64,000 bases of DNA from Zoogloea sp. (GTDB taxonomy: Bacteria; Pseudomonadota; Gammaproteobacteria; Burkholderiales; Rhodocyclaceae). The position numbers and the translations under genes were made by a program. How positions within the stretch are numbered: position 1 is the first letter of the stretch; every line of letters begins with the position of its first letter. This document shows positions 1 to 64,000 of this stretch, in pieces. The notes beneath the pieces are model-generated. The model did not search any database, was not told the DNA's origin, and saw only the letters and a list, made by a program, of their open reading frames with translations. The stretch covers positions 1 to 64,000 of the forward strand of contig JADJBR010000007.1 in assembly GCA_016703645.1 (NCBI GenBank). Direction: 5' to 3'.

Positions 1-166
1 GAAAGCCCGTCTGAGCCGCCGAGCAGCCCAGCAACGGGCGGGGAAGTCCGGCGCGGCTGTCACAGGCCCGAAGGGCCGAGTTCCGCGCCGACCGCCCGAT
101 TATAGAGTAGCGCGGGGGGTCGGCACCGAAGGCCGACCGGGTGGCTCTCCAGGTCGCCTTCTTTGC
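1..166 (+). repeat. Dispersed hairpin repeat, copy D, left part
   Basis: This stretch resembles 8320-8470: both carry a CCGGCGCGGCTGTC-like block, a gene-like GCCCGAAGGGC segment, GAGTTCCGCGCCG, GGCCGACCGGG and finally GCCTTCTTTGC. The match stops at about 166 and resumes at about 1600, on the far side of the insertion element. No believable protein is encoded; the open frames here are GC-driven. The repeat is taken to be one copy of a family with three other members in the window. Confidence 0.6.
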
Positions 167-167
167 C

Positions 168-1598
168 GCTTACATGGACGCCTCCCGTGTGACAGAAAAG
201 CAAGTTTTGGAGTTTTGGAACGGCGGATTCATTGCGGTCTTATATCCGGCCGTTGGTGCAGTCGGACGCTTGTCCGCTGCGGGCCCTGATGGTCATTCGC
301 GGTTGGGGCTCATCTTTCTTTGGGGCTTTGCACGGGGCTCGCCCAAGGAGGAATCTGCCTTCGCGACCCACGGTCTGACCGCTTTGCCATCACGTCATCA
401 ACTCACCTATGCACACTGCAGGGCGTCACCACGCCTTTGATCATGGAGCACGGGCTTACGCCGCGCCCGCTCTCGCTGCCGGGGGCTGACCGCTTTCCAG
501 CTCGCTTCGTAGGCCCGCCCATATTACGCCAACGCCCACGCGGTGGTACCAGCTTGTGCGCGATGGCGACCACCACCACGTTGGAAAGGGGGCGCCTCCC
601 CAGCGGCGCCACGATCCACGGGGCCGGGTGCTCGCGGCTGGCTGGCCAAAGCGCGGGCGCCGTTGATCAGCAGGGTTCGCAGGTAGGCTTTCCACGCTTG
701 CAGATGCTCCCTATGCACTTTGCCGCCCGTGCCCCGATGACCCGGAGCAAGACCGAGGGCAACGCAGGCAAATTCACGCCCGTTGCGCCAACTCGTGCCA
801 TCGCCCAGGGTCGCTGCCAGGGCGGTGGCGCCGAGAACTGCCGATCCCCGGGTGTCACGCAGACGACGGGCGCTTTCTGGCTCTTGAGCATCAGGCTGAT
901 CTCCTCTTCCATCGCTTGGACGTGCCGTTCGATGTTCGCAAGGGCGAGTAGTTGATCGTCCACCAGCCGCACCATGACCGCCGGCACGACATCGTTGATC
1001 GGCATTCACCGTCGCTGTCCGGACGCTGACCCAGTGGGTGCGCATACGGTGCAGGCTGAGCATGGCTTGCTGCTCGCTGCTCTTGACCGCCACCCGGCGG
1101 ATGTCTCCGTGTTGGGCCGCCAGCCAGATCCCCCGGGCGTCGGCCGCGTCATCCTTGTTGCCGCTGATGAAGGGGCGGACCTGGTGCGTGGGCAACAATT
1201 CGATCTGATGGCCCAGCGGACCGAGGGTGCGCCCCCAGTGGTGGGCGCCGCCGCACGCTTCCATGGCGATCCGACCGGCCGGACGCACGGCGAAGAATTC
1301 GGTCACTTTGCCGCGCGGGAGCTTCTTGCGGCAGATCTCTCCCGTGTTGCCATCAACCCAGTGAACCTGGAAAACGTTCTTGGCGATATCCATGCCGTAC
1401 GTTGTAGCATTCATCTCGGGGACCTCTCGTCGCAGGTGGTTGTTCGGAACTCCACTTTGGCACTTGATGCCGTCAGACGCGAGGTTCCCCCCTTCAGCAC
1501 CGCAGGAGGGGCCTTTCCCCCTTGCCGAACCGCTTTGACGGTGTCAGCACCGGCAGTCGGTCATTTCGTGGGTGGAGGTGGGCGGGAGGCGTCCATAT
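168..1598 (-). mobile_element. Decayed IS110-family (IS1111-like) insertion element
   Basis: A perfect 13-bp inverted repeat, TGGACGCCTCCCG at 175-187 and CGGGAGGCGTCCA at 1583-1595, encloses a broken IS110-type transposase gene. IS1111-group elements carry such repeats a few bases inside their real ends, so the outer limits are approximate. The flanks are the two halves of a hairpin repeat whose uninterrupted version is at 8460-8500, so the element appears to have landed in the left arm of that hairpin. This group is known to favour palindromic or REP-like targets. The 200 or so bases between 188 and 402 are non-coding element DNA. Confidence 0.75.
403..1414 (-). pseudogene. IS110-family transposase, multiply frameshifted
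   Basis: The N-terminal part (1414 down to about 1010) reads as a DEDD transposase domain: the GMDIAKNVFQVHWVD start, an EACGGAHHW block and the NKDDAADA acid pair. The frame then shifts at about 1005 to continue with a helical linker (VRLVDDQLLALANIERHVQAMEEEI). It shifts back near 890 for the transposase_20 domain (LGLAPGHRGTGGKVHRE...LRTLLINGARAL) and again near 650-600, where NVVVVAIAHKL marks the C-terminal end. At least three frameshifts make an active enzyme unlikely. Recombination at the palindromic target would have been its role. Confidence 0.8.
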
Positions 1599-1760
1599 CA
1601 TCTTTCTTGGCGAAGCAAGAAAGAAGGTCGCCCGCCGGGGCGAAATCCCGGCCAACATCACGCCAAGCAACGGAACGCCCGCAAGTAAGGGCTCAAGCCC
1701 TACCTATCGGGGCGAAAACGCTTTCCACACTTAACGCGAACATAGCCAATTCATTCGACC
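1599..1760 (+). repeat. Dispersed hairpin repeat, copy D, right part
   Basis: It begins with the remains of a hairpin (CTTTCTTG-GCGAAG-CAAGAAAG, 1602-1623), followed by GTCGCCCGCCGGGGCGAAATCC and CCGGCCAA. A tail shared with 8500-8632 follows (GGAACGCC.GCAAGTAAGGGCTCAAG and AAAACGCTTTCCA.ACTTAACGCGAACAT). It completes the copy that starts at 1-166. The open frames here are not convincing as genes. Confidence 0.6.
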
Positions 1761-1815
1761 TCGGCGCGTTGAATCATCGGCATGCCGATCACCATCGTCC
1801 GCGGTCGAATGAATT
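1748..1815. terminator. Nested dyads downstream of glpD
   Basis: AATTCATTCGACC at 1748-1760 is repeated inverted at 1803-1815. Inside lies a perfect 14-bp palindrome, ATCGGCATGCCGAT (1776-1789). The structure sits just past the glpD stop and may end the glp transcript, but there is no clear U-run, so the function is a guess. Confidence 0.35.
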
Positions 1816-1847
1816 CGACCCCACGGCCCTCCAGCCGCCAGCGATGC

Positions 1848-3395
1848 TTAATCTGCGGTCAGGAAACCGCTCGCCAGCCGCTGGAAGGCTTCCGTCTGTT
1901 CCCGGGTCTGGCCTTCATCGAAACCCAGCTCGTCCGCCAGCAGGGCGGCGACGGCCGGTGCAGCGTCGCGGGCGCTGCGGGCGTCGATGAACAGGGCGCG
2001 GTGGCGGCGGGCGAGGAGGTCTTCGACGCTGCGGGCCTGCTCGTGGCGGATGGCGTGGCGGACTTCGGCTTCGGTGAGGGTGAGGGCCGGGTGGATCTGC
2101 TTTCCGGCGCCGGGCAGGGCGTCCACCTGAGCTCTGTCGGTGCCGAAGACATCCTCGCAGGCCGCTCCCGGGTGGCCGTGGAGGTGCAGTTCGCGGGTGC
2201 GGCACGGCCGAGGCGGCAGCCCGCCAATGGGGATGGCGGTATCGACGATCTGCTCGCCCATGCGCCGGTAGGTGGTCCATTTTCCGCCGGCGACCGACAC
2301 CAGCCCTTGCCGGGAGACCTGGATCAGGTGTTCGCGGGACAGGGCCGCCGTGGTGCCGCCCTTTGCGCCATCCTGCCCGCTTCCAATCAGGGGGCGCAGG
2401 CCGGCGAAGGCGCTGCGCACGTCCTCCCGCCGGGGTGGGCGGGCGAGGTAGCGGCCGGCGGTTTCCAGGATGAAGTCGATCTCGCCGGCCAGGGGGCGGG
2501 GTTCCAGGGGCAGATCGGTGCGGGGCGTATCGGTGGTGCCCAGGAGCACCTTGCCCTTCCACGGAATGGCAAACAGCACCCGGCCGTCCGGGGTGTGGGG
2601 GATCAGCAGGGCTGAGTCGGTGGGCAGGAAGTCCCGGTCGAGCACCAGATGGGCGCCCTGGCTGGGTGCCAGCTGGGCGGGAGCCTGCGGCTCGTCGAGC
2701 TGGCGCAGGGTATCGGCCCACACGCCGCCGGCGTTGATGATCACCCGGGCGGCGATGCTGAAGCACGCGCCGCTCTCCGCGTCGCGGGCGTCTGCACCCA
2801 CCACCCGACCGGCCTCGTGGCGCAGGGCGGTGACGGGCAGGTAGTTGATGGCGAGGCCCCCCAGATCGAACACGGAGCGCATCAGGGTGATGGCCAGGCG
2901 GGCGTCGTCGAAGCGGGCGTCCATGTAGGCAATGCCACCGACCAGACCTTCCTGCCTCACGCCGGGCAGTGCGGCCACGGTGTCGCGGGCGGACAGCAGG
3001 CGGCTCGCCCCGAGGCTGCGGCTGCCGGCCAGCCAGTCGTAGGCGGTGAGGCCGACGCCCAGCACCAGGCGATCCCACTGGCGATATACCGGCACCACGA
3101 AGCGCTGGGGATGCACCAGATGGGGGGCATTGGCGAGCAGGATGGCGCGCTCTTCCAGGGCTTCGCGAACCAGCCCGAGGCGACCCTGGGCCAGGTAGCG
3201 CACGCCCCCATGGATGAGCTTGGTGGAGCGCGAGCTGGTGCCCTTGGCGAAGTCGTGGGCTTCCAGGAGGAGGGTGGCATAGCCCCGGGCGGCGGCGTCC
3301 ACCGCGCAGCCCAGCCCCGTTGCCCCGCCGCCGATGACCAGCACATCCCACCGGGGCGTGCTGCGCAGGCGGGCGAGCAGGGCCTCGCGTTTCAT
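1848..3395 (-). CDS. glpD: Aerobic glycerol-3-phosphate dehydrogenase
   Basis: This FAD enzyme oxidises sn-glycerol 3-phosphate to dihydroxyacetone phosphate at the inner membrane and passes electrons to quinone. The 515-residue length fits the GlpD family. The N-terminus has the dinucleotide-binding GGGATG motif at residues 22-27, and the family signature [17 protein letters not shown] follows at 52-68. Its ATG overlaps the glpK stop by four bases (ATGA), so the two genes are translationally coupled. With GlpK it converts glycerol into a glycolytic intermediate. No glpR or glpF lies in the window. Confidence 0.95.
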
Positions 3396-4882
3396 GGCCG
3401 GGCCCAGTCACGGCTGCGCGCCACCGCCCGATGCCATTCCGCCAGACGTTCGTCGCGCCAGGTGGCGTCGCGGCCGGGCGCGAAGACCCGTTCCGCCGCC
3501 CACAGGTGGGCCAGTTCATCCGGGGAGCGCCAGACGCCCACGGCCAGTCCGGCCAGCAGGGCGGCGCCCAGGGCGGTGGTTTCGGTCTGGCGGGGGCGGA
3601 TCACCGGTACGCCGAGGAGGTCGGCCTGGATCTGCAGGAGCAGGTTGTTGCGCGCCGCGCCGCCGTCGGCACGCAGTTCAGTGAGGGGGCCGGCGCCGTC
3701 GCGGTTCATCGCATGGACCAGATCCACGGTCTGCAGGGCGATGGCGTCCAGTGCTGCGCGGGCGATGTGGGCCTTGCCCACGCCGCGGGTCAGACCCACC
3801 AGAGTGCCGCGGGCGTAGCCGTCCCAGTAGGGGGCACCGAGGCCGGCGAAGGCCGGGACGAGCAGGGCGCCATTGCTGTCCGGCACCGAGGCGGCCAGGG
3901 CTTCGATGTCGGCCGCCTGTTCGATCAGGCCGAGGCCGTCGCGCAGCCACTGGACCACGGCCCCGCCAATGAAAACGCTGCCTTCCAGCATGTAGTCGGT
4001 GCGCGGGCCGATGCGCCAGCCCAGGGTGGTGAGCAGGCGGTGTTGCGAGGGCACGGCCTGGGCACCGGTATTGAGCATCAGGAAGCAGCCGGTTCCATAT
4101 GTGTTCTTGGCCATGCCGGGTTGCAGGCAGGCCTGGCCGAAGGTGGCGGCCTGCTGGTCGCCGGCCAGCCCGCCGATGGGGATGGCCGCGCCGAACAGCG
4201 AGGCGGCCGTCTCGCCGAGCACGCCGCTGCTGTCCACGACCTTCGGCAGCAGCGCGGCGGGGATGTCGAAGAGGGCCAGCAATTCGGCGTCCCAGCACTG
4301 GCGGTGGATGTCGAAGAGCAGGGTGCGGGAGGCATTGCTGGCATCGGTGACGTGGCGGGCGCCTGCGGTGAGCTGCCAGACGAGCCAGCTATCGATGGTG
4401 CCGAAGGCCAGCTCGCCGGACGTGGCCCGGGTGCGGGCGTCCGGAACGTGATCGAGCAGCCAGGCCAGCTTGGTGGCAGAGAAGTATGCATCCAGTTCGA
4501 GGCCGCTGCGGCGCTGAATCAGGGGCGCGTGGCCGGCCTGGCGCAGGTGCTCGCAGTCGGCAACGGTGCGGCGGTCTTGCCAGACGATGGCGGGCGCCAG
4601 GGGGCGGCCTGTGGCGCGCTCCCACAGCACGGTGGTTTCACGCTGGTTGGCGATGCCGATGGCCGCCACCTCGCGGGCGGTGATGCCTGCAGCAACCAGG
4701 GCTTGGCGGGCGCAGTCGAGCTGTGTCTGCCAGATCTCCAGTGGGTCGTGCTCCACCCAGCCGGGGGCCGGGTAGGACTGGTGGAATTCCTGCTGGGCGG
4801 TGGCCAGGACGTGGCCCCCGTCATCGAAGACGAGGGCCCGGCTGCTGCTCGTACCCTGGTCGAGGGCGAGGAGGTAGGGCAT
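3392..4882 (-). CDS. glpK: Glycerol kinase
   Basis: It phosphorylates glycerol with ATP to sn-glycerol 3-phosphate, the substrate of the overlapping glpD product. The 496 residues match the FGGY kinase family. The phosphate-binding [15 protein letters not shown] is at the N-terminus, and the C-terminal FGGY-type region contains [21 protein letters not shown] and the [19 protein letters not shown] segment typical of glycerol kinases. It starts 54 bases downstream of the TonB-like gene on the same strand, so its own promoter must lie in that short gap or inside the upstream gene. Confidence 0.95.
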
Positions 4883-4936
4883 GGACAGGCCTCCGGCAGA
4901 TGGTGTGCCGATGATACGGCAGCCCGGCCTGAATCC

Positions 4937-5827
4937 TTAGCAGCGGCTGCCTTCGGGGCGTCGGGTGAAGCCGAAGCCGTCGCCGCCCAGGCCGGTGGGC
5001 TGGATGCAGATCATCAGGGCCAGGGAGCGGGCTGACCGGCCAATGTCAGGCGGGAAGGCGGCAAAGGGTACGGCCCGCTCGACGACCGATTTCACGAAGG
5101 CGATCTCTTCCTGCTGGTCGCCGGCATTGACCACCTTGAAGCTCTTCAGGCTGCCGTCCGGGTTGAGGCGTACCTCCACGGCGGCGCTGTGGAGGCCGCG
5201 GGCGCGGGGGTCATTCTTGACGAAGGATGCGCTGCGATTGAGCTTCTTGACCAGGGCGTCCATGTAGAACTCGAGGCTGAACGGGTCCACCGGCGGGCTG
5301 TCGGGAATGCGCTCGATCAGGTCGGTGGGGTCGTTGCGACGGCGGCTGCCTCCCTCCTGGGGCCGCTCGTGAACGTCCCGGCCCGATTCCCGGGCAATCT
5401 CCCGGGCCATGGCCATGGAGCGCTCCGCCAGATCGGGCTTGGGCCTGGTCTTGGCTTCGGTGGCGAGTTCGTTGAGGAAGCTGTCCATCTCCTGCTTCTG
5501 GGCGACGCTCCATTTCGGGGTCGGCTCCGCCTGGCGCACCGTCGGGGCCAGGTCCTTGCGGGCGATGAGGATGCGCGGCCGAGGCTCCTTGGGGGCCGGC
5601 TTGGCCTGTTGGGTCTTGCTTGCCACCGGCGGCGGGGCAGGGCGGGTCTCGGCGGGAGGCTTGCGGGCCTGGCGGGGCGCCAGGCGTGCCTGCAGCTGGG
5701 GCGCTTCCGGGGTCTCCTGGGGTGGCTTGCTGATCTGGATCAGCAGCACGAGGGCGTGGGCGAGCAATGAGATCGCGATCGCCAGGCGCAGGGGGCGCGG
5801 GGAGGGAAGGTAGTGCGGTTGAAACAT
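4937..5827 (-). CDS. TonB/TolA-family energy-transducer-like protein
   Basis: The protein has 296 residues with one N-terminal membrane helix (about residues 14-30, LRLAIAISLLAHALVLLIQI). A long Pro/Lys/Arg-rich spacer follows. The C-terminal domain (VEVRLNPDGSLKSFKVVNAGDQQEEIAFVKSVVERAVPFAAFP) resembles the periplasmic TonB/TolA C-terminal fold. That layout suits a protein that spans the periplasm and transmits proton-motive energy to outer-membrane partners. No exbBD is next to it; an ExbBD pair is at 48073-49110. Whether it serves TonB-dependent receptors or is TolA-like cannot be decided from the sequence. Confidence 0.75.
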   Translation of the reverse strand: MFQPHYLPSPRPLRLAIAISLLAHALVLLIQISKPPQETPEAPQLQARLAPRQARKPPAETRPAPPPVASKTQQAKPAPKEPRPRILIARKDLAPTVRQAEPTPKWSVAQKQEMDSFLNELATEAKTRPKPDLAERSMAMAREIARESGRDVHERPQEGGSRRRNDPTDLIERIPDSPPVDPFSLEFYMDALVKKLNRSASFVKNDPRARGLHSAAVEVRLNPDGSLKSFKVVNAGDQQEEIAFVKSVVERAVPFAAFPPDIGRSARSLALMICIQPTGLGGDGFGFTRRPEGSRC

Positions 5828-6005
5828 CGGCCGGATTCTAGACCGGCGGGCAGGGCGGCGCTTGGGTTTTACATGGGCTCACCGTTGTGGCGCAGACCCT
5901 CGCGCGGCCGCGCATTCCCTTACGACAAGGCACCCGGGCCGGCTACAATGCACACCTCTATTGACCCCGGGGCCGCAGTCTGCATGACAAGGGGCGGCCT
6001 TACTG

Positions 6006-7319
6006 ATGGATATAGTTCTACTGCTGTTGCTGATTCTGCTCAATGGCGTTTTCGCCATGTCGGAAATGGCTGTCGTTTCATCCCGCAAGTCCCGCCTGCA
6101 GAACCTCGCCGATGATGGCAGCCCGGGGGCAGGCTCCGCCCTGCTTCTCCATCAGGAGCCATCCGGTTTCCTGTCCACCATCCAGGTCGGCATCACCTCG
6201 GTGGGCATTCTCAGTGGTGCCATCGGCGAGGCCGCCATTGCCGATCCCCTGGCTGCCTGGCTGGGGAGCTTCACCACCCTCGAACCCTACGCCAGGGGCG
6301 TGGCCCTGACCCTGACGGTGGTCGGCCTGACCTATTTTTCCGTGGTGGTCGGCGAGCTGGTACCCAAGCGTCTGGCCCTGCTGGCGCCGGAGGGCATCGC
6401 CACCTTGATCGCCCGTCCGATGATGATCCTGGCCCGGCTGGCCCATCCGCTGGTGACGGTGCTGTCGGGCTCGTCGGCGGCGATCCTGCGCCTGCTCGGT
6501 GCCCGCCGCAAGGAAGAGCCGCCGGTGACCGACGACGAGATCAAGGTGCTGATGGAGCAGGGCGCCGAAGCCGGTGTCTTTCACGAGAGCGAGCAGGAGA
6601 TCGTCTCCAACGTGCTGCGCCTGGACGAGCAGCGCATCTCGGCGATCATGACGCCGCGCCGGGAGATGTTCGTCATTGATCTGGAAGAGGACGAGGAGAT
6701 CGTCTGGCAGCAGCTGAAGGAAACGAGCTATTCCCGGGTGGTGGTATGCCGGGATGGCCTCGAACATGTGCTCGGCGTGCTGCAGACCGGCGATCTGCTG
6801 AAGAAGGCTCTGGGTGGCGAGCGGGTCACCGTGGCGGATCTGGAGGCCTTGCTGCGTCCGCCCCTGTATGTGCCCGAGACGGTGAGCACCACCCAGCTTC
6901 TTGAGAGCTTCCGTCGTGCCCGCCTGCAGTTCGCCCTGCTCATCAATGAGTATGGTGATGTGCAGGGAGTGGTGACCCTGACCGACGTGCTGGCAGCCAT
7001 TGTCGGTGAACTGTCGGTGCCCGAAGCACCGGAAGACCGGGACATGCTGCAGCGCGAGGACGGCTCCTGGCTGGTGGATGGGGATGTGGGCATCGAGCGC
7101 ATGAAGTCGGTGCTGGACATCCTTGACGACCTGCCGGGAGAAGACGAGAACTCCTTCAACACCCTGGGCGGCTTCATCATGCACACGCTGGGCCGGGTGC
7201 CGGCCCCCACCGACCATTTCGAGGCCGCCGGCTGGCGCTTCGAGGTCATGGACATGGACCGCAACCGGGTGGACAAGGTGCTGCTCTCGGTGCTGCCGTC
7301 GGCACTGGAAGACGACTAA
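6006..7319 (+). CDS. CNNM/CorC-type membrane protein (DUF21-CBS-CorC)
   Basis: The 437 residues follow the order DUF21 membrane domain, paired CBS domains and CorC_HlyC domain. The first part has several hydrophobic helices, starting MDIVLLLLLILLNGVFAMSEMAVVSSRKSRL. The CBS pair is at about 200-330 (RISAIMTPRREMFVIDLEE, then LLINEYGDVQGVVTLTDVLAAIVGE). The C-terminal domain is at about 350-430 and includes LGRVPAPTDHFEAAGWRFEVMDMDRNRVDKV. Family members are linked to Mg2+/Co2+ homeostasis and often mislabelled haemolysins. Its stop overlaps the convergent lipoprotein gene by four bases. Confidence 0.9.
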   Translation: MDIVLLLLLILLNGVFAMSEMAVVSSRKSRLQNLADDGSPGAGSALLLHQEPSGFLSTIQVGITSVGILSGAIGEAAIADPLAAWLGSFTTLEPYARGVALTLTVVGLTYFSVVVGELVPKRLALLAPEGIATLIARPMMILARLAHPLVTVLSGSSAAILRLLGARRKEEPPVTDDEIKVLMEQGAEAGVFHESEQEIVSNVLRLDEQRISAIMTPRREMFVIDLEEDEEIVWQQLKETSYSRVVVCRDGLEHVLGVLQTGDLLKKALGGERVTVADLEALLRPPLYVPETVSTTQLLESFRRARLQFALLINEYGDVQGVVTLTDVLAAIVGELSVPEAPEDRDMLQREDGSWLVDGDVGIERMKSVLDILDDLPGEDENSFNTLGGFIMHTLGRVPAPTDHFEAAGWRFEVMDMDRNRVDKVLLSVLPSALEDD

Positions 7320-7834
7320 CGCCCGCACCACTCCCGGCGGTCGCCACGGCCCCAGGGCTGGGACAGCCTTTCCGTCCGGCTCAGGGTGCTGCGCACCTTT
7401 CCGCTGCCGCCGTCGAAGAGCACATTGAAACGGGCCGGCTCCGACCATACGTCGCAGTAGCGCCACTCCCACACCAGCTCGTCGCGGGCCTTGTAGTAGA
7501 TCGTCCAGCCCGGATAGGACGGCCCGAGGATGCGCAGCACCGCGTCCTGGCTCATGCCGGGCTGGATCCGTGCGAAGTGGGCCATATCCATCACGTTTTC
7601 CACCGATGTCACCTTGCCGGTGGCGTCGGTACGCACCATCCAGGTCTGGTAGCCCATCGGTCCGCGGGGATAGACGAGCTGTTCGCCACCGTCCGCCTCA
7701 CGCCAGCGCATGGCGGGTTCGCCCATCATGCGATAGGTGTCCTGCAGCGTGCTGCCTGACGCAAGCATGGGGCCGCCCAAGGGGGCGCAGGCCGTGACGA
7801 GCAGGGTGGCGACGAGGGTGATGGGGCTTTTCAT
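7316..7834 (-). CDS. Outer-membrane-assembly-like lipoprotein (SmpA/BamE-like)
   Basis: The start at 7834 is preferred because a GAGAG ribosome site precedes it and it gives a lipoprotein signal (MKSPITLVATLLVTAC). The modified cysteine would be residue 16. The mature part has two short repeats of the kind in SmpA/OmlA/BamE proteins: LQDTYRMMGEPAMRW and IQPGMSQDAVLRILGPSYPGW. The second shows the GMS...V..LG.P signature. An envelope location is likely. The exact role is unknown, since true BamE is shorter and usually sits beside fur or dapB. Confidence 0.65.
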   Translation of the reverse strand: MKSPITLVATLLVTACAPLGGPMLASGSTLQDTYRMMGEPAMRWREADGGEQLVYPRGPMGYQTWMVRTDATGKVTSVENVMDMAHFARIQPGMSQDAVLRILGPSYPGWTIYYKARDELVWEWRYCDVWSEPARFNVLFDGGSGKVRSTLSRTERLSQPWGRGDRREWCGR

Positions 7835-7999
7835 GGCTGCGGATCTCTCGGGCGACGCATGCATTGTAGGCGGACTGCCAGGGCGTGAAGTCTGAGGTCG
7901 AATCCGTTGGCGCTGTTCGCGCTAGGTATGTAAACACGGTCTCTGGAAAACCCACCGGGCTTTGAGCGCCTTAACTACCGATGGGAAAGCAATTTCCTG

Positions 8000-8330
8000 A
8001 CGCTACGGAACGGCTTTCCGTTGTATGACGTCACATTGGCCGGGGACTCGCCCCCGGCGGGCGACCTTCTTCTTTGTTGTACGACAAAGAAGAAGGCAAG
8101 AAAGCGTACCCCGCTGTCGCGCCCCCTTCGGGGGTGCCCTCCTTCCGGCAATGCCGGGCGGGGTCTTCGCAAACTCGCCCTGCGGGCTCAGACATGCGAA
8201 GCCCTCTTTCCGCCCGTCATCACCTCCAGTCGGCGCGCCAGAGGGGAAAGGAAATGCAGGTGATCAACGGCCAGTGCCCGACTCAAGTTCCGCAGGGGCT
8301 CGGTGCGTCCGAAAAGCCCGTTCCGACCCC
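8000..8330 (-). repeat. Dispersed hairpin repeat, copy A
   Basis: The core is a 13-bp-stem hairpin at 8065-8096 (CCTTCTTCTTTGT, loop TGTACG, then the complement). On the minus strand it is followed by GTCGCCCGCCGGGGGCGAG and CCCCGGCCAATGTGA. Copy B at 38834-39150 shares most of the 330 bases in the opposite orientation, including CGTACCCCGCTGTCGCGCCC, AACTCGCCCTGCGGGCTCA and CCAGTCGGCGCGCCAGAGGGG. No convincing gene lies here although frames stay open. Confidence 0.7.
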
Positions 8331-8632
8331 GCCGAGCAGCGCACCAGCAGGCGGGGCCTTCCGGCGCGGCTGTCTGAGCCCGAAGGGCGAGTTCCGCGCC
8401 GGCCGCCTGCTGGGAGCAGCGCAGGGCAGTCGGCCGCAGGCCGACCGGGGGTGGCGGGTCGCCTTCTTTGCTGACTTTCTTGGCGAAGCAAGAAAGTCAG
8501 TCGCCCGCCGGGGCGAAATCCCGGCCAATGTAACGCCACGGAACGGAACGCCTGCAAGTAAGGGCTCAAGTCTTACCTGTCGAAGCGAAAACGCTTTCCA
8601 TACTTAACGCGAACATCGCCAATGAATTCGAC
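8311..8632 (+). repeat. Dispersed hairpin repeat, copy C
   Basis: This copy points the opposite way to copy A. Its hairpin at 8472-8499 is TGACTTTCTTG, loop GCGAAG, CAAGAAAGTCA. It is followed by GTCGCCCGCCGGGGCGAAATCC and the GCAAGTAAGGGCTCAAG tail also seen at 1680-1700. It is the uninterrupted counterpart of copy D. With copy A it fills most of the 940-bp gap between the lipoprotein gene and the sulfate operon. Confidence 0.7.
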
Positions 8633-8773
8633 CATCCGCGCGCTCTAATAACCGTACGGAAGGTTGAAGGCTTTGGTATTGCACTTCAAGGAATATACAA
8701 AGCCATTTTTATTGGTTTGGTGCGCCGCAGCGCCTCCTTAGACTCGAAACCTATTCGAAAAAAGGAGATTCCC

Positions 8774-9787
8774 ATGTCGCCGCTTCGCGCAGCGCTTCGC
8801 CCCATCGTTGCCATCCTCGCCGGTCTTGCCGTGCTGCAAGCGGCGCCGGCTTCCGCCGACACGACGCTGCTCAACGTGTCCTACGACGTGTCCCGGGAAC
8901 TCTACAAGGACATCAACCCGGCCTTTGCCGCGCGCTGGCAGCGTTCGGCCGGCGAGAAGCTGACCGTCAATCAGTCCCACGGGGGCTCCAGCAAGCAGGT
9001 GGGCTCGGTGGTGGCGGGGCTGGAAGCCGATGTGGTGACCATGAACCAGGCGCCGGACATCGAGATGCTGGCGAAGAGCGGCCTGGTGAGCGCCGACTGG
9101 CGCAAGGCCTTCCCCCACGGGGCCGCGCCCTACACGAGCACGACGATCTTCCTGGTGCGCAAGGGCAATCCCAAGGGCATCAAGGACTGGTCGGACCTGA
9201 TCCGCCCGGGGCTGCAGGTGATCGTGCCCAACCCCAAGACCTCCGGCAACGGCCGCTACACCTACCTTGCCGCCTGGGGTTATGCCCTGCAGAAAACCGG
9301 CAATGACGCCGGCGCCCGGGACTTCGTGAGCAAGCTGTTCGCCAATGTGCCGGTGCTGGATGGCGGTGGGCGTGGCGCCACCACCACCTTCACCCAGCGT
9401 GACATCGGCGATGTGCTGATCACCTTCGAGAACGAAGCCACCCTGATCGATCAGGAAGTGGGCGGTGACAAGTTCGACGTGGTGTACCCGTCCCTGTCCA
9501 TCGAGGCGGCAGCCCCGGTGGCGGTGGTGGGCAAGGTGGTGGACAAGCGCGGCACCCGCAAGGCAGCCGAGGCCTACCTCAACTTCCTGTTCTCGCCGGA
9601 AGGGCAGGAAATCATCGCCAGGCATTATTTCCGCCCCCGTGATCCGGCCGTGCTCAAGAAGTACGCCAGCCGCTTCCCCACGGTGAAGACCTTCACCGTC
9701 GAGGACAAGCTGGGTGGCTGGGATGCGGTGCAGAAGACGCACTTCTCCGACGGCGGCGTGTATGACCAGATCGTGGTGAAACGCTGA
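8774..9787 (+). CDS. sbp: Sulfate/thiosulfate-binding protein of ABC importer
   Basis: This is the periplasmic receptor that captures sulfate or thiosulfate for the CysTWA transporter encoded next. The ATG at 8774 follows AAAGGAG by seven bases and gives a 337-residue protein with a signal peptide ending near APASA-DT. The mature protein has the family features LLNVSYDVSRELYKDIN, QSHGGSSKQ, VPNPKTSGNGRYTYLAAWGYA and FENEAT. The stop overlaps the cysT start by one base, so binding protein and permease are coupled. Upstream, after the hairpin repeats, lies an AT-richer stretch (8640-8760) where a CysB-dependent promoter would be expected. Confidence 0.93.
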   Translation: MSPLRAALRPIVAILAGLAVLQAAPASADTTLLNVSYDVSRELYKDINPAFAARWQRSAGEKLTVNQSHGGSSKQVGSVVAGLEADVVTMNQAPDIEMLAKSGLVSADWRKAFPHGAAPYTSTTIFLVRKGNPKGIKDWSDLIRPGLQVIVPNPKTSGNGRYTYLAAWGYALQKTGNDAGARDFVSKLFANVPVLDGGGRGATTTFTQRDIGDVLITFENEATLIDQEVGGDKFDVVYPSLSIEAAAPVAVVGKVVDKRGTRKAAEAYLNFLFSPEGQEIIARHYFRPRDPAVLKKYASRFPTVKTFTVEDKLGGWDAVQKTHFSDGGVYDQIVVKR

Positions 9788-10623
9788 TGGCGTCGTCCAC
9801 GTCCTTCCGAGTATTGCCCGGCTTCGGGCTGAGCCTGGGCTACACCCTCGGCTACCTGTCGCTGATCGTGCTGATTCCGCTGGCCGCGGTGTTCTTCAAG
9901 GCCGGCTCCCTCGGCTTTGACCATTTCTGGGATGCGGCCACCTCGCCGCGGGTGCTGGCCTCCTATCGCCTGTCCTTCGGCGCCTCCCTGATCGCTGCCG
10001 GCATCAATGCCGTCTTCGGCCTGATGCTGGCCTGGGTGCTGGTGCGCTATTCCTTCCCCGGCAAGCGCCTGGTGGATGCCCTGGTGGACCTGCCCTTCGC
10101 GCTGCCCACGGCGGTGGCCGGCATTGCCCTGACCGCCCTGTATGCCAAGAACGGCTGGATCGGCAGCCTGCTGGAGCCCCTGGGCATCAAGGTGGCCTTC
10201 ACGCCACTGGGCGTTCTGGTGGCGCTGGTGTTCATCGGTCTGCCCTTCGTGGTGCGCACGGTGCAGCCCATCCTCGAAGACCTGGACACCGAATACGAAG
10301 AGGCGGCGGTGAGCCTCGGTGCCAACCGCTGGCAGGCCTTCCGCCACGTGGTCTTCCCGACGCTGTTCCCGGCCTTGCTCACTGGCTTCGCGCTGGCCTT
10401 CGCCCGCGCCGTGGGTGAATACGGTTCGGTGATCTTCATCGCCGGCAACATCCCCATGGTGTCTGAGATCACTCCGCTGATGATCATCACCAGGCTGGAG
10501 CAGTACGACTACGCCGGTGCCACCGCGGTGGCCGTGGTGATGCTGATCTTCTCCTTCCTGCTGCTGCTGATCATCAACGGCCTGCAGGCATGGACTGCCA
10601 AACGCACCGGGAGGGCTCGCTGA
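9787..10623 (+). CDS. cysT: Sulfate ABC transporter permease CysT (CysU)
   Basis: A 278-residue inner-membrane permease with about six helices. It carries the ABC coupling segment [51 protein letters not shown], which is diagnostic of CysT/CysW/ModB permeases. It pairs with CysW to form the channel energised by CysA. One-base overlaps on both sides (with sbp and cysW) indicate a tightly coupled operon. Confidence 0.93.
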
Positions 10624-11519
10624 TGGCTGGCGCTGCTGCTGTGCTGCACGGGACGGCGGATCACGCCGCCCGCTTTGAATCGAAGGCCGCGACCCGCGAG
10701 CCGGGGCTGGTCAAGTGGGGGTTGATCGCCCTTGCCCTGAGCTTCTTCGCCTTCTTCCTGCTGTTGCCCCTGATCGCCGTGTTTGTGGAGGCCTTCCGCA
10801 AGGGCTGGGAAACCTACTTCAACGCCCTGGTCGATCCGGACGCGGTCTCGGCCATCAAGCTGACCCTGCTGGCTGCGGCCATCTCGGTGCCCCTGAACCT
10901 GGTCTTCGGCGTGGCGGCGGCCTGGTCGATCACCAAGTTCGATTTCCGCGGCAAGCATTTTCTGATCACCCTGATCGATCTGCCCTTCTCGGTGTCGCCG
11001 GTGGTGTCGGGCCTGATCTACGTGTTGGTCTTCGGTGCCCAGGGCTGGTTCGGGCCGTGGCTGTCGGACAACGACGTGAAGGTGATCTTTGCGGTGCCGG
11101 GGATCGTGCTGGCCACCGTGTTTGTGACCTTCCCCTTCGTCGCCCGGGAGCTGATTCCGCTGATGGAGGCCCAGGGTAAGGAAGAGGAAGAGGCGGCCGT
11201 GGTGCTCGGCGCACGGGGCTGGCAGGTGTTCTGGCACGTGACCTTGCCCAACGTGAAGTGGGGCCTCATGTATGGCGTGATCCTGTGCAACGCCCGGGCC
11301 ATGGGTGAGTTCGGGGCGGTCAGCGTGGTGTCAGGCCATATCCGTGGCTACACCAACACCATGCCCCTGCACGTGGAGATTCTCTACAACGAATACCAGT
11401 TTGCCGCAGCCTTTGCAGTGGCCTCCGTGCTGGCGCTGCTGGCCATCGTGACCCTGGTCATCAAGGTGTGGGTCGAACGCCAGGCCGGCAAGGCCGCAAC
11501 CGTATCCGAGGACGAATGA
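10623..11519 (+). CDS. cysW: Sulfate ABC transporter permease CysW
   Basis: This is the second membrane subunit of the sulfate importer, 298 residues from the ATG that shares one base with the cysT stop. It has the coupling motif [52 protein letters not shown] and a final [19 protein letters not shown] segment typical of CysW. An earlier start inside cysT is possible but less likely. cysA follows after one base. Confidence 0.93.
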
Positions 11520-11520
11520 G

Positions 11521-12630
11521 ATGAGCATCGAAGTCAAGAACATCCACAAGCAGTTTGGCAGCTTCACGGCACTGCAGGATGTCTCCCTGGATTTTCCCAC
11601 CGGTCAGCTGGTGGCCCTGCTGGGCCCGTCCGGCTGCGGCAAGACAACCCTGCTGCGCATCATTGCCGGCCTGGAGTCGGCCGATTCGGGCCAGGTGCTG
11701 CTGGAAGGGCAGGACGCCTCCGACACCCACGTGCGCGAGCGGCAGGTGGGCTTCGTGTTCCAGCACTACGCCCTGTTCCGCCATATGACCGTCTTCGATA
11801 ACGTGGCCTTCGGCATGCGCATGAAGCCGCGCAGCACGCGGCCGTCCGAGAAGGCCATCAAGGCCAAGGTGACGGAGCTGCTCAAGCTCGTGCAGCTCGA
11901 CTGGGTGGCCGACCGCTTCCCGGCCCAGCTCTCGGGTGGTCAGCGCCAGCGTATCGCCCTGGCCCGGGCCCTCGCGGTCGAGCCTCGGGTGCTGCTGCTT
12001 GACGAGCCCTTCGGCGCCCTCGATGCCAAGGTGCGCAAGGAGCTGCGGCGCTGGCTGCGGCGCCTCCATGACGAGCTGCACATCACCTCCATCTTCGTCA
12101 CCCACGACCAGGAGGAAGCCCTGGAAGTGGCCGACCGGGTGGTGCTGATGGACCACGGCAAGGTGGAGCAGGTGGGTACGCCGGAAGAGGTCTATCGCCA
12201 TCCCGCTTCTCCCTTCGTTTACGGCTTCCTGGGTTCGGTGAACCTGTTCCATGGCCGGGTGGATGGGGGGGCCGTGCATGTGGGCGACGATCGTCTGGCC
12301 ACCGGCAAGGTGGATCTGGCCCATGGTTCCGAAGTCTTCGCCTTTGCCCGTCCCCATGAGCTCACCATCGTGGTTGACGTCCAGGAGGCGGGCGGGGTGG
12401 CGGCACGCATCAGCCGCATCCTGGCCTTTGGTGTCACGGCGCGCATTGAGCTGGATGGGCTGAATGGCGCCACAGGGCAGCTCTTTGAGGTGGAGATCAC
12501 CCGGGACGAGGTGCAGCGGCTGGGTCTGGAAGAGGGGCAGGCCGTGCGTCTGGTACCCTCACGACTGAGGGTTTTTGAACGCAATGCAGCAGCGAGTGGC
12601 GCCAGTCAGGCGCCAAACTGGGTGATCTGA
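11521..12630 (+). CDS. cysA: Sulfate ABC transporter ATPase CysA
   Basis: The 369-residue ATPase drives sulfate uptake. Walker A is GPSGCGKTT (residues 35-43), the ABC signature is LSGGQRQR, and Walker B with D-loop reads [23 protein letters not shown]. The C-terminal third is a TOBE-like regulatory domain containing FARPHELTI and [11 protein letters not shown], as in CysA. Its TGA overlaps the ATG of the LysR-type regulator by one base, so transporter and regulator are expressed together. Confidence 0.95.
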
Positions 12631-13573
12631 TGAACTTCCAGCAACTGCGCATCATCCATGAGACGGTGCGTCGCAATTTCAACCTGACCGAGGTGGCCAA
12701 TGCCTTGTTCACCTCCCAGTCAGGGGTCTCCAAGCACATCAAGGATCTGGAGGACGAGCTCGGCCTGGAGCTCTTCATCCGCAAGGGCAAGCGCCTGCTC
12801 GGCCTCACCGAGCCGGGCCAGGAGCTGGTGCACATCGTGGACCGCATGCTCATGGATGCCCGCAACATCAAGAGCATCGCCGAGCAGTTCAGCAACAAGG
12901 ACCACGGCCAGCTTACCGTGGTCACCACCCACACCCAGGCGCGCTATGCCTTGCCCCGGGTGGTCACCCAATTCAAGCAGGCCTTCCCCAAGGTGCACCT
13001 GGTGCTGCACCAGGCCAGCCCGACGGAGATCGTCTCCATGCTGCAGGACGGGCGGGCCGACATCGGCATCGCCACCGAATCCCTCGCTGGCGTCACCGAC
13101 TTCGTGTCGTTTCCCTACTACGGCTGGCATCACTCGGTGATCGTGCGGGCGGGGCATGTGCTGGAGTCGGTCGAGCCGCTGACCCTGGAGGCCGTGGCCG
13201 ACCATCCGGTGATCACCTACCACGAGGGCTTCACCGGCCGCGCGCGCATCGACGAGACCTTTGCCAAGGCCGGCCTGACGCCCGACATCGTCATGTCGGC
13301 GCTGGATGCGGACGTGATCAAGGCCTATGTGGAACTGGGGCTGGGGGTCGGCATCGTGGCCTCGATGGCCTATGACCCGAGCCGCGACCAGGGCTTGCGC
13401 ATGCTGGCAAGCAGCCATCTGTTCGAGGAGAACGTGACCCGCATCGCCGTTCGCAAGGGCACTTCCTGCGCGGTTTTGCCTACCGCTTCATTGAACTGTG
13501 CTCGGCGGAACTCTCTGAAACCGTGGTTCGGGCCGCCCTGCGTCCGGATGCCGACGGCGATTCATCCTATTGA
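12630..13573 (+). CDS. CysB-type LysR regulator with a 3' frameshift
   Basis: The product resembles CysB/Cbl, which activate sulfur-assimilation genes. It has an N-terminal winged helix ([41 protein letters not shown]) and an effector domain with VVTTHTQARYALP and GIATESL. The reading frame breaks at about 13461: after RIAVRKG the expected FLRGFAYRFIELC is encoded one frame over (13463-13573, ending TGA) as if one base were missing. Read as it stands, the protein runs on in the wrong frame to 13664 with 67 unrelated residues. Activity is uncertain; a sequencing error is also possible. Confidence 0.85.
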
Positions 13574-13633
13574 GAGGGTGGATGAACCCGCATCCCTCCC
13601 CAGATGCTCCGACGCCGGCTGGAGGGACTGTGG

Positions 13634-13712
13634 GGGCGACTTCAGTCGCCCATCCGCGCGTTGATCGCAGGCATGTCGTTGATTGAAGTCTGTGGGCGAC
13701 TGAAGTCGCCCC
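13634..13712. repeat. Pair of REP-like palindromes
   Basis: Two near-identical palindromes, GGGCGACTTCAGTCGCCC (13634-13651) and GGGCGACTGAAGTCGCCCC (13694-13712), lie 42 bases apart just past the cysB-like gene. Paired palindromes between convergent genes are typical of REP/BIME elements. They may also act as a bidirectional transcription end. The remaining intergenic sequence to 13804 shows nothing else. Confidence 0.6.
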
Positions 13713-13804
13713 TGCAGGCCGCCCCCGCAGGAGATATCGCATCTGCGCACAGACGATGCGGCAGGTTGAGGCAATCAGGATGAATTTGATCCCGCCGCGG
13801 TACG

Positions 13805-14290
13805 TCAGCGGCGCCGCTGGGCGCCGGGGTGCTTGTGCCACGGCGCCGGGCGGCGACGCTCGTCCTCGTCCACCTTGGGCTTGGGCATCAGCAGATTCTT
13901 GCCTGGGGCCTTGGCCTGGGCACGCTGGGCCAGCACCGCGGCATCCACCCGGGCAGTGTCCAGGCTGATCGACGGATGTTCGGCGCGGCCCGGGTGGGCG
14001 GACAGTTTCTCCCGCACAAAAAACACGCGCTGGGCGGTGTCGCCCCGCTTGGGCAGGGCCGCCATGAGTAGCTGCCCCTCGGCGCTCAGGGCCAGGCCGC
14101 CGTCCACCTCGCACAGCAGGCCGTGGGCCGACAGGCGCTGGATGCTGTCGATCAGGCGGCCGGTGGAAGGCACCGGCTCCTGCAGCAGGTCGAAGGCGGC
14201 GATGACCTCCACCAGCTCGGCCGGGCGGCGCTTGGTGGCCAGCGTGGCGGCCAGCATGAGGAGGGCATCTGCATCGTGAGTCGGGTACAT
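13805..14290 (-). CDS. Hypothetical protein
   Basis: The 161-residue protein is not recognised. The ATG at 14290 is chosen because an AAGAGG ribosome site lies seven bases upstream and composition turns protein-like from there. The first 85 residues look helical and globular (ADALLMLAATLATKRRPAELVEVIAAFDLL...RLSAHGLLCEVDGGLALSAEGQLLM), which could be a winged-helix-like fold. The C-terminal 40 residues are strongly basic (KPKVDEDERRRPAPWHKHPGAQRRR) and probably disordered, so nucleic-acid binding is possible. It diverges from the RIO kinase gene. Confidence 0.55.
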   Translation of the reverse strand: MYPTHDADALLMLAATLATKRRPAELVEVIAAFDLLQEPVPSTGRLIDSIQRLSAHGLLCEVDGGLALSAEGQLLMAALPKRGDTAQRVFFVREKLSAHPGRAEHPSISLDTARVDAAVLAQRAQAKAPGKNLLMPKPKVDEDERRRPAPWHKHPGAQRRR

Positions 14291-14583
14291 CTCTAAACCT
14301 CTTGAAGACCGGCAGGACGCCGATCGTCCGTTCGTGGGACCGGCAGTGTAAGGGTTTCCGCGGCAAATCCCGACTTTTGTAGGGTATTCCGCCGGGCAAA
14401 AGGGGCAGATGGGCCTCGCCTGGGGGATAATCCGCCCTCTTGGTCCTTCCGGGAGGTGTCTTCTCCCGACTTTCCCCCGGCCTGCCGGCCGGATCCCCTG
14501 TTCCCCTGAAACACCTTGGCATGTCTGTGCGCTCCGCACCCATCTGCCCGTTTCTGCCCTCTCAAGCGTTCCGCAGGTAACCC

Positions 14584-14682
14584 ATGAGTACACAAACCTT
14601 AATCGCCCGTATCGGCGCCGACCTCGAAACGGAGGCGCCGCCGATGGCCCGCGGAAAGCGCTGCATGGTGTCTGCAGTATGA
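14584..14682 (+). CDS. Small leader ORF overlapping the RIO kinase start
   Basis: A 32-codon frame starts at ATG 14584 (MSTQTLIARIGADLETEAPP...). Its TGA (14680-14682) overlaps the ATG of the kinase (14679-14681) in an ATGA arrangement. An AGG element eight bases upstream is a weak ribosome site. The kinase itself has no clear ribosome site, so coupling through this frame is plausible. No family is recognised, and chance cannot be excluded at this length. The sequence between 14291 and 14583 is GC-rich with no other visible feature. Confidence 0.35.
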   Translation: MSTQTLIARIGADLETEAPPMARGKRCMVSAV

Positions 14683-15554
14683 GGACGCCGGCCCGCATCG
14701 AACCCCTGGTGGCCGACGGCCTGGTGGATGGCGTGATCCGCCAGCTCATGAGCGGCAAGGAGGCCATGGTCTATGTCGTCCAGTGCGGTGACGAGGTGCG
14801 CTGCGCCAAGGTATACAAGGAGGCCAACAAGCGCGGCTTCCACACCGCCGTGGATTACATCGAAGGGCGCAAGGTCAAGAACAGCCGCCAGGCCCGGGCC
14901 ATGGCCAAGGGTTCCCGCTATGGCCGCCAGGAGCAGGAGGCCGCCTGGCAGCATGCCGAGGTGGACGCCCTGCGCCGCCTGGCCGAGGCCGGCGTGCGGG
15001 TGCCCACGCCCTACCAGTTTCATGAGGGTGTGCTGCTGATGGAGCTGGTGGCCGACGCCGATGGCGAGCCGGCACCGCGCCTCAATGATGTTGCGCTGGC
15101 GCCCGACGAGGCGCGCCGCTTCCATGCCGATCTGATCCGCCAGGTGGTGCGCATGCTGTGCGCGGGCATCGTCCATGGGGATCTGTCGGAGTACAACGTG
15201 CTCCTGGACGAGAACGGCCCGGTGATCATCGACCTGCCCCAGGCCGTGGATGCCGCCGCCAACCAGAACGCCAGCGCCATGCTGGCGCGGGACGTGAACA
15301 ACCTGGCCACCTACTTCGGCCAGTTTGCCCCCGAGCTGCTGGAAACCCATTACGCGCCGGAGATCTGGGCGCTATACGAATCGGGCAAGCTGCACCCGGA
15401 CAGCCCGCTCACCGGCACCTGGATGCCTGACGACACCCCGGCCGACCTGGACGAGGTGATGCAGGTGATCGAGGCGGCAAAAACCGAAGACGCCATCCGC
15501 CAGGCCGGGCGGGCTGCCGCCGCGGCCGAAGGGAAATGGCAGGCTGAGGAGTAA
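14679..15554 (+). CDS. RIO1-family atypical serine kinase
   Basis: A 291-residue bacterial RIO kinase. The start is chosen at MRTPARIEPLVADGLVDGVIRQLMSGKEA, which matches the usual N-terminus of the family. Kinase landmarks are the P-loop-like SGKEAMVYVV, lysine in CAKVYKE, the catalytic loop VHGDLSEYNVL and the metal-binding IIDLPQAVD. The position of DLPQ in place of DFG is usual for RIO proteins. Its substrate in bacteria is not known. Frames upstream to 14409 are open but look non-coding. Confidence 0.88.
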   Translation: MRTPARIEPLVADGLVDGVIRQLMSGKEAMVYVVQCGDEVRCAKVYKEANKRGFHTAVDYIEGRKVKNSRQARAMAKGSRYGRQEQEAAWQHAEVDALRRLAEAGVRVPTPYQFHEGVLLMELVADADGEPAPRLNDVALAPDEARRFHADLIRQVVRMLCAGIVHGDLSEYNVLLDENGPVIIDLPQAVDAAANQNASAMLARDVNNLATYFGQFAPELLETHYAPEIWALYESGKLHPDSPLTGTWMPDDTPADLDEVMQVIEAAKTEDAIRQAGRAAAAAEGKWQAEE

Positions 15555-15618
15555 GGACGGCAGAGGGGCCGGAGAGGGAGGGCCGGCGGTGCAAGGGCTC
15601 CCGCTGCCCCCGGGCCAC

Positions 15619-17154
15619 TCAGGGGCTGGGTGCGATCCGGTAGATCACGTTGTCAGACAGGGAAACGACGTAGAGCGCGCCGTCGGGCCCCTGCTCAATG
15701 CTTGGAGTGATGCCGAAGCCCCTGCCGACCAGCAAGGTCTCGCTCTCCGTGCCCTCGAACTTCTGTGCACGGAACAGGTTGTCGGCCACCCGGTCCGCCA
15801 GGCGCGGGTCGGCGCTCAGATCCAGGCTGAGCCGGTCGGGCGTCAGGCGGAGGCGATACAGGCTGCCCCCGGTGCCGCCGACCTGGGAGAAGGCCCGGGC
15901 CGACCCGATCCACAGGCTGCCGGCATAGGCGACGCCCAGGGCCGTGCCACTGACGAAGGCGGTACCGGAGGGCCCGATCTCATAGCGCCAGCTTAGCTCA
16001 GGGTCTTTGTAGACCGCACCGGGGAGCATGAAGAGACGCGCCTGGGCCAGGGCCGGGGTGTAGGCCGCCCGGGTGGGCGGGTAGCGCACCTGCTGCAGGG
16101 TCTGGTTGAACTGGGTGGTCTCGATGGTCTTCCAGTCCCGCACGCGGCTGATCGGGCCGGCGAACTGGATCCAGCCTCCGTTCATCCCCGGTACCACCCG
16201 GTTCACCTCGGAATAGGCGTCGTCCGCGTTTTCCGTCTCCCAGAGGTAGCCGGTCTGTGGATCGAAGGCCATGCCGAAGCCATTGCGATGGCCGTAGGAG
16301 TAGATCTTCTGGATGTTCTGCCCCACCTCCCCACCGAGGGAGGCACCTGCGGCATAGAAGGGGTTGTCGGCGGGGGTCGAGCCGTCGTCATTCACGCGCA
16401 GGATGACGCCGGCCAGGTGGGCATTGCCGGGGGCCGGACCGCCGAAGGTGTCATCCACCTGCGGGGCGGTCAGGAAGGGGCCGTTCGCCAGGTTCTGCAG
16501 CCAGCCGCGCCGGCCCTGATCACCCATGAACACATACAGCTTGCCGTCCGGGCCGAAGCGCATCACGCCACCATTGTGATTGCCGGCTTCGTTGGCGTTG
16601 TTGGTGCCCGGGTGGCCGGATGTGGCGATGTTGTCGGTCTGGCGGGCACGCAGCCGCATCAGGTTCATGTCGAAGGACAGGGTGCTGCCATCCCAGGTGA
16701 AGCGGTCCACCCGGTTGCCGAGCAGCGGCACATCGGCCGTCACGTTTGAATCGACACCACTCAGGCTTTCGGTCCAGCGGACATAGACATAGGGCTGGGT
16801 CGGGAAATTCGGGTGCAGCACCACGCTGAGCAGCCCCCGTTCGGACGCTGAATTGACGGCCAGATCCAGCACTGGCATGGCCTGGACGACACCGTTGGTC
16901 ACGCGCTTGATCTGCCCCGAGGACTTCTCGGGCACCAGGAAGTCGTTGCTGCCCAGGAACACGATGCCGATGGGCTGGCTGAGTCCGACGCTGACGACGG
17001 TACTGACCTGCAGACTCGGATCAAGCAGTTGCAACGGCGTGCTGTCGGCTTGAACGCTGCCGGGCCAGGCGAGCGCCGCTCCGATCAGAGTCAGGGCAGT
17101 CAGCAGGCCGTTACGGCCGCGACGATACCGGGAGACGGACCGAGTGTGTTTCAT
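15619..17154 (-). CDS. PQQ-type glucose/sorbosone dehydrogenase, exported
   Basis: A 511-residue exported beta-propeller enzyme predicted to oxidise sugars or related aldoses with a PQQ cofactor. The ATG at 17154 follows GGAGG. A signal peptide ends near SVQA-DS. Signature stretches are SERGLLSVVLHPNF, GNHNGGVMRFGPDGKLYVFMGD and YSYGHRNGFGMAFDPQTGYLWETENADD...EVNRVVPGMNGGW. Substrate and true cofactor cannot be read from the sequence, since many soluble GSDH homologues are not glucose-specific. It lies 72 bases downstream of the PEP-CTERM gene on the same strand and may share its promoter. Confidence 0.82.
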   Translation of the reverse strand: MKHTRSVSRYRRGRNGLLTALTLIGAALAWPGSVQADSTPLQLLDPSLQVSTVVSVGLSQPIGIVFLGSNDFLVPEKSSGQIKRVTNGVVQAMPVLDLAVNSASERGLLSVVLHPNFPTQPYVYVRWTESLSGVDSNVTADVPLLGNRVDRFTWDGSTLSFDMNLMRLRARQTDNIATSGHPGTNNANEAGNHNGGVMRFGPDGKLYVFMGDQGRRGWLQNLANGPFLTAPQVDDTFGGPAPGNAHLAGVILRVNDDGSTPADNPFYAAGASLGGEVGQNIQKIYSYGHRNGFGMAFDPQTGYLWETENADDAYSEVNRVVPGMNGGWIQFAGPISRVRDWKTIETTQFNQTLQQVRYPPTRAAYTPALAQARLFMLPGAVYKDPELSWRYEIGPSGTAFVSGTALGVAYAGSLWIGSARAFSQVGGTGGSLYRLRLTPDRLSLDLSADPRLADRVADNLFRAQKFEGTESETLLVGRGFGITPSIEQGPDGALYVVSLSDNVIYRIAPSP

Positions 17155-17226
17155 CGTGACCTCCACTTAAACGACAGGGCGCGTCGCGCAGTGGGCGCGC
17201 CGGGGAATGGGCAGGGGGGCTTGGGG

Positions 17227-17955
17227 CTAGCGGCGCCGGGTGATGGTCAGCGCACCCAAGGCACCAACGAGCAGCAGCACGGATGCCGGCTCCGGCACCG
17301 GGTTGCCCTGAATCTCGATGCGCACGTTGTCCACGCCCAGCTGGAACACGTCGAGGTTGTCGGCCTCGGCAAAGCGCAGGCGCAGGGTTTCGCCGTTGTG
17401 GGTGGCGAGCAGGGCGGTGATGTCCCGGGTGATGGTGGTGTAGCCGGAAACCGGGGCGTCGCCCACCTGGGTCTGGTAAAGGGTCATCAGGATGTCGCCT
17501 GAATCCACGCTGAAGGCGTCGGCACCGGCCTTGAGGATGTCCACGCGGGCCTGCTGGTTGATGGCCGCGGTGGCGAAATCCAGGGTGGCAGGGGTGTAGA
17601 AATTGTTGGCCCGGTTGCCGATGAAGAGCTCGAAGCTCAGGGTCGCACCGACCGCACTGGCCACGAAGTCCTGGTAGAGCACATGGGTGCCGGGGCCGCC
17701 CAGTCCGGCATCGCTCATGGCGGCCTGGCTGCCCTCCGGGGGGGCGGCCACGGCTAAGCCCGTGGTCGGGCTGGTGGTGCCGCTCTGCAGATAGAAAGTG
17801 CCTTCACTGCCGGTCTGGTCCAGGGTGGTCCAGTTGGCAAAGCCCGACTCGAAGCCGCCGTTCATGATGGCGGGTGCCGCATGGGCTGCGGGCAGGGCGC
17901 TCAGGCCAAGCAGCACCGACAGCAGGGAAGTGACGAGGCGGGGTCTGATCTGCAT
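17227..17955 (-). CDS. PEP-CTERM-anchored exported protein
   Basis: The 242-residue protein has an N-terminal signal peptide (cut near AHA-AP) and a C-terminal sorting signal made of VPEPAS, a hydrophobic helix and a final RRR. Such signals are processed by an exosortase, and the proteins are exported to the surface or exopolysaccharide matrix. The middle (NGGFESGFANWTTLDQTGSEGTFYLQSG...) looks like a beta-sandwich of the carbohydrate-binding kind. A GGGAG ribosome site precedes the ATG. A sigma-54-like promoter (18013-18029) and an upstream motif (18133-18154) precede the gene. No exosortase gene is in the window. Confidence 0.85.
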   Translation of the reverse strand: MQIRPRLVTSLLSVLLGLSALPAAHAAPAIMNGGFESGFANWTTLDQTGSEGTFYLQSGTTSPTTGLAVAAPPEGSQAAMSDAGLGGPGTHVLYQDFVASAVGATLSFELFIGNRANNFYTPATLDFATAAINQQARVDILKAGADAFSVDSGDILMTLYQTQVGDAPVSGYTTITRDITALLATHNGETLRLRFAEADNLDVFQLGVDNVRIEIQGNPVPEPASVLLLVGALGALTITRRR

Positions 17956-18012
17956 GGCGGGGCTCCCGGGCAGGTTTCGTCATGGGGACGAAGGTAACGG
18001 ATGTAGTGCAGT

Positions 18013-18029
18013 TGCAAAATTCAAGCCCA
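18013..18029 (-). promoter_or_regulatory. Sigma-54-like -24/-12 promoter
   Basis: On the minus strand this reads TGGGCTTGAATTTTGCA: a GG and a GC separated by exactly ten bases, with TTTTGCA at the -12 end as in RpoN promoters. Transcription would start near 18002, leaving about 46 bases before the PEP-CTERM start codon. PEP-CTERM genes are known to depend on RpoN in flocculating Rhodocyclales. Confidence 0.5.
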
Positions 18030-18132
18030 AGGTCAAGTTTGTCGTGATGTCAATAAAGTCACCTTTGTTTTCAGTGGCTTGGAAGCGCTGGGCGATCAAG
18101 GGGGGCATTCATTTGCGAAATGGATTCCGCCA

Positions 18133-18154
18133 TGTGTAAATTTTTTCGACGTGT
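18133..18154 (-). promoter_or_regulatory. Possible enhancer site upstream of sigma-54 promoter
   Basis: An AT-rich island, TGTGTAAATTTTTTCGACGTGT on the plus strand apart from its outer bases, stands out in GC-rich DNA about 105-125 bases upstream of the -24 element. That is where an RpoN activator of the PrsR type would bind. It resembles, from memory, an upstream element reported for PEP-CTERM genes. Confidence 0.35.
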
Positions 18155-18162
18155 CTGCCGGG

Positions 18163-18804
18163 TCAGGCCATCTCCCGGCGGGGCAGCGGGAGGCTGTCAC
18201 TGCGCCGGGAGCAGCAGGGGATGGTGCCAAGGGGCAGGTCGCCCTGCGCAGCCTGCAGCGCCTTGAAGAGCGCCAGGCCCCGGGGCCAGGGGCCGTGGCC
18301 GGAATCCACGTTGATATGCCCGGCGGCGCCGATGTTCACAAGCTGGCTGCCCCAGCACTGGGCCCAGTAGGTCGCCGACGACAGGCGTACCCACGGATCG
18401 TTGGTGCTGGCCACCACCAGGCTGGGCGCCCCCAGAGGGCTGCGTGGAGTCCAGCGTGCCAGGCTGGGCAATTCCGGCGAGGTGCCGGCGTCACGCAGAC
18501 CCTGGGGAGTGAAGCGCTCCGGGTCGGCCGGCGCCACCAGCATGAGCCCGGCCACCCGCTCCCGTCGGCTGTTTGCTGCCAGAACCGTCGCCAGGCAACC
18601 GAAGCTGTGGGCCACCAGCCACACCGGACCCGATGCGCGGTCGATGCCGTCGCGCACGGCCTGGGCCCAGTGGGGCAGCACGGGCTGCTCCCAGTCAATA
18701 CCCGACACGCGACGTGCCCCGGGCACCTGTGTTTCGAACCAGGTCTGCCAGTGGGCCGGCCCACTGCCGTGAAAGCCGGGAACGATCAAGGTGGTCTGCT
18801 GCAT
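18163..18804 (-). CDS. RBBP9/YdeN-family serine hydrolase
   Basis: A 213-residue small alpha/beta hydrolase. The family start TLIVPGFHGSGPAHWQTWFE, the nucleophile Ser67 in AHSFG, an aspartate in ASTNDPWV and the histidine in GAAGHINVDSGHGPWP form the expected triad. The natural substrate is unknown for this family. The C-terminal 20 residues are basic and unusual. The gene stands alone between the PEP-CTERM control region and the antiporter gene. Confidence 0.8.
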   Translation of the reverse strand: MQQTTLIVPGFHGSGPAHWQTWFETQVPGARRVSGIDWEQPVLPHWAQAVRDGIDRASGPVWLVAHSFGCLATVLAANSRRERVAGLMLVAPADPERFTPQGLRDAGTSPELPSLARWTPRSPLGAPSLVVASTNDPWVRLSSATYWAQCWGSQLVNIGAAGHINVDSGHGPWPRGLALFKALQAAQGDLPLGTIPCCSRRSDSLPLPRREMA

Positions 18805-18922
18805 GGCGGACTCCGGGACAGTGCGTAGGAGCCCCCGAGTCTAGGCGGCACCAATCGACCCGCGAACCAATCAATTGTTCAAAGCTTATTCCAGATGCCG
18901 GCCTGTGCCGCGGGTAAGGCAA

Positions 18923-20182
18923 TCACAGCAACCGAAACGCCAGCCCCGCCACCACCGTCGGGGCAATGGCTGCGGCGAGCAGCCCCAGCGGATTCACCGC
19001 CTCTTCACTGAAGCTCCCCTTGAGGATGGAGACGCCGGCCGGGTTGGGGGCGTTGGCGATGATGGTGAGGCCGCCGCCGGTGACGGCGCCGGCGACCAGG
19101 GCGTACTTGAAGTCGTCGGAGAGGCCTTCGACCAGGGAGCCCAGGTAGGTCAGGGCGGCGTTGTCGGTGAAGGCGGTGAGGGCGGTGGCGCCGATGAAGA
19201 CGGCGTCGCTGCTCATGCTCATCAGCAGGGGTTGCAGCCACCATTGCTGCTGGCCACCCAGTACCACCAGACCCGCCAGGAAGAAGGCCACCAGCAGGCC
19301 TTCCTTGAGGATCAGGCGGTCCTGGTGGCGGGTGTAGGCGTGGGCGACACCGAGGAAGAACAGGAACAGGCCCATGAAGATCGCCGGGTGGTGGGCAAAC
19401 ACCACCACACCGATCAGGAACACGATGTGTACCAGGGTCAGCACGACGGGGACGCGGGGCGTGGCGCCATCCGTGCCGGTGGGTGCCAGGGCACCCAGTT
19501 CCCGGTGGAACAGCAGGGTTGCCGCCAGGGCGTTGATGCCCACCCCGATGGCGGCCTTCCAGCCGAAGTGGGTGAGCATGAAGCTGGTGTTCCAGTCCCA
19601 CTTGGCGGCCACCATCAGCACCGGGGGCGCGGCGAAGGGGGTGAGGGTGCCGCCGATGGAAATGTTGACGAAGAGCACGCCGAGGGTGGCGTACATCAGC
19701 CGGGTGGAGATGCCGCGGGTGAAGAACTGGTCACGCAGGATCAGGGCGGCGAGGGTCATGGCGGCCGGCTCGGTGATGAAGGAGCCGAGCAGGGGCACGA
19801 AGGACAGCACGGTGAAATAGACGGCGGCGGAACCGGGCAGGGGAATCGCCCGGGCGAGGAGACGTACCGCCGCGGAGGCGGCGTGCAGGATGGGCCGCGT
19901 ACCGGCGATGACCATGATGGCGAAGACGAACATGGGTTCGGTGAAGTTGCGCGACTCGATGTAGTCGATGGCCGGGGTGGAACCCAGCAGGGCGAACATG
20001 GCGATCATCAGCACCATGGCCCAGAAGCCGAACACCACCTCGATCTCGCCCAGCAGGTGCCATAGGCCCGCATGTCGGGGCCCGGCGTGGGCCAGGCGCT
20101 CGAAGAACTTGGTGGCGAAGGTGTGCAGGATGGCGATGGCGAAGAGCGCAGCGCCAATGATCTCGATGGGGGTCGCAGTCAC
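18923..20182 (-). CDS. Putative Na+/H+ antiporter
   Basis: A 419-residue membrane protein with about eleven hydrophobic helices. It is close in pattern to the putative sodium/proton antiporters of family PF07399 within the ion-transporter superfamily. Conserved-looking segments are GSFITEPAAMTLAALILRDQFF and VNISIGGTLTPFAAPPVLMVAAKWDW. A duplicated GGGLTIIANAPNPAG-type loop lies near the C-terminus. It uses a GTG start at 20182 with AGGAG eight bases upstream. The ion specificity is inferred only from the family. Confidence 0.75.
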   Translation of the reverse strand: MTATPIEIIGAALFAIAILHTFATKFFERLAHAGPRHAGLWHLLGEIEVVFGFWAMVLMIAMFALLGSTPAIDYIESRNFTEPMFVFAIMVIAGTRPILHAASAAVRLLARAIPLPGSAAVYFTVLSFVPLLGSFITEPAAMTLAALILRDQFFTRGISTRLMYATLGVLFVNISIGGTLTPFAAPPVLMVAAKWDWNTSFMLTHFGWKAAIGVGINALAATLLFHRELGALAPTGTDGATPRVPVVLTLVHIVFLIGVVVFAHHPAIFMGLFLFFLGVAHAYTRHQDRLILKEGLLVAFFLAGLVVLGGQQQWWLQPLLMSMSSDAVFIGATALTAFTDNAALTYLGSLVEGLSDDFKYALVAGAVTGGGLTIIANAPNPAGVSILKGSFSEEAVNPLGLLAAAIAPTVVAGLAFRLL

Positions 20183-20267
20183 GCGGGGCTCCTGGGTGTT
20201 GGGCGGGGCAGGGAAGTCTGACTCCTGACTCGCCCGGGAAGGGCAAGTTCCAGGCCGGGCGGCTGGA

Positions 20268-20879
20268 TCAGGGCTTCTGCAGCAGGAACTTCTCGACGAA
20301 CTCCCGGCGTTGCTGGCGCTGGGTCTCGGTCCCCTGACCGCGCATCAGGGATTCACTGATCATGTAGCTGTAAAGCACGAAGGCACGCATGCCCGACTCC
20401 TGGAAGTTGTAACCCAGGGCCACGAAGCACTGGGACACATAGGAGAGGCGCTTGGCATCCACTTCGTCCACGACCTGGCGGGCCATGTCGTCACGACGCG
20501 CCCAGGCCCGGATTGCCAGTTCGATGGAGGCCGAGTTGAAGGCGGCCGTGCCGCGGAAGGGAAGGGAGGCGAGCTCCCGCACAAGGGCTTCCGGGTCGGC
20601 ACCACTGCGTTCGAAGCGATTGATGATCTGTTCGGTGGCGGCGTCACGCCAGGATTTGAGCAGTTGCTTCAGCAGGTCATCCCGATCCTGGAAGTGCCAG
20701 TAGAAACTGCCGCGGGTGACCTTCAAGCCCTTGGCCAGCACGTCTACGCGGACGGCGTCGATGCTCTTGTCCACCAGCACTTCAGTGGCGGCTCTGATCC
20801 AGTCGGCCGGCGTGAGCTGAACTTTTCCGGGTGTTGTGGATGGGGTGGCAGGGGGGGTGGAAGCGTCAGTTGCAGACAT
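20268..20879 (-). CDS. TetR-family regulator of the aromatic operon
   Basis: The 203-residue protein has a low-complexity N-terminus (residues 1-20), then a TetR helix-turn-helix (WIRAATEVLVDKSIDAVRVDVLAKGLKVTRGSFYWHFQDRDDLLKQLL) and a helical ligand-binding domain. It is transcribed away from the aromatic operon across a 321-base control region. That region contains two dyads, one at 21000-21017 and one at 21170-21183. It is therefore the likely repressor, with a pathway acid or CoA thioester as the probable inducer (inference). Confidence 0.85.
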   Translation of the reverse strand: MSATDASTPPATPSTTPGKVQLTPADWIRAATEVLVDKSIDAVRVDVLAKGLKVTRGSFYWHFQDRDDLLKQLLKSWRDAATEQIINRFERSGADPEALVRELASLPFRGTAAFNSASIELAIRAWARRDDMARQVVDEVDAKRLSYVSQCFVALGYNFQESGMRAFVLYSYMISESLMRGQGTETQRQQRREFVEKFLLQKP

Positions 20880-20999
20880 GGGGAACAGGGGGGCAGCAGA
20901 TGTTGGATTGTATCAGCTTCCCCGCGTCTTTCCGGCTTTGTCCCAGCCTTTGGCGCCCGTTCCGGAGGGTTCTGTATGGTTGTTTTCTGCGAATTTTCA

Positions 21000-21017
21000 C
21001 CATACGTATCTGTATGG
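21000..21017. promoter_or_regulatory. Probable TetR operator dyad
   Basis: CCATAC-GTATCT-GTATGG is an inverted repeat of six-base arms, itself flanked by TTTTCA and AAAA. A further GTATGG half-site is at 20974-20979. The dyad lies 120 bases from the tetR start codon. Its size and placement fit a TetR dimer site. Confidence 0.45.
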
Positions 21018-21117
21018 AAAACTGAGTTCTAGAGTTTATCTATCGGCCGGTAAATTGAATTTATAGACATAAGCCTATGAAAAGGTTGAATAAAATATAG
21101 ATTTGGGTGCCTTGAAT

Positions 21118-21131
21118 TTGATCTGGATCAA
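21118..21131. promoter_or_regulatory. Perfect FNR/Anr-type box
   Basis: TTGATCTGGATCAA matches the FNR consensus TTGAT-N4-ATCAA in all ten defined positions. The box centre is 76 bases upstream of the first gene. If it acts at -41.5 the transcript would begin near 21166, and a TATCTG hexamer is at the right place for -10 (21154-21159). An oxygen-responsive FNR/Anr protein or a relative is the expected ligand. Confidence 0.6.
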
Positions 21132-21169
21132 AAACGCTTGCCATGCAGGAAAATATCTGTACCATACAC

Positions 21170-21183
21170 ATACACATGTGTAT
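21170..21183. promoter_or_regulatory. Perfect 14-bp palindrome near the ribosome site
   Basis: ATACACATGTGTAT is a perfect palindrome ending nine bases before the GGAGGAG ribosome site of the first gene. A bound repressor here would block transcription start or early elongation. It could be a second TetR operator, although its arms differ from the 21000-21017 dyad. Confidence 0.35.
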
Positions 21184-21200
21184 TCAAACACGGAGGAGAA

Positions 21201-22022
21201 ATGGACAAGCACCCCGGCATTGGCAAGAACCTTCTTGCCGCAGAGCATCAGACCAACTACCTGGAGGAGGGCAGCGGCAAGCCTCTCTTCCTGCTCCATG
21301 GTTCCGGCCCCGGCGTCTCCGCCTGGACCAACTGGGGCAAGGTCATGCCCGAGCTCTCGTCGCACTTCCGGGTCATCGCTCCGGACATCGCGGGCTTTGG
21401 CTTCACCGAATTCAAGGCCGACAGCAAGTACGACATCAAGCTGTGGGTTCGCCATCTCACCGGGATCATGGATGCCCTGGGGATCGACAAGGCCTCCTTC
21501 GTCGGCAACTCCTTTGGTGGTGCGCTTTCCATCGGCCTGGCCCTGTTTGCCCCCCAGCGGGTGGACAAGCTGGTGCTCCTTGGCACCCCGGCCGGTGAGT
21601 TCGTGCAGACCCCGGGCCTGCGTTCGGCCTGGGAGTACGAGCCGTCCATGGAAAACATGGAAAAGACCATGCGTCTCTTCCCGTTCAACCAGGACATCAT
21701 CACCGAGGAGATGATCCGCACCCGCTACGAGGCCAGCGCCCGCCCCGGTGCCCAGGATGCCCTGCGCAAGCTGATCCCCAAGCCCAACAGCGACGGCCCC
21801 ACCCTCGTCAAGGGCTTCCCCGAAGCCTCCGTGGCCAAGATCGAGGCACCCACCCTGGTCCTGCATGGTCGTGAGGATGGCGTGGTCCCGCCCGAGTGCG
21901 GCTTCCTGCTGGCCCGGGCGATTCCCAAGGCCGAGCTGCACCTGTTCGGTCAGTGCGGCCACTGGGTGCAGACCGAGCATCGCACCCGCTTCCTGCAACT
22001 GGTGCGCGACTTCTGCGCCTGA
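21201..22022 (+). CDS. Meta-cleavage product hydrolase (MhpC/BphD-like)
   Basis: A 273-residue alpha/beta hydrolase predicted to cleave the C-C bond of the ring-fission product, releasing a carboxylic acid and a 2-hydroxypentadienoate. The start follows GGAGGAGA. The triad is Ser104 (GNSFGG), Asp226 (HGREDGVVP) and His254 (GQCGHWVQTE). The oxyanion-region motif HGSGPGVSAWTNW is typical of MhpC, BphD and HsaD. It is the first gene of the operon, as expected just ahead of the extradiol dioxygenase genes. Confidence 0.87.
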   Translation: MDKHPGIGKNLLAAEHQTNYLEEGSGKPLFLLHGSGPGVSAWTNWGKVMPELSSHFRVIAPDIAGFGFTEFKADSKYDIKLWVRHLTGIMDALGIDKASFVGNSFGGALSIGLALFAPQRVDKLVLLGTPAGEFVQTPGLRSAWEYEPSMENMEKTMRLFPFNQDIITEEMIRTRYEASARPGAQDALRKLIPKPNSDGPTLVKGFPEASVAKIEAPTLVLHGREDGVVPPECGFLLARAIPKAELHLFGQCGHWVQTEHRTRFLQLVRDFCA

Positions 22023-22035
22023 CCCGGAGCTGCCC

Positions 22036-22332
22036 ATGAGCCGCAATGTGCTGGAAAAGCTGATGCACCAGTTGTGTGTTGATCGCACCGTCAAGCAGCG
22101 CTTCAAGGAAGACCCGGAAGGCCTGCTGGCCCGCTATGCCCTCAGTGACGAGGAGCGGGCCATGGTCACCGGCTTTGATGTGGCTGCGATGCAGAAGCAC
22201 GGGGTCAACGCCATGCTGACCCTCGGCTTCTGGACCGAGAACGCCCCCAATCGTCACCCCGCGGCCTACATGAAGGCCCTGCGCGGTGTTGCCTCCGAAG
22301 GCCAGGCGTTCTCGGCCGGCCTCAAGCAATAA
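22036..22332 (+). CDS. LigA-like small subunit of extradiol dioxygenase
   Basis: The 98-residue, all-helical protein matches the small (alpha) subunit of LigAB-type extradiol dioxygenases. Its C-terminal half (RYALSDEERAMVTGFDVAAMQKHGVNAMLTL) is the LigA pattern. It begins 13 bases after the hydrolase and is followed 17 bases later by the catalytic subunit. The two polypeptides should form one enzyme, with LigA covering the active site. A comparable split exists in LigAB and in CarBaBb of carbazole degraders. Confidence 0.8.
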   Translation: MSRNVLEKLMHQLCVDRTVKQRFKEDPEGLLARYALSDEERAMVTGFDVAAMQKHGVNAMLTLGFWTENAPNRHPAAYMKALRGVASEGQAFSAGLKQ

Positions 22333-22349
22333 GAACTCAGGAGTTTCCC

Positions 22350-23186
22350 GTGGGAAAAATCGTAGGCGGCTTTCTTGTGCCGCATGACCCGGTGATGTTC
22401 GTCGCGCCCGAAGCGCCGGCAGAAGACGTTCGCAAGCGCATGTGGGGCGCGTACGACGCCTGTGCGGAGCGTCTGGCCGGGCTCAATGCCACCAGTGCGG
22501 TGATCATCGGTGCCGACCACTACTTCAACTTTGGCACCGGCTGCCTGCCCCAGTACCTGATCGGTACCGGTGATGTGGATGGCCCCCTGGATGTGCTGCC
22601 CGGCCTCAAGCGCCAGATCATCCCCGCCAGTGAAAAGCTGGCCGGGTTCATTGCCGATCACGGCTACGCCAACGGCTTCGACTGGGCCGTGGCGCGGGCC
22701 TTCACGGTGGATCACGCGGTGGCCATCCCCGATCGCCTGATCATCGATCCGGTGCGGGCCAGGGGCCAGTCCATCGGCACCATTCCGGTGTATATCGCGG
22801 CCGGTGTTGACCCCTTCATCAAGATGAAGCGGGCCATCGAGCTGGGTGGGGCCATCAAGGCGGCGGTGGAGGCCATGCCCGACGACGAGCGCGTCGTGGT
22901 GATCGGCAGCGGCGGTATCAGCCACTGGGTCGGTACCCCGGAAATGGGCAAGGTCAACGAGGCCTTTGACCGGGAAATCATGGATTACGCCTGTACCGGC
23001 AACCTCGCCGGGATTGGCGGCCTGTCCGACGAATACATCCTCGAGAACGGCGGCAACGGTGGCATGGAGATCCGCCAGTGGGCGGTCGCCATGGGGGCCA
23101 TGCCCGGAGCCCGCGGCGAAGTGATCGACTACGCCCCGGTCCCCGAGTGGGTCACCGGTCTGGGCTTCGTGCAACTGTTTGCCTGA
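22350..23186 (+). CDS. LigB-type extradiol ring-cleavage dioxygenase, catalytic subunit
   Basis: A 278-residue class III extradiol dioxygenase that would open a catechol-type ring next to its hydroxyls using Fe(II) and O2. Residues equivalent to those of LigB are present: metal ligands His12, His57 and Glu240, and the catalytic His192 (GSGGISHW). It starts at GTG 22350 behind CAGGAG. The preceding LigA-like gene gives its partner subunit, and the hydrolase gene upstream handles its product. The substrate is probably a 3-substituted catechol, because a hydrolase rather than only a dehydrogenase route is present (inference). Confidence 0.88.
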   Translation: MGKIVGGFLVPHDPVMFVAPEAPAEDVRKRMWGAYDACAERLAGLNATSAVIIGADHYFNFGTGCLPQYLIGTGDVDGPLDVLPGLKRQIIPASEKLAGFIADHGYANGFDWAVARAFTVDHAVAIPDRLIIDPVRARGQSIGTIPVYIAAGVDPFIKMKRAIELGGAIKAAVEAMPDDERVVVIGSGGISHWVGTPEMGKVNEAFDREIMDYACTGNLAGIGGLSDEYILENGGNGGMEIRQWAVAMGAMPGARGEVIDYAPVPEWVTGLGFVQLFA

Positions 23187-23195
23187 GAGTCGCCC

Positions 23196-23540
23196 ATGTC
23201 CCAACCGATTCTGCTGCTCAAACGTGCCGATCTCGAGCCCGGCAAGGTGCGCAAGTGCGAGGTGGGGGGTGTGGCGCTCGCCGTCTACAACCTCAATGGC
23301 ACCTTCTACGCCACCCAGGATGGGTGCACCCACGCCACTGCGTCCCTTTCCGAAGGCGACATTGTGGATGACGACTGCATCGCCTGTCCGGTGCACGACG
23401 GCACCTTCCATATCCCCACCGGCCAGCCCATGAGCTTTCCCTGCGAGCACCCCATCCGGACCTTCAAGGTCATTGATGAAGGTGAGGACGTGCTGGTGGA
23501 TCTGGACCAGGAATCCGACGAAGCGGCCGACGCCGTCTAA
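23196..23540 (+). CDS. Rieske-type ferredoxin of ring-hydroxylating dioxygenase
   Basis: A 114-residue electron carrier with a Rieske [2Fe-2S] site: Cys44-x-His46 (GCTHATASL) and Cys64-x2-His67 (CPVHDG), spaced as in BphF/HcaC-type ferredoxins. It passes electrons from the flavin reductase (encoded at 33305) to the terminal oxygenase encoded directly downstream. The acidic C-terminus (DLDQESDEAADAV) is slightly longer than usual. Confidence 0.9.
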   Translation: MSQPILLLKRADLEPGKVRKCEVGGVALAVYNLNGTFYATQDGCTHATASLSEGDIVDDDCIACPVHDGTFHIPTGQPMSFPCEHPIRTFKVIDEGEDVLVDLDQESDEAADAV

Positions 23541-23563
23541 TCACAAAGAGGAGACACAAGACC

Positions 23564-24937
23564 ATGTGCAATACCCAAGGTGACACGCCGATCCGCCTCA
23601 AGCGCCGGCCGATTGCCCAGTCGATCGAGAACCTCGATCAGCTCATGAACCTGGAAAAGGGCCGCATGTCCCGCGACCTCTTCTGGGACCGGGACATCTA
23701 CGAACAGGAACTGGAGCGGATCTTCGCCCGTTGCTGGCTGTTTGTCGGGCACGAATCCCAGATCCCCAAGGCCGGTGACTACGTGTCCACCTACCTGGGT
23801 GAGGACAATGTGCTGATCGTCCGCCAGAAGGATGGCAGCGTGAAGGGCTTTCTCAACACCTGCCCGCACCGGGGCAACAAGGTGTGCTTTGCCGATCTGG
23901 GCAATGCCCGTCAGTTCGTGTGCAACTACCACGGCTGGGCCTTCGGCATCGATGGCGCCCTGAAGGGCATGCATGCGTCCGAGACCTACGAGGCGGCCGG
24001 CATGGACAAGAGCGAGCACGGCCTGCATCCGGTGGCCCATGTGGATAGCTACCGCGGCCTGATCTTCGCCACCCTCGACCCGGAAGCGCCGAGCCTCGCC
24101 GAATACCTGGGCGACATGCGCTACTACCTGGATGCCATCTTCGACATGGACGAGGGCGGCACGGAGTTCATCGGCGGCTGCGTCAAGTCGGTGATCCAGT
24201 GCAACTGGAAGTACGCCTCCGAGAACTTTGTCGGCGACATCCTGCACGCCGGCTGGACCCACGACTCCGGCGCCAAGGCCATGGTCGGCGGCCCGGTGGC
24301 CGAGGTGCACAAGACGCCCGAACAGTCCTACCACGTGAACTTCAACGGCCATGGCTGGGAGTTCAACCAGGACATCGTCGGCAACTGCGCCACCCTGGGT
24401 GAGAAGGAACTGCTCAAGTACCTGTACGTGCTGCAGCCCAAGGTGGCGGAACGTCTGGGTGAGCTGCGCTCAAGGATGATCGGCGCCATCTCCTCCTGCA
24501 CCCTGTTCCCCAACACCTCCTTCCTGCCGGGCCAGAACACCTTCCGCACCTGGCATCCCCGCGGCCCCGGCCAAATCGAGCTGCACACCTGGACCTTCGT
24601 CAACAAGAAGGCGCCCCAGGAGATCAAGGACAAGTGGCGCAAGGGCACCATGATGACCTTCAGCCCCTCCGGCGTCTTCGAGATGGACGACGGCGAGAAC
24701 TGGGAATACTCCACCCGCAGCAACGCCGGCTTTGTCACCCGCCAGCAGGATCTCTACCTGGGCCTGGGCCACGACACCCGCGTCGAGAACACCGACCTGC
24801 CCGGCAACGTCTTCCAGGGCCAGATCAACGAAGCCAACCAGCGCGCCTTCTACCAGCGCTGGCTCGACCTGATGAAGGCCGATAGCTGGAAGACCGTTCC
24901 TCAACGCGACCTGCCGAAGATGAAGGAGGGTGTATGA
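23564..24937 (+). CDS. Ring-hydroxylating dioxygenase, alpha subunit
   Basis: The 457-residue catalytic subunit of a three-component dioxygenase adds both atoms of O2 to an aromatic ring to give a cis-dihydrodiol. The Rieske site is Cys100/His102 and Cys120/His123 (CPHRGNKV...CNYHGW). The mononuclear iron site has Asp225 bridging and ligands His228 and His233 in NFVGDILHAGWTH, with an acidic third ligand expected further on. Overall it resembles HcaE/BphA-type subunits of 3-phenylpropionate or biphenyl dioxygenases, but the substrate cannot be read from it. It overlaps the beta-subunit gene by four bases. Confidence 0.9.
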   Translation: MCNTQGDTPIRLKRRPIAQSIENLDQLMNLEKGRMSRDLFWDRDIYEQELERIFARCWLFVGHESQIPKAGDYVSTYLGEDNVLIVRQKDGSVKGFLNTCPHRGNKVCFADLGNARQFVCNYHGWAFGIDGALKGMHASETYEAAGMDKSEHGLHPVAHVDSYRGLIFATLDPEAPSLAEYLGDMRYYLDAIFDMDEGGTEFIGGCVKSVIQCNWKYASENFVGDILHAGWTHDSGAKAMVGGPVAEVHKTPEQSYHVNFNGHGWEFNQDIVGNCATLGEKELLKYLYVLQPKVAERLGELRSRMIGAISSCTLFPNTSFLPGQNTFRTWHPRGPGQIELHTWTFVNKKAPQEIKDKWRKGTMMTFSPSGVFEMDDGENWEYSTRSNAGFVTRQQDLYLGLGHDTRVENTDLPGNVFQGQINEANQRAFYQRWLDLMKADSWKTVPQRDLPKMKEGV

Positions 24938-25470
24938 ACGCCAAGACCGCCATGCCCGAGATCGGGGTGGATGCCGAGACCCAGCGCCGGGTTGAACAGT
25001 TTCTGTACCGGGAAGCCCGCCTGCTCGACAACGAGCGCTGGGACGACTGGCTGGCCCTGATGGCCGAGGACATCCACTACTGGATGCCGACCATGGAAAA
25101 CCGGCGCCGTGCCGACAAGAACGGCACTTACGCGGTGGACCGGGGCGCCCTCTACAACGACAACCTGCTCGACCTGACCCGTCGCGTCACCCGCTTCAAG
25201 CAGCCCACCGCCTGGGCGGAAGACCCGGCCACCCGGCATGCCCATGTGGTCGCCGGCATCGAGGTGTACCAGGGTGAGGCCCCCGGCGAGTTCATCGTGC
25301 ACAGCACCTTCGTCAACTACCGCAGCCGTGTCGAAAAGGACAACGACCTGCTGGTGGGGCGTCGCGAGGACGTGCTGCGTGCGGATGGCGAGAGCTTCAG
25401 GCTGGCCCGGCGCAAGATCATCATCACCCAGTCGGTGCTGATGGCCAAGAACCTCAACACCTTCCTCTGA
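24934..25470 (+). CDS. Ring-hydroxylating dioxygenase, beta subunit
   Basis: A 178-residue structural subunit of the alpha3beta3 terminal oxygenase, of usual length. The segments EARLLDNERWDDWLALMAEDIHYWMP and DLTRRVTRFKQPTAWAEDPATRHAHVVAGIEV are typical of the family, with the cystatin-like fold. The start overlaps the alpha stop (ATGA), fitting equal production of both chains. Confidence 0.9.
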   Translation: MNAKTAMPEIGVDAETQRRVEQFLYREARLLDNERWDDWLALMAEDIHYWMPTMENRRRADKNGTYAVDRGALYNDNLLDLTRRVTRFKQPTAWAEDPATRHAHVVAGIEVYQGEAPGEFIVHSTFVNYRSRVEKDNDLLVGRREDVLRADGESFRLARRKIIITQSVLMAKNLNTFL

Positions 25471-25479
25471 GGCACGACC

Positions 25480-26274
25480 ATGGGCTGGCTCAATGGCTAC
25501 GTGGCACTGGTGACGGGAGGCGGCTCGGGGATCGGCCGCGCCGTCGTCAAGCGCTACATCGCTGAAGGATGCACGGGGGTGGGCGTGATGGTGCGTAGCC
25601 AGGAGCAGGCCGAAAGCCTGGTCGCCGAGTTTGGTGACCAGGTGGTCACCAGCCTCGGCGACGTACGCTCCGGCGCCGACAACCAGAAGGCGGTGGATGC
25701 CACCCTGCAGCGCTTCGGCAAGCTCGACACCCTGGTGGGCAATGCCGGTGTGTGGGACTTCTTCACCCGCCTCGAGAAGATGAGCCTCGATGAGCTGGAC
25801 AAGAGCTTTGACGAAATCTTCGGCGTCAATGTGAAGGGCTACGTGCTGGCGGCCCGCGCCGCTGCGGCCGCCCTGCGCGAGAGCAAGGGCAGCATGATCT
25901 TCACCCTGTCCAACTCGGCTTTCTACGCGGGCGGCGGCGGCCCCCTCTATGTGGCCTCCAAGCATGCCGGGCTCGGGCTGATCAAGCAGCTGGCCTACGA
26001 GTTCGCTCCCGATGTGCGGGTCAATGGCGTGGCGCCGGGGGGCACGGTCACGCCCCTGCGCGGCCCCGAAAGCCTGGGCAAGGGCGAGCGCCGCCTGTCG
26101 GAGATCCCCAACTTCCAGGAGAACGTCGCCAACTCGATGCCCCTGAAGATGATCGCCCAGCCCGAGGACCACGCCGGCCACTACGTGCTGCTGGCCTCCC
26201 GGGACAACAGCCGGGCCACCACCGCGACGGTGATTCAGAGCGACGGTGGATGGGAGATACGTCCCATGCGATGA
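25480..26274 (+). CDS. cis-Dihydrodiol dehydrogenase (SDR family)
   Basis: A 264-residue NAD-dependent short-chain dehydrogenase expected to re-aromatise the cis-dihydrodiol to a catechol. The cofactor site is GGGSGIGR (13-20), with NAG at 88-90. The active site has Ser144 or Ser146, Tyr157 and Lys161 (YVASK). The C-terminal VIQSDGGWEIRPMR and the MGWLNGYVALVTGG start are close to the BphB/HcaB group. Its place after the oxygenase subunits supports the role. Confidence 0.87.
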   Translation: MGWLNGYVALVTGGGSGIGRAVVKRYIAEGCTGVGVMVRSQEQAESLVAEFGDQVVTSLGDVRSGADNQKAVDATLQRFGKLDTLVGNAGVWDFFTRLEKMSLDELDKSFDEIFGVNVKGYVLAARAAAAALRESKGSMIFTLSNSAFYAGGGGPLYVASKHAGLGLIKQLAYEFAPDVRVNGVAPGGTVTPLRGPESLGKGERRLSEIPNFQENVANSMPLKMIAQPEDHAGHYVLLASRDNSRATTATVIQSDGGWEIRPMR

Positions 26275-26340
26275 GCCCCCATTGCCCGCGCCAATAACCA
26301 TAAGAAACGACGCACCAAAGAGCACCCAACGGAGGAAGAA

Positions 26341-27345
26341 ATGAGCTTCACGCGTAGCCTGACTGCGCCGCAGCAGGACTTTGTCGACATCATCGGCCGC
26401 AGCACCCTGCCGCTGATGGCCGCACCGATGTTCCTGGTCTCGGGGCCCGAGCTGGTGATTGCCTGCGCCAGGGCCGGCATCATCGGCTCCTACCCCGCCG
26501 CCAACGCCCGCAACGTGGATACCCTCCGGGAGTGGATGGCCCACACCCGTGACGCCATCCAGGCCGACCGCCCCGGCGCGCCGTGGTCCCTCAACATGAT
26601 CGTGCACAGCAGCTACGACCGCTTCGACGCGGAACTGGCCCTGGTGCAGGAGTTCCAGCCCAAGATCGTGTCCACCGCCCTGGGCAGCCCGCGCCGGGTG
26701 CTCGATACCGTGCATGGCTACGGCGGCATTGTGATGGCCGACGTGATCAACCCGGCCCTGGCCCGCAAGGCTGCCGACGCCGGCGCCGACGTGCTGGTGC
26801 TGGTCACCCAGGGGGCAGGGGGCCATACCGGCAATTTCCACCCCTTTGCCCTGCTCGCCGAGGTGCGCAAGTTCTGGTCGGGCCCCCTCGGTCTGGCGGG
26901 TGCCATCACCACCGGCACCGACATCCGCGCGGCGCAATTGCTCGGTGCCGATTTCGTGCTGGCCGGCACGCGCTTCATCGCCACCCCTGAAAGCCTGGCC
27001 GAGCCGGCCTACCGGGATCTCATCGTCAACAGCGGCCTGGAAGACCTGGTCGCCACCAAGGCGGTGTCCGGCGTGCTCGCCAACTGGCTCAAGCCCACCC
27101 TCGACAAGGCCGGTTTCACCCCGGAACAACTGCGCGAAGAGAAGAAGATCGACTTCTCCGGCGACATCGTCGAGGCCCCCAAGGCCTGGAAGACGGTGTG
27201 GTCCGCCGGCCACGGGGTGGGAGGGATCGAGGCGATTGCCAGCACCGAAGACGTCGTCCGGCAGCTGTACCGGGAATACGCCGCCTGTCTCGACGACGAG
27301 CTGGCCGACCTGACCCGGCTGCGCAGCCGTTACCCGGCCCCTTGA
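26341..27345 (+). CDS. Nitronate monooxygenase-like flavoprotein
   Basis: The 334-residue FMN-dependent TIM barrel belongs to the 2-nitropropane dioxygenase/nitronate monooxygenase family. Landmarks are LPLMAAPMFLVSGPELVIACARAGIIGSYPA, VTQGAGGHTG and LAGAITTGTDI. It could detoxify nitronates, oxidise a side chain, or act as a reductase as FabK-type relatives do. No family function explains its place between the dihydrodiol dehydrogenase and the hydratase. The upstream 66-base gap holds a GGAGGAAG ribosome site. Confidence 0.8.
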   Translation: MSFTRSLTAPQQDFVDIIGRSTLPLMAAPMFLVSGPELVIACARAGIIGSYPAANARNVDTLREWMAHTRDAIQADRPGAPWSLNMIVHSSYDRFDAELALVQEFQPKIVSTALGSPRRVLDTVHGYGGIVMADVINPALARKAADAGADVLVLVTQGAGGHTGNFHPFALLAEVRKFWSGPLGLAGAITTGTDIRAAQLLGADFVLAGTRFIATPESLAEPAYRDLIVNSGLEDLVATKAVSGVLANWLKPTLDKAGFTPEQLREEKKIDFSGDIVEAPKAWKTVWSAGHGVGGIEAIASTEDVVRQLYREYAACLDDELADLTRLRSRYPAP

Positions 27346-27372
27346 GGCCAACCCCCTGCGAGAGAGCACATC

Positions 27373-28155
27373 ATGAATCAGGACAAGATCAAGGCCGCTG
27401 CCGCGGCCCTGCGGCAGGCCCGCGCCACGCGGGTGGCGATTCCCCGAATTTCCGAACAGTTCGGCATCCAGGGTGCCGACGAGGCCTATGCGGTAGCCCG
27501 CTGCAACACCATGCTGGATCTGGCCGAAGGGCGTCGGGTGGTGGGCAAGAAGATCGGCCTCACCTCCCAGGCGGTGCAGCAGCAACTGGGCGTCGGGCAG
27601 CCCGACTACGGCGTGCTGTTTGCCGACATGGAGTTCCTGTCGGGCAGCGAGGTGCCGGCCAGCCGGCTGATCCAGCCCAAGGCCGAGGGTGAGATTGCCT
27701 TCGTGGTGGGGCGAGACCTGGACGGCGAGAGCCTGAGCTGGGGGCGCTTCCTGCATGGGCTCGAGTACGCCCTGCCGGCCATCGAGATTGTCGACAGCGC
27801 CATCCAGGACTGGAAGCTGACCCTCGTGGATACGGTGGCCGACAACGCCTCCTGCGGGCTCTACGTGCTTGGCCTGGAACCCCGCGCCATCGGCACGGTG
27901 GATTTCGCCCTGGCCGGCATGGATTTCCGCAAGAACGGCCACACCGCGTCCGTGGGCAGCGGCGTGGCCTGCCTGGGCAACCCATTGCTCGCCGCCTACT
28001 GGCTGGCCGGCACCATGCAGCAGTTGGGCGACCCCCTCAAGGCCGGTGACGTGATCCTCTCCGGCGCCCTGGGGCCGATGTTCCCCTTCCTTGCCGGCGA
28101 CCACCTGCATCTCTCCATCGCCGGCCTGGGCAGCGTGGATTGCCGCACTGCCTAG
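27373..28155 (+). CDS. mhpD: 2-Hydroxypentadienoate hydratase (MhpD family)
   Basis: A 260-residue hydratase of the MhpD/BphH/DmpE family, which adds water to 2-hydroxypenta-2,4-dienoate to make 4-hydroxy-2-oxovalerate. Family features are GKKIGLTSQAVQQQLGVGQPDYGVLFADM, the acidic metal site PKAEGEIAFVVGRDL, and EIVDSAIQDWKLTLVDTVADNASCGLYVLG. It follows the nitronate monooxygenase-like gene by 27 bases and hands its product to the aldolase encoded at 32238. Confidence 0.9.
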   Translation: MNQDKIKAAAAALRQARATRVAIPRISEQFGIQGADEAYAVARCNTMLDLAEGRRVVGKKIGLTSQAVQQQLGVGQPDYGVLFADMEFLSGSEVPASRLIQPKAEGEIAFVVGRDLDGESLSWGRFLHGLEYALPAIEIVDSAIQDWKLTLVDTVADNASCGLYVLGLEPRAIGTVDFALAGMDFRKNGHTASVGSGVACLGNPLLAAYWLAGTMQQLGDPLKAGDVILSGALGPMFPFLAGDHLHLSIAGLGSVDCRTA

Positions 28156-28232
28156 CGCACCGCAGCCCGCCAGATCACCTGTTGCACCCTGTTTATTGTT
28201 GTTACAAGACCAACCCTGAGGAGACGAACACC

Positions 28233-29378
28233 ATGAACCGCCGCCACTTCCTTGCCACCCTGTCGTCCGCCCTGATGCTCGCCTTCGGTGGCGTCAGCCA
28301 CGCCCAGGCCCAGACCGTCACCATCGGCGTGAGCGTCAGCTCCACCGGCCCGGCTGCTTCCCTCGGCATTGCCCAGAAGAACACCATCGAACTGCTGCCC
28401 AAGACCCTGGGCGGCCTGCCGGTGAACTACGTCGTCCTCGACGATGCCTCCGATCCCACCGCCGCCGGCAAGAACGCCCGCCGCTTTGCCGATGCCGACA
28501 AGGTGGACGCCATCATCGGCTCCACCACCGTCCCGACCTCCCTGGCTGTCGCAGAGGTGGCCGGTGAGGCGAAGATCCCGCAGATCGCCCTGGCCCCGTT
28601 CCCGCCCAAGCAGATCCAGTGGGTGTTCCCGCTGCCCCATGGCGTGGGCGTGATGTCCGCCGCTCTGTTCGAAGAGATGAAGAAGCGTGACACCAAGAGC
28701 ATCGCCTTCATCGGCTTCAGCGACGCCTACGGCGAAGCCTGGCTGAAGGACGTGGAGAAGCGCGCTGAAGCCAGCGGCATCAAGCTGGTGGCGGTCGAGC
28801 GTTATGCCCGTACCGACCAGTCGGTGACTGCCCAGGCCCTCAAGCTGGTCGGCCAGAAGCCGGACGCCATCTTCATCGCGGCCAGCGGCACCCCGGCAGC
28901 GCTGCCCATGCGCGCCCTGCGCGAGCGCGGTTTCAAGGGCCAGTTCTATCAGACCCACGGCGCCGCCAACAACGACTTCCTGCGTGTTGCCGGCAACACC
29001 GACGAAGGTCTGATCCTGCCCACCGGCCTGGTGCTGGTGGCCGAGCAGCTGCCCGACAGCAACCCCAGCAAGAAGGTCGCCCTGGGCTACCTGAAGGCCT
29101 ATGAAGGCAAGTATGGCGCCGGTTCCCGCAACCCCTTCGGTGCCTATGCCCATGACGCCTACCTGCTCCTCGACAAGGCCGTGGCCACCGTCGGCAAGAA
29201 GGCTGCCCCGGGTACGCCGGAATTCCGTGCCGCCCTGCGCGATGCCCTCGAGAAGACCAGCAACCTGCCCCTGACCCATGGTATCAACACCATGTCGCCC
29301 ACCGATCACTCCGGTCTGGGTGACGGTGCCCGCGTGCTGATCACCATCGATCAGAACAACTGGAAGCTGTTGAAGTAA
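28233..29378 (+). CDS. Liv-type ABC transporter substrate-binding protein
   Basis: A 381-residue periplasmic receptor of the branched-chain amino acid/aromatic acid type. The ATG at 28233 follows GAGGAG. The signal peptide starts NRRHFLA, a near twin-arginine motif, and ends near AQA-QT. The mature domain has the family pattern VTIGVSVSSTGPAASLGIAQKNTIEL. It should deliver the aromatic substrate to the LivH/LivMG/LivF importer encoded at 34328-37913. Confidence 0.87.
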   Translation: MNRRHFLATLSSALMLAFGGVSHAQAQTVTIGVSVSSTGPAASLGIAQKNTIELLPKTLGGLPVNYVVLDDASDPTAAGKNARRFADADKVDAIIGSTTVPTSLAVAEVAGEAKIPQIALAPFPPKQIQWVFPLPHGVGVMSAALFEEMKKRDTKSIAFIGFSDAYGEAWLKDVEKRAEASGIKLVAVERYARTDQSVTAQALKLVGQKPDAIFIAASGTPAALPMRALRERGFKGQFYQTHGAANNDFLRVAGNTDEGLILPTGLVLVAEQLPDSNPSKKVALGYLKAYEGKYGAGSRNPFGAYAHDAYLLLDKAVATVGKKAAPGTPEFRAALRDALEKTSNLPLTHGINTMSPTDHSGLGDGARVLITIDQNNWKLLK

Positions 29379-29390
29379 GCGGAGGCTGCC

Positions 29391-31190
29391 ATGAGCTTTT
29401 TTGATAACCCCGGCATGCTGGCCCCGCCCAGGGTGACCCGCATCGACCTCTCGAGGGGGGGCTTCATCCTCGCCTGTTCCGACCCCCTGGAAGAGGTCAC
29501 CCGCTGCATCGGTGACTGGCTCGAGTACTGGGCCGCCCGTACCCCCAACGCCCTGTTCCTGGCGGAACGGGATGCGGAGGGCGAATGGGTGCGGATGACT
29601 TACGCCCAGGTCCGCGAACAGGTCGGCAAGCTGGCCCAGGGTCTGCTCGACCTGGGCATCGGCCCCACGGCGCCGGTGGTCTGCCTGTCCGACAACAGCC
29701 TCGACCAGGCCTTGCTGACCCTGGCCACCATGCACATCGGGCGGCCCTTCGCCACGGTGTCCAGCGCCTACTCGCGGCTCGCCAAGGACTACACCAAGGT
29801 TGCCACCATCCTTCAGGAGCTGGCACCTGGTGCGGTGTATGCGGGCGACGGGGCGGTGTACGCCTCGGCGATCCGCGCCAGCGCCGTGTCCTGCCCGGTG
29901 ATCCTGAGCACCAACGCCTACCAGCTGGACGGCAGCCTGTCCCTGGCGGAGCTGATGCGCACCCGGGAAACCCCGGCGGTGATGGCCGAGTTTGCGAAGA
30001 TCACCCCGGAGACCCACGCCAAGTACCTGCTCACCTCGGGCTCCACCGGTCGGCCGAAGATCGCCATCAATACCCACCGCATGCTCTGCGCCAACCAGAA
30101 GCAGATCCAGCAGAGCTGGCCCTTCCTCAAGGACGAGAAGCCGGTGATCGTGTCCTGGCTGCCCTGGAGCCACACCTTCGGTGCCAACCACAACTTCAAT
30201 CTGGTGTTGTGCAACGGCGGCAGCTTCTACATCGACGAAGGCCGCCCGGTGCCGGGCCTGATGGAGAAGTCGGTGCGCAATCTGCGGGAAGTACAGCCCA
30301 ACCTGTACTTCAACGTGCCCCGCGGCTTCGATGCGCTGATCGCCTTCCTGGAGCAGGACGAGTCCTTCGCCCGGGACTTCTTCGGGCGCCTGCGGGCAGT
30401 GTTCTACGCAGCGGCGGCCTTGCCCCAGTCCACCTGGGACCGCCTGGAGAGGTCTGCCCAGAAGGTGCTCGGCGAAAAGGTCTGGTTCACCTCCGCCTGG
30501 GGAGCCACCGAATCTTCCCCCTTGCTCACCAATGTGCACTGGCGTCTCGACGGGCCGGGCTGCATCGGCCTGCCGGTGGCCGGCACCTCCATCAAGTTCC
30601 TGCCCAATGGGGACAAGCTGGAGATGCGCGTCAAGGGGCCGCAGGTGTTCCCCGGCTACCTCAACAACCCGGAGAAGACCGCCGAAGCCTTCGATGAGGA
30701 TGGCTATTACAAGATCGGTGATGCCGGCCTCTTGATCGACCCGGCCCGGCCGGAGAAGGGCATCGCCTTCAACGGGCGGGTGGCCGAGGACTTCAAGCTC
30801 ACCACCGGTACCTGGGTGTCGGTGGGCACCCTGCGGGTCCGTGCCGTGACGGCCTTCGCGCCCTTTGCCCAGGACGTGGTGGTCACCGGCCATGACCGGG
30901 ACGAGGTGGGCCTGCTGGTCTTCCCGACTCCGGCGGCCAAGGACGTGCCGACCGAGCAGCTCCATGCCCACGTGCCCGAGGGCCTGCGCAAGCTCAAGGC
31001 AGAGGGCGGCGGCGGATCGTCCCAGAGCCCGACCCGGGCCATGCTCCTCGATGAGCCGCCGAGCATGGACGCGGGCGAGATCACCGACAAGGGCTACATC
31101 AACCAGCGGGCGGTGCTGGCCCGCAGGGCCGATGATGTCCTCAGCCTGCATACCTCACCCAAGCTCGACCGGGTGGTCTTCCTCAAATAA
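29391..31190 (+). CDS. Acyl-CoA synthetase (feruloyl-CoA synthetase-like)
   Basis: A 599-residue AMP-forming ligase that would activate an aromatic or aryl-alkanoic acid to its CoA thioester. The nucleotide motif is [12 protein letters not shown], followed by [15 protein letters not shown] and the ATESSP motif. The order and length resemble feruloyl-CoA synthetases more than benzoate-CoA ligases. Together with two thioesterases it suggests that part of the pathway runs on CoA esters (inference). It lies 12 bases after the binding-protein gene. Confidence 0.85.
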
Positions 31191-31269
31191 ACCCATCCTG
31201 AAGGACGCAGCGCCCCTGGCCGAAGCTGGCCGGGACGCGCTCGGCCCGGATTTCCCCACGGGAGTAGTC

Positions 31270-32226
31270 ATGAAAAAGAAACTGAAGGTGGCCATCGTCG
31301 GCTCCGGCAACATCGGCACCGACCTGATGATCAAGATCCTGCGCCACGGCGAGCACCTGGAAATGGGCGCCATGGTGGGCATCGACCCGGGCTCGGACGG
31401 CCTTGCCCGGGCGGCCCGGATGGGCGTCGCCACCACCCACGAAGGGGTGGAAGGGCTGACCCGCCTGCCGGTGTTCGGCGATATCGACATCGTCTTCGAC
31501 GCCACCAGCGCCGGTGCCCACGTGAAGAACGATGCCTTCCTGCGCAGCCTCAAGCCCGCCATCCGCATGGTGGACCTGACCCCGGCGGCCATCGGTCCCT
31601 ATTGCATCCCGGTGGTCAATGGCGCCCTTCATGACGACGCCCTCAACGTGAACATGGTCACCTGTGGCGGCCAGGCCACCATCCCCATGGTGGCGGCGGT
31701 GAGCCGCGTGGCCAAGGTGCATTACGGCGAGATCATCGCCTCGATTTCCAGCAAGTCGGCCGGGCCGGGCACCCGCGCCAACATCGACGAGTTCACCGAG
31801 ACCACCTCCAAGGCCATCGAAGTGGTGGGCGGGGCGGCCAAGGGCAAGGCCATCATCATCCTCAACCCGGCCGAGCCGCCGCTGATGATGCGCGACACGG
31901 TGTATTGCCTGTCGGAGATGGCCGACGAGGACGAGATTGCCGCTTCGGTGGAGCGCATGGCTGCCGACGTGCAGAAGTACGTGGCCGGCTACCGCCTCAA
32001 GCAGAAGGTGCAGTTCGACATCATCCCGGCCTCGCGCCCCATCAACATCCCCGGCGTCGGCCCGCGCATGAGCGGCCTCAAGACCTCCGTCTTCCTCGAA
32101 GTGGAAGGTGCTGCCCACTACCTGCCGGCCTATGCCGGCAACCTGGACATCATGACTTCCGCCGCCAAGACCACCGCCGAACGCATGGCCGCCCGCATCC
32201 TGGCCACGGCCGCCACCGCTGCCTGA
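31270..32226 (+). CDS. mhpF: Acetaldehyde dehydrogenase (acylating)
   Basis: A 318-residue enzyme of the MhpF/DmpF/BphJ type that converts acetaldehyde, NAD and CoA to acetyl-CoA. It has the N-terminal nucleotide fold ([14 protein letters not shown]), the catalytic Cys132 in VTCGGQAT and the [21 protein letters not shown] segment. The chosen ATG (31270) follows GGAG; earlier frames are non-coding. It normally forms a channelling complex with the aldolase encoded 11 bases downstream. Confidence 0.95.
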
Positions 32227-32237
32227 GGAGAACGCAC

Positions 32238-33299
32238 ATGAACCCCGACAAGAAGATCTACATCTCCGACGTGACCCTGCGCGACGGCTCCCACGCCATC
32301 CGCCACCAGTACAGCGTCGAGCAGGGCGTGCAGATTGCCCGTGCCCTGGACAAGGCCAAGGTGGATTCCATCGAGGTGGCCCACGGCGATGGCCTGCAGG
32401 GCTCCAGCTTCAACTACGGGTTTGGCGCCCACACCGACCTGGAGTGGATCGAGGCGGTGGCCGACACGGTGAAGCATGCCAAGGTGGCAACCCTGCTGCT
32501 GCCCGGCATCGGCACCGTGCATGACCTTAAGGCGGCCTACAGTGCCGGCGCCCGCATCGTGCGCGTGGCTACCCACTGCACCGAGGCCGACGTGTCGCGC
32601 CAGCACATCGAGGTGGCCCGGGAGCTGGGCATGGAGGCGGTCGGCTTTCTGATGATGAGCCACATGACCACGCCCCAGGCCCTGGCCCAGCAGGCCAAGC
32701 TGATGGAGAGCTACGGCGCCACCTGCTGCTACGTGGTGGATTCGGGCGGCGCCCTGTCCATGAACGACGTGCGCGAGCGCTTCCGCGCCTTCAAGGATGT
32801 GCTCAAACCCGAGACCGAGACCGGCATCCACGCCCACCACAACCTGAGCCTGGGCGTGGCCAATTCCATCGTCGCGGTGGAGGAGGGCTGTGACCGGGTG
32901 GATGCCAGCCTGTCGGGCATGGGTGCCGGGGCCGGCAACGCCCCGCTGGAGGTCTTCATCGCCGCGGCCGACCGCATGGGCTGGAACCACGGCTGCAACC
33001 TCTACACCCTGATGGATGCCGCCGACGACATCGTGCGCCCCCTGCAGGACCGCCCGGTGCGGGTGGACCGGGAGACCCTGGCCCTGGGCTATGCCGGCGT
33101 GTACTCCAGCTTCCTGCGTCACTCCGAGGTGGCCGCCAAGAAGTATGGCCTGAAGGCGGTGGACATCCTCGTCGAGCTGGGCCGCCGCCGCATGGTGGGC
33201 GGGCAGGAGGACATGATCGTGGACGTGGCCCTGGACCTGCTTAAGGGCCATGAGCATGAAGCCATGCATGCCATTCCCACCATGAGCGAAGCGGGCTGA
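32238..33299 (+). CDS. mhpE: 4-Hydroxy-2-oxovalerate aldolase
   Basis: A 353-residue class II aldolase that splits 4-hydroxy-2-oxovalerate into pyruvate and acetaldehyde. The active-site loop [12 protein letters not shown] is at the N-terminus, and the metal-binding HAHHN is near residue 200. The C-terminal communication domain contacts MhpF. Together with mhpF it ends the meta pathway. Confidence 0.95.
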
Positions 33300-33304
33300 G
33301 CATC

Positions 33305-34306
33305 ATGGGTACGAATCTCCTCGTCCGGCTGTCGCCCAACGGCGGCAGCTTTGAATGTGCGCCGGGCCAGACGGTGCTCGACGCCGCCCTGGCGGCCGGC
33401 TACTGGCTACCCCATAGCTGTCGCACCGGCACCTGCAATAGCTGCCACCTGGGCCTGCTGGAAGGGGCGGTGGAACACGCTCCGACCCGTCCGGACGGCA
33501 CCGACGTGCCGGCCGGCCAGTGCCGCACCTGCCAGGCCGTGCCCACCGCCGAGCTGCTGCTGGACGCGCCCAAGGTGCCGGCCGAGCCCGGGCAGCGGGT
33601 GGTCACCACCGGTGCCAAGGTGGTTGAGGTGAGCCGCCCGTCCCACGACGTGGTGGTGATCCGCCTGCAGGTGCCACCGGCCGCCGGCTTCAGTTTCAAG
33701 GCCGGCCAGTACGCCAGCGTGATCCTCAAGGACGGGGCGAAGCGCAGCTACAGCATGGCCAACGATCCGGCGGAGGCGGGTGTCATCGAGTGGCACGTCC
33801 GTCGCATGGAAGGCGGGCGCTTCTCCACCCACGCCTACGACAAGCTCAAGGCCGGCGGCCTGCTGCGCATCGAGGGGCCCTATGGCGACTTCGTGCTGCA
33901 GCCGGGCGATGCGCCCATCGTGCTGTTGGCCTCGGGCACGGGCTACGCCCCCATCGCTGCGCTGCTCAAGACCCATGGCGCCGAGATGGCGCGCCGTGGG
34001 GCGGTGCTGTACTGGGGCGGCCGCCAGCGGGCCGACCTGTACGCGGTGGACAGCGTGGCTGCCTGGGAGGCGCAGTACCCGGGCATCCGCCTGGTGCCGG
34101 TGCTGTCGGAGGCCGGCCCGGAGTGGACCGGCCGGCGTGGCTTCGTGCATGCGGCGGTGCTGGAGGATTTGCCGGACCTCTCCGCCCACGAGGTCTATGC
34201 CTGCGGCAACCCGCTGATGATCGACGCGGCGCGCAGCAGCTTCACCGCCACGGCGGGGCTGCCGGCGGGGCGCTTCCTTGCCGACGCCTTCGTCGTCAAT
34301 AACTGA
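33305..34306 (+). CDS. [2Fe-2S]/FAD oxidoreductase, reductase component
   Basis: The 333-residue protein is made of an N-terminal plant-type ferredoxin domain (Cys39, Cys44, Cys47 and Cys73 or Cys76), an FAD domain with KRSYSMAN, and an NAD domain with LLASGTGYAPIAALL. It resembles the reductase components of multicomponent oxygenases and CDP-deoxyglucoseen reductases. It most likely passes NADH electrons to the Rieske ferredoxin encoded ten kilobases upstream. It sits five bases after mhpE. Confidence 0.87.
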   Translation: MGTNLLVRLSPNGGSFECAPGQTVLDAALAAGYWLPHSCRTGTCNSCHLGLLEGAVEHAPTRPDGTDVPAGQCRTCQAVPTAELLLDAPKVPAEPGQRVVTTGAKVVEVSRPSHDVVVIRLQVPPAAGFSFKAGQYASVILKDGAKRSYSMANDPAEAGVIEWHVRRMEGGRFSTHAYDKLKAGGLLRIEGPYGDFVLQPGDAPIVLLASGTGYAPIAALLKTHGAEMARRGAVLYWGGRQRADLYAVDSVAAWEAQYPGIRLVPVLSEAGPEWTGRRGFVHAAVLEDLPDLSAHEVYACGNPLMIDAARSSFTATAGLPAGRFLADAFVVNN

Positions 34307-34327
34307 ACCGGGCCTGAGGAGACTTTC

Positions 34328-35377
34328 ATGGATTTCGGTATCTTCGCGGTCCTGGCCCAGGACGGGGTCACCAACGGGGCGGTCTACGCCCTCCTGGCCA
34401 TGGCCCTGGTGCTGGTGTTTTCGGTAACCCGCATCATCTTTCTGCCCCAGGGGGAGTTCATCGGTTTCGGTGCCCTCACCGTGGCAGCCCTGCAGAGCAG
34501 CCAGTTTCCCAAGCTGATCTGGCTGCTCATCGGCATCGGTGTGCTCACCTTCCTGGTGGAACTGGGCTCGGCCCTGCGCCAGCGGCGCTACAAGCCGCTG
34601 CCGCGGCGCCTGCTCATGTGGAGCGTCATCGAGAACCTGATCTACCCCCAGTTCATCTGGCTGCTGGCCCATTCCCTCGACTGGCAGGGCATGCCGATGG
34701 CGGTGCAGATCCTGTTCACCCTGGCCATCACCGTGCCCCTGGGCATCATGATCTATCGCGTCGCCTTCCAGCCCATGGCCGAGGCCTCGGTGCTGGTGCT
34801 GCTGATCGTCTCGGTGGGGGTGCACTTCGCCATGCTGGGCATGGGGCTGTTCATCTTCGGGCCGGAGGGCTCGACCACCCACGCCTTCACGGAGTGGAGC
34901 ACGGCCCTGGGCGAGATGCCCGTGTCCGGGCAGAGCGTGGTGGTGATGGCTGTGGCGGGCAGCCTGATCGGTCTGCTCTACCTGTTCTTCGACCGCACGC
35001 TGTATGGCAAGGCCCTGCGCGCCACCGCGGTCAACCGCAAGGGGGCGCAGCTGGTGGGTATCGGCACCAGCCAGGCGGGGCGCATGGCCTTCGGGTTGGC
35101 GGCGGGCCTGGGCACCCTTGCGGGCACCCTGATCGCGCCCCTCAACACCGTGGGTTACGACACCGGCTTCGTGGTGGCCCTGAAGGGCTTCGTGGCGGCC
35201 ATCGTCGGCGGCCTGGCCAGCTACCCGCTGGCGGCGGCCGGGGCCCTGCTGGTCGGTCTGCTCGAGAGCTATTCCTCCTACTGGGCCAGTGCGTACAAGG
35301 AGGTGATCGTGTTCACGCTGATCATCCCGGTGCTGGCCTGGCGTTCGCTGACTTCCGGCCATGGAGACGAAGAATGA
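34328..35377 (+). CDS. livH: LivH-type ABC permease
   Basis: A 349-residue inner-membrane permease with about eight helices. It includes the [29 protein letters not shown] start and the C-terminal [38 protein letters not shown] typical of LivH. It is somewhat longer than usual LivH because of an extra loop (residues 70-110). It pairs with the LivM part of the next protein, whose start overlaps its stop by four bases. Confidence 0.88.
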
Positions 35378-37167
35378 AGATGTCCACCAAGAAGCTCCAG
35401 TGGCTGATGTTCGGCTGGTTTTTCCTGTTTCCCTTCCTGCCTGTACCGGGTTACTGGATCACCATCGGCAACTACATCGGCCTGTATTCCATCGTGGCCC
35501 TCGGCCTGGTGCTGCTCACCGGCATCGGCGGCCTGACTTCCTTCGGACAGGCGGCCTTCGTCGGTCTGGGGGCCTACACCACGGCCTATCTCAGCACCGC
35601 CCTCGGCTGGTCGCCCTGGGTGGGCCTGGGGGCCGGGCTGTTGGTCTCCGGCCTGGCCGCGGCGCTGATCGGCAGCGTCACGGTGCGCCTGTCGGGCCAC
35701 TTCCTGCCCCTGGCCACCATCGCCTGGGGGCTGTCCCTGTATTACTTGTTCGGGACCATCGAGTTCCTGGGCAAGTATGACGGGCTGTCGGGCATTCCGG
35801 CCCTGAGCCTGTTCGGCATCGACCTGTCTTCACCGCGGGTGATGTACGGGGTGATCTGGTTCTGCCTGGGGGGCTGCCTGATGCTGGTCCTCAACCTGCT
35901 CAACTCCCGCCCCGGCCGTGCCATCCGGGCCCTGGCCAAGGGCAAGACCATGCCCGAGGCCATGGGCATCCACACCGCCCAGTACAAGATCCTGATCTTC
36001 GTGCTGGCGGCGCTGATGGCGAGTTTGTCGGGCTGGCTGTATGCCCACCTGCAGCGCTCGGTGAGCGCCACCCCCTTCGGCCTGCACATGGGCATCGAGT
36101 ACCTGTTCATGGCGGTGGTGGGCGGCGTCGGCCACGTATGGGGGGCGATCCTCGGCGCGGTGGTGATGACCGGCCTGAAGAGCCAGCTACAGGATTGGTT
36201 GCCCCTCTTGCTGGGCAGCAACGGCAACTTCGAGATCGTGGTCTTCGGGGTGATGATCGTGCTGCTCCTGCTGTGGTCGCGGGATGGCCTGTGGCCCTGG
36301 GTGGCCGGCGTGTGGGCGAAGTTCCATCCGCCCGAGCCGGAGGTGGTGGCGCCAGCCATCGCCCCGGAGGGTTACAGTGATCTGCCGCGCCGGACCCGGC
36401 CCCAGGCCGGGGCGCTGATCCTCGAGGTCAACGAAGCCCGCAAACAGTTCGGTGGCTTGGTGGCGGTGAAGGACATGGCCTTCGAGATCCGTGCCGGGGA
36501 AGTGGTCGGCCTGATCGGCCCCAACGGGGCAGGCAAGTCCACCATGTTCAACCTGGTGACGGGGGTGCTGCCTGCCACCAGCGGCGAGATCCGCTTCTGC
36601 GGCGAGCGCATCGACCAGCTGGACTCCCGGCACATCGTGCGCATGGGCATCGGCCGCAGCTTCCAGCATGTGCACCTCATCCCGCACCTGTCGGTGCTGG
36701 AGAACGTGGCCATGGGGGCGCACCTGCGCGGTCGCAGCAGCCCCCTGGCGGCGGCCCTGCGCCTGGACCGCCATGAAGAAGCCCGGCTGCTGTTCCTGGC
36801 CGCCGAGCAGATCCGCCGGGTGGGGCTGGAGGAGCATATGCACACGCCGGCGGGCAGCCTGGCCCTGGGCCAGCAGCGCATCCTCGAGATCGCCCGCGCC
36901 CTGTGCACCGATCCGACGCTGCTGCTCCTCGACGAGCCCGCCGCCGGCCTGCGCCTGAAGGAGAAGGAGGCCCTGGCCGACCTGATACGCCAGCTCAAGG
37001 GCGAGGGCATGTCGGTGCTGCTGGTGGAGCACGACATGGACTTCGTGATGGGCCTGACCGACCGGTTGGTGGTGATGGAGTTCGGCAGCAAGATCGCCGA
37101 AGGCCTGCCCGCCGAGATCCAGAACAATGAAGCCGTGCTGGCGGCCTACCTGGGAGGTGTCGAATGA
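35374..37167 (+). CDS. LivM-LivG fusion: ABC permease joined to ATPase
   Basis: One 597-residue frame holds a whole LivM permease (about residues 1-310, with [18 protein letters not shown] and [15 protein letters not shown]) and a whole LivG ATPase (about 348-597). They are joined by a Pro-rich linker ([18 protein letters not shown]). The ATPase has Walker [10 protein letters not shown] (382-390), [15 protein letters not shown] in place of the usual LSYGQQ signature, and [11 protein letters not shown]. The start at 35374 overlaps the livH stop. Fused importers of this kind occur, but separate genes are the rule. Confidence 0.9.
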
Positions 37168-37913
37168 GCGCCGACAACAGCAGCAAACCCGTTCTTGAAA
37201 CCCGCAATCTGAGCGTGCGCTATGGCAAGGTCGAGGCCCTGCGGGGCACCTCGATCAGCCTGCGGGCCGGCGAGATCGTCACCGTGATCGGCCCCAACGG
37301 GGCAGGCAAGTCCTCCCTGCTCAACGCCATCATGGGGGCCTTGCCCAGCGAGGGGCAGGCCCAGGGCGAGGTGCTTTACCAGGGGCAGGACGTGTCCCAC
37401 CATGCCATCGAGCTGCGTCTGGGCAAGGGCCTGGCCCTGGTGCCCGAGAAGCGCGAACTGTTCACCACCATGACCGTGGAGGACAACCTGGTGCTCGGTG
37501 CCTACCGGCGGCGCAAGGCAGGCTGGTCCTACCGGGACGGGCTGGAGGGCATCTACGCCGTCTTTCCGCGCCTCAAGGAGCGCCGCCACCAGTTGGCGGG
37601 CACCATGTCTGGCGGCGAGCGGCAGATGGTGGCCATCGGCCGGGCGCTGATGAGCGACCCCAAGGTGCTCATGCTCGACGAGCCCTCCCTGGGGCTGGCA
37701 CCGCGGGTGATGGCCGAGGTTTTTCAGGTGATCTCCCACCTGCGCGACACCGGCGTGGCGACCCTGCTGATCGAGCAGAACTCCCGTGCGGCGCTGAAGG
37801 TGTCGGACTACGGCTACGTGCTGGAGGTGGGCGACGTGACCCTGGAGGGCAAGGCCAGCGAGCTGGCCCAGAACCCGCGGGTGATCGAAGCCTACCTGGG
37901 GGCGAAGCACTGA
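37164..37913 (+). CDS. livF: LivF-type ABC ATPase
   Basis: A 249-residue ATPase, the partner of the LivG domain. It carries Walker [10 protein letters not shown], signature SGGERQMVAIGRALM, Walker B VLMLDEPSLGLAP and the LivF-type LIEQNSRAALKVSDYGYVLEVG. ATGA overlap with the upstream gene again indicates coupling. With the fused protein and LivH it completes the importer. Confidence 0.92.
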   Translation: MSADNSSKPVLETRNLSVRYGKVEALRGTSISLRAGEIVTVIGPNGAGKSSLLNAIMGALPSEGQAQGEVLYQGQDVSHHAIELRLGKGLALVPEKRELFTTMTVEDNLVLGAYRRRKAGWSYRDGLEGIYAVFPRLKERRHQLAGTMSGGERQMVAIGRALMSDPKVLMLDEPSLGLAPRVMAEVFQVISHLRDTGVATLLIEQNSRAALKVSDYGYVLEVGDVTLEGKASELAQNPRVIEAYLGAKH

Positions 37914-37914
37914 G

Positions 37915-38334
37915 ATGAGCATCCTGCGTACCGACCTCAGCGTGGACAGCCTCAACCGGGATGCGGCGGAGTGCCTGCCGGGCTTTCTGGGGGTCGAGTT
38001 CCTGAGCCTGGAGCAGGGGCGGGCGAGCAGTCGCATGCCCCTGCGGCCCCTGCACCTCGCCCCCAATCAGCGCCTGCATGCGGCCAGCCTGATCGCCCTG
38101 GCCGACACCACCACCGGCCATGCGACCATGGCGCACCTGCCCGCCGGTGCCCGCTCCTTTGCCACCATCGAGCTGAAGAGCAATCACCTGGGTACCCTCA
38201 CCGAGGGTGCCATTGCCTGCGTCGCCACCGCAGTGCACCTGGGGCGCACGACCCAGGTGTGGGACGCGGTAGTCACCGATAAGGCCACCGGCCGCCAGCT
38301 GGTGTTGTACCGTTGCACCCAGATGATCCTTTGA
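37915..38334 (+). CDS. Hotdog-fold thioesterase 1 (PaaI family)
   Basis: A 139-residue single-hotdog protein. It has the PaaI-type pattern QGRASSRMPLRPLHLAPNQRLHAASLIALADTTTGHATM followed by the beta strands KSNHLGTL. It would hydrolyse a CoA thioester made in the pathway and free trapped CoA. It starts one base after the livF stop codon. Confidence 0.8.
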   Translation: MSILRTDLSVDSLNRDAAECLPGFLGVEFLSLEQGRASSRMPLRPLHLAPNQRLHAASLIALADTTTGHATMAHLPAGARSFATIELKSNHLGTLTEGAIACVATAVHLGRTTQVWDAVVTDKATGRQLVLYRCTQMIL

Positions 38335-38378
38335 CCGGCGCCCAAGGCGTCGGCAACAACAAGATGGAGTGACCCCCA

Positions 38379-38816
38379 ATGAGTATCTGGTTTGCCCCCT
38401 TCACCCTGGAAGAAGTCAATGCCCGCGGCTCCACCTGCGCCAACGGCCACCTGGGCATGGAACTGATCGAGATCGGCGAAGACTACCTGCGCGGCCGCAT
38501 GCCCGTGGATCAGCGCACTCGCCAGCCCGCCGGGGCGCTGCACGGCGGCGTGTCGGTGGCCTTTGCCGAAACCCTGGCTTCCTGGTCGGCCGCCCACGTG
38601 GTGGATCCGGCCAAATACCACTGCGTCGGCCAGGAGATCAACGCCAACCACGTCCGCGCGGTGACCGGCGGCTGGGTCTATGGCGAAGCCCGGCCCCTGC
38701 ACCTGGGGCGCACGACCCATGTGTGGGAAGTGCGCATCACCAACGAGGAAGGCAAGCTGGTGTGCATCTCGCGCATGACGGCTGCTGTGCTCAGCAAACC
38801 GAGCGAGTACAAGTAA
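38379..38816 (+). CDS. Hotdog-fold thioesterase 2
   Basis: A 145-residue hotdog protein unlike its neighbour. It has HGGVSVAFAETLASWSAA, the HGG and glutamate motif of 4-hydroxybenzoyl-CoA/1,4-dihydroxynaphthoyl-CoA-type thioesterases, and the closing LVCISRMTAAVL. A GGAG ribosome site lies upstream. It is the last gene of the operon, and the dispersed repeat begins 18 bases after its stop. Confidence 0.82.
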   Translation: MSIWFAPFTLEEVNARGSTCANGHLGMELIEIGEDYLRGRMPVDQRTRQPAGALHGGVSVAFAETLASWSAAHVVDPAKYHCVGQEINANHVRAVTGGWVYGEARPLHLGRTTHVWEVRITNEEGKLVCISRMTAAVLSKPSEYK

Positions 38817-38833
38817 GACGCTTCGGGTCGTCC

Positions 38834-39150
38834 TGCGGGGTCGGAACGGGCTTTTCGGATACACCGAGCCCCTGCGGAACTTGAGTCGGGCACCGGCCCT
38901 TGATCACCTGCATTTCCTGTCCCCTCTGGCGCGCCGACTGGAGGGTTCGGCAGGCGGAAAAAGGGCTGCGCATGTTTGAGCCCGCAGGGCGAGTTTGCGC
39001 AGACCCCGCCTGACGGACCCGGAAAGAGGGCACCCCCGCAGGGGGCGCGACAGCGGGGTACGTTTCTTTGCCGACTTTCTTGTCGTACAACAAGAAAGTC
39101 GGTCGCCCGCCGGGGCGAGACCCGGCCAATGTGAGGTAAGAGAACGGAAA
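38834..39150 (+). repeat. Dispersed hairpin repeat, copy B
   Basis: Its core is the hairpin at 39071-39102 (CCGACTTTCTTGT, loop CGTACA, complement) followed by GTCGCCCGCCGGGGCGAGACCCGGCCAATGTGA. It matches copy A (8000-8330) over about 320 bases in inverted orientation. Between 39151 and 39391 there are more short GC-rich fragments without a convincing gene. Confidence 0.7.
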
Positions 39151-39396
39151 GCCGTCCCGTAAGCGCTCACCGGTTCGAGGTCGAACGAAATGAGACAACG
39201 ACGTTCGCGTAAAGTCTGAAAAGCGCTTCCACCCCCCGACGGGCAAGGCTCTCCAAGCCCCCCGGGGCCTGCGAGGGCCCGTATTTACATAGCGAGCGCG
39301 AACATCGCCAATGACTTGACCGCAGACTTTGGCCAAGGGCTGGCCGGTCATTCCTGCGCGGAGGTTGAGTGATTTCCACCCTACACCGGGTTTCAT

Positions 39397-41119
39397 CCTA
39401 ATTTCCTCCGTTATCCCGTCAGTCCGAGGCGCCCCTCCTGGGGTTGGGCGCCTGTCCATGGGGTTGGAGGGGGTTTGGCGTCGAAGAGGCGGGCGAGGAT
39501 GTAGCGCACGAGGGCAGGCCATCGGTCTGTGTTCCTCAACTGAGGCGCAGTTGCCAGAATGCTGTCTAAACCCTTGCGGACATTGGCGGTCATGGCCTTG
39601 ATGAGATCGCCTGAGGCATGGGTCAGGGTGACCAGCAGGCGCGCCTGCCCGCATGGTGGGTCAGGCGTGCGATACCAGCGAGCAGCAGAGGGCGACTGGT
39701 GATGGCCTCCCGGCGGGACTTCGGATGGGCAAGCCGGACGTACCAGCTCCACCAGTTGTAGATCAGGCCACGGCACGGGCCGAGAGATTGCAGCGCTCCA
39801 GATCCTGCGTGGTGTAGCCTCCCCAGCCCCACTGGTTCTTGAGTTCATCGAAGCCGTTCTCGCAATCGGCCCGGTCCCGGACAGCCGCCCCATGGCCTCC
39901 AGATCGTAGTCGGTGTTGGTCACGAGGACGGCGTACTCCACAGCTTGACCGGCATCATGGGCTCGGCGAAGTGCAGGCCCTGCTGGCGTGGGCTCCGCTT
40001 GTTCTTGGCCTTGCCCTCGTCGATCAGACAGTCCCGCACCGCCCGGCGCAGCACGACGACGCGCCGGGCCTGACGCCAGCCGGCGAGTTTGAGCGAGGCC
40101 TCGACCGCATCAAAGCCCTGGCCGACGCTCTGCCAGTCCTGCCGTGACCACTGGCGTTCGATCAGACTCTTGACCCCGACGCTCTGGCGCAGCTTGAAGA
40201 GGTAGGCCTGGGCCTGGGATTCCAGATCGGTCATCACCACGTCGTTGCCAAAGGCCAGGTCGCCCCGGACCAGGCGTGGTCGTTTCTCCGGGGCAGCGCG
40301 TCGAGCAGCCTGCGCAGGTGCGGCAGGCTGTGCCGGGCGGCATGCTCCTTGCCGCTTTGTACCTGGGCATCGAGCACCAGGCGCAGGTTGGCGATCCAGT
40401 AGGTGGATGGCACCGGCCGCCCCGGCGGTGGGGTTGTAGCTGATCTCAGCCCGTCCTGATGGCCGTACAGCGGCTTCACGGTCACATCGCAATCGAGGAT
40501 CCAGTCGGTACTGAGCGCCTCCCGGGTGCTCTCGGCCAGCGCCTGGTCCATCCACTTCGCGCTGCGGGCTGGGCTTCACGGCGCAGACGCTCCGCCCCGG
40601 ATAGCGCGGGCTCGGTGTGGGCGCCAGATGCGCCAGGGCCCGGCGCAGGCTCTCGTCGCTGACGATCTTCTTCATGCCCAGGATCTGCGGTGCCACCGCG
40701 TCACCGCGCAAGCCCGCCATGAGCGTAACGCCGCTGACCGTCCAGGATGGAGAGCAGCCAGGTGCCCAGCACATCCCGGGTCGCAGGGGCATTCGGGCTG
40801 GTGTAAGCCATCGGGCAGCACGCCACCCAGCGCTCGAACAGCCCCGAGACCTCCAGAAACTCGGCAAAGAAGGCCAGCTGACCCAGCGCCGTCGCACTCC
40901 CGCCCTCGTCCCAGCGCACCTGAAAGCGCCCACCCGGGGTGCCGATGCTCACCTCCGCCGCTACCGTGGCGAGCTCTGCCAACGCTCCATGGACCGCTTC
41001 GACCAGTGCCTTCGACTCAAATTCCGCTTCACCCATTGGGTGATCCTCCTCAGCTCAGTCAAACCCACGCCAGCACTGAGTTTGACGCAGTTTCGGACGG
41101 CCCAACTAAGGAAAATAGG
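39397..41119 (-). mobile_element. DDE-transposase insertion sequence, decayed (IS1380-like)
   Basis: The ends are a 16-bp imperfect inverted repeat, CCTAATTTCCTCCGTT (39397-39412) and AACTAAGGAAAATAGG (41104-41119), 13 of 16 matching. A 5-bp direct repeat TTCAT lies directly outside both ends (39392-39396 and 41120-41124), a target-site duplication. The 1,723-bp length, ends beginning CC and 5-bp duplication fit the IS1380 group, though the family call is not certain. It sits directly upstream of the dienelactone hydrolase gene. Confidence 0.8.
39411..41036 (-). pseudogene. DDE-type transposase, frameshifted
   Basis: The coding parts lie in several frames. The N-terminus (41036-40701) contains GGRFQVRWDEGGSATALGQLAFFAEFL. 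Next come DWILDCDVTVKPLYGHQDG (near 40500, with the first catalytic Asp) and GDLAFGNDVVMTDLESQAQAYLFKLRQS (near 40250). C-terminal pieces include YAVLVTNTDYDLEAMG and an IYNWWSWYVRLAHPKSRREAITSRPLLLAGIARLTHH segment in a further frame. At least three frameshifts prevent a full product, so transposition would need another source of enzyme. Confidence 0.75.
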
Positions 41120-41162
41120 TTCATTCGGCTTTCGGTGTGCAAGCCCTTTTCAGGAGTTGTTG

Positions 41163-41840
41163 ATGAGCCCCACAAGCCCCAATCTGATTGATTTCTCCCG
41201 CCCTGATGGCAGTCTCTGCCAGGGCTACTTCACCCACGCTGGTGCCGACCGCCCGGGTGTGGTGGTCCTCCAGGAGTGGTGGGGGCTCAATGCCCAGATC
41301 TGCAGTGTCGTGGATCGCTTCGCGGCGGCCGGCTTCAATGCGCTGGCGCCGGATCTCTTCCGGGGCCGTGTGACCCAGGACCCGGATGAGGCCGGTCACA
41401 TGATGAATGGCCTGGATTTTGCCGGGGCCACCTTTCAGGACATCCGCGGTGCGGTGGCCCATCTGCAGAAGGTCGGCAGCGGGCCGGTGGCGGTGATGGG
41501 CTTCTGCATGGGGGGTGCCCTGACGGTGGCCAGTGCCGTGCATCTGCCGGAAGTGGCGGCGGCAGTCTGTTTCTATGGCATTCCGCCCCGGGATTTTGCC
41601 GACCCGGCGCAGATCCGCATTCCTTTCCAGGGGCACTTCGCCACCCGGGACACCTGGTGCACCCCGGCGGCGGCCGGCGCGCTGGAGCAGGCCATGCTCG
41701 GCGCGGGCGCCTGTCCGGAGATCCATCACTACGAGGCGGCCCACGGTTTCTTCAACGCCACCCGGCCCCAGGTTTACGATCCGGCCCAGGCCGAGCTGGC
41801 CTGGACGCGGACCCTGGCCTTCCTGGAACGGCATCTGTAG
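41163..41840 (+). CDS. Dienelactone hydrolase family protein
   Basis: A 225-residue alpha/beta hydrolase with the dienelactone hydrolase triad Cys115 (MGFCMGG), Asp163 and His194, plus the Glu38 region QEWWGLN. Classical members open dienelactone to maleylacetate in chloroaromatic pathways, but many relatives have unknown substrates. The ATG follows CAGGAG at 41151. It starts 43 bases beyond the insertion sequence, so its original promoter was probably displaced. The alpha/beta hydrolase gene follows 10 bases later. Confidence 0.87.
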   Translation: MSPTSPNLIDFSRPDGSLCQGYFTHAGADRPGVVVLQEWWGLNAQICSVVDRFAAAGFNALAPDLFRGRVTQDPDEAGHMMNGLDFAGATFQDIRGAVAHLQKVGSGPVAVMGFCMGGALTVASAVHLPEVAAAVCFYGIPPRDFADPAQIRIPFQGHFATRDTWCTPAAAGALEQAMLGAGACPEIHHYEAAHGFFNATRPQVYDPAQAELAWTRTLAFLERHL

Positions 41841-41850
41841 AGTCTGGCCG

Positions 41851-42720
41851 ATGCGTGATACCGGCACCTCCGAATACCTCGACATCCGCGGCCTGCGCCA
41901 CCATGTGCGCCACTGGGGCCCGCGGGATGCCCCCACCTTCTTCCTGCTCCACGGCTGGATGGACTCCTCACCGACCTTCCAGTTTCTGGTGGAGGCCCTC
42001 GAACAGCCCTGGCACATCATCGCTCCGGACTGGCGCGGCTATGGCGCCAGCGAGTGGCTGGACCGGCCGTACTGGTTCCCCGACTACTACGCCGATCTGG
42101 ACGTGCTGCTCGATCATTTCTCGCCGGATCGTCCGGCCACGCTGGTGGGGCACAGCATGGGGGCGAACATCGCTGCCACCTATGCGGCGGTGCGCCCGCA
42201 GCGGGTGGCGCGGCTGGCCATGCTGGACTTCCTGGGGCTTCGGCCGCCGCCCGAGGTGGATGCGCCCATGCAACTGGTGCAGTGGATGGATGCCGTGGTG
42301 GCGAGGCCGCGGGTGCGTCCGTATGCGGATGCGGCAGCCCTGGCCCGACGCCTGCGGGCGGTCAATCCTCGCCTGAGCGAGGATCAGGCCGATTTTCTGT
42401 CCCGTGCGGTGAGCCGGCCCCGCCCGGACGGGCAGATCGAGATGGCCTGCGACCCCTGGCACCGGGTGCACGGACCATCGCTCTACCATATCGAGGACTC
42501 CCTGGCGGCCTGGCGCAAGATCCAGGTGCCGGTGCTGTTGCTGATCGCCGACAGGGGTTTCGTGGACGAGCGGATGGGTGACGATCCGACGGAGCTTGAG
42601 CGCCGCATCGGCTGCTTCCGCAATCGCCAGGTCGTGACCGTCGCCGACTCGGGGCATAACGTCCAGCACGATCAGCCGGTGCAGGTGGCGCGGGCGCTGG
42701 AGGCCTTTCTGGCCGCGTGA
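41851..42720 (+). CDS. Alpha/beta hydrolase
   Basis: A 289-residue hydrolase with the oxyanion HGWMDSSPTFQ, nucleophile Ser102 (VGHSMG) and a C-terminal histidine in DSGHNVQHDQP. It could be an esterase, lactonase or dehalogenase-like enzyme; nothing in the sequence fixes the substrate. It probably forms a two-gene unit with the upstream dienelactone hydrolase. Confidence 0.8.
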   Translation: MRDTGTSEYLDIRGLRHHVRHWGPRDAPTFFLLHGWMDSSPTFQFLVEALEQPWHIIAPDWRGYGASEWLDRPYWFPDYYADLDVLLDHFSPDRPATLVGHSMGANIAATYAAVRPQRVARLAMLDFLGLRPPPEVDAPMQLVQWMDAVVARPRVRPYADAAALARRLRAVNPRLSEDQADFLSRAVSRPRPDGQIEMACDPWHRVHGPSLYHIEDSLAAWRKIQVPVLLLIADRGFVDERMGDDPTELERRIGCFRNRQVVTVADSGHNVQHDQPVQVARALEAFLAA

Positions 42721-42758
42721 GCGCCGTCTGCAGGCGCGGACGGCTTGTCTCGTGACGC

Positions 42759-43928
42759 TCAGGTGCGCAGCGGCGTCCGCATGATCAGGGGGGGCGCCTT
42801 GCGGCGCAGCCACATTTTCAGCCCGGCGTAGATGAGGACCAGGGTTACCAGCCCGCCCAGGAGTACGCCGATCCGCCCCGGAAGGCCGAAGGCCGTGCCG
42901 GTGTGGAGAGGCGTCTGCCAGTTGAGATAGCTGTCTCCCGGGCTGCTGCGGGTGGCGTCAAGGCTGCGCAGGATCGCTCCGCCGCGAACGGCGACCCACA
43001 CGGTGCTGCGACTGGTGGTGGGGCGTTGCACCTCGCCGGGCAGCAGGAAGCCGATGGCATAGCTGTCGTCGGTGGTGCGAGGCAGCCCCACGCGCCGCAG
43101 TTCGCCGTCGGGGAAGACCCCGCGGGCGATGCGGACGGCTTCGTCGGCGTCGATGGGCGGGCGGTCGGACGGCGCGGCTCTTGGCGTCTTGCTCTCGTCC
43201 AGTAGCGATAGGGCGGCAACCAGGGGGCGGACCTCGCCGGGCAGGGCCATGTAGACACCCGTCACCGCCAGGACCAGCAGTACCGGTGCACTGTAAAAGC
43301 CGGCGGTGCGATGCAGGTCGAAATGCAGGCGCGCCGCGCCGGCCTGCCACTTGATCTGCAGGGCCAGGCTGAGCTTGTTGCGCCCCGGCCACCACAGGTA
43401 GAGCCCGGCCAGAGTCATCAGCGCCCAGAGCCCGCTGCCAATACCCATGATCCAAAAGCCGGTCTTGCCGAGCAGCAGCTTGCCGTGGATCTCGCTGAGC
43501 AGGTGGATGAAGTTGCGACGGTCAAGCTCGTGGCCGCTGCGGGAGCGGTCGCCCAGCACCCGGGCGGTGAAAGGATCGACAAGCACCTGGTGAAAGCGGC
43601 CGCGGCCTTCCGCATCCGGATCCCGGGCCTTGAAGAGCAGGGCGCCGACGCCCGTCTCGTGCCGCGGTGGGAGCAGGGATAGGGCCTGCCAGGGGCCGTC
43701 GTCCCGGGCCTGCTGGTGGGCGGTGGCGGCGGCGACGAGTTCGGCGAGGGGGCGGGGCGCTGTGCCGGGCGCCGGCGGCGGGGTGCTGAGAATGTCCGGG
43801 TTGAGCAGCCGGTCGATCTCCTGGCCGAAGACCAGCACGCTGCCCGTGAGCGCTGCCAGACCGATGAAGCCCATCAGGCCGAGCCCGAGGTAGCGGTGAA
43901 GCAGGGCGATCAGGCGGCGTGGCCTCAT
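42759..43928 (-). CDS. PepSY-associated transmembrane protein
   Basis: A 389-residue inner-membrane protein with about four helices: LLHRYLGLGLMGFIGLAALTGSVLVFG near the N-terminus, FWIMGIGSGLWALMTLAGLYLWWPG, GFYSAPVLLVLAVTGVYMALPG and a last one near the C-terminus. Between the third and last is a periplasmic PepSY-like domain (DADEAVRIARGVFPDGELRRVGLP). The HRYLG and DLHRTAGFY histidines are the kind that bind haem in PiuB-type reductases. Its start overlaps the stop of the CbiZ-nitrilase gene (ATGA), so both are made together. A role in reducing or processing an iron or corrinoid compound is an inference. Confidence 0.8.
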   Translation of the reverse strand: MRPRRLIALLHRYLGLGLMGFIGLAALTGSVLVFGQEIDRLLNPDILSTPPPAPGTAPRPLAELVAAATAHQQARDDGPWQALSLLPPRHETGVGALLFKARDPDAEGRGRFHQVLVDPFTARVLGDRSRSGHELDRRNFIHLLSEIHGKLLLGKTGFWIMGIGSGLWALMTLAGLYLWWPGRNKLSLALQIKWQAGAARLHFDLHRTAGFYSAPVLLVLAVTGVYMALPGEVRPLVAALSLLDESKTPRAAPSDRPPIDADEAVRIARGVFPDGELRRVGLPRTTDDSYAIGFLLPGEVQRPTTSRSTVWVAVRGGAILRSLDATRSSPGDSYLNWQTPLHTGTAFGLPGRIGVLLGGLVTLVLIYAGLKMWLRRKAPPLIMRTPLRT

Positions 43929-45610
43929 TGCGCCCCCTTGGGGACCGGCGTGATCGCGCCGGTGAGCGGGTTGAATCCGTGTGCCCGGTTCCAGTCCACC
44001 AGCAGCATGCGCCCGGCGGGCGTACTGAAGCTGAACTGCCGGCGGCCTGCCACCGCGATGGCGCTCTCGCCGTGGGTGAAGTCCAGCTCGGGCTCGCTCC
44101 CTGTGCGGTTGTTGACGACAACCGGAATGCCGGTCTCGCGGGAGCGGCGCTCCCACACGTCGCCCGGCCCCATGCCGTCCACCGGCGGCCAGTTGGCCGG
44201 CACGAGGAGGAGGGCGGCGCCCTGCTCACGCTGGCGGGCGGCGGGCTCCGGCGCATAGGTGTCGGCGCAGATCAGCACCCCCACGGGCACGCCATCCACC
44301 ACGAAGGGGTGGCCATCGGTGCCTGCCACGGACCAGCTCTCGGCGCCGCCATGGACGCGCTGCTTGCGATAGGCGCCGAGGATTTTCCCCTCCCGGTCGA
44401 TCACCGCGACGCTGTTGTGGAACGTGTGATGGCGGGCATCCCGTTCGGCAAAGCCGATGAACAGGGCCACCTTGTTGTCCCGGGCAATGGCGGCGAGGGT
44501 GCTCATCCAGGTGTCCGGGAAGGGGGCGATCCAGTCGGTGCCGATGCGTTTGGCAAAGTTGTAGCCGGTCTCCGCCAGCTCGGGGGTGACCACCCAGTCG
44601 GCGCCCTGGCGGACGGCTTCGCGGATGCCGGCTTCGATCTGCGCACGGTTGGCGGTGATGTCGCCCGGTGTCGGGTCCAGGTGGAGCAGGGCCAGGCGCA
44701 GATGCCCGGCGGGCTTGGGCAGGGATGACAGCGCGTCCGGAAAGCGCCGGCTGCCGGGCAGGAAGAAGCCGTTCTGCTTGCCCAGGGACTCGACCACCGC
44801 GCTGTAGGTGGCCTTGCCGATCAGCTCGCCGATGCGGCTGTGGCCGCCGGTGTAGCTGGCGGTGGGCGCACGGGTGCCCGAAACCACGATGATGCTGTCG
44901 GTGCCCGTGCCGGTGGCCTGCACGCCCGGGGTGTAGGTGCTCCTCACCTGCAGATCTTCCAGGGCGGCGGTCTTGCCTTCGGTGACGGTGATCAGCGCCC
45001 GGGCCAGGGCCGCGTCGGTCAGGCGGACATTGCTGAGGACCAGGATGTTGATGGTGCCCGCGGGCTCGGCGCCTTCGATGTAGCGGCCTTCGTCCACCCC
45101 GGTGCGGATGGCGTTGCTCTTGGCGCCCGCCGTGGCCAGCACGGTGACGGTGAGCGGGCCATGGCTGCGGGTGACGATGGCCAGGTTGTCCATGTCGGCC
45201 GCCGTGGCCATATGGGCGAGTTGGGTCTTCGCGAGCCCCAGGCTTGCTGCGGTGGCGGCGATCACGTGCTCGGTGTAGCGCTTGCCGCCGCGCCCGTCGT
45301 GGCCGTTGAAGCGTGCCGAAACCCGCTTCCAGAGTTCCGGGTGGGCGCCGTGGTTGATGGCGGCCTGGCTGTCCACGAGGCCGTCGCTGGTGGACAGGGT
45401 GCGGCGCACCTCGGGGAAGCTGATCACCAGGGTCTTCTCCCAGAGTCCGTCCCGCTGGCTGCGCTCGATCCGTGCCCGGGCCGATACCTCGTCGGGAAGC
45501 CGAAGTGTGTCGGCATGGGCCGCCGATGCCAAGGCCAGCAGTCCGCCAAGGGCGAGCAGGGTGCAGCCTTGCCTGAGGGTGGGGCCCGCCCGCCGGCTCC
45601 AGTTCAGCAT
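43925..45610 (-). CDS. Exported CbiZ-nitrilase fusion (two amidohydrolase domains)
   Basis: The 561-residue protein begins with a signal peptide (residues 1-34, ending SAAHA-DT). Residues 55-275 are an adenosylcobinamide amidohydrolase (CbiZ) domain: TVLATAGAKSNAIRTG, ATGTGTDSIIVVSG and YTGGHSRIGELIGKATY are family hallmarks. Residues 303-555 are a carbon-nitrogen hydrolase domain with the full triad Glu344 (TPELAE), Lys416 (YRKQR) and Cys448 (LICAD). CbiZ cleaves the aminopropanol amide of cobinamide and is normally cytoplasmic, so export plus a second amidase is unusual. The start at 45610 leaves out a spurious upstream extension. It overlaps the PepSY gene. Confidence 0.85.
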   Translation of the reverse strand: MLNWSRRAGPTLRQGCTLLALGGLLALASAAHADTLRLPDEVSARARIERSQRDGLWEKTLVISFPEVRRTLSTSDGLVDSQAAINHGAHPELWKRVSARFNGHDGRGGKRYTEHVIAATAASLGLAKTQLAHMATAADMDNLAIVTRSHGPLTVTVLATAGAKSNAIRTGVDEGRYIEGAEPAGTINILVLSNVRLTDAALARALITVTEGKTAALEDLQVRSTYTPGVQATGTGTDSIIVVSGTRAPTASYTGGHSRIGELIGKATYSAVVESLGKQNGFFLPGSRRFPDALSSLPKPAGHLRLALLHLDPTPGDITANRAQIEAGIREAVRQGADWVVTPELAETGYNFAKRIGTDWIAPFPDTWMSTLAAIARDNKVALFIGFAERDARHHTFHNSVAVIDREGKILGAYRKQRVHGGAESWSVAGTDGHPFVVDGVPVGVLICADTYAPEPAARQREQGAALLLVPANWPPVDGMGPGDVWERRSRETGIPVVVNNRTGSEPELDFTHGESAIAVAGRRQFSFSTPAGRMLLVDWNRAHGFNPLTGAITPVPKGAQ

Positions 45611-45658
45611 AGTGATGTCCTTTGGCGCGATCGCCGTACATTGGGGGAGGCCCACAAG

Positions 45659-45689
45659 GCAAAAGGGAGCCACGAGGGCTCCCTTTTGC
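45659..45689 (-). terminator. Rho-independent terminator of sodB
   Basis: GCAAAAGGGAGCC, loop ACGAG, then GGCTCCCTTTTGC forms a perfect 13-bp stem. The TTTT run at one end acts as the U-tract, and the AAAA run does so on the other strand. It lies 40 bases after the sodB stop and before the CbiZ-nitrilase start, separating the two units. Confidence 0.75.
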
Positions 45690-45728
45690 AGCGTCCTGAC
45701 CCGGAAGACCGGGTCAGGACGGCCGGCT

Positions 45729-46316
45729 TCAGGCGAAGTTGGCAGAGGCGAAATCCCAGTTGGCCAGGCTGGCCAGGAAGGTTTCCACGAACTTCGGACG
45801 CATGTTGCGGTAGTCGATGTAGTAGGCGTGTTCCCACACATCGATGGTCAGCAGGGGCTTGCCCTCGCCGGTCTTCAGCGGGTTGCCGGCCGCGCCGGTG
45901 TTGGCAATGTCGACGGTGCCGTCGGCCTTCTTCACCAGCCAGGTCCAGCCGGAGCCGAAGTTACCCACGGCGGAGGCCTGGAAGGCCTTCTTGAACTCGT
46001 CGAAGGAGCCCCACTTGGCGTTGATGGCGTCAGCCAGAGCGCCGGTGGGCGCACCGCCGCCGTTCGGCTTCATGCAGCTCCAGAAGAAGGTGTGGTTCCA
46101 CACCTGGGCCGCGTTGTTGTAGATGCCGCCAGCCGGAGCCTTGAGGAAGGTCTCTTCGATGGAGAGGTTCTCGTACTCGGTGCCGGGGATCAGGTTGTTC
46201 AGGTTGACCACGTAGGCGTTGTGGTGCTTCGCGTAGTGGTAGTCGAAGGTTTCTTCGGAAAGATGCGGGGCCAGGGCGTTCTTGGCGTAGGGCAGTTCGG
46301 GCAGGGTGTGAGCCAT
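45729..46316 (-). CDS. sodB: Iron superoxide dismutase
   Basis: The 195-residue cytoplasmic enzyme converts superoxide to O2 and H2O2. Metal ligands are His27 (YHYAKHHNAYV), His75 (WNHTFFW), Asp159 and His163 (DVWEHAYYID). AQVWNHTFFW and FGSGWTWLV match Fe-type enzymes. It is a single-gene unit between two terminators. Confidence 0.95.
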   Translation of the reverse strand: MAHTLPELPYAKNALAPHLSEETFDYHYAKHHNAYVVNLNNLIPGTEYENLSIEETFLKAPAGGIYNNAAQVWNHTFFWSCMKPNGGGAPTGALADAINAKWGSFDEFKKAFQASAVGNFGSGWTWLVKKADGTVDIANTGAAGNPLKTGEGKPLLTIDVWEHAYYIDYRNMRPKFVETFLASLANWDFASANFA

Positions 46317-46344
46317 TTGATGTTCTCCGGGGGTTGGAAAATTG

Positions 46345-46363
46345 CCCGACTATTCTAGTCGGG
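46345..46363 (-). terminator. Terminator of xseA
   Basis: CCCGACT, loop ATTCT, AGTCGGG is a 7-bp hairpin. On the minus strand it is followed by CAATTTT. It lies seven bases past the xseA stop and just upstream of sodB. Confidence 0.55.
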
Positions 46364-46369
46364 ATTCGC

Positions 46370-47773
46370 TCAAATGCACAATCCTGGAGGGGTTTTGTCT
46401 GGAGCGTCCAGGAGGTCTCCCTGTACCGGATCGACGGTGGCGGCGACGGTGCCGTCGTGGACTTCGATGTAGATGGCGGTTCCCGGAGAGAGACTGGTCA
46501 CGCTGCGGGCGATCCGGCCGTCGGCATGGCGTGTGATGCTGTAGCCACGGGCCAGAACGGCGCGCGGATCAAGGTGGGTGAGATGCTGTTGCAGGGCGGT
46601 CACGCGTGCCTGGTGACGTGCCAGCAGGCTCTGGGTGGCACGCTGCAAACGCTGACCCAGGGCATCCAGGTCGGCCCGTTTGCGGGTGGGGTCGGGGCGT
46701 CGGGCCTTGAGGCGCAGTCCCAGACTCGCGACGCGCGCCTGGCGGCTGGCCAGGTGGCGGGCCATGCTGGCGCGCAGGCTCTGATCCAGGATGGCGAGGC
46801 GCAGATGGCTGCGCGCTAGCTGTTGGCGGGGGTGCGTCAGTCGTGATGCTGCACGGTCTAGGCGCTGGGCGGCGGCATCGATGCGTCGCTCCATGCTCCG
46901 GCGCAATCGTGCTGTCAGTTGAGGGAGACCCTCACGCAGCTCGAAATAGCCTGCACTGGCCAGCTCGGCGGCTGCGGTCGGCGTGGCGGCGCGCAGGTCG
47001 GCGCTGAAGTCGGCGATGCTGAAGTCGGTTTCGTGACCAACGCCCACGACCACGGGCAGCGGACAGGCACGTATGGCGCGGGCGACCCGTTCGTCGTTGA
47101 ACGCCGCCAGGTCTTCGAGGCTGCCGCCACCACGCACCAGCAGCAGCAGGTCGTTGCCGTCCTTGGTGGCGCGCGCGCCGGCACGCTGGATTGCGGCCGC
47201 GATCTGGGCCGGTGCGGTTTCGCCCTGAACCGGGGTTGGGTAGAGCGTCAGGGGTATTTGGGGCGCCCGCCTTGCAAGGGCCGCCGTTACGTCACGCCAG
47301 GCCGCGGCCTGGGGCGAGGTGACGACGGCAATGCCGCGGGGAAAGCGGGGCAGCGGGCGCTTGGTGGCCGCATCGAACAGCCCTTCCGCCTCCAGTCGGG
47401 CCTTCAGGCGCAGGAAGGCCTCGAAGAGATTGCCGACCCCCGCATGGCGAATGCCTTCAACGCTGAGCTGGAAATCGCCGCGGGGCTCAAACAGGGTGAC
47501 AAGGGCGCGCACTTCGACCCGCATGCCGTGTTCAAGGCGAAACGGAAGCAACTGGGCGCGGTTGCGCCACATGGTGCAGCGAACCTGGGCCTGATCGTCC
47601 TTGAGGGTGAAGTAGAGATGCCCGGACGCGGCGCGGGTGAGCGTGGATACTTCGCCGGCAACCCACATCAGGGGGAAGCTGCCCTCCAGTGCTTCCCGGG
47701 CCGCACGGTTCAGCCAGGACACGGAAACCACGTCGGACGCGTCTTTCCCGGGATTCGTCAGGGGCGGATTCAT
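46370..47773 (-). CDS. xseA: Exodeoxyribonuclease VII large subunit
   Basis: A 467-residue nuclease subunit that degrades single-stranded DNA together with XseB. The N-terminal OB domain has SVSWLNRAAREALEGSFPLMWVAGEVSTLTRAASGHLYFTLKDD. The catalytic part has RGIAVVTSPQAAAWRDV, LLLVRGGGSLEDLAAFNDERVARAI and VVVGVGHETDFSIADFSADLRAATPTAAAE. A long coiled-coil follows, and the end RGYSITR is typical. The start at 47773 is chosen by homology; no strong ribosome site is visible and a start nine codons earlier is possible. No xseB is nearby. Confidence 0.93.
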   Translation of the reverse strand: MNPPLTNPGKDASDVVSVSWLNRAAREALEGSFPLMWVAGEVSTLTRAASGHLYFTLKDDQAQVRCTMWRNRAQLLPFRLEHGMRVEVRALVTLFEPRGDFQLSVEGIRHAGVGNLFEAFLRLKARLEAEGLFDAATKRPLPRFPRGIAVVTSPQAAAWRDVTAALARRAPQIPLTLYPTPVQGETAPAQIAAAIQRAGARATKDGNDLLLLVRGGGSLEDLAAFNDERVARAIRACPLPVVVGVGHETDFSIADFSADLRAATPTAAAELASAGYFELREGLPQLTARLRRSMERRIDAAAQRLDRAASRLTHPRQQLARSHLRLAILDQSLRASMARHLASRQARVASLGLRLKARRPDPTRKRADLDALGQRLQRATQSLLARHQARVTALQQHLTHLDPRAVLARGYSITRHADGRIARSVTSLSPGTAIYIEVHDGTVAATVDPVQGDLLDAPDKTPPGLCI

Positions 47774-47956
47774 GGTGCCGGATTCTACCGGAATCCACAT
47801 TCATGCCAGAACTGTTAAAAAAAATCCCGGATCCGGGCTTGACTTGCGGGAAAATACGTAAGCAATTGATTTTAAAAGAGTGTTTTTGCTGCTCATTTTT
47901 TGATCCGAGGACTAAAAAGCCTTATGGACTGCGGGTTTAGGGGCATCACCAGCCTT

Positions 47957-47991
47957 TAATCCACAAAGTTATCCACAGATTCTGTGGATTG
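47957..47991. other. Cluster of DnaA-box-like sequences
   Basis: TAATCCACA (47957-47965), a perfect DnaA box TTATCCACA (47969-47977) and, inverted, TGTGGATTG (47983-47991) follow one another. The last two form an 8-bp dyad (ATCCACAG-ATT-CTGTGGAT, 47971-47989). The 150 bases before them are AT-rich, unlike the rest of the window. No dnaA, dnaN, gidA or rpmH is nearby, so this is probably a DnaA-binding control site rather than oriC. Confidence 0.45.
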
Positions 47992-48072
47992 TCTCGAAGG
48001 TAAAGCCTGTTGCCTAGGGGATGTTCGCCGGGTTACATTCATGCGCTTGATTGGATTCCCAGGAGTGCTCGA

Positions 48073-48678
48073 GTGTTCGCCATCATCCAGGCTGCAGGCT
48101 GGCCCATCTGGCCCTTGTTGTTTGCTTCCGTCGTGGCCGTGGCCTTGATCATTGAGCGGCTCATCACCCTGCGCCGCAGCAAGATCCTGCCGGACGGGCT
48201 CCTTGAGAAGGTGGTTGTGGAATTGCGCCAGGGCGGCGCCACACCTGAGATGATCAACCGGGTTGCCCTCAGCTCGCCCCTCGGGCGGGTCTTCGCTGCC
48301 GGCCTGCGCAATGTGCGCAGTTCGCGGGACGTCATGAAGGAGTCCATCGAGGAAACCGGTCGTGCCGTGACCCACGACCTGGAGCGTTTCCTGACCACGC
48401 TGGGCACCATCGCTTCCATCAGCCCCCTGATGGGGTTGTTCGGTACCATCGTCGGCATGATCGAGATCTTCGGCTCCCAGGCGCCGGGTGGTTCCAACCC
48501 CCAGCAACTGGCCCAGGGCATTTCCATCGCCCTCTACAACACCGGCTTCGGCTTGGTCATCGCGATCCCGAGCATGATCTTCTGGCGTCATTTCCGCGCC
48601 ACGGTGGATAGTCTGGTCATTGAGATGGAGCAGCAGGCCATCCGTCTGGTTGAGATGATCCACGGCGAGCGTCGCTGA
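48073..48678 (+). CDS. exbB: ExbB/TolQ-family proton channel protein
   Basis: A 201-residue inner-membrane protein with three helices. It has the MotA/TolQ/ExbB core TLGTIASISPLMGLFGTIVGMIEIF and NTGFGLVIAIPSMIFWRHF. The start is GTG 48073, seven bases after AGGAG; the frame upstream is non-coding. With ExbD it uses the proton gradient to drive TonB- or Tol-type transport. It heads the exbB-exbD-lpxK run. Confidence 0.92.
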   Translation: MFAIIQAAGWPIWPLLFASVVAVALIIERLITLRRSKILPDGLLEKVVVELRQGGATPEMINRVALSSPLGRVFAAGLRNVRSSRDVMKESIEETGRAVTHDLERFLTTLGTIASISPLMGLFGTIVGMIEIFGSQAPGGSNPQQLAQGISIALYNTGFGLVIAIPSMIFWRHFRATVDSLVIEMEQQAIRLVEMIHGERR

Positions 48679-48687
48679 GGGGCCGAC

Positions 48688-49110
48688 ATGAACTTTGGCC
48701 GTGGCCGCTCCCGCGAGGAGCCGGAAATCAACCTGATCCCGCTGATCGATGTGTTGCTGGTGATCATCATCTTCCTGATGTTGACCACCACGTATTCGCG
48801 TTTTGCCGGGCTGGAGATCAATCTGCCCACGGCGGACGCCCAGGCCAGCAGCGAGAAGACGGTGGAAATCAATGTGGCCGTCACCGCGGTCGGCGATGTG
48901 GTCATCAACAAGCGTCCGGTCAATGGCGCCGGCCTTCAGGCGATCGTCGCGGCCATGCAGGCGGTGGTGCCGCCCGGTGCGAAGGATCCCGTGGTCATCA
49001 TCAATGCGGATGCCAAGGCGGCCCATCAGCGCGTCATCGATGTGATGCAGGCCGCCCAGCAGGCCGGACTGGTCCATATTTCTTTCGCCACCCAGGCGGC
49101 CCAGCGCTGA
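48688..49110 (+). CDS. exbD: ExbD/TolR-family protein
   Basis: A 140-residue protein with one membrane helix whose conserved acidic residue is Asp21 (INLIPLIDVLLVIIIFLML). A periplasmic domain follows (TVEINVAVTAVGDVVINKRPV). It is the partner of ExbB, with a nine-base gap. Confidence 0.92.
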   Translation: MNFGRGRSREEPEINLIPLIDVLLVIIIFLMLTTTYSRFAGLEINLPTADAQASSEKTVEINVAVTAVGDVVINKRPVNGAGLQAIVAAMQAVVPPGAKDPVVIINADAKAAHQRVIDVMQAAQQAGLVHISFATQAAQR

Positions 49111-49119
49111 CGCTCACGC

Positions 49120-50130
49120 ATGCCACGCAGCGCCCCTGGATTCTGGCGGCACCGGGGCGTGACCGCGTTTGCCCTGCTTCCCCTTTCCCTGCTGTTTGCC
49201 CTGTTGTCCGGTGTGCGGCGCCGACTCTATCGGGCCGGCCTGCTGCGCGTGGAGCGCTTGCCGGTGCCCGTCATCGTGGTCGGCAACATTGCCGTGGGCG
49301 GCAGTGGCAAGACACCGGTAGCCCTGTGGCTGGCCGCCGAGTTGAAGGCACGGGGTTACACGCCGGGCATTGTCAGCCGGGGCTATGGCGGCAGTACCGA
49401 AGGCGTGGCCGAGGTGAAGGCGGGTGGCGATCCTACGTGCTTCGGGGACGAGCCGGTTCTGATGGCGGGGGTAGCGCAGTGTCCGGTATTTGTTGGGCGC
49501 GACCGGCCGGCAGCAGCACGTGCCTTGCTTGCCCGTTACGGGGGGGTGGATGTGATCATCGCGGACGATGGCCTGCAGCACTACCGCCTTGGACGGGATG
49601 TGGAGATCGTGGTGGTGGACGAGGCGACTCTCGGCAACCGCCTTCGTCTGCCTGCCGGCCCTTTGCGGGAGGGTGTCGGACGGATCGCCGCCAGCACCCT
49701 GGTGATGGCACACGGAGCGCTTTCCGCCGGATTGAGGGGCCGCTTGGGCCGGGTTCCGGTGTTCGAGTTTTCCCTTGTCGGTGAGGCCTTCGAGCGGGTG
49801 GCGAATCGTCATGACCGCTGCGACCCGGAGTCTTTTCGCGGGCGTCGTGTCTGGGCAATGGCGGGCATTGGCCGGCCAGAGCGTTTTTTTGAGCAGGTCG
49901 AGGCCATGGGCCTGAAGGTCGGACGACGGCCGTTTCCTGACCACCACGGCTACACCCCAGCGGATGTGGCCATTGAAGAAGGCGATGTCCTGCTGATGAC
50001 CGAGAAGGATGCGGTAAAATGCGGGCCTTTCGCTCCGGCAGATAGCTGGGTGTGGCCGGTCCGGGCGCAGGTGGCGCCCGGAGCGGCAGAACTGATTGTG
50101 GAGAAGCTCGATGGATCCCCGACTGCTTGA
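49120..50130 (+). CDS. lpxK: Tetraacyldisaccharide 4'-kinase
   Basis: A 336-residue lipid A kinase at the inner membrane that phosphorylates the 4' position of the disaccharide precursor. The N-terminal hydrophobic stretch is residues 9-26. The P-loop [19 protein letters not shown] is unusual in its TPV end, as is normal for Lpx[23 protein letters not shown] and [11 protein letters not shown] follow. Its 3' end overlaps the Trm112 gene by 20 bases. Confidence 0.95.
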
Positions 50131-50299
50131 AATCCTGGTTTGCCCGATCACCAAGGGGCCGCTCGACTTCCGGAAAGACAAGCAGGAGCTGTGGAGCCTC
50201 AGCGCCCGGCTTGCTTACCCGATTCGCGATGGCATTCCGGTGATGCTTGAAGATGAAGCCCGTCCGCTGTCCGAGGAAGAGCTGGTCCAGGCTCGCTGA
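50111..50299 (+). CDS. Trm112 family protein
   Basis: A 62-residue protein of the Trm112/YcaR family ([20 protein letters not shown]...[17 protein letters not shown]). Only one Cys (CPITKG) remains of the zinc-binding set, as is usual in the bacterial branch between lpxK and kdsB. The function in bacteria is not firmly known. The ATG lies inside lpxK, and kdsB starts directly after the stop. Confidence 0.88.
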
Positions 50300-50300
50300 C

Positions 50301-51775
<1,475 letters not shown>

Positions 51776-51797
51776 GCTTCGTTCAGTCGCGGTCAGG

Positions 51798-51825
51798 GGC
51801 CGGCCTTCATGGCCGGCCTTTTTTT
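51798..51825 (+). terminator. Rho-independent terminator after adk
   Basis: GGCCGGCC, loop TTCAT, GGCCGGCC and seven T residues: an 8-bp GC stem with a clear U-run, 22 bases after the adk stop. Confidence 0.9.
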
Positions 51826-51852
51826 CAGGGGTCCCGTTTCGGGTATCAAGTG

Positions 51853-53103
51853 ATGGCCAGAAATCTTCTATATGCCCAGTCGGGTGGTGTGACGGCGGTG
51901 ATCAATGCCTCCGCGGCCGGGGTGATCGCCACTGCCCGCGAGGCGGGAGGACGGATCGGCAGGGTGCTGGCGGCACGCAACGGCATCCTGGGCGTACTGC
52001 GGGAAGCTTTGGTCGATACTGCTGATATTTCGGCTGACGACCTTGCACGCTTGCGCTGCACACCGGGCGGAGCATTCGGGTCCTGCCGTTTCGATCTCGA
52101 CCCGGAAGAGCGCAACCCCGCCCAGTACGACCGCCTGTTTGCGGTCCTGGCGGCCCACGATATTGGTTTCTTCCTCTACAACGGCGGCAATGGCTCGATG
52201 GAGACCTGTCGGCAGATTCAGGCCGCGGCCCGGGATCGTGGCTATCCTCTGACCGTGGTCGGCGTGCCCAAGACCATCGACAACGACATCGTACACACCG
52301 ATTGCTGCCCGGGTTTTGGCTCCGCTGCAAAGTATCTCGCCACTTCGGTACGGGAGGTGGGGCTGGATCTCAATGCCATGACCACGACCGGTGGGCGGGC
52401 CTTCGTCCTGGAGGTGATGGGGCGCAACGCAGGGTGGCTCGCCGCCGCGTGTGCCTTGGCTGCCGACAGCCCGGATTGTGCCCCCCACATCATCCTGCTG
52501 CCCGAGGTTCCGTTCGACGAGGTGCCGTTCATGACGCGGGTCCGCGAGACGGTGGAGCGGCTGGGGTCATGTGCGATCGTCGTGGCGGAGGGGCTGCGGG
52601 GTACCGATGGGCAGATCCTGTCCATGCAGGCGCAGCATCCCAAAGGCTATGTCCAGTTGGGTGGCGCGGGGGAGGCCATCGCCGACCGGATCCACTCGGA
52701 GCTTGGCTACAAGGTGCACTATGCGGTGGCGGATTACCTTCAGCGAGCGGCCCGCCATCTGGCTTCGAGGACGGACACCAATCAAGCCTTTGCCGTAGGC
52801 AAGGCTGCGGTGCGGAGGGCCCTCGCCGGGGAGGGTGGGGTCATCGGGATCAAGCGTCTGTCGGGCCGGCCCTATCGTTGGCGCACGATTCAGGTGGCCT
52901 TTGAGAAAGTCGCCAATCTCGAGCGCACGCTGCCACCAGACTTCATCGCTGCGGACGGCCTGGGGGTGACGGATGACTTCCGGAACTGGTGTCGCCCCCT
53001 GATCGCTGGCGAAGATCTGCCCCCGTTTGTGGACGGGCTCCCCGATTACCTGCACCTGCAGCTACCCCTGCTGGCCCGGCTTCTGCCCGAATACGAGCCC
53101 TGA
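51853..53103 (+). CDS. 6-Phosphofructokinase, probably PPi-dependent
   Basis: The 416-residue enzyme phosphorylates fructose 6-phosphate, reversibly if pyrophosphate is the donor. The N-terminal motif AQSGGVTAVINASAAG, YNGGNGSMET (110-118), PKTIDNDI (139-146) and NDxxGRAFVLEVMGRNAGWLA-like TTTGGRAFVLEVMGRNAGWLA are seen. Lys140 before TIDND is the residue usual in PPi enzymes. The Gly and Asn in GGNGS differ from both the GGDGS of ATP enzymes and the GGED/GGDD of many PPi enzymes. The ATG at 51853 is chosen over the overlapping GTG. Confidence 0.88.
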   Translation: MARNLLYAQSGGVTAVINASAAGVIATAREAGGRIGRVLAARNGILGVLREALVDTADISADDLARLRCTPGGAFGSCRFDLDPEERNPAQYDRLFAVLAAHDIGFFLYNGGNGSMETCRQIQAAARDRGYPLTVVGVPKTIDNDIVHTDCCPGFGSAAKYLATSVREVGLDLNAMTTTGGRAFVLEVMGRNAGWLAAACALAADSPDCAPHIILLPEVPFDEVPFMTRVRETVERLGSCAIVVAEGLRGTDGQILSMQAQHPKGYVQLGGAGEAIADRIHSELGYKVHYAVADYLQRAARHLASRTDTNQAFAVGKAAVRRALAGEGGVIGIKRLSGRPYRWRTIQVAFEKVANLERTLPPDFIAADGLGVTDDFRNWCRPLIAGEDLPPFVDGLPDYLHLQLPLLARLLPEYEP

Positions 53104-53147
53104 GAGGGCGCCGTGACCGTGTCAGGGGTCGCCTGGTGGCGAGGGCT

Positions 53148-53777
53148 TCAGGCCGGGACCGCGGGGTTCAGACTGTAGGTGACGGTGAGGCTCGCCTGGG
53201 CCAGTATGTGTCCGGCCATGGCGTTGCGTGCCTGCTGCCCATTGAATGCCCCGGAGATGGCCAGCGCGGGCACATCAAGGGCATACACCGTGAACAAGTA
53301 GCGGTGGCGGATTGAATCGTTCCAGGGCGGGCAGGGGCCATCGTAGCCGAAGTAGTTGCCCTTCATCTGCTCATCGCCCGCAAACCAGCCAGTGTAGTCA
53401 TTGAGCCCATGGCGGCTGCCGTCCGGCAGGTCGGGGCCGGGCTTGCCGTTCGGGGTCACCTCGCGGGAGTGCTCGCCCTCTGCGATGGCCTGGGTTGTTT
53501 CAGGCAGGTCGATCAGAACCCAGTGGAAAAAATCGGTCCGCGGCAGGTCCGCGGGCACCTGTCGATCTTCCTGATTCACATCATCGCCCCGGCTGGGCAC
53601 GTCCGGGTCGTGACAGATCACGGCGAAGCTGCGGGTACCGACCGGCGCGCCGCTCCAGCTCAGTTGCGGATTGCGGTTGCTGCCAAGGCAGACGTGCCCT
53701 TCGGCGGCCGGGATGCAGAAGGTGTAAGTGCCGGGAATCACGGCACCGTCGACAAAGCTCTGGCTGGTCACTTGCAT
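53148..53777 (-). CDS. YbhB/YbcL family (PEBP-like) protein
   Basis: A 209-residue protein of the phosphatidylethanolamine-binding superfamily (bacterial Raf-kinase-inhibitor-like). Family marks are PQLSWSGAPVGTRSFAVICHDPDVP, FFHWVLIDLPETT, YDGPCPPWNDSIRHRYLFTVYALD and a C-terminal A.LTVTY strand. The ATG at 53777 follows GGGGAG. Its biochemical role is unknown. It is convergent with the phosphofructokinase gene. Confidence 0.87.
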   Translation of the reverse strand: MQVTSQSFVDGAVIPGTYTFCIPAAEGHVCLGSNRNPQLSWSGAPVGTRSFAVICHDPDVPSRGDDVNQEDRQVPADLPRTDFFHWVLIDLPETTQAIAEGEHSREVTPNGKPGPDLPDGSRHGLNDYTGWFAGDEQMKGNYFGYDGPCPPWNDSIRHRYLFTVYALDVPALAISGAFNGQQARNAMAGHILAQASLTVTYSLNPAVPA

Positions 53778-53837
53778 TGTTTTGGTCTCCCCTTTGATTC
53801 CGCCGATTTTAGCCAAGTTTGACCGATGCGTTGGGGC

Positions 53838-55373
53838 TCAGGCGCCGCGGCGGCGGAAGTCCCTGACGCGAAAGCCGAGTGCGAACAGCACTGCGAAGTA
53901 CACACCGATTCCACCCAGCACCAGGGCGCACAGGCGGATCACGCGCTCGACCCCGGAGGCGCTCAGCCACAGGCTGTCGCTCCCTGTTGCGAAATGCACA
54001 CAGGCGCCCAGCACCAGCAGGGCGATGACCAGCTTGCCGGCGAAACGCCCCCAGCCAGGCAGGGGCTGATAGACCCCGCGTTTGCGTAGACCGTGATAGA
54101 GCAGGCCGGCATTGACGCAGGAGGCCAGGCCGATGGACAGGGCCAGACCGGCATGCTGGAAGGGGCCGATGAAGACGAGGTTCATCAGTTGGGTGATGAC
54201 CAGCGAGAAGATGCCGATTCGCACCGGGGTGCGCACGTCCTGGCGGGAGTAAAAGGCCGGCGCTAGCACCTTCACCAGGATCAGCCCGGTCAGGCCGATG
54301 CTGTAGGCGATCAGGGCAGTGCGGGTTTGCAGGACGTCGTTGGCCCCGAAGGCGCCATGGTGAAACAGGGTGCTGATCAGGGGTACTGCGAGCAGGGCCA
54401 GCCCCAGGGAGGCTGGCAGGGTGAGCATCAGGGTCAGGCGCAGGCCCCAGTCGAGCAGTGCCGAGAACTCGGCGGGCTGCTCGTCGGCATGCATTTTGGA
54501 GAGGCTGGGCAGCAGGATGGTGCCGAGGGCCACGCCGAGCATGCCGGCCGGGAACTCCATCAGGCGGTCGGCATAATACAGCCATGACACGCTGCCGCTG
54601 GGCAGGAAGGAGGCAAAGACCGTATTGATCAGCAGGGAGATCTGGCTTACCGAAACGCCCAGCATGGCCGGGCCCATGAGCTTGAGGATGCGCCTTACGC
54701 CCGGGTCGGAGAAATCAAGGGAGAAACGCGGCAGCATGCCGATCTGCGCCAGCGGGCGCAGTTGCAGCAGCACCTGGGCCAGTCCGCCGATGAAGACCGC
54801 CCAGCCGAGGACGAGGATGGGGGGATCGAAATAGGGCGCTGCGAACAGCGCCATGAAGATGAAGGACAGGTTGAGCAGTACGGGCGTGAACGCCGGGATC
54901 GCAAAGCGGCTCCAGGTGTTGAGCACACCGCCGGCAAGGGCCACCAGTGCCATGAAGAAGATGTAGGGGAAGGTGATGCGGGTCAGCTCTACGGTCAGTT
55001 CGAACTTCCTGGCATCGGCCGAGAAGCCGGGGGCCGTGGCGTAAATGATGGCTGGTGCGGCCAGGGCGCCGAGGATGGAGACGATCAGCACCGCCAGCCC
55101 GAGGGCGCTGGCCACATGGTTGATGAGGCGCTGGGTTTCCTCGTCTCCCCGTTTGTTCTTGTACTCGGCGAGGATGGGAACGAAGGCCTGGGAGAAAGCG
55201 CCCTCGGCGAACATCCGGCGCAGCAGGTTGGGCAGCCGGAAGGCCACCACGAAGGCGTCCATCTCGATGCCGGCGCCAAAGGCCCGGGCCTGCACGAAGT
55301 CGCGTACAAACCCCAGGATGCGCGACAGCAGGGTCATGCCGCTGACCGTGGCGAGGGCGCGGAGGAGGTTCAT
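53838..55373 (-). CDS. murJ: Lipid II flippase MurJ
   Basis: A 511-residue membrane protein with about 14 helices that flips lipid II for peptidoglycan synthesis. The start MNLLRALATVSGMTLLSRILGFVRD and the segment FVVAFRLPNLLRRMFAEGAFSQAFVPIL are diagnostic. An ATG three codons earlier (55382) is also possible; neither has a good ribosome site. It diverges from accA. Confidence 0.95.
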   Translation of the reverse strand: MNLLRALATVSGMTLLSRILGFVRDFVQARAFGAGIEMDAFVVAFRLPNLLRRMFAEGAFSQAFVPILAEYKNKRGDEETQRLINHVASALGLAVLIVSILGALAAPAIIYATAPGFSADARKFELTVELTRITFPYIFFMALVALAGGVLNTWSRFAIPAFTPVLLNLSFIFMALFAAPYFDPPILVLGWAVFIGGLAQVLLQLRPLAQIGMLPRFSLDFSDPGVRRILKLMGPAMLGVSVSQISLLINTVFASFLPSGSVSWLYYADRLMEFPAGMLGVALGTILLPSLSKMHADEQPAEFSALLDWGLRLTLMLTLPASLGLALLAVPLISTLFHHGAFGANDVLQTRTALIAYSIGLTGLILVKVLAPAFYSRQDVRTPVRIGIFSLVITQLMNLVFIGPFQHAGLALSIGLASCVNAGLLYHGLRKRGVYQPLPGWGRFAGKLVIALLVLGACVHFATGSDSLWLSASGVERVIRLCALVLGGIGVYFAVLFALGFRVRDFRRRGA

Positions 55374-55543
55374 CGAGGCCATGGAGTTGGGGGCGTTGCG
55401 AGGGCAAAGACTGTCGATGTTAGCGGCTTATGGCGCCTTGCAGCAATGCGATTTTCGGCCTTTGGCGGCGTTTGGGCCGGCCCTGGCGCCCGTCGCAGGG
55501 GGGGATGGGGTAAAATGGAAAAAATTTTTGCGAGCTCGACCTG

Positions 55544-56512
55544 ATGAAAACCACGTTCCTAGATTTTGAACAGCCTATTGCGGAACTCGAGGCAAAGATC
55601 GAAGAACTACGCTTTGTGCAGGATGATTCGGCGGTGGATATCTCCGAGGAGATCGGCCGTCTTGAGCAGAAGAATTACGGCCTGACCAAGGAAATCTACG
55701 GAAAGCTCACGCCCTGGCAGTGTGCGTTGGTGGCCCGTCACCCGCAGCGTCCCTATACGCTCGATTACGTGCAGCACATCTTCACCGATTTCGAAGAGCT
55801 CCATGGGGACCGCAGTTTCGCCGACGACAAGGCCATTGTGGGTGGTCTGGCCCGCTTCAATGGTCAGTCCTGCATGATCATTGGTCACCAAAAGGGGCGC
55901 GATACCAAGGAGAAGATCCATCGCAATTTCGGTATGCCCCGGCCGGAAGGCTATCGCAAGGCCATGCGCCTGATGAAACTGGCCGAGAAGTTCAATCTGC
56001 CGGTGTTCACCTTCGTGGATACGCCGGGTGCCTACCCCGGCATCGATGCCGAGGAGCGAGGGCAGTCGGAGGCCATCGGCCACAACCTGTTCGTGATGGC
56101 CGAACTGAAGGTGCCCTTGATCTGTACCATCATCGGTGAAGGTGGTTCGGGCGGGGCGCTGGCGATTGCCGTCGGTGACCAGCTACTGATGCTTCAGTAC
56201 TCGACCTATTCCGTCATTTCTCCGGAGGGGTGTGCATCCATCCTCTGGAAGAGTGCCGAACGGGCCTCCGATGCCGCCGAGACCATGGGTATCACCGCTT
56301 CGCGCCTGAAGTCGCTCGGGCTGATCGACAAGGTCGTGAGCGAACCTGTCGGTGGTGCCCACCGGGATCACCGGGCCATGGCCCAGAACCTCAAGCGGGC
56401 GCTCCAGGATGCCCTGCGCCAGGTCTCCGAGCTTTCTCCCTCGGAGTTGCTGGAGCGGCGGTTCGAGCGTCTGATGAGCTACGGCAAGTTCAAGGAAATT
56501 GCCGTCGACTGA
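55544..56512 (+). CDS. accA: Acetyl-CoA carboxylase carboxyltransferase, alpha subunit
   Basis: A 322-residue subunit that, with AccD, transfers CO2 from biotin to acetyl-CoA, the first step of fatty acid synthesis. The start [21 protein letters not shown], the middle [25 protein letters not shown] and [23 protein letters not shown] are typical. A TAAAAT sequence 32 bases upstream could be its -10. The last bases overlap the tilS start. Confidence 0.96.
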
Positions 56513-57830
56513 GCCTGTCTCGGCTGTCGCCCGTCACTGGCGGCAGCTTCCGGTCACGCCGACCCGCCTCAGGCTCGGCCTGAGCGGCGGACTTGATTCC
56601 ACCGTCCTTCTGCATGTTCTCGCGGGTCTTCGCGGGGCGCTCGGCTTCGAACTCTCCGCTGTCCATGTCAACCACGGCTTGATTCCCGGGGCGAGTGCAT
56701 GGGCCGTGCGGTGCCGGCAGCTTTGCGACCGCTTGGGTGTGCCGTTTCTTGTGCGGGAGGTCGTGGTCAGGCGCGATCATCCTGGTGGGCTCGAAGCTGC
56801 GGCACGGGAGGCCCGCCATGGGGCTCTGCAGGAGGATGCCGGTGGCGCATGCCTGGTTCTGGCTCACCATCAGGGCGATCAGGCTGAGACCGTGCTGTTT
56901 CGCGTCCTGCGGGGGGCGGGGATGCGGGGAGCAGGGGGCATGCGCGTATGGGATACCCGAGCCGGTGGGGTGGCCATCTGGCGCCCCTTGCTGGATGTGC
57001 CCCGTCGTGATCTTCAGGCTTACGCCGACGAGCACGCCCTGCTCTGGGTCGAGGATCCCAGCAACCAGGATCCGCGGTTTTCCCGCAATTTCCTGCGTCT
57101 GGAGGTGCTGCCGCGCCTTGAGGCACGTCAGGCCGGCGCCTCTGCCGCCCTGGCCCGTACCGGGCGCTTGTGCGCCGAGGCTGCGGATCTGTTGGACGAT
57201 CTGGCCGACCTGGATCTCGCGGCCATGGGTGGCACGGATGATCATCGTTTCAACCATTCCATGGCGCTGGGGCTCACATCCCCCCGTTTGCGCAATGTCT
57301 TGCGCCGCGTCCTCCATGGGGCCGGGGCTCTGATGCCCGATGAAGAACGGTTGAGGGAGGCGGAGCGGCAGATGCGCCAGGAGACGGCGGCGGCTGGCTG
57401 GCGCCTGGTGCTGGGGAGCCACGCGTTGTGTGTGTATCGGGACGCCTGGTGGATCGAGCCTGCCGGCCGGCCCGTGATGGCTGTCCCGCAGGTCTGGGCG
57501 GGTGAGCCCCGGTTGGCATGGGCGGGCGGTGCCGTGGCTTTCAACGCCGCGGTGGGGCAGGGCATTGCTGCATCAATGCTGCATGGCGTGTGCTGCGAAA
57601 TACGTCCGCGGGTGGGGGGGGAGCGCTTACGTCTGCGTTCTGACGGCCCTGCACGGAGCATCAAGAATCTGTTGCAGGAGGCCGCCATCCCACCCTGGCG
57701 GCGTCGATCATTGCCACTGCTGTGGGTGGAGGGACGCTTGGCGTGGGTCGCCGGGGTGGGCGTAGACGTGGCCTTCCGCTGCCCGCCCGGCGAGCCGGGT
57801 GTGGTGCCTGACTGGTCTGCGACGGCCTGA
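56499..57830 (+). CDS. tilS: tRNA(Ile)-lysidine synthase
   Basis: A 443-residue enzyme that modifies the wobble cytidine of tRNA-Ile(CAU) to lysidine with ATP and lysine. The PP-loop is SGGLDS (29-34). [48 protein letters not shown] and [16 protein letters not shown] are all characteristic. C-terminal TilS domains follow. The only sensible start is TTG 56499, inside the accA end, with AAGGA close by. Confidence 0.9.
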
Positions 57831-57831
57831 A

Positions 57832-58437
57832 TCAGTCGCGCCCTGGCGCCAGCAATTGAGCCAGTTCCACCGCCGAGCGCACCCCCATCTTCTCGAAAAC
57901 ACGGGAGCGGTGCACCTCCACCGTCCGCATCGAGATGTTCAATTCGTCGGCGATCACCTTGTTGAATTTGCCCGTGAGCACCAGATGCATGACCTCGATT
58001 TCCCGGGGGGTCAGTTGCGCCAGGCGACTGCTCATGGTGGCCTGGGCCTCCTGGCTGGCCATGCGCCTGGCGTCGCTTTCCACCGCCCGGATCACCACAT
58101 CAACGAGGGCGTTGTCATCGAAGGGCTTTTCGAGAAAGTCGAAAGCCCCTTTCTTGAGGGCGCCGACGGCCATGGGCACATCTCCGTGGCCGGTGAGGAA
58201 GATCACCGGCATGTTGTTGCCGCGTTCAAGCAGAACGTCGAAACACTCCAGGCCGCTCATTTCGCGCATCCGGATATCCAGCACGACGCATCCATGGAAG
58301 TCAGGCTGCCAGGCTGCAAGGAATTCCTCGGCCGATGACCATGTCCGGGACGCTACGTTGCGGGTGCGGAGCAGCCAGGTCAGCGCATCGCGGATGGCCT
58401 CGTCGTCGTCGACAATATGGGCAAGGAGTGGATTCAT
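57832..58437 (-). CDS. dctR: FixJ/DctR-type response regulator
   Basis: The 201-residue regulator has a receiver domain with phosphoacceptor Asp54 (VVLDIRMREMSG) and Lys in KPFDD, followed by a LuxR-type helix-turn-helix (LTPREIEVMHLVLTGKFNKVIADELNISMRTVEVHRSRVFEKM). Its ATG overlaps the stop of the sensor kinase gene. With the TRAP transporter genes nearby it is the likely activator of C4-dicarboxylate uptake (inference from gene order). Confidence 0.88.
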   Translation of the reverse strand: MNPLLAHIVDDDEAIRDALTWLLRTRNVASRTWSSAEEFLAAWQPDFHGCVVLDIRMREMSGLECFDVLLERGNNMPVIFLTGHGDVPMAVGALKKGAFDFLEKPFDDNALVDVVIRAVESDARRMASQEAQATMSSRLAQLTPREIEVMHLVLTGKFNKVIADELNISMRTVEVHRSRVFEKMGVRSAVELAQLLAPGRD

Positions 58438-60407
58438 GGCAGAACAGGAAGCGAGAAGTAAAAAATCGTACCACCGCCCGGGTTCTCCTCGAAGCTCAGG
58501 CGGCCCCGGTGTAGTTCGGCGATGGAGCGGCAGATGTTGAGCCCCATGCCCATGCCTTCTTCCTTCGTGGTGAAGAAGGGCGCGAAGAGTTTTTCGGCCA
58601 CTTCCGGAGCAATGCCTTTGCCGCGGTCGGCGACGCTGAGAACCAGCATGTCGTCCTGCAGACGGGTGACAAGCTGGAGATCGCGCCGGGCCCGGGGGAC
58701 ATCGGCCATGGCATCCATGCCGTTACGGATGAGATTGACGGCTACCTGTTCGATCATCACCGGGTCGGCGGCGACGGGTGGCAGGGGGTCGGCCAGATTC
58801 TGGTGGATGTTCACGCCGCGCCGTTCGGCATCGGGCTCTACCAATCCGACGGCTTCGCGCAGTATCGCGTTGAGGTCCACAGGCTCGCATTTGGGTTCAC
58901 TGCGTCGGACAAAGGCATGGACCCGCCTGATGATCTGGCCTGCGCGCTGCGCCTGTTTGCCAATCTTCTCGAGAATGCCGGTGAGCTCGCGGGGTGACAT
59001 GTCCCCGTTGCCTATCATGTTGATTCACCCCGTGTTGTAGCTGGAGATGGCCGCAAGGGGTTGATTGAGTTCGTGGGCCAGGGTGGAGGCCATCTCCCCC
59101 ATGGTTACGAGCCGGGCAGTGGCCTGCAGGCGTTCCTGCTGCTGGCGGGCAAGCTCTTGGGCATTTTTTTGTTCCGTGACGTCCACCATGGAACCCATCC
59201 ACCCGATGTGCCGACCCTCCGAGTCGATCAAAGGGGCTTCGATGAGCAGGGCGTCGAAGCGCTCGCCACTCTTGCGCATCAGGCGGATCTCGATGCCCTG
59301 GGGTGGCGCATGGCCGCCCAACACCATCTCGTGGACGGCCAGGGTTCGTTCCAGGGCCTCGGGTGCCCAGTAGGGCATGGGGGGGAGCAGACCGACCAGT
59401 TCCTCGGCGCTCCATCCGACCATGCGGCAGAAGGCCGGATTGACATAGGTGATGCGCCCTTTTAGGTCACGGGCCCGCATGCCGGTGTTGAGGGAGTCCT
59501 CCATGGCCTTGCGGAAGGCGTGCTCGGCACGCAAGGCTTGCTCGGCGGCCTGGCGGCGCTGCATGTGGCGGCGTAGCTGCCACAGGCTCCAGACGATGGC
59601 ACCTGCCAGCACGCCGAGGGAGCCCATGAGGAGCAGGGGGATCCAGCGCACTTCACTTTTGTATGCCGTCACATTGAGGGTCAGGCCGTGACCGGGAGGG
59701 TCGAAGGGGATCTCATAGCTCAGGCCGGAAAGGGGGGAGACCCGCGACTTGGCTGCGATCTCGACCCCCAGGCTGCTGTCCACCGATACCCGGTAACGTT
59801 CGGAGAACCACCAGGGAACCTGACGGGAGATCATGTTGTTGAGGGAATAGACACCCACCACCGAGCCCAGGTAGCGCGCGCCTTCGAATATCGGTACGTG
59901 TACTTCGAACTGGGTCTGGTTCTCGATGACCGCATAGGCATCGCTGTACACCGGTCGGCCCATGGAGCGGGACAGGCGGTAGGCCGAGCTGGAGGGGAAA
60001 GTGCCGCCGGTTTCGCCCACCAGATGGCTGTCTGTATAGGGTGGCTGGGCGCCTTTCACGTCGCCGTTGCCGTTCAGCCACAGAATCCGGATCAACCCGC
60101 TCTCCGGGTCGAGGGCCTGGCGCAGGCGGGCCTCGGTGGTCGGGGTGATCGGCGTGTTTTTGAGCAGCTCGGTGCCCAGTTGGGTGAGGTGGCTGTTGTT
60201 ACGCTCGAACTGGAAGCCCAGGTTCTGCTCCATCCACAGCACGTCGTTGATCAAGGTGGCCCGTTGTTCTTCCGCGTCCTGCCGATGGGTCAGCCACAGT
60301 AGCGCCGCCATGGTGGCCACAAACAACGCCACCGCCGCGTAGGGCAGGCTCCAGTACCAGCTAGGTGGCGGGGAGGGGGCAGGAAGAGGCAAGGGGTCAA
60401 GTATCAC
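58434..60407 (-). CDS. dctS: DctS-type sensor kinase interrupted by an in-frame TGA
   Basis: The whole frame is 658 codons with one internal TGA at 59025-59027. Before it (460 codons) come an N-terminal helix, a periplasmic sensor domain (about 38-230), a second helix (about 238-258), a PAS domain with VNPAFCRMVGWSAEELVG, and the H-box with His445 (TLAHELNQPLAAISSYNTG). The TGA replaces codon 461. After it the frame continues with INMIGNGDMSPREL, the N-box (EQVAVNLIRNGMDAM) and the G-boxes (VADRGKGIAPE, GMGMGLNICRSI). In related kinases this position is, as I recall, Cys. A nonsense change, a read error or recoding are all possible. Confidence 0.8.
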
Positions 60408-60580
60408 GGGTTGGTTTGTCCACGTTATCGCCCGAACCGGTCGGCAATACCATCAGCGCTTTCCACACTGCGGATGACCACAATTGCTGCAGCACGGCGG
60501 CGTGCCGATAGTGCAGGGGTAGCCTGCTGTTGTTCTGAAGGCTCCAACTTCGCACCAATTCAAATGATGGAGACAGGAAA

Positions 60581-61585
60581 ATGAAACTGCGCACCGTACT
60601 TTTCAGCCTCGCTGCCCTCGGCTTCTGTGCCTCGGCGTCTGCCCAGGCCCCGATCGTGATCAAGTTCAGCCACGTTGTGGCTGTCGATACGCCCAAGGGC
60701 AAGGCTTCCGAGTTCTTCAAGAAGCGTGCCGAGGAGCTGACCAAGGGCAAGGTGAAGGTCGAGGTCTACGCCAATAGTGCACTGTACAAGGACAAGGAAG
60801 AACTGGAAGCCCTTCAGCTCGGGGCCGTGCAGATGCTGGCGCCGTCCCTGGCGAAGTTCGGGCCGCTGGGCGTGAAGGAATTCGAAGTCTTCGATCTGCC
60901 CTACATCTTTGACGACTACACCGAGCTGCATCGCATCACCCAGGGCCCGGTTGGCGCCAGCATCCTGAAGAAGCTGGAGCCCAAGGGCATCGTTGGCCTG
61001 GCTTACTGGGACAATGGCTTCAAGTCCTTCTCCGCCAACACCCCGATCCGCACGCCGGCCGACCTGAAGGGCAAGAAGCTGCGCATCCAGTCGTCCAAGG
61101 TGCTGGAAGAAGAGATCCGCACGGTGGGTGGTCTGCCCCAGGTGATGGCCTTCTCCGAGGTGTATCAGGCTCTGCAGACGGGTGTGGTGGATGGTACCGA
61201 AAACCCGCACTCCAACATGTTCACCCAGAAGATGCATGAGGTTCAGAAGCATCTGACCGTGACCGATCACGGTTACCTGGGCTATGCGGTCATCGCCAAC
61301 AAGAAGTTCTGGGATGGTCTGCCGGCCGACATTCGCGGCCAGCTGGAAACGGCCATGAAGGAGTCCACGGTTTACGCCAACAAGATTGCCCAGGAGGAGA
61401 ACGACAAGTCCCTCGAAGGCATCAAGAAGAGCGGCAAGACCCAGGTCTATGTTCCGACCAAGGAAGAGAAGCTGGCGTTCAAGAAGGCCATGGTCCCGGT
61501 GCATCAGAGGATGGAAGGCCGCATCGGCAAGGATCTGATCCAGTCCATCTACAAGGAAACCGGCTTCGACCCCGCGAAGCTCTAA
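60581..61585 (+). CDS. dctP: TRAP transporter C4-dicarboxylate-binding protein
   Basis: A 334-residue periplasmic receptor that binds C4-dicarboxylates. The signal peptide ends near ASA-QAP. The mature sequence has IKFSHVVAVDTPKGKASEFFKKRAEELTKGKVKVEVY and LEALQLGAVQMLAPSLAKFGPLGVKEFEVFDLPYIFDD, plus the conserved arginine region KKLRIQSS. It diverges from dctS across 173 bases that should carry the DctR-controlled promoter. It heads dctPQM. Confidence 0.95.
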   Translation: MKLRTVLFSLAALGFCASASAQAPIVIKFSHVVAVDTPKGKASEFFKKRAEELTKGKVKVEVYANSALYKDKEELEALQLGAVQMLAPSLAKFGPLGVKEFEVFDLPYIFDDYTELHRITQGPVGASILKKLEPKGIVGLAYWDNGFKSFSANTPIRTPADLKGKKLRIQSSKVLEEEIRTVGGLPQVMAFSEVYQALQTGVVDGTENPHSNMFTQKMHEVQKHLTVTDHGYLGYAVIANKKFWDGLPADIRGQLETAMKESTVYANKIAQEENDKSLEGIKKSGKTQVYVPTKEEKLAFKKAMVPVHQRMEGRIGKDLIQSIYKETGFDPAKL

Positions 61586-61609
61586 GCACTCCCCGCATCA
61601 TGTCCGAAG

Positions 61610-61638
61610 GGCGTCTTCCCGCAGGCCGGGAGGACGCC
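61610..61638 (+). promoter_or_regulatory. Hairpin between dctP and dctQ
   Basis: GGCGTCTTCCCG, loop CAGGC, CGGGAGGACGCC pairs over 12 positions with one U-G wobble and has no U-run. Intercistronic hairpins in this place can protect the dctP message so that more binding protein than membrane protein is made. Confidence 0.45.
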
Positions 61639-61692
61639 AGGCCCGGGCTCCGTCCCGGCGCATCCAATCGCAATTCTCTGCGAGGCTAAATC

Positions 61693-62382
61693 ATGAAATT
61701 ACTCGATCACCTGGAAGAGTGGATCATCACCTTCCTGATGGGCGGGGCCACGGCCATCATCTTCCTGTCCGTGGTTCACCGCTATCTGGCGGGTCTCAGC
61801 ATTCCCGGTCTGCAGGACTGGTTGCTGTCCCTCAACTTTAGCTGGGCTCAGGAGCTGTGCATCATCATGTTCGTGTGGATGGCCAAGTTCGGCGCCGCCT
61901 ATGGTGTGCGTACCGGCATCCACGTGGGCGTCGATGTGCTCATCAACCGCCTGTCCGACAGCAACCGCAGCAAGTTCATCATCTTCGGCCTGCTGGCCGG
62001 CGCCCTGTTCACGGGCATCGTGGCCACCCTGGGCGGCCATTTCGTGTGGGAGAACGGTGCCCACTACGCCTTACTGGGCATGACCGGCGCCGAGTTCGGC
62101 GACGTACCTGAAGGCCCCACCACGCCCGACCTGGAATGGCCGACCTGGATCGTGTACAGCGCGATCCCCCTGGGCTCAAGCCTGATGTGCTTCCGCTTCC
62201 TGCAGGTGACCTGGAACTTCCTCAAGACGGGCGAGTTGCCCCATCACGACCATGGTCATGTGGATGGTCTTGAAGACGAAGTTGCCGCGGTGGATGCGAA
62301 CCCTTATTCGCTGGACGACAACCTCCATGTCCACGACCTCAAGCACAAGCCGCTCGGCGACCGTGAAGGAGACCGCAAATGA
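61693..62382 (+). CDS. dctQ: TRAP transporter small membrane subunit
   Basis: A 229-residue protein with four helices, including FLMGGATAIIFLSVVHRYLAG and the WAQELCIIMFVWMAKFGAAYGVRTGIHVGVDVLI signature of DctQ. It is longer than usual because of a periplasmic loop (GAEFGDVPEGPTTPDLEWP) and a C-terminal tail rich in His and Asp (HHDHGHVDG...HVHD). It overlaps dctM by four bases. Confidence 0.92.
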   Translation: MKLLDHLEEWIITFLMGGATAIIFLSVVHRYLAGLSIPGLQDWLLSLNFSWAQELCIIMFVWMAKFGAAYGVRTGIHVGVDVLINRLSDSNRSKFIIFGLLAGALFTGIVATLGGHFVWENGAHYALLGMTGAEFGDVPEGPTTPDLEWPTWIVYSAIPLGSSLMCFRFLQVTWNFLKTGELPHHDHGHVDGLEDEVAAVDANPYSLDDNLHVHDLKHKPLGDREGDRK

Positions 62383-63662
62383 ACGCCGCCATCATCTTCG
62401 GGATTCTCTTGGCCCTGATGCTGACGGGGATGCCGATCTCCATCTCCCTTGGCCTCACCGTGCTGTCCTTCCTGTTCACCATGACCCAGGTGCCGCTTGA
62501 GTCGGTGGCCCTCAAACTGTTCACCGGCATCGAGAAGTTCGAGATCATGGCGATCCCGTTCTTCATCCTGGCGGGTAACTTCCTGACCCATGGCGGTGTG
62601 GCCAAGCGGATGATCAACTTCGCCACCTCCATGGTCGGGCACTGGTACGGCGGCCTGGGGCTTGCGGGTGTGCTGGCTTGTGCGCTGTTCGCAGCGGTGT
62701 CGGGCTCCTCGCCGGCCACCGTGGTGGCCATCGGCTCCATCCTGCTGCCGGCGATGGTCCGGGCAGGTTTTCCGAACAAGTTCGGGGCCGGCATCATCAC
62801 TACCGCAGGTGCGCTGGGCATCCTGATCCCGCCGTCCATTGTCATGGTGATGTACTCGGTGGCCACCAACACCTCCGTCGGTGCGCTGTTCATGGCCGGC
62901 GTGGTGCCGGGTCTGGCCCTGGCAGCGACGCTGGGTGGCGTCACCTGGTACCGGGCGCGTAAGTTCGACTACCCCCGTCAGCCCAAGGCGTCAGTGGCGG
63001 AGCGCGTGAAGGCCTTCAAGGAGTCCGTGTGGGGCCTGCTGCTGATCGTGGTTGTGATGGGCGGTATCTACACCGGCATGTTCACGCCCACCGAAGCGGC
63101 CGCCATGAGCGCCATGTACGCCTTCGTCGTGGCGGTGTTTGTGTACCGCGACATGCCCCTGAAGGACGTTCCCAAGGTGCTGCTGAATTCGGCCAACATG
63201 TCGGCGATGCTGCTCTACATCATCACCAACGCGGTGCTGTTCAGCTTCATCATGACCAACGAGAACATCCCCCAGGCCTTGGCCGAGTGGATGCTGGGCA
63301 ACGGATTGGGCGTCATCGCCTTCCTGCTCGCGGTCAACGTGCTGTTGCTGCTGGCCGGCAACTTCATGGAGCCCTCGTCCATCGTGCTGATCTTCGCCCC
63401 GATCCTGTTCCCGGTCGCAATCAAGCTGGGTATCGATCCGGTGCACTTCGGCATCATCATGGTGGTGAACATGGAGGTGGGCATGTGCCATCCACCGGTG
63501 GGGCTGAACCTCTATGTGGCCTCGGGCATCACCAAAATGGGTATTACAGAGCTGACGGTGGCGGTATGGCCGTGGCTGCTGTCGATGCTGGTGTTCCTGG
63601 GGCTGGTCACCTACTGGCCGGGTCTGTCCCTGTGGTTCCCGCGCATGCTCGGGATGATCTGA
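62379..63662 (+). CDS. dctM: TRAP transporter large membrane subunit
   Basis: A 427-residue transporter subunit with 12 or more helices. SLGLTVLSFLF, FILAGNFLTHGGVAKRMINFA, AAVSGSSPATVVAIGSILLPAMVRAGFPNKFGAGIITTAGALGILIPPSIVMVMYSV and MCHPPVGLNLYVASGITKM are all DctM family features. It uses the sodium or proton gradient to import the dicarboxylate delivered by DctP. Confidence 0.95.
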   Translation: MNAAIIFGILLALMLTGMPISISLGLTVLSFLFTMTQVPLESVALKLFTGIEKFEIMAIPFFILAGNFLTHGGVAKRMINFATSMVGHWYGGLGLAGVLACALFAAVSGSSPATVVAIGSILLPAMVRAGFPNKFGAGIITTAGALGILIPPSIVMVMYSVATNTSVGALFMAGVVPGLALAATLGGVTWYRARKFDYPRQPKASVAERVKAFKESVWGLLLIVVVMGGIYTGMFTPTEAAAMSAMYAFVVAVFVYRDMPLKDVPKVLLNSANMSAMLLYIITNAVLFSFIMTNENIPQALAEWMLGNGLGVIAFLLAVNVLLLLAGNFMEPSSIVLIFAPILFPVAIKLGIDPVHFGIIMVVNMEVGMCHPPVGLNLYVASGITKMGITELTVAVWPWLLSMLVFLGLVTYWPGLSLWFPRMLGMI

Positions 63663-63680
63663 TTCCTCCCTGCTGAATGT

Positions 63681-63711
63681 CCGAAAGCGCGCCCCTGTGG
63701 CGCGCTTTCGG
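63681..63711. terminator. Hairpin terminator after dctM
   Basis: CCGAAAGCGCGCC, loop CCTGT, GGCGCGCTTTCGG is a perfect 13-bp stem 18 bases after the dctM stop. The following CATTTACGG gives only a weak U-run. Confidence 0.7.
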
Positions 63712-63813
63712 CATTTACGGGTTCGGGGCGTGTTTTGCCGGGCCTGCGCTTTGTGATAAAAGAGCGTGTTTACTGCGGCCGTCCGGTCGCGCGTGTCGTC
63801 TGCGAGGCCCCTG

Positions 63814-64000
63814 TTGTCTGAATCTCTCCCGTCGTCCGAGCACGACTGCTATCACTGCGGGCTGCCCATCCCCGCCGACGTGGATCTCCAGGTGGAGATC
63901 GAAGGGGTGCCCCACCGGATGTGCTGTACGGGGTGTCAGGCTGTGGCCCAGTCCATCGTGAGTAGTGGCCTGGTGGATTACTACAAGCGCCGCGACACGC
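63814..64000 (+). CDS. ccoI: Copper-transporting P-type ATPase CcoI/FixI, N-terminal part
   Basis: The gene runs off the window end, so only 62 residues are seen. They contain two CxxC pairs (DCYHCGLPIP and CCTGCQAVAQ), the N-terminal metal-binding domain of CcoI-type ATPases that supply copper to cbb3 oxidase. The frame is in neither of the two longer open frames of this stretch. TTG 63814, six bases after GAGG, is preferred; an in-frame GTG lies at 63793. It is probably the first of a cco gene group. Confidence 0.75.
   Translation, partial: MSESLPSSEHDCYHCGLPIPADVDLQVEIEGVPHRMCCTGCQAVAQSIVSSGLVDYYKRRDT

Follow-up and report, generated by a model that had tools for sequence, protein, structure and literature searches.

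CbiZ, a cobinamide amidohydrolase of archaea and Rhodobacter sphaeroides, takes part in cobamide remodelling. The cytosolic chemistry of this enzyme is cleavage of the amide on the f side chain, which yields cobyric acid, and CbiZ-dependent remodelling is regarded as taking place in the cytosol. Characterised CbiZ proteins are usually cytosolic; location is not a formal criterion of the family. A CbiZ joined to a second salvage enzyme is known in CbiS, where the partner is an alpha-ribazole phosphatase. Here we describe a protein in which a CbiZ domain, preceded by a predicted signal peptide, is joined to a nitrilase domain. Its gene lies in a stretch of 64,000 nucleotides of the freshwater bacterium Zoogloea sp. 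(assembly GCA_016703645.1, contig JADJBR010000007.1, positions 1 to 64,000), referred to as the window.

The fusion gene and its product

The original prediction of a CbiZ-nitrilase protein corresponds to a real open reading frame on the minus strand, with its start at 45610 and its stop codon at 43925-43927 (Table 1). By eye, an AAAGGA sequence 5' of the ATG provides a putative ribosome-binding site. The predicted architecture of a signal peptide, a CbiZ domain and a complete nitrilase domain is borne out by Pfam, the N-terminal sequence and the catalytic tetrad. An assembly artefact or a chance join was ruled out, since the fusion is full-length in 33 of 39 related loci. The fusion gene is followed by a gene for a PepSY-associated transmembrane (PepSY_TM) protein, as is also the case in another Zoogloea locus, L032. 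Because the PepSY_TM ATG overlaps the fusion stop (ATGA), the two proteins are probably co-translated. A gene for an Fe/Mn superoxide dismutase (45729-46316), which is outside the system described here, precedes the fusion, and a pattern scan of 45500-45800 counted zero terminators and zero promoters.

Table 1. Coordinates of the fusion gene, its domains and neighbouring features in the window
Feature	Position	Strand	Details and basis
Exported (predicted) CbiZ-nitrilase fusion CDS	43925..45610	-	561 aa; full-length in 33 of 39 related loci
Signal peptide, residues 1-33, predicted cleavage between AHA and DT	45512..45610	-	sequence, hydropathy script, homologues
CbiZ domain, residues 65-272, PF01955, predicted DmpA/OAT fold	44795..45418	-	Pfam, model
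Nitrilase-superfamily domain, residues 305-519, PF00795, tetrad E344/K416/E424/C448	44054..44698	-	Pfam, alignment
PepSY-associated transmembrane protein, 389 aa	42759..43928	-	ATG overlaps fusion stop (ATGA)
Hairpin with four T, after the upstream Fe/Mn superoxide dismutase gene	45661..45687	-	by eye

The N-terminus of the fusion combines a hydrophobic core with an AxA site (MLNWSRRAGPTLRQGCTLLALGGLLALASAAHA, followed by DT). Using a hydropathy script, such a core was found in all but four of a set comprising the fusion (P0001) and 41 related proteins. In L006, L034 and L050 the chosen ATG falls within the peptide, which is seen when the frame is read further upstream, while the CbiZ-only protein L067 has no hydrophobic core. 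Homologues with differing N-termini keep a signal-peptide-type start, and the structure model of the fusion contains a helix at residues 10-28, at low confidence. The fusion thus departs from the cytosolic location of characterised CbiZ in carrying a predicted signal peptide that is kept in its homologues, and we infer from these sequences that it works in the periplasm.

The CbiZ domain

The match to the CbiZ family (E 5.5e-48, 163.9 bits against a cut-off of 27) spans positions 2-191 of the 191-position profile. In an alignment of 43 CbiZ rows, ten of them without a signal peptide by eye, T136, T160, N166, GTIN185-188, T233, T235, T237 and D238 are invariant (43/43), H257 is kept in 42 rows and E262 in 41. 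The doubt raised in the original prediction, that the region might lack the binding residues of CbiZ, is not borne out at the level of the family-conserved residues, since the invariant ones are all present.

Because nitrilases took up the results of a fold search made with the complete protein, the CbiZ half was modelled separately. The resulting model suggests a DmpA/ornithine-acetyltransferase (OAT) fold over most of the domain, with loose Foldseek alignments to DmpA-type matches (query TM about 0.41-0.51, rmsd about 9-12). When profile A1 was compared with solved structures at E up to 1, none of the 53 matches covered the CbiZ half; all start in or next to the nitrilase half. The predicted fold would provide the CbiZ family with a concrete model of catalysis; under it, the invariant TGTGTD motif would be a candidate region for self-cleavage to an N-terminal Thr/Ser nucleophile. 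The portions of the literature retrieved with the DmpA/OAT fold terms make no mention of CbiZ.

In phylogenetic trees the fusions, together with L065 and L080, stand apart from the CbiZ rows lacking a signal peptide, of which there were ten in the first tree and eight in the second, with support of 99/99 and 100/98, respectively. The second tree leaves out L085 and L091, which have long branches, and alignment A2 leaves out L077; owing to long branches, the details of the trees are uncertain. The fusions are joined by a CbiZ from Dehalococcoides mccartyi, encoded on a plasmid that has a reductive dehalogenase as well. This CbiZ has no obvious signal peptide, which weakens the notion that the clade is defined by export.

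The nitrilase domain

The C-terminal half matches CN_hydrolase with an E value of 1.9e-24 (86.8 bits against a cut-off of 23.2). Glu344, Lys416 and Cys448 had been correctly named in the original prediction; a second glutamate, Glu424, completes the tetrad, and all four residues, which we take to be the Glu-Lys-(Glu)-Cys catalytic positions of the nitrilase superfamily, are conserved in 31/31 nitrilase-bearing rows of alignment A1. Nine nitrilase-type NCBIfam models match the fusion, all below their cut-offs, as does the Lnt model. The nearest solved relatives include N-carbamoylputrescine amidohydrolase and small-amide amidases. A cyanide-hydrolysing role is not favoured, as the nearest relatives are amidases and carbamoylases.

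Distribution of the fusion

A scan of genome contigs covering close relatives yielded 39 loci. The fusion is full-length in 33 of these and truncated by the end of the contig in one (L058); two others (L065 and L067) encode CbiZ alone, and the last three are weak matches to the nitrilase only. All full-length fusions with a named genus, family or order belong to the Rhodocyclales (Zoogloea, Dechloromonas, Azonexus, Propionivibrio and kin), and a few are assigned merely to the Betaproteobacteria or Gammaproteobacteria. Of 398 genomes sampled from the phylum, 17 contain CbiZ. Besides the genome containing the window (the source genome), 0/17 other CbiZ places in this sample proved to be a CbiZ-nitrilase fusion; 12 of these were read, and five were judged by frame length, their 229-241 residues being too short for a fusion. 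Among 199 relatives, ten carry CbiZ, each in a single copy, with nine frames of fusion length (at least 558 residues; those of G487, G488 and G497 are classed by length only) and one of 255 residues. A second CbiZ in the source genome was sought and rejected, as a single match was found. A plasmid origin was likewise rejected: no plasmid record had one place spanning 80% of the query.

Riboswitches and genomic context

Of 35 related loci (L032-L066, including the nitrilase-less L065), 27 have a cobalamin riboswitch upstream of the gene and on its strand. Four of the remaining loci (L036, L047, L051 and L058) are on contigs that begin 270-4455 bases upstream; the others are L033, L035, L052 and L055, the first two from Zoogloea kin. 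The neighbouring genes, named from Pfam matches of cluster representatives, encode a TonB receptor, a FecCD permease, an ABC ATPase, a corrinoid adenosyltransferase and CobB, and further neighbours encode a CobN-like chelatase with a predicted export signal, CbiMN, or NrdA and NrdB. These riboswitches and B12 uptake and salvage neighbours support the originally proposed corrinoid role over an unrelated substrate.

The arrangement varies among lineages. In Dechloromonas-type loci a riboswitch is usually followed by genes for a TonB receptor, a FecCD permease, an ABC ATPase, a CobA-type adenosyltransferase, the fusion and CobB, in that order. In six Azonexus-type loci, NrdA and the fusion come after the riboswitch; NrdB does so too in five. 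The order in Propionivibrio L050 is riboswitch, CbiM, CbiN, riboswitch, fusion, TonB-receptor cluster, ExbB and CobN-like gene, and that in Zoogloea L032 is riboswitch, TonB receptor, ExbB, DUF2149, CobN-like gene, fusion and PepSY. L065 encodes a CbiZ with a predicted signal peptide but no nitrilase, behind two cobalamin riboswitches and beside CbiM and CbiN cluster genes, indicating that the CbiZ half can stand alone. L113 comes from a genome of another class within the phylum. It encodes a BtuF-CbiZ fusion whose N-terminus resembles a signal peptide, in one run with genes for a TonB receptor, ExbB, DUF2149, a CobN-like protein, CbiK and another BtuF-like protein. This suggests, from its sequence, a second architecture for an exported CbiZ, again in a corrinoid or cobalt setting.

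Within the window, no riboswitch or B12 gene adjoins the fusion, and the block preceding the fusion in L032 is absent. A search for a degraded riboswitch in 45300-46700 at E up to 1 found none, the sole match being to an unrelated sRNA family (E 0.054, far below the gathering score). The source genome has two cobalamin riboswitches outside the window: one precedes TonB receptor, FecCD, ABC ATPase and CobA-type genes, and the other precedes a CobN-like gene, which is followed by an ExbB-type gene.

Corrin ring synthesis and the retention of CobB and CobQ

CbiC served as the sole marker of ring synthesis. It was found in 16 of 35 related genomes, one of which is that of L065; therefore, ring synthesis is not generally absent, and CobB has another use in these genomes. 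CbiC is absent from the source genome, which is listed as 100% complete. In a neighbouring species, G003, CbiC is located close to cobB, at C31:80180, and the block surrounding it, from about 74 to 93 kb, has no counterpart, bar one 33% tetrapyrrole methylase match, in the stretches of the source genome compared with it (96 kb around cobB and five others, including the window). Among genomes of the source genus at least 90% complete, CbiC is missing in 3/6 with the fusion and 0/9 without it (p 0.044).

The 19 related genomes lacking CbiC, several genomes of the set being incomplete MAGs, contain CobB-type matches in 18 cases and CobQ-type matches in 17, the two occurring together in 16. Identification as CobB and CobQ was by NCBIfam cut-offs in the source genome, and for CobB also in L039, and by GATase_3 score class elsewhere. 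With the source genome included, CobB is present in 19/20 fusion-bearing, CbiC-minus genomes and CobB plus CobQ in 17/20, compared with CobB in 5/11 fusion-less relatives that lack CbiC and have CobS, the same five having both. The Fisher p values of 0.0036 (CobB) and 0.038 (both) are uncorrected for kinship and genome incompleteness, and the control group is small and mixed, with 5/11 genomes below 90% completeness; G032 has a GATase_3 match of a third type, which was left uncounted. A published survey puts the frequency of cbiA/cobB at 46% among precursor salvagers and at 2.6% among non-producers (PMC6461909). G013 has no CobQ-type match and a weaker CbiB match than the other 14 genomes tested, making rebuilding from cobyric acid doubtful there, and CobU of the source genome is split across two frames. 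The stretch 927-4973 of L109, in the CobB cluster of the source genome, was considered as a cytosolic CobN and rejected when a search of solved structures pointed to an FAD-linked oxidase.

Retention of CobB and CobQ in CbiC-minus genomes with the fusion fits removal by the nitrilase of side-chain amides that are rebuilt inside the cell. Together with the genomic context, it suggests that the nitrilase half may remove corrinoid side-chain amides; this removal, followed by re-amidation, would be the most economical link of the nitrilase half to CobB and CobQ.

A proposed model for corrinoid remodelling in the periplasm

The genomic context makes a corrinoid the best reading of the substrate of the CbiZ half. 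The data presented above incline us, by a modest preponderance, to propose that the fusion is a periplasmic bifunctional amidohydrolase that remodels scavenged corrinoids. In this model, a TonB-dependent receptor would take cobamide or cobinamide into the periplasm, where the CbiZ domain would cut the f side-chain amide of the corrin, freeing aminopropanol and any nucleotide loop and leaving cobyric acid. The nitrilase domain would then hydrolyse at least one primary side-chain amide of the ring. A BtuCDF-type carrier would import the trimmed corrinoid, a CobA-type enzyme, often encoded beside the fusion, would adenosylate it, and CobB and CobQ would re-amidate it, allowing CbiB, CobU, CobT and CobS to rebuild it into the cobamide preferred by the cell. 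Cobalamin riboswitches would turn the system on when B12 is scarce. We infer both the substrates and the order of these steps. Counting against the model, known CbiZ takes its name from adenosylated substrates, and adenosylation at the expense of ATP would not be expected in that compartment. Rhodobacter CbiZ does not hydrolyse cobalamin in vitro (PMC7733943). This also counts against the model, as do the absence of a riboswitch or B12 gene beside the fusion in the window and the loose structural alignments of the CbiZ half. A broader version, in which the Rhodocyclales possess an undescribed periplasmic corrinoid pathway with one exported enzyme that removes the nucleotide loop and de-amidates the ring, an exported CobN-like de-chelatase in some lineages, and CobB/CobQ kept by ring-minus cells for re-amidation, is tentative and rather unlikely to hold as a whole.

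The proximity of the nitrilase half to N-carbamoylputrescine amidohydrolase and small-amide amidases, and the riboswitch-linked setting of L065 even without a nitrilase, would also suit a fusion in which the CbiZ half alone acts on corrinoids while its partner, joined for co-export or co-regulation, handles a by-product or another amide or carbamoyl compound. This account, which we consider improbable but worth serious attention, has to accommodate a nitrilase tetrad kept in every row and leaves unexplained the retention of CobB/CobQ in most fusion genomes that lack the ring marker. A shift of the CbiZ-like fold to a siderophore, heme or peptide amide is the least probable reading, and we give it very little credence. 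The PepSY_TM gene overlapping the fusion stop suggests metal-siderophore handling, the TonB receptor of L032 scores best, albeit below the cut-off, with a heme receptor model, and DmpA/OAT folds serve many amides; these are set against the frequency of cobalamin riboswitches with adjoining B12 genes, the retained CbiZ invariants, and the grouping of the fusions with a Dehalococcoides CbiZ whose plasmid bears a reductive dehalogenase.

Dismantling of the corrinoid for its cobalt is a further alternative, whereby CbiZ and the nitrilase would strip the periphery, a BtuS/HmuS-type CobN-like protein would remove the metal, and CbiMN or other carriers would import it. In L032, L038, L040, L041 and L049 the fusion has a CobN-like gene as its immediate neighbour, and by eye the CobN-like proteins of L032, L038, L041, L049 and L050 have signal-peptide-like starts, although that of L040 has none in the part read. 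L050 combines CbiM, CbiN, the fusion, the TonB-receptor cluster, ExbB and the CobN-like gene in a single run, and L113 has CobN-like, CbiK and DUF2149 genes with BtuF-CbiZ. However, we know of no enzymatic removal of cobalt from corrin, many loci have a btu-type uptake run and an adenosyltransferase, which serve intact corrinoids, and the CobN-like protein of the source genome is about equally close to ChlH, CobN and HmuS structures (353, 349 and 346 bits). As to precedent, HmuS, a membrane-anchored CobN homologue, takes iron out of heme (PMC12583661), but a Bacteroides fragilis BtuS1/BtuS2 double mutant still freed heme iron, the authors suggesting little or no dechelatase activity for BtuS1 and BtuS2 (PMC6460266). 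Dismantling is possible where a CobN-like gene adjoins the fusion; as a general account it is decidedly improbable.

If remodelling by an exported CbiZ is true, cobamides would be broken before the inner membrane, which could alter the corrinoids that reach neighbours in sludge and sediments. A corrinoid deamidase, if true, would add a new type of reaction to B12 salvage; it would also account for the persistence of CobB and CobQ in those Rhodocyclales that lack the ring-synthesis marker.

Comparison with known systems

CbiZ and nitrilase are each a known family. The novelty claimed in the original prediction held up in that none of 5.39 million papers names both, and neither the exported fusion nor its riboswitch regulon nor corrinoid deamidation was found described in the literature searched, which was mostly without subscription papers. 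The fusion shares the Pfam family and invariant residues of CbiZ cobinamide amidohydrolase but differs in its predicted export, its attached nitrilase domain and its separate tree group. The CbiS model (NF038002) matches fusion residues 128-277 with 71.7 bits, below its cut-off of 250, and the second activity is a phosphatase in CbiS, whereas the fusion has an amidase-type domain. The nitrilase half shares its fold and Glu-Lys-Glu-Cys tetrad with N-carbamoylputrescine amidohydrolase, NitN and the Pyrococcus amidase, at 20-28% identity among the 50 structure alignments listed. The CbiR phosphodiesterase also opens the nucleotide loop of scavenged cobamides for rebuilding, but belongs to an unrelated family and cleaves a different bond (PMC7733943). 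Finally, the HmuS/BtuS modules (PMC12583661, PMC6460266) and PA1922-PA1925 of Pseudomonas aeruginosa (PMC4542158) combine a TonB receptor, a CobN-like protein and small membrane proteins, as do the surroundings of the L032 and L050 fusions; the modules beside the fusions differ in lying behind cobalamin riboswitches and in including a CbiZ that is predicted to be exported.

Genomic contexts of the CbiZ fusions

In six loci of Azonexus-type relatives (L053, L054, L056, L057, L059 and L060), a cobalamin riboswitch is followed by NrdA and then by the exported CbiZ-nitrilase fusion. NrdB lies behind the fusion in all of these except L057, placing a corrinoid enzyme gene between the class I ribonucleotide reductase genes NrdA and NrdB in five loci.

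A second exported architecture, a BtuF-CbiZ fusion with a signal-peptide-like start, occurs in a genome of another class of the phylum, where its neighbours are TonB receptor, ExbB, DUF2149, CobN-like, CbiK and BtuF-like genes. In the Zoogloea genome itself, one cobalamin riboswitch precedes a run that encodes a CobN-like protein and also contains an ExbB-type gene as well as a frame termed DUF2149-like from resemblance alone; this CobN-like protein has a signal-peptide-like start and a hydrophobic segment at its C-terminal end. The sole CobU matches in that genome are two pieces, perhaps reflecting a frameshift or a pseudogene. Within the window, a set of overlapping frames resembles a decayed transposase.

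Coordinates of the features discussed
Feature	Location	Remark
CbiZ domain	window 44741-45511	fold prediction
Overlapping frames	window 39411-41036	minus strand
CobU matches, own genome	L073 5020-5545 = C9:875019-875544	two pieces, different reading frames
Cobalamin riboswitch and CobN-like run	L074 4220-9610 = own genome C7:1406067 onward	
BtuF-CbiZ fusion and neighbours	L113 3203-13734	
CbiZ on plasmid pDhc6, Dehalococcoides mccartyi	L126 1-3288	

Relationship to known proteins

The small Dehalococcoides mccartyi plasmid pDhc6 encodes both a CbiZ and a reductive dehalogenase, and in the tree its CbiZ falls with the exported CbiZ proteins. For CbiZ, modelling predicts the DmpA/ornithine acetyltransferase fold.
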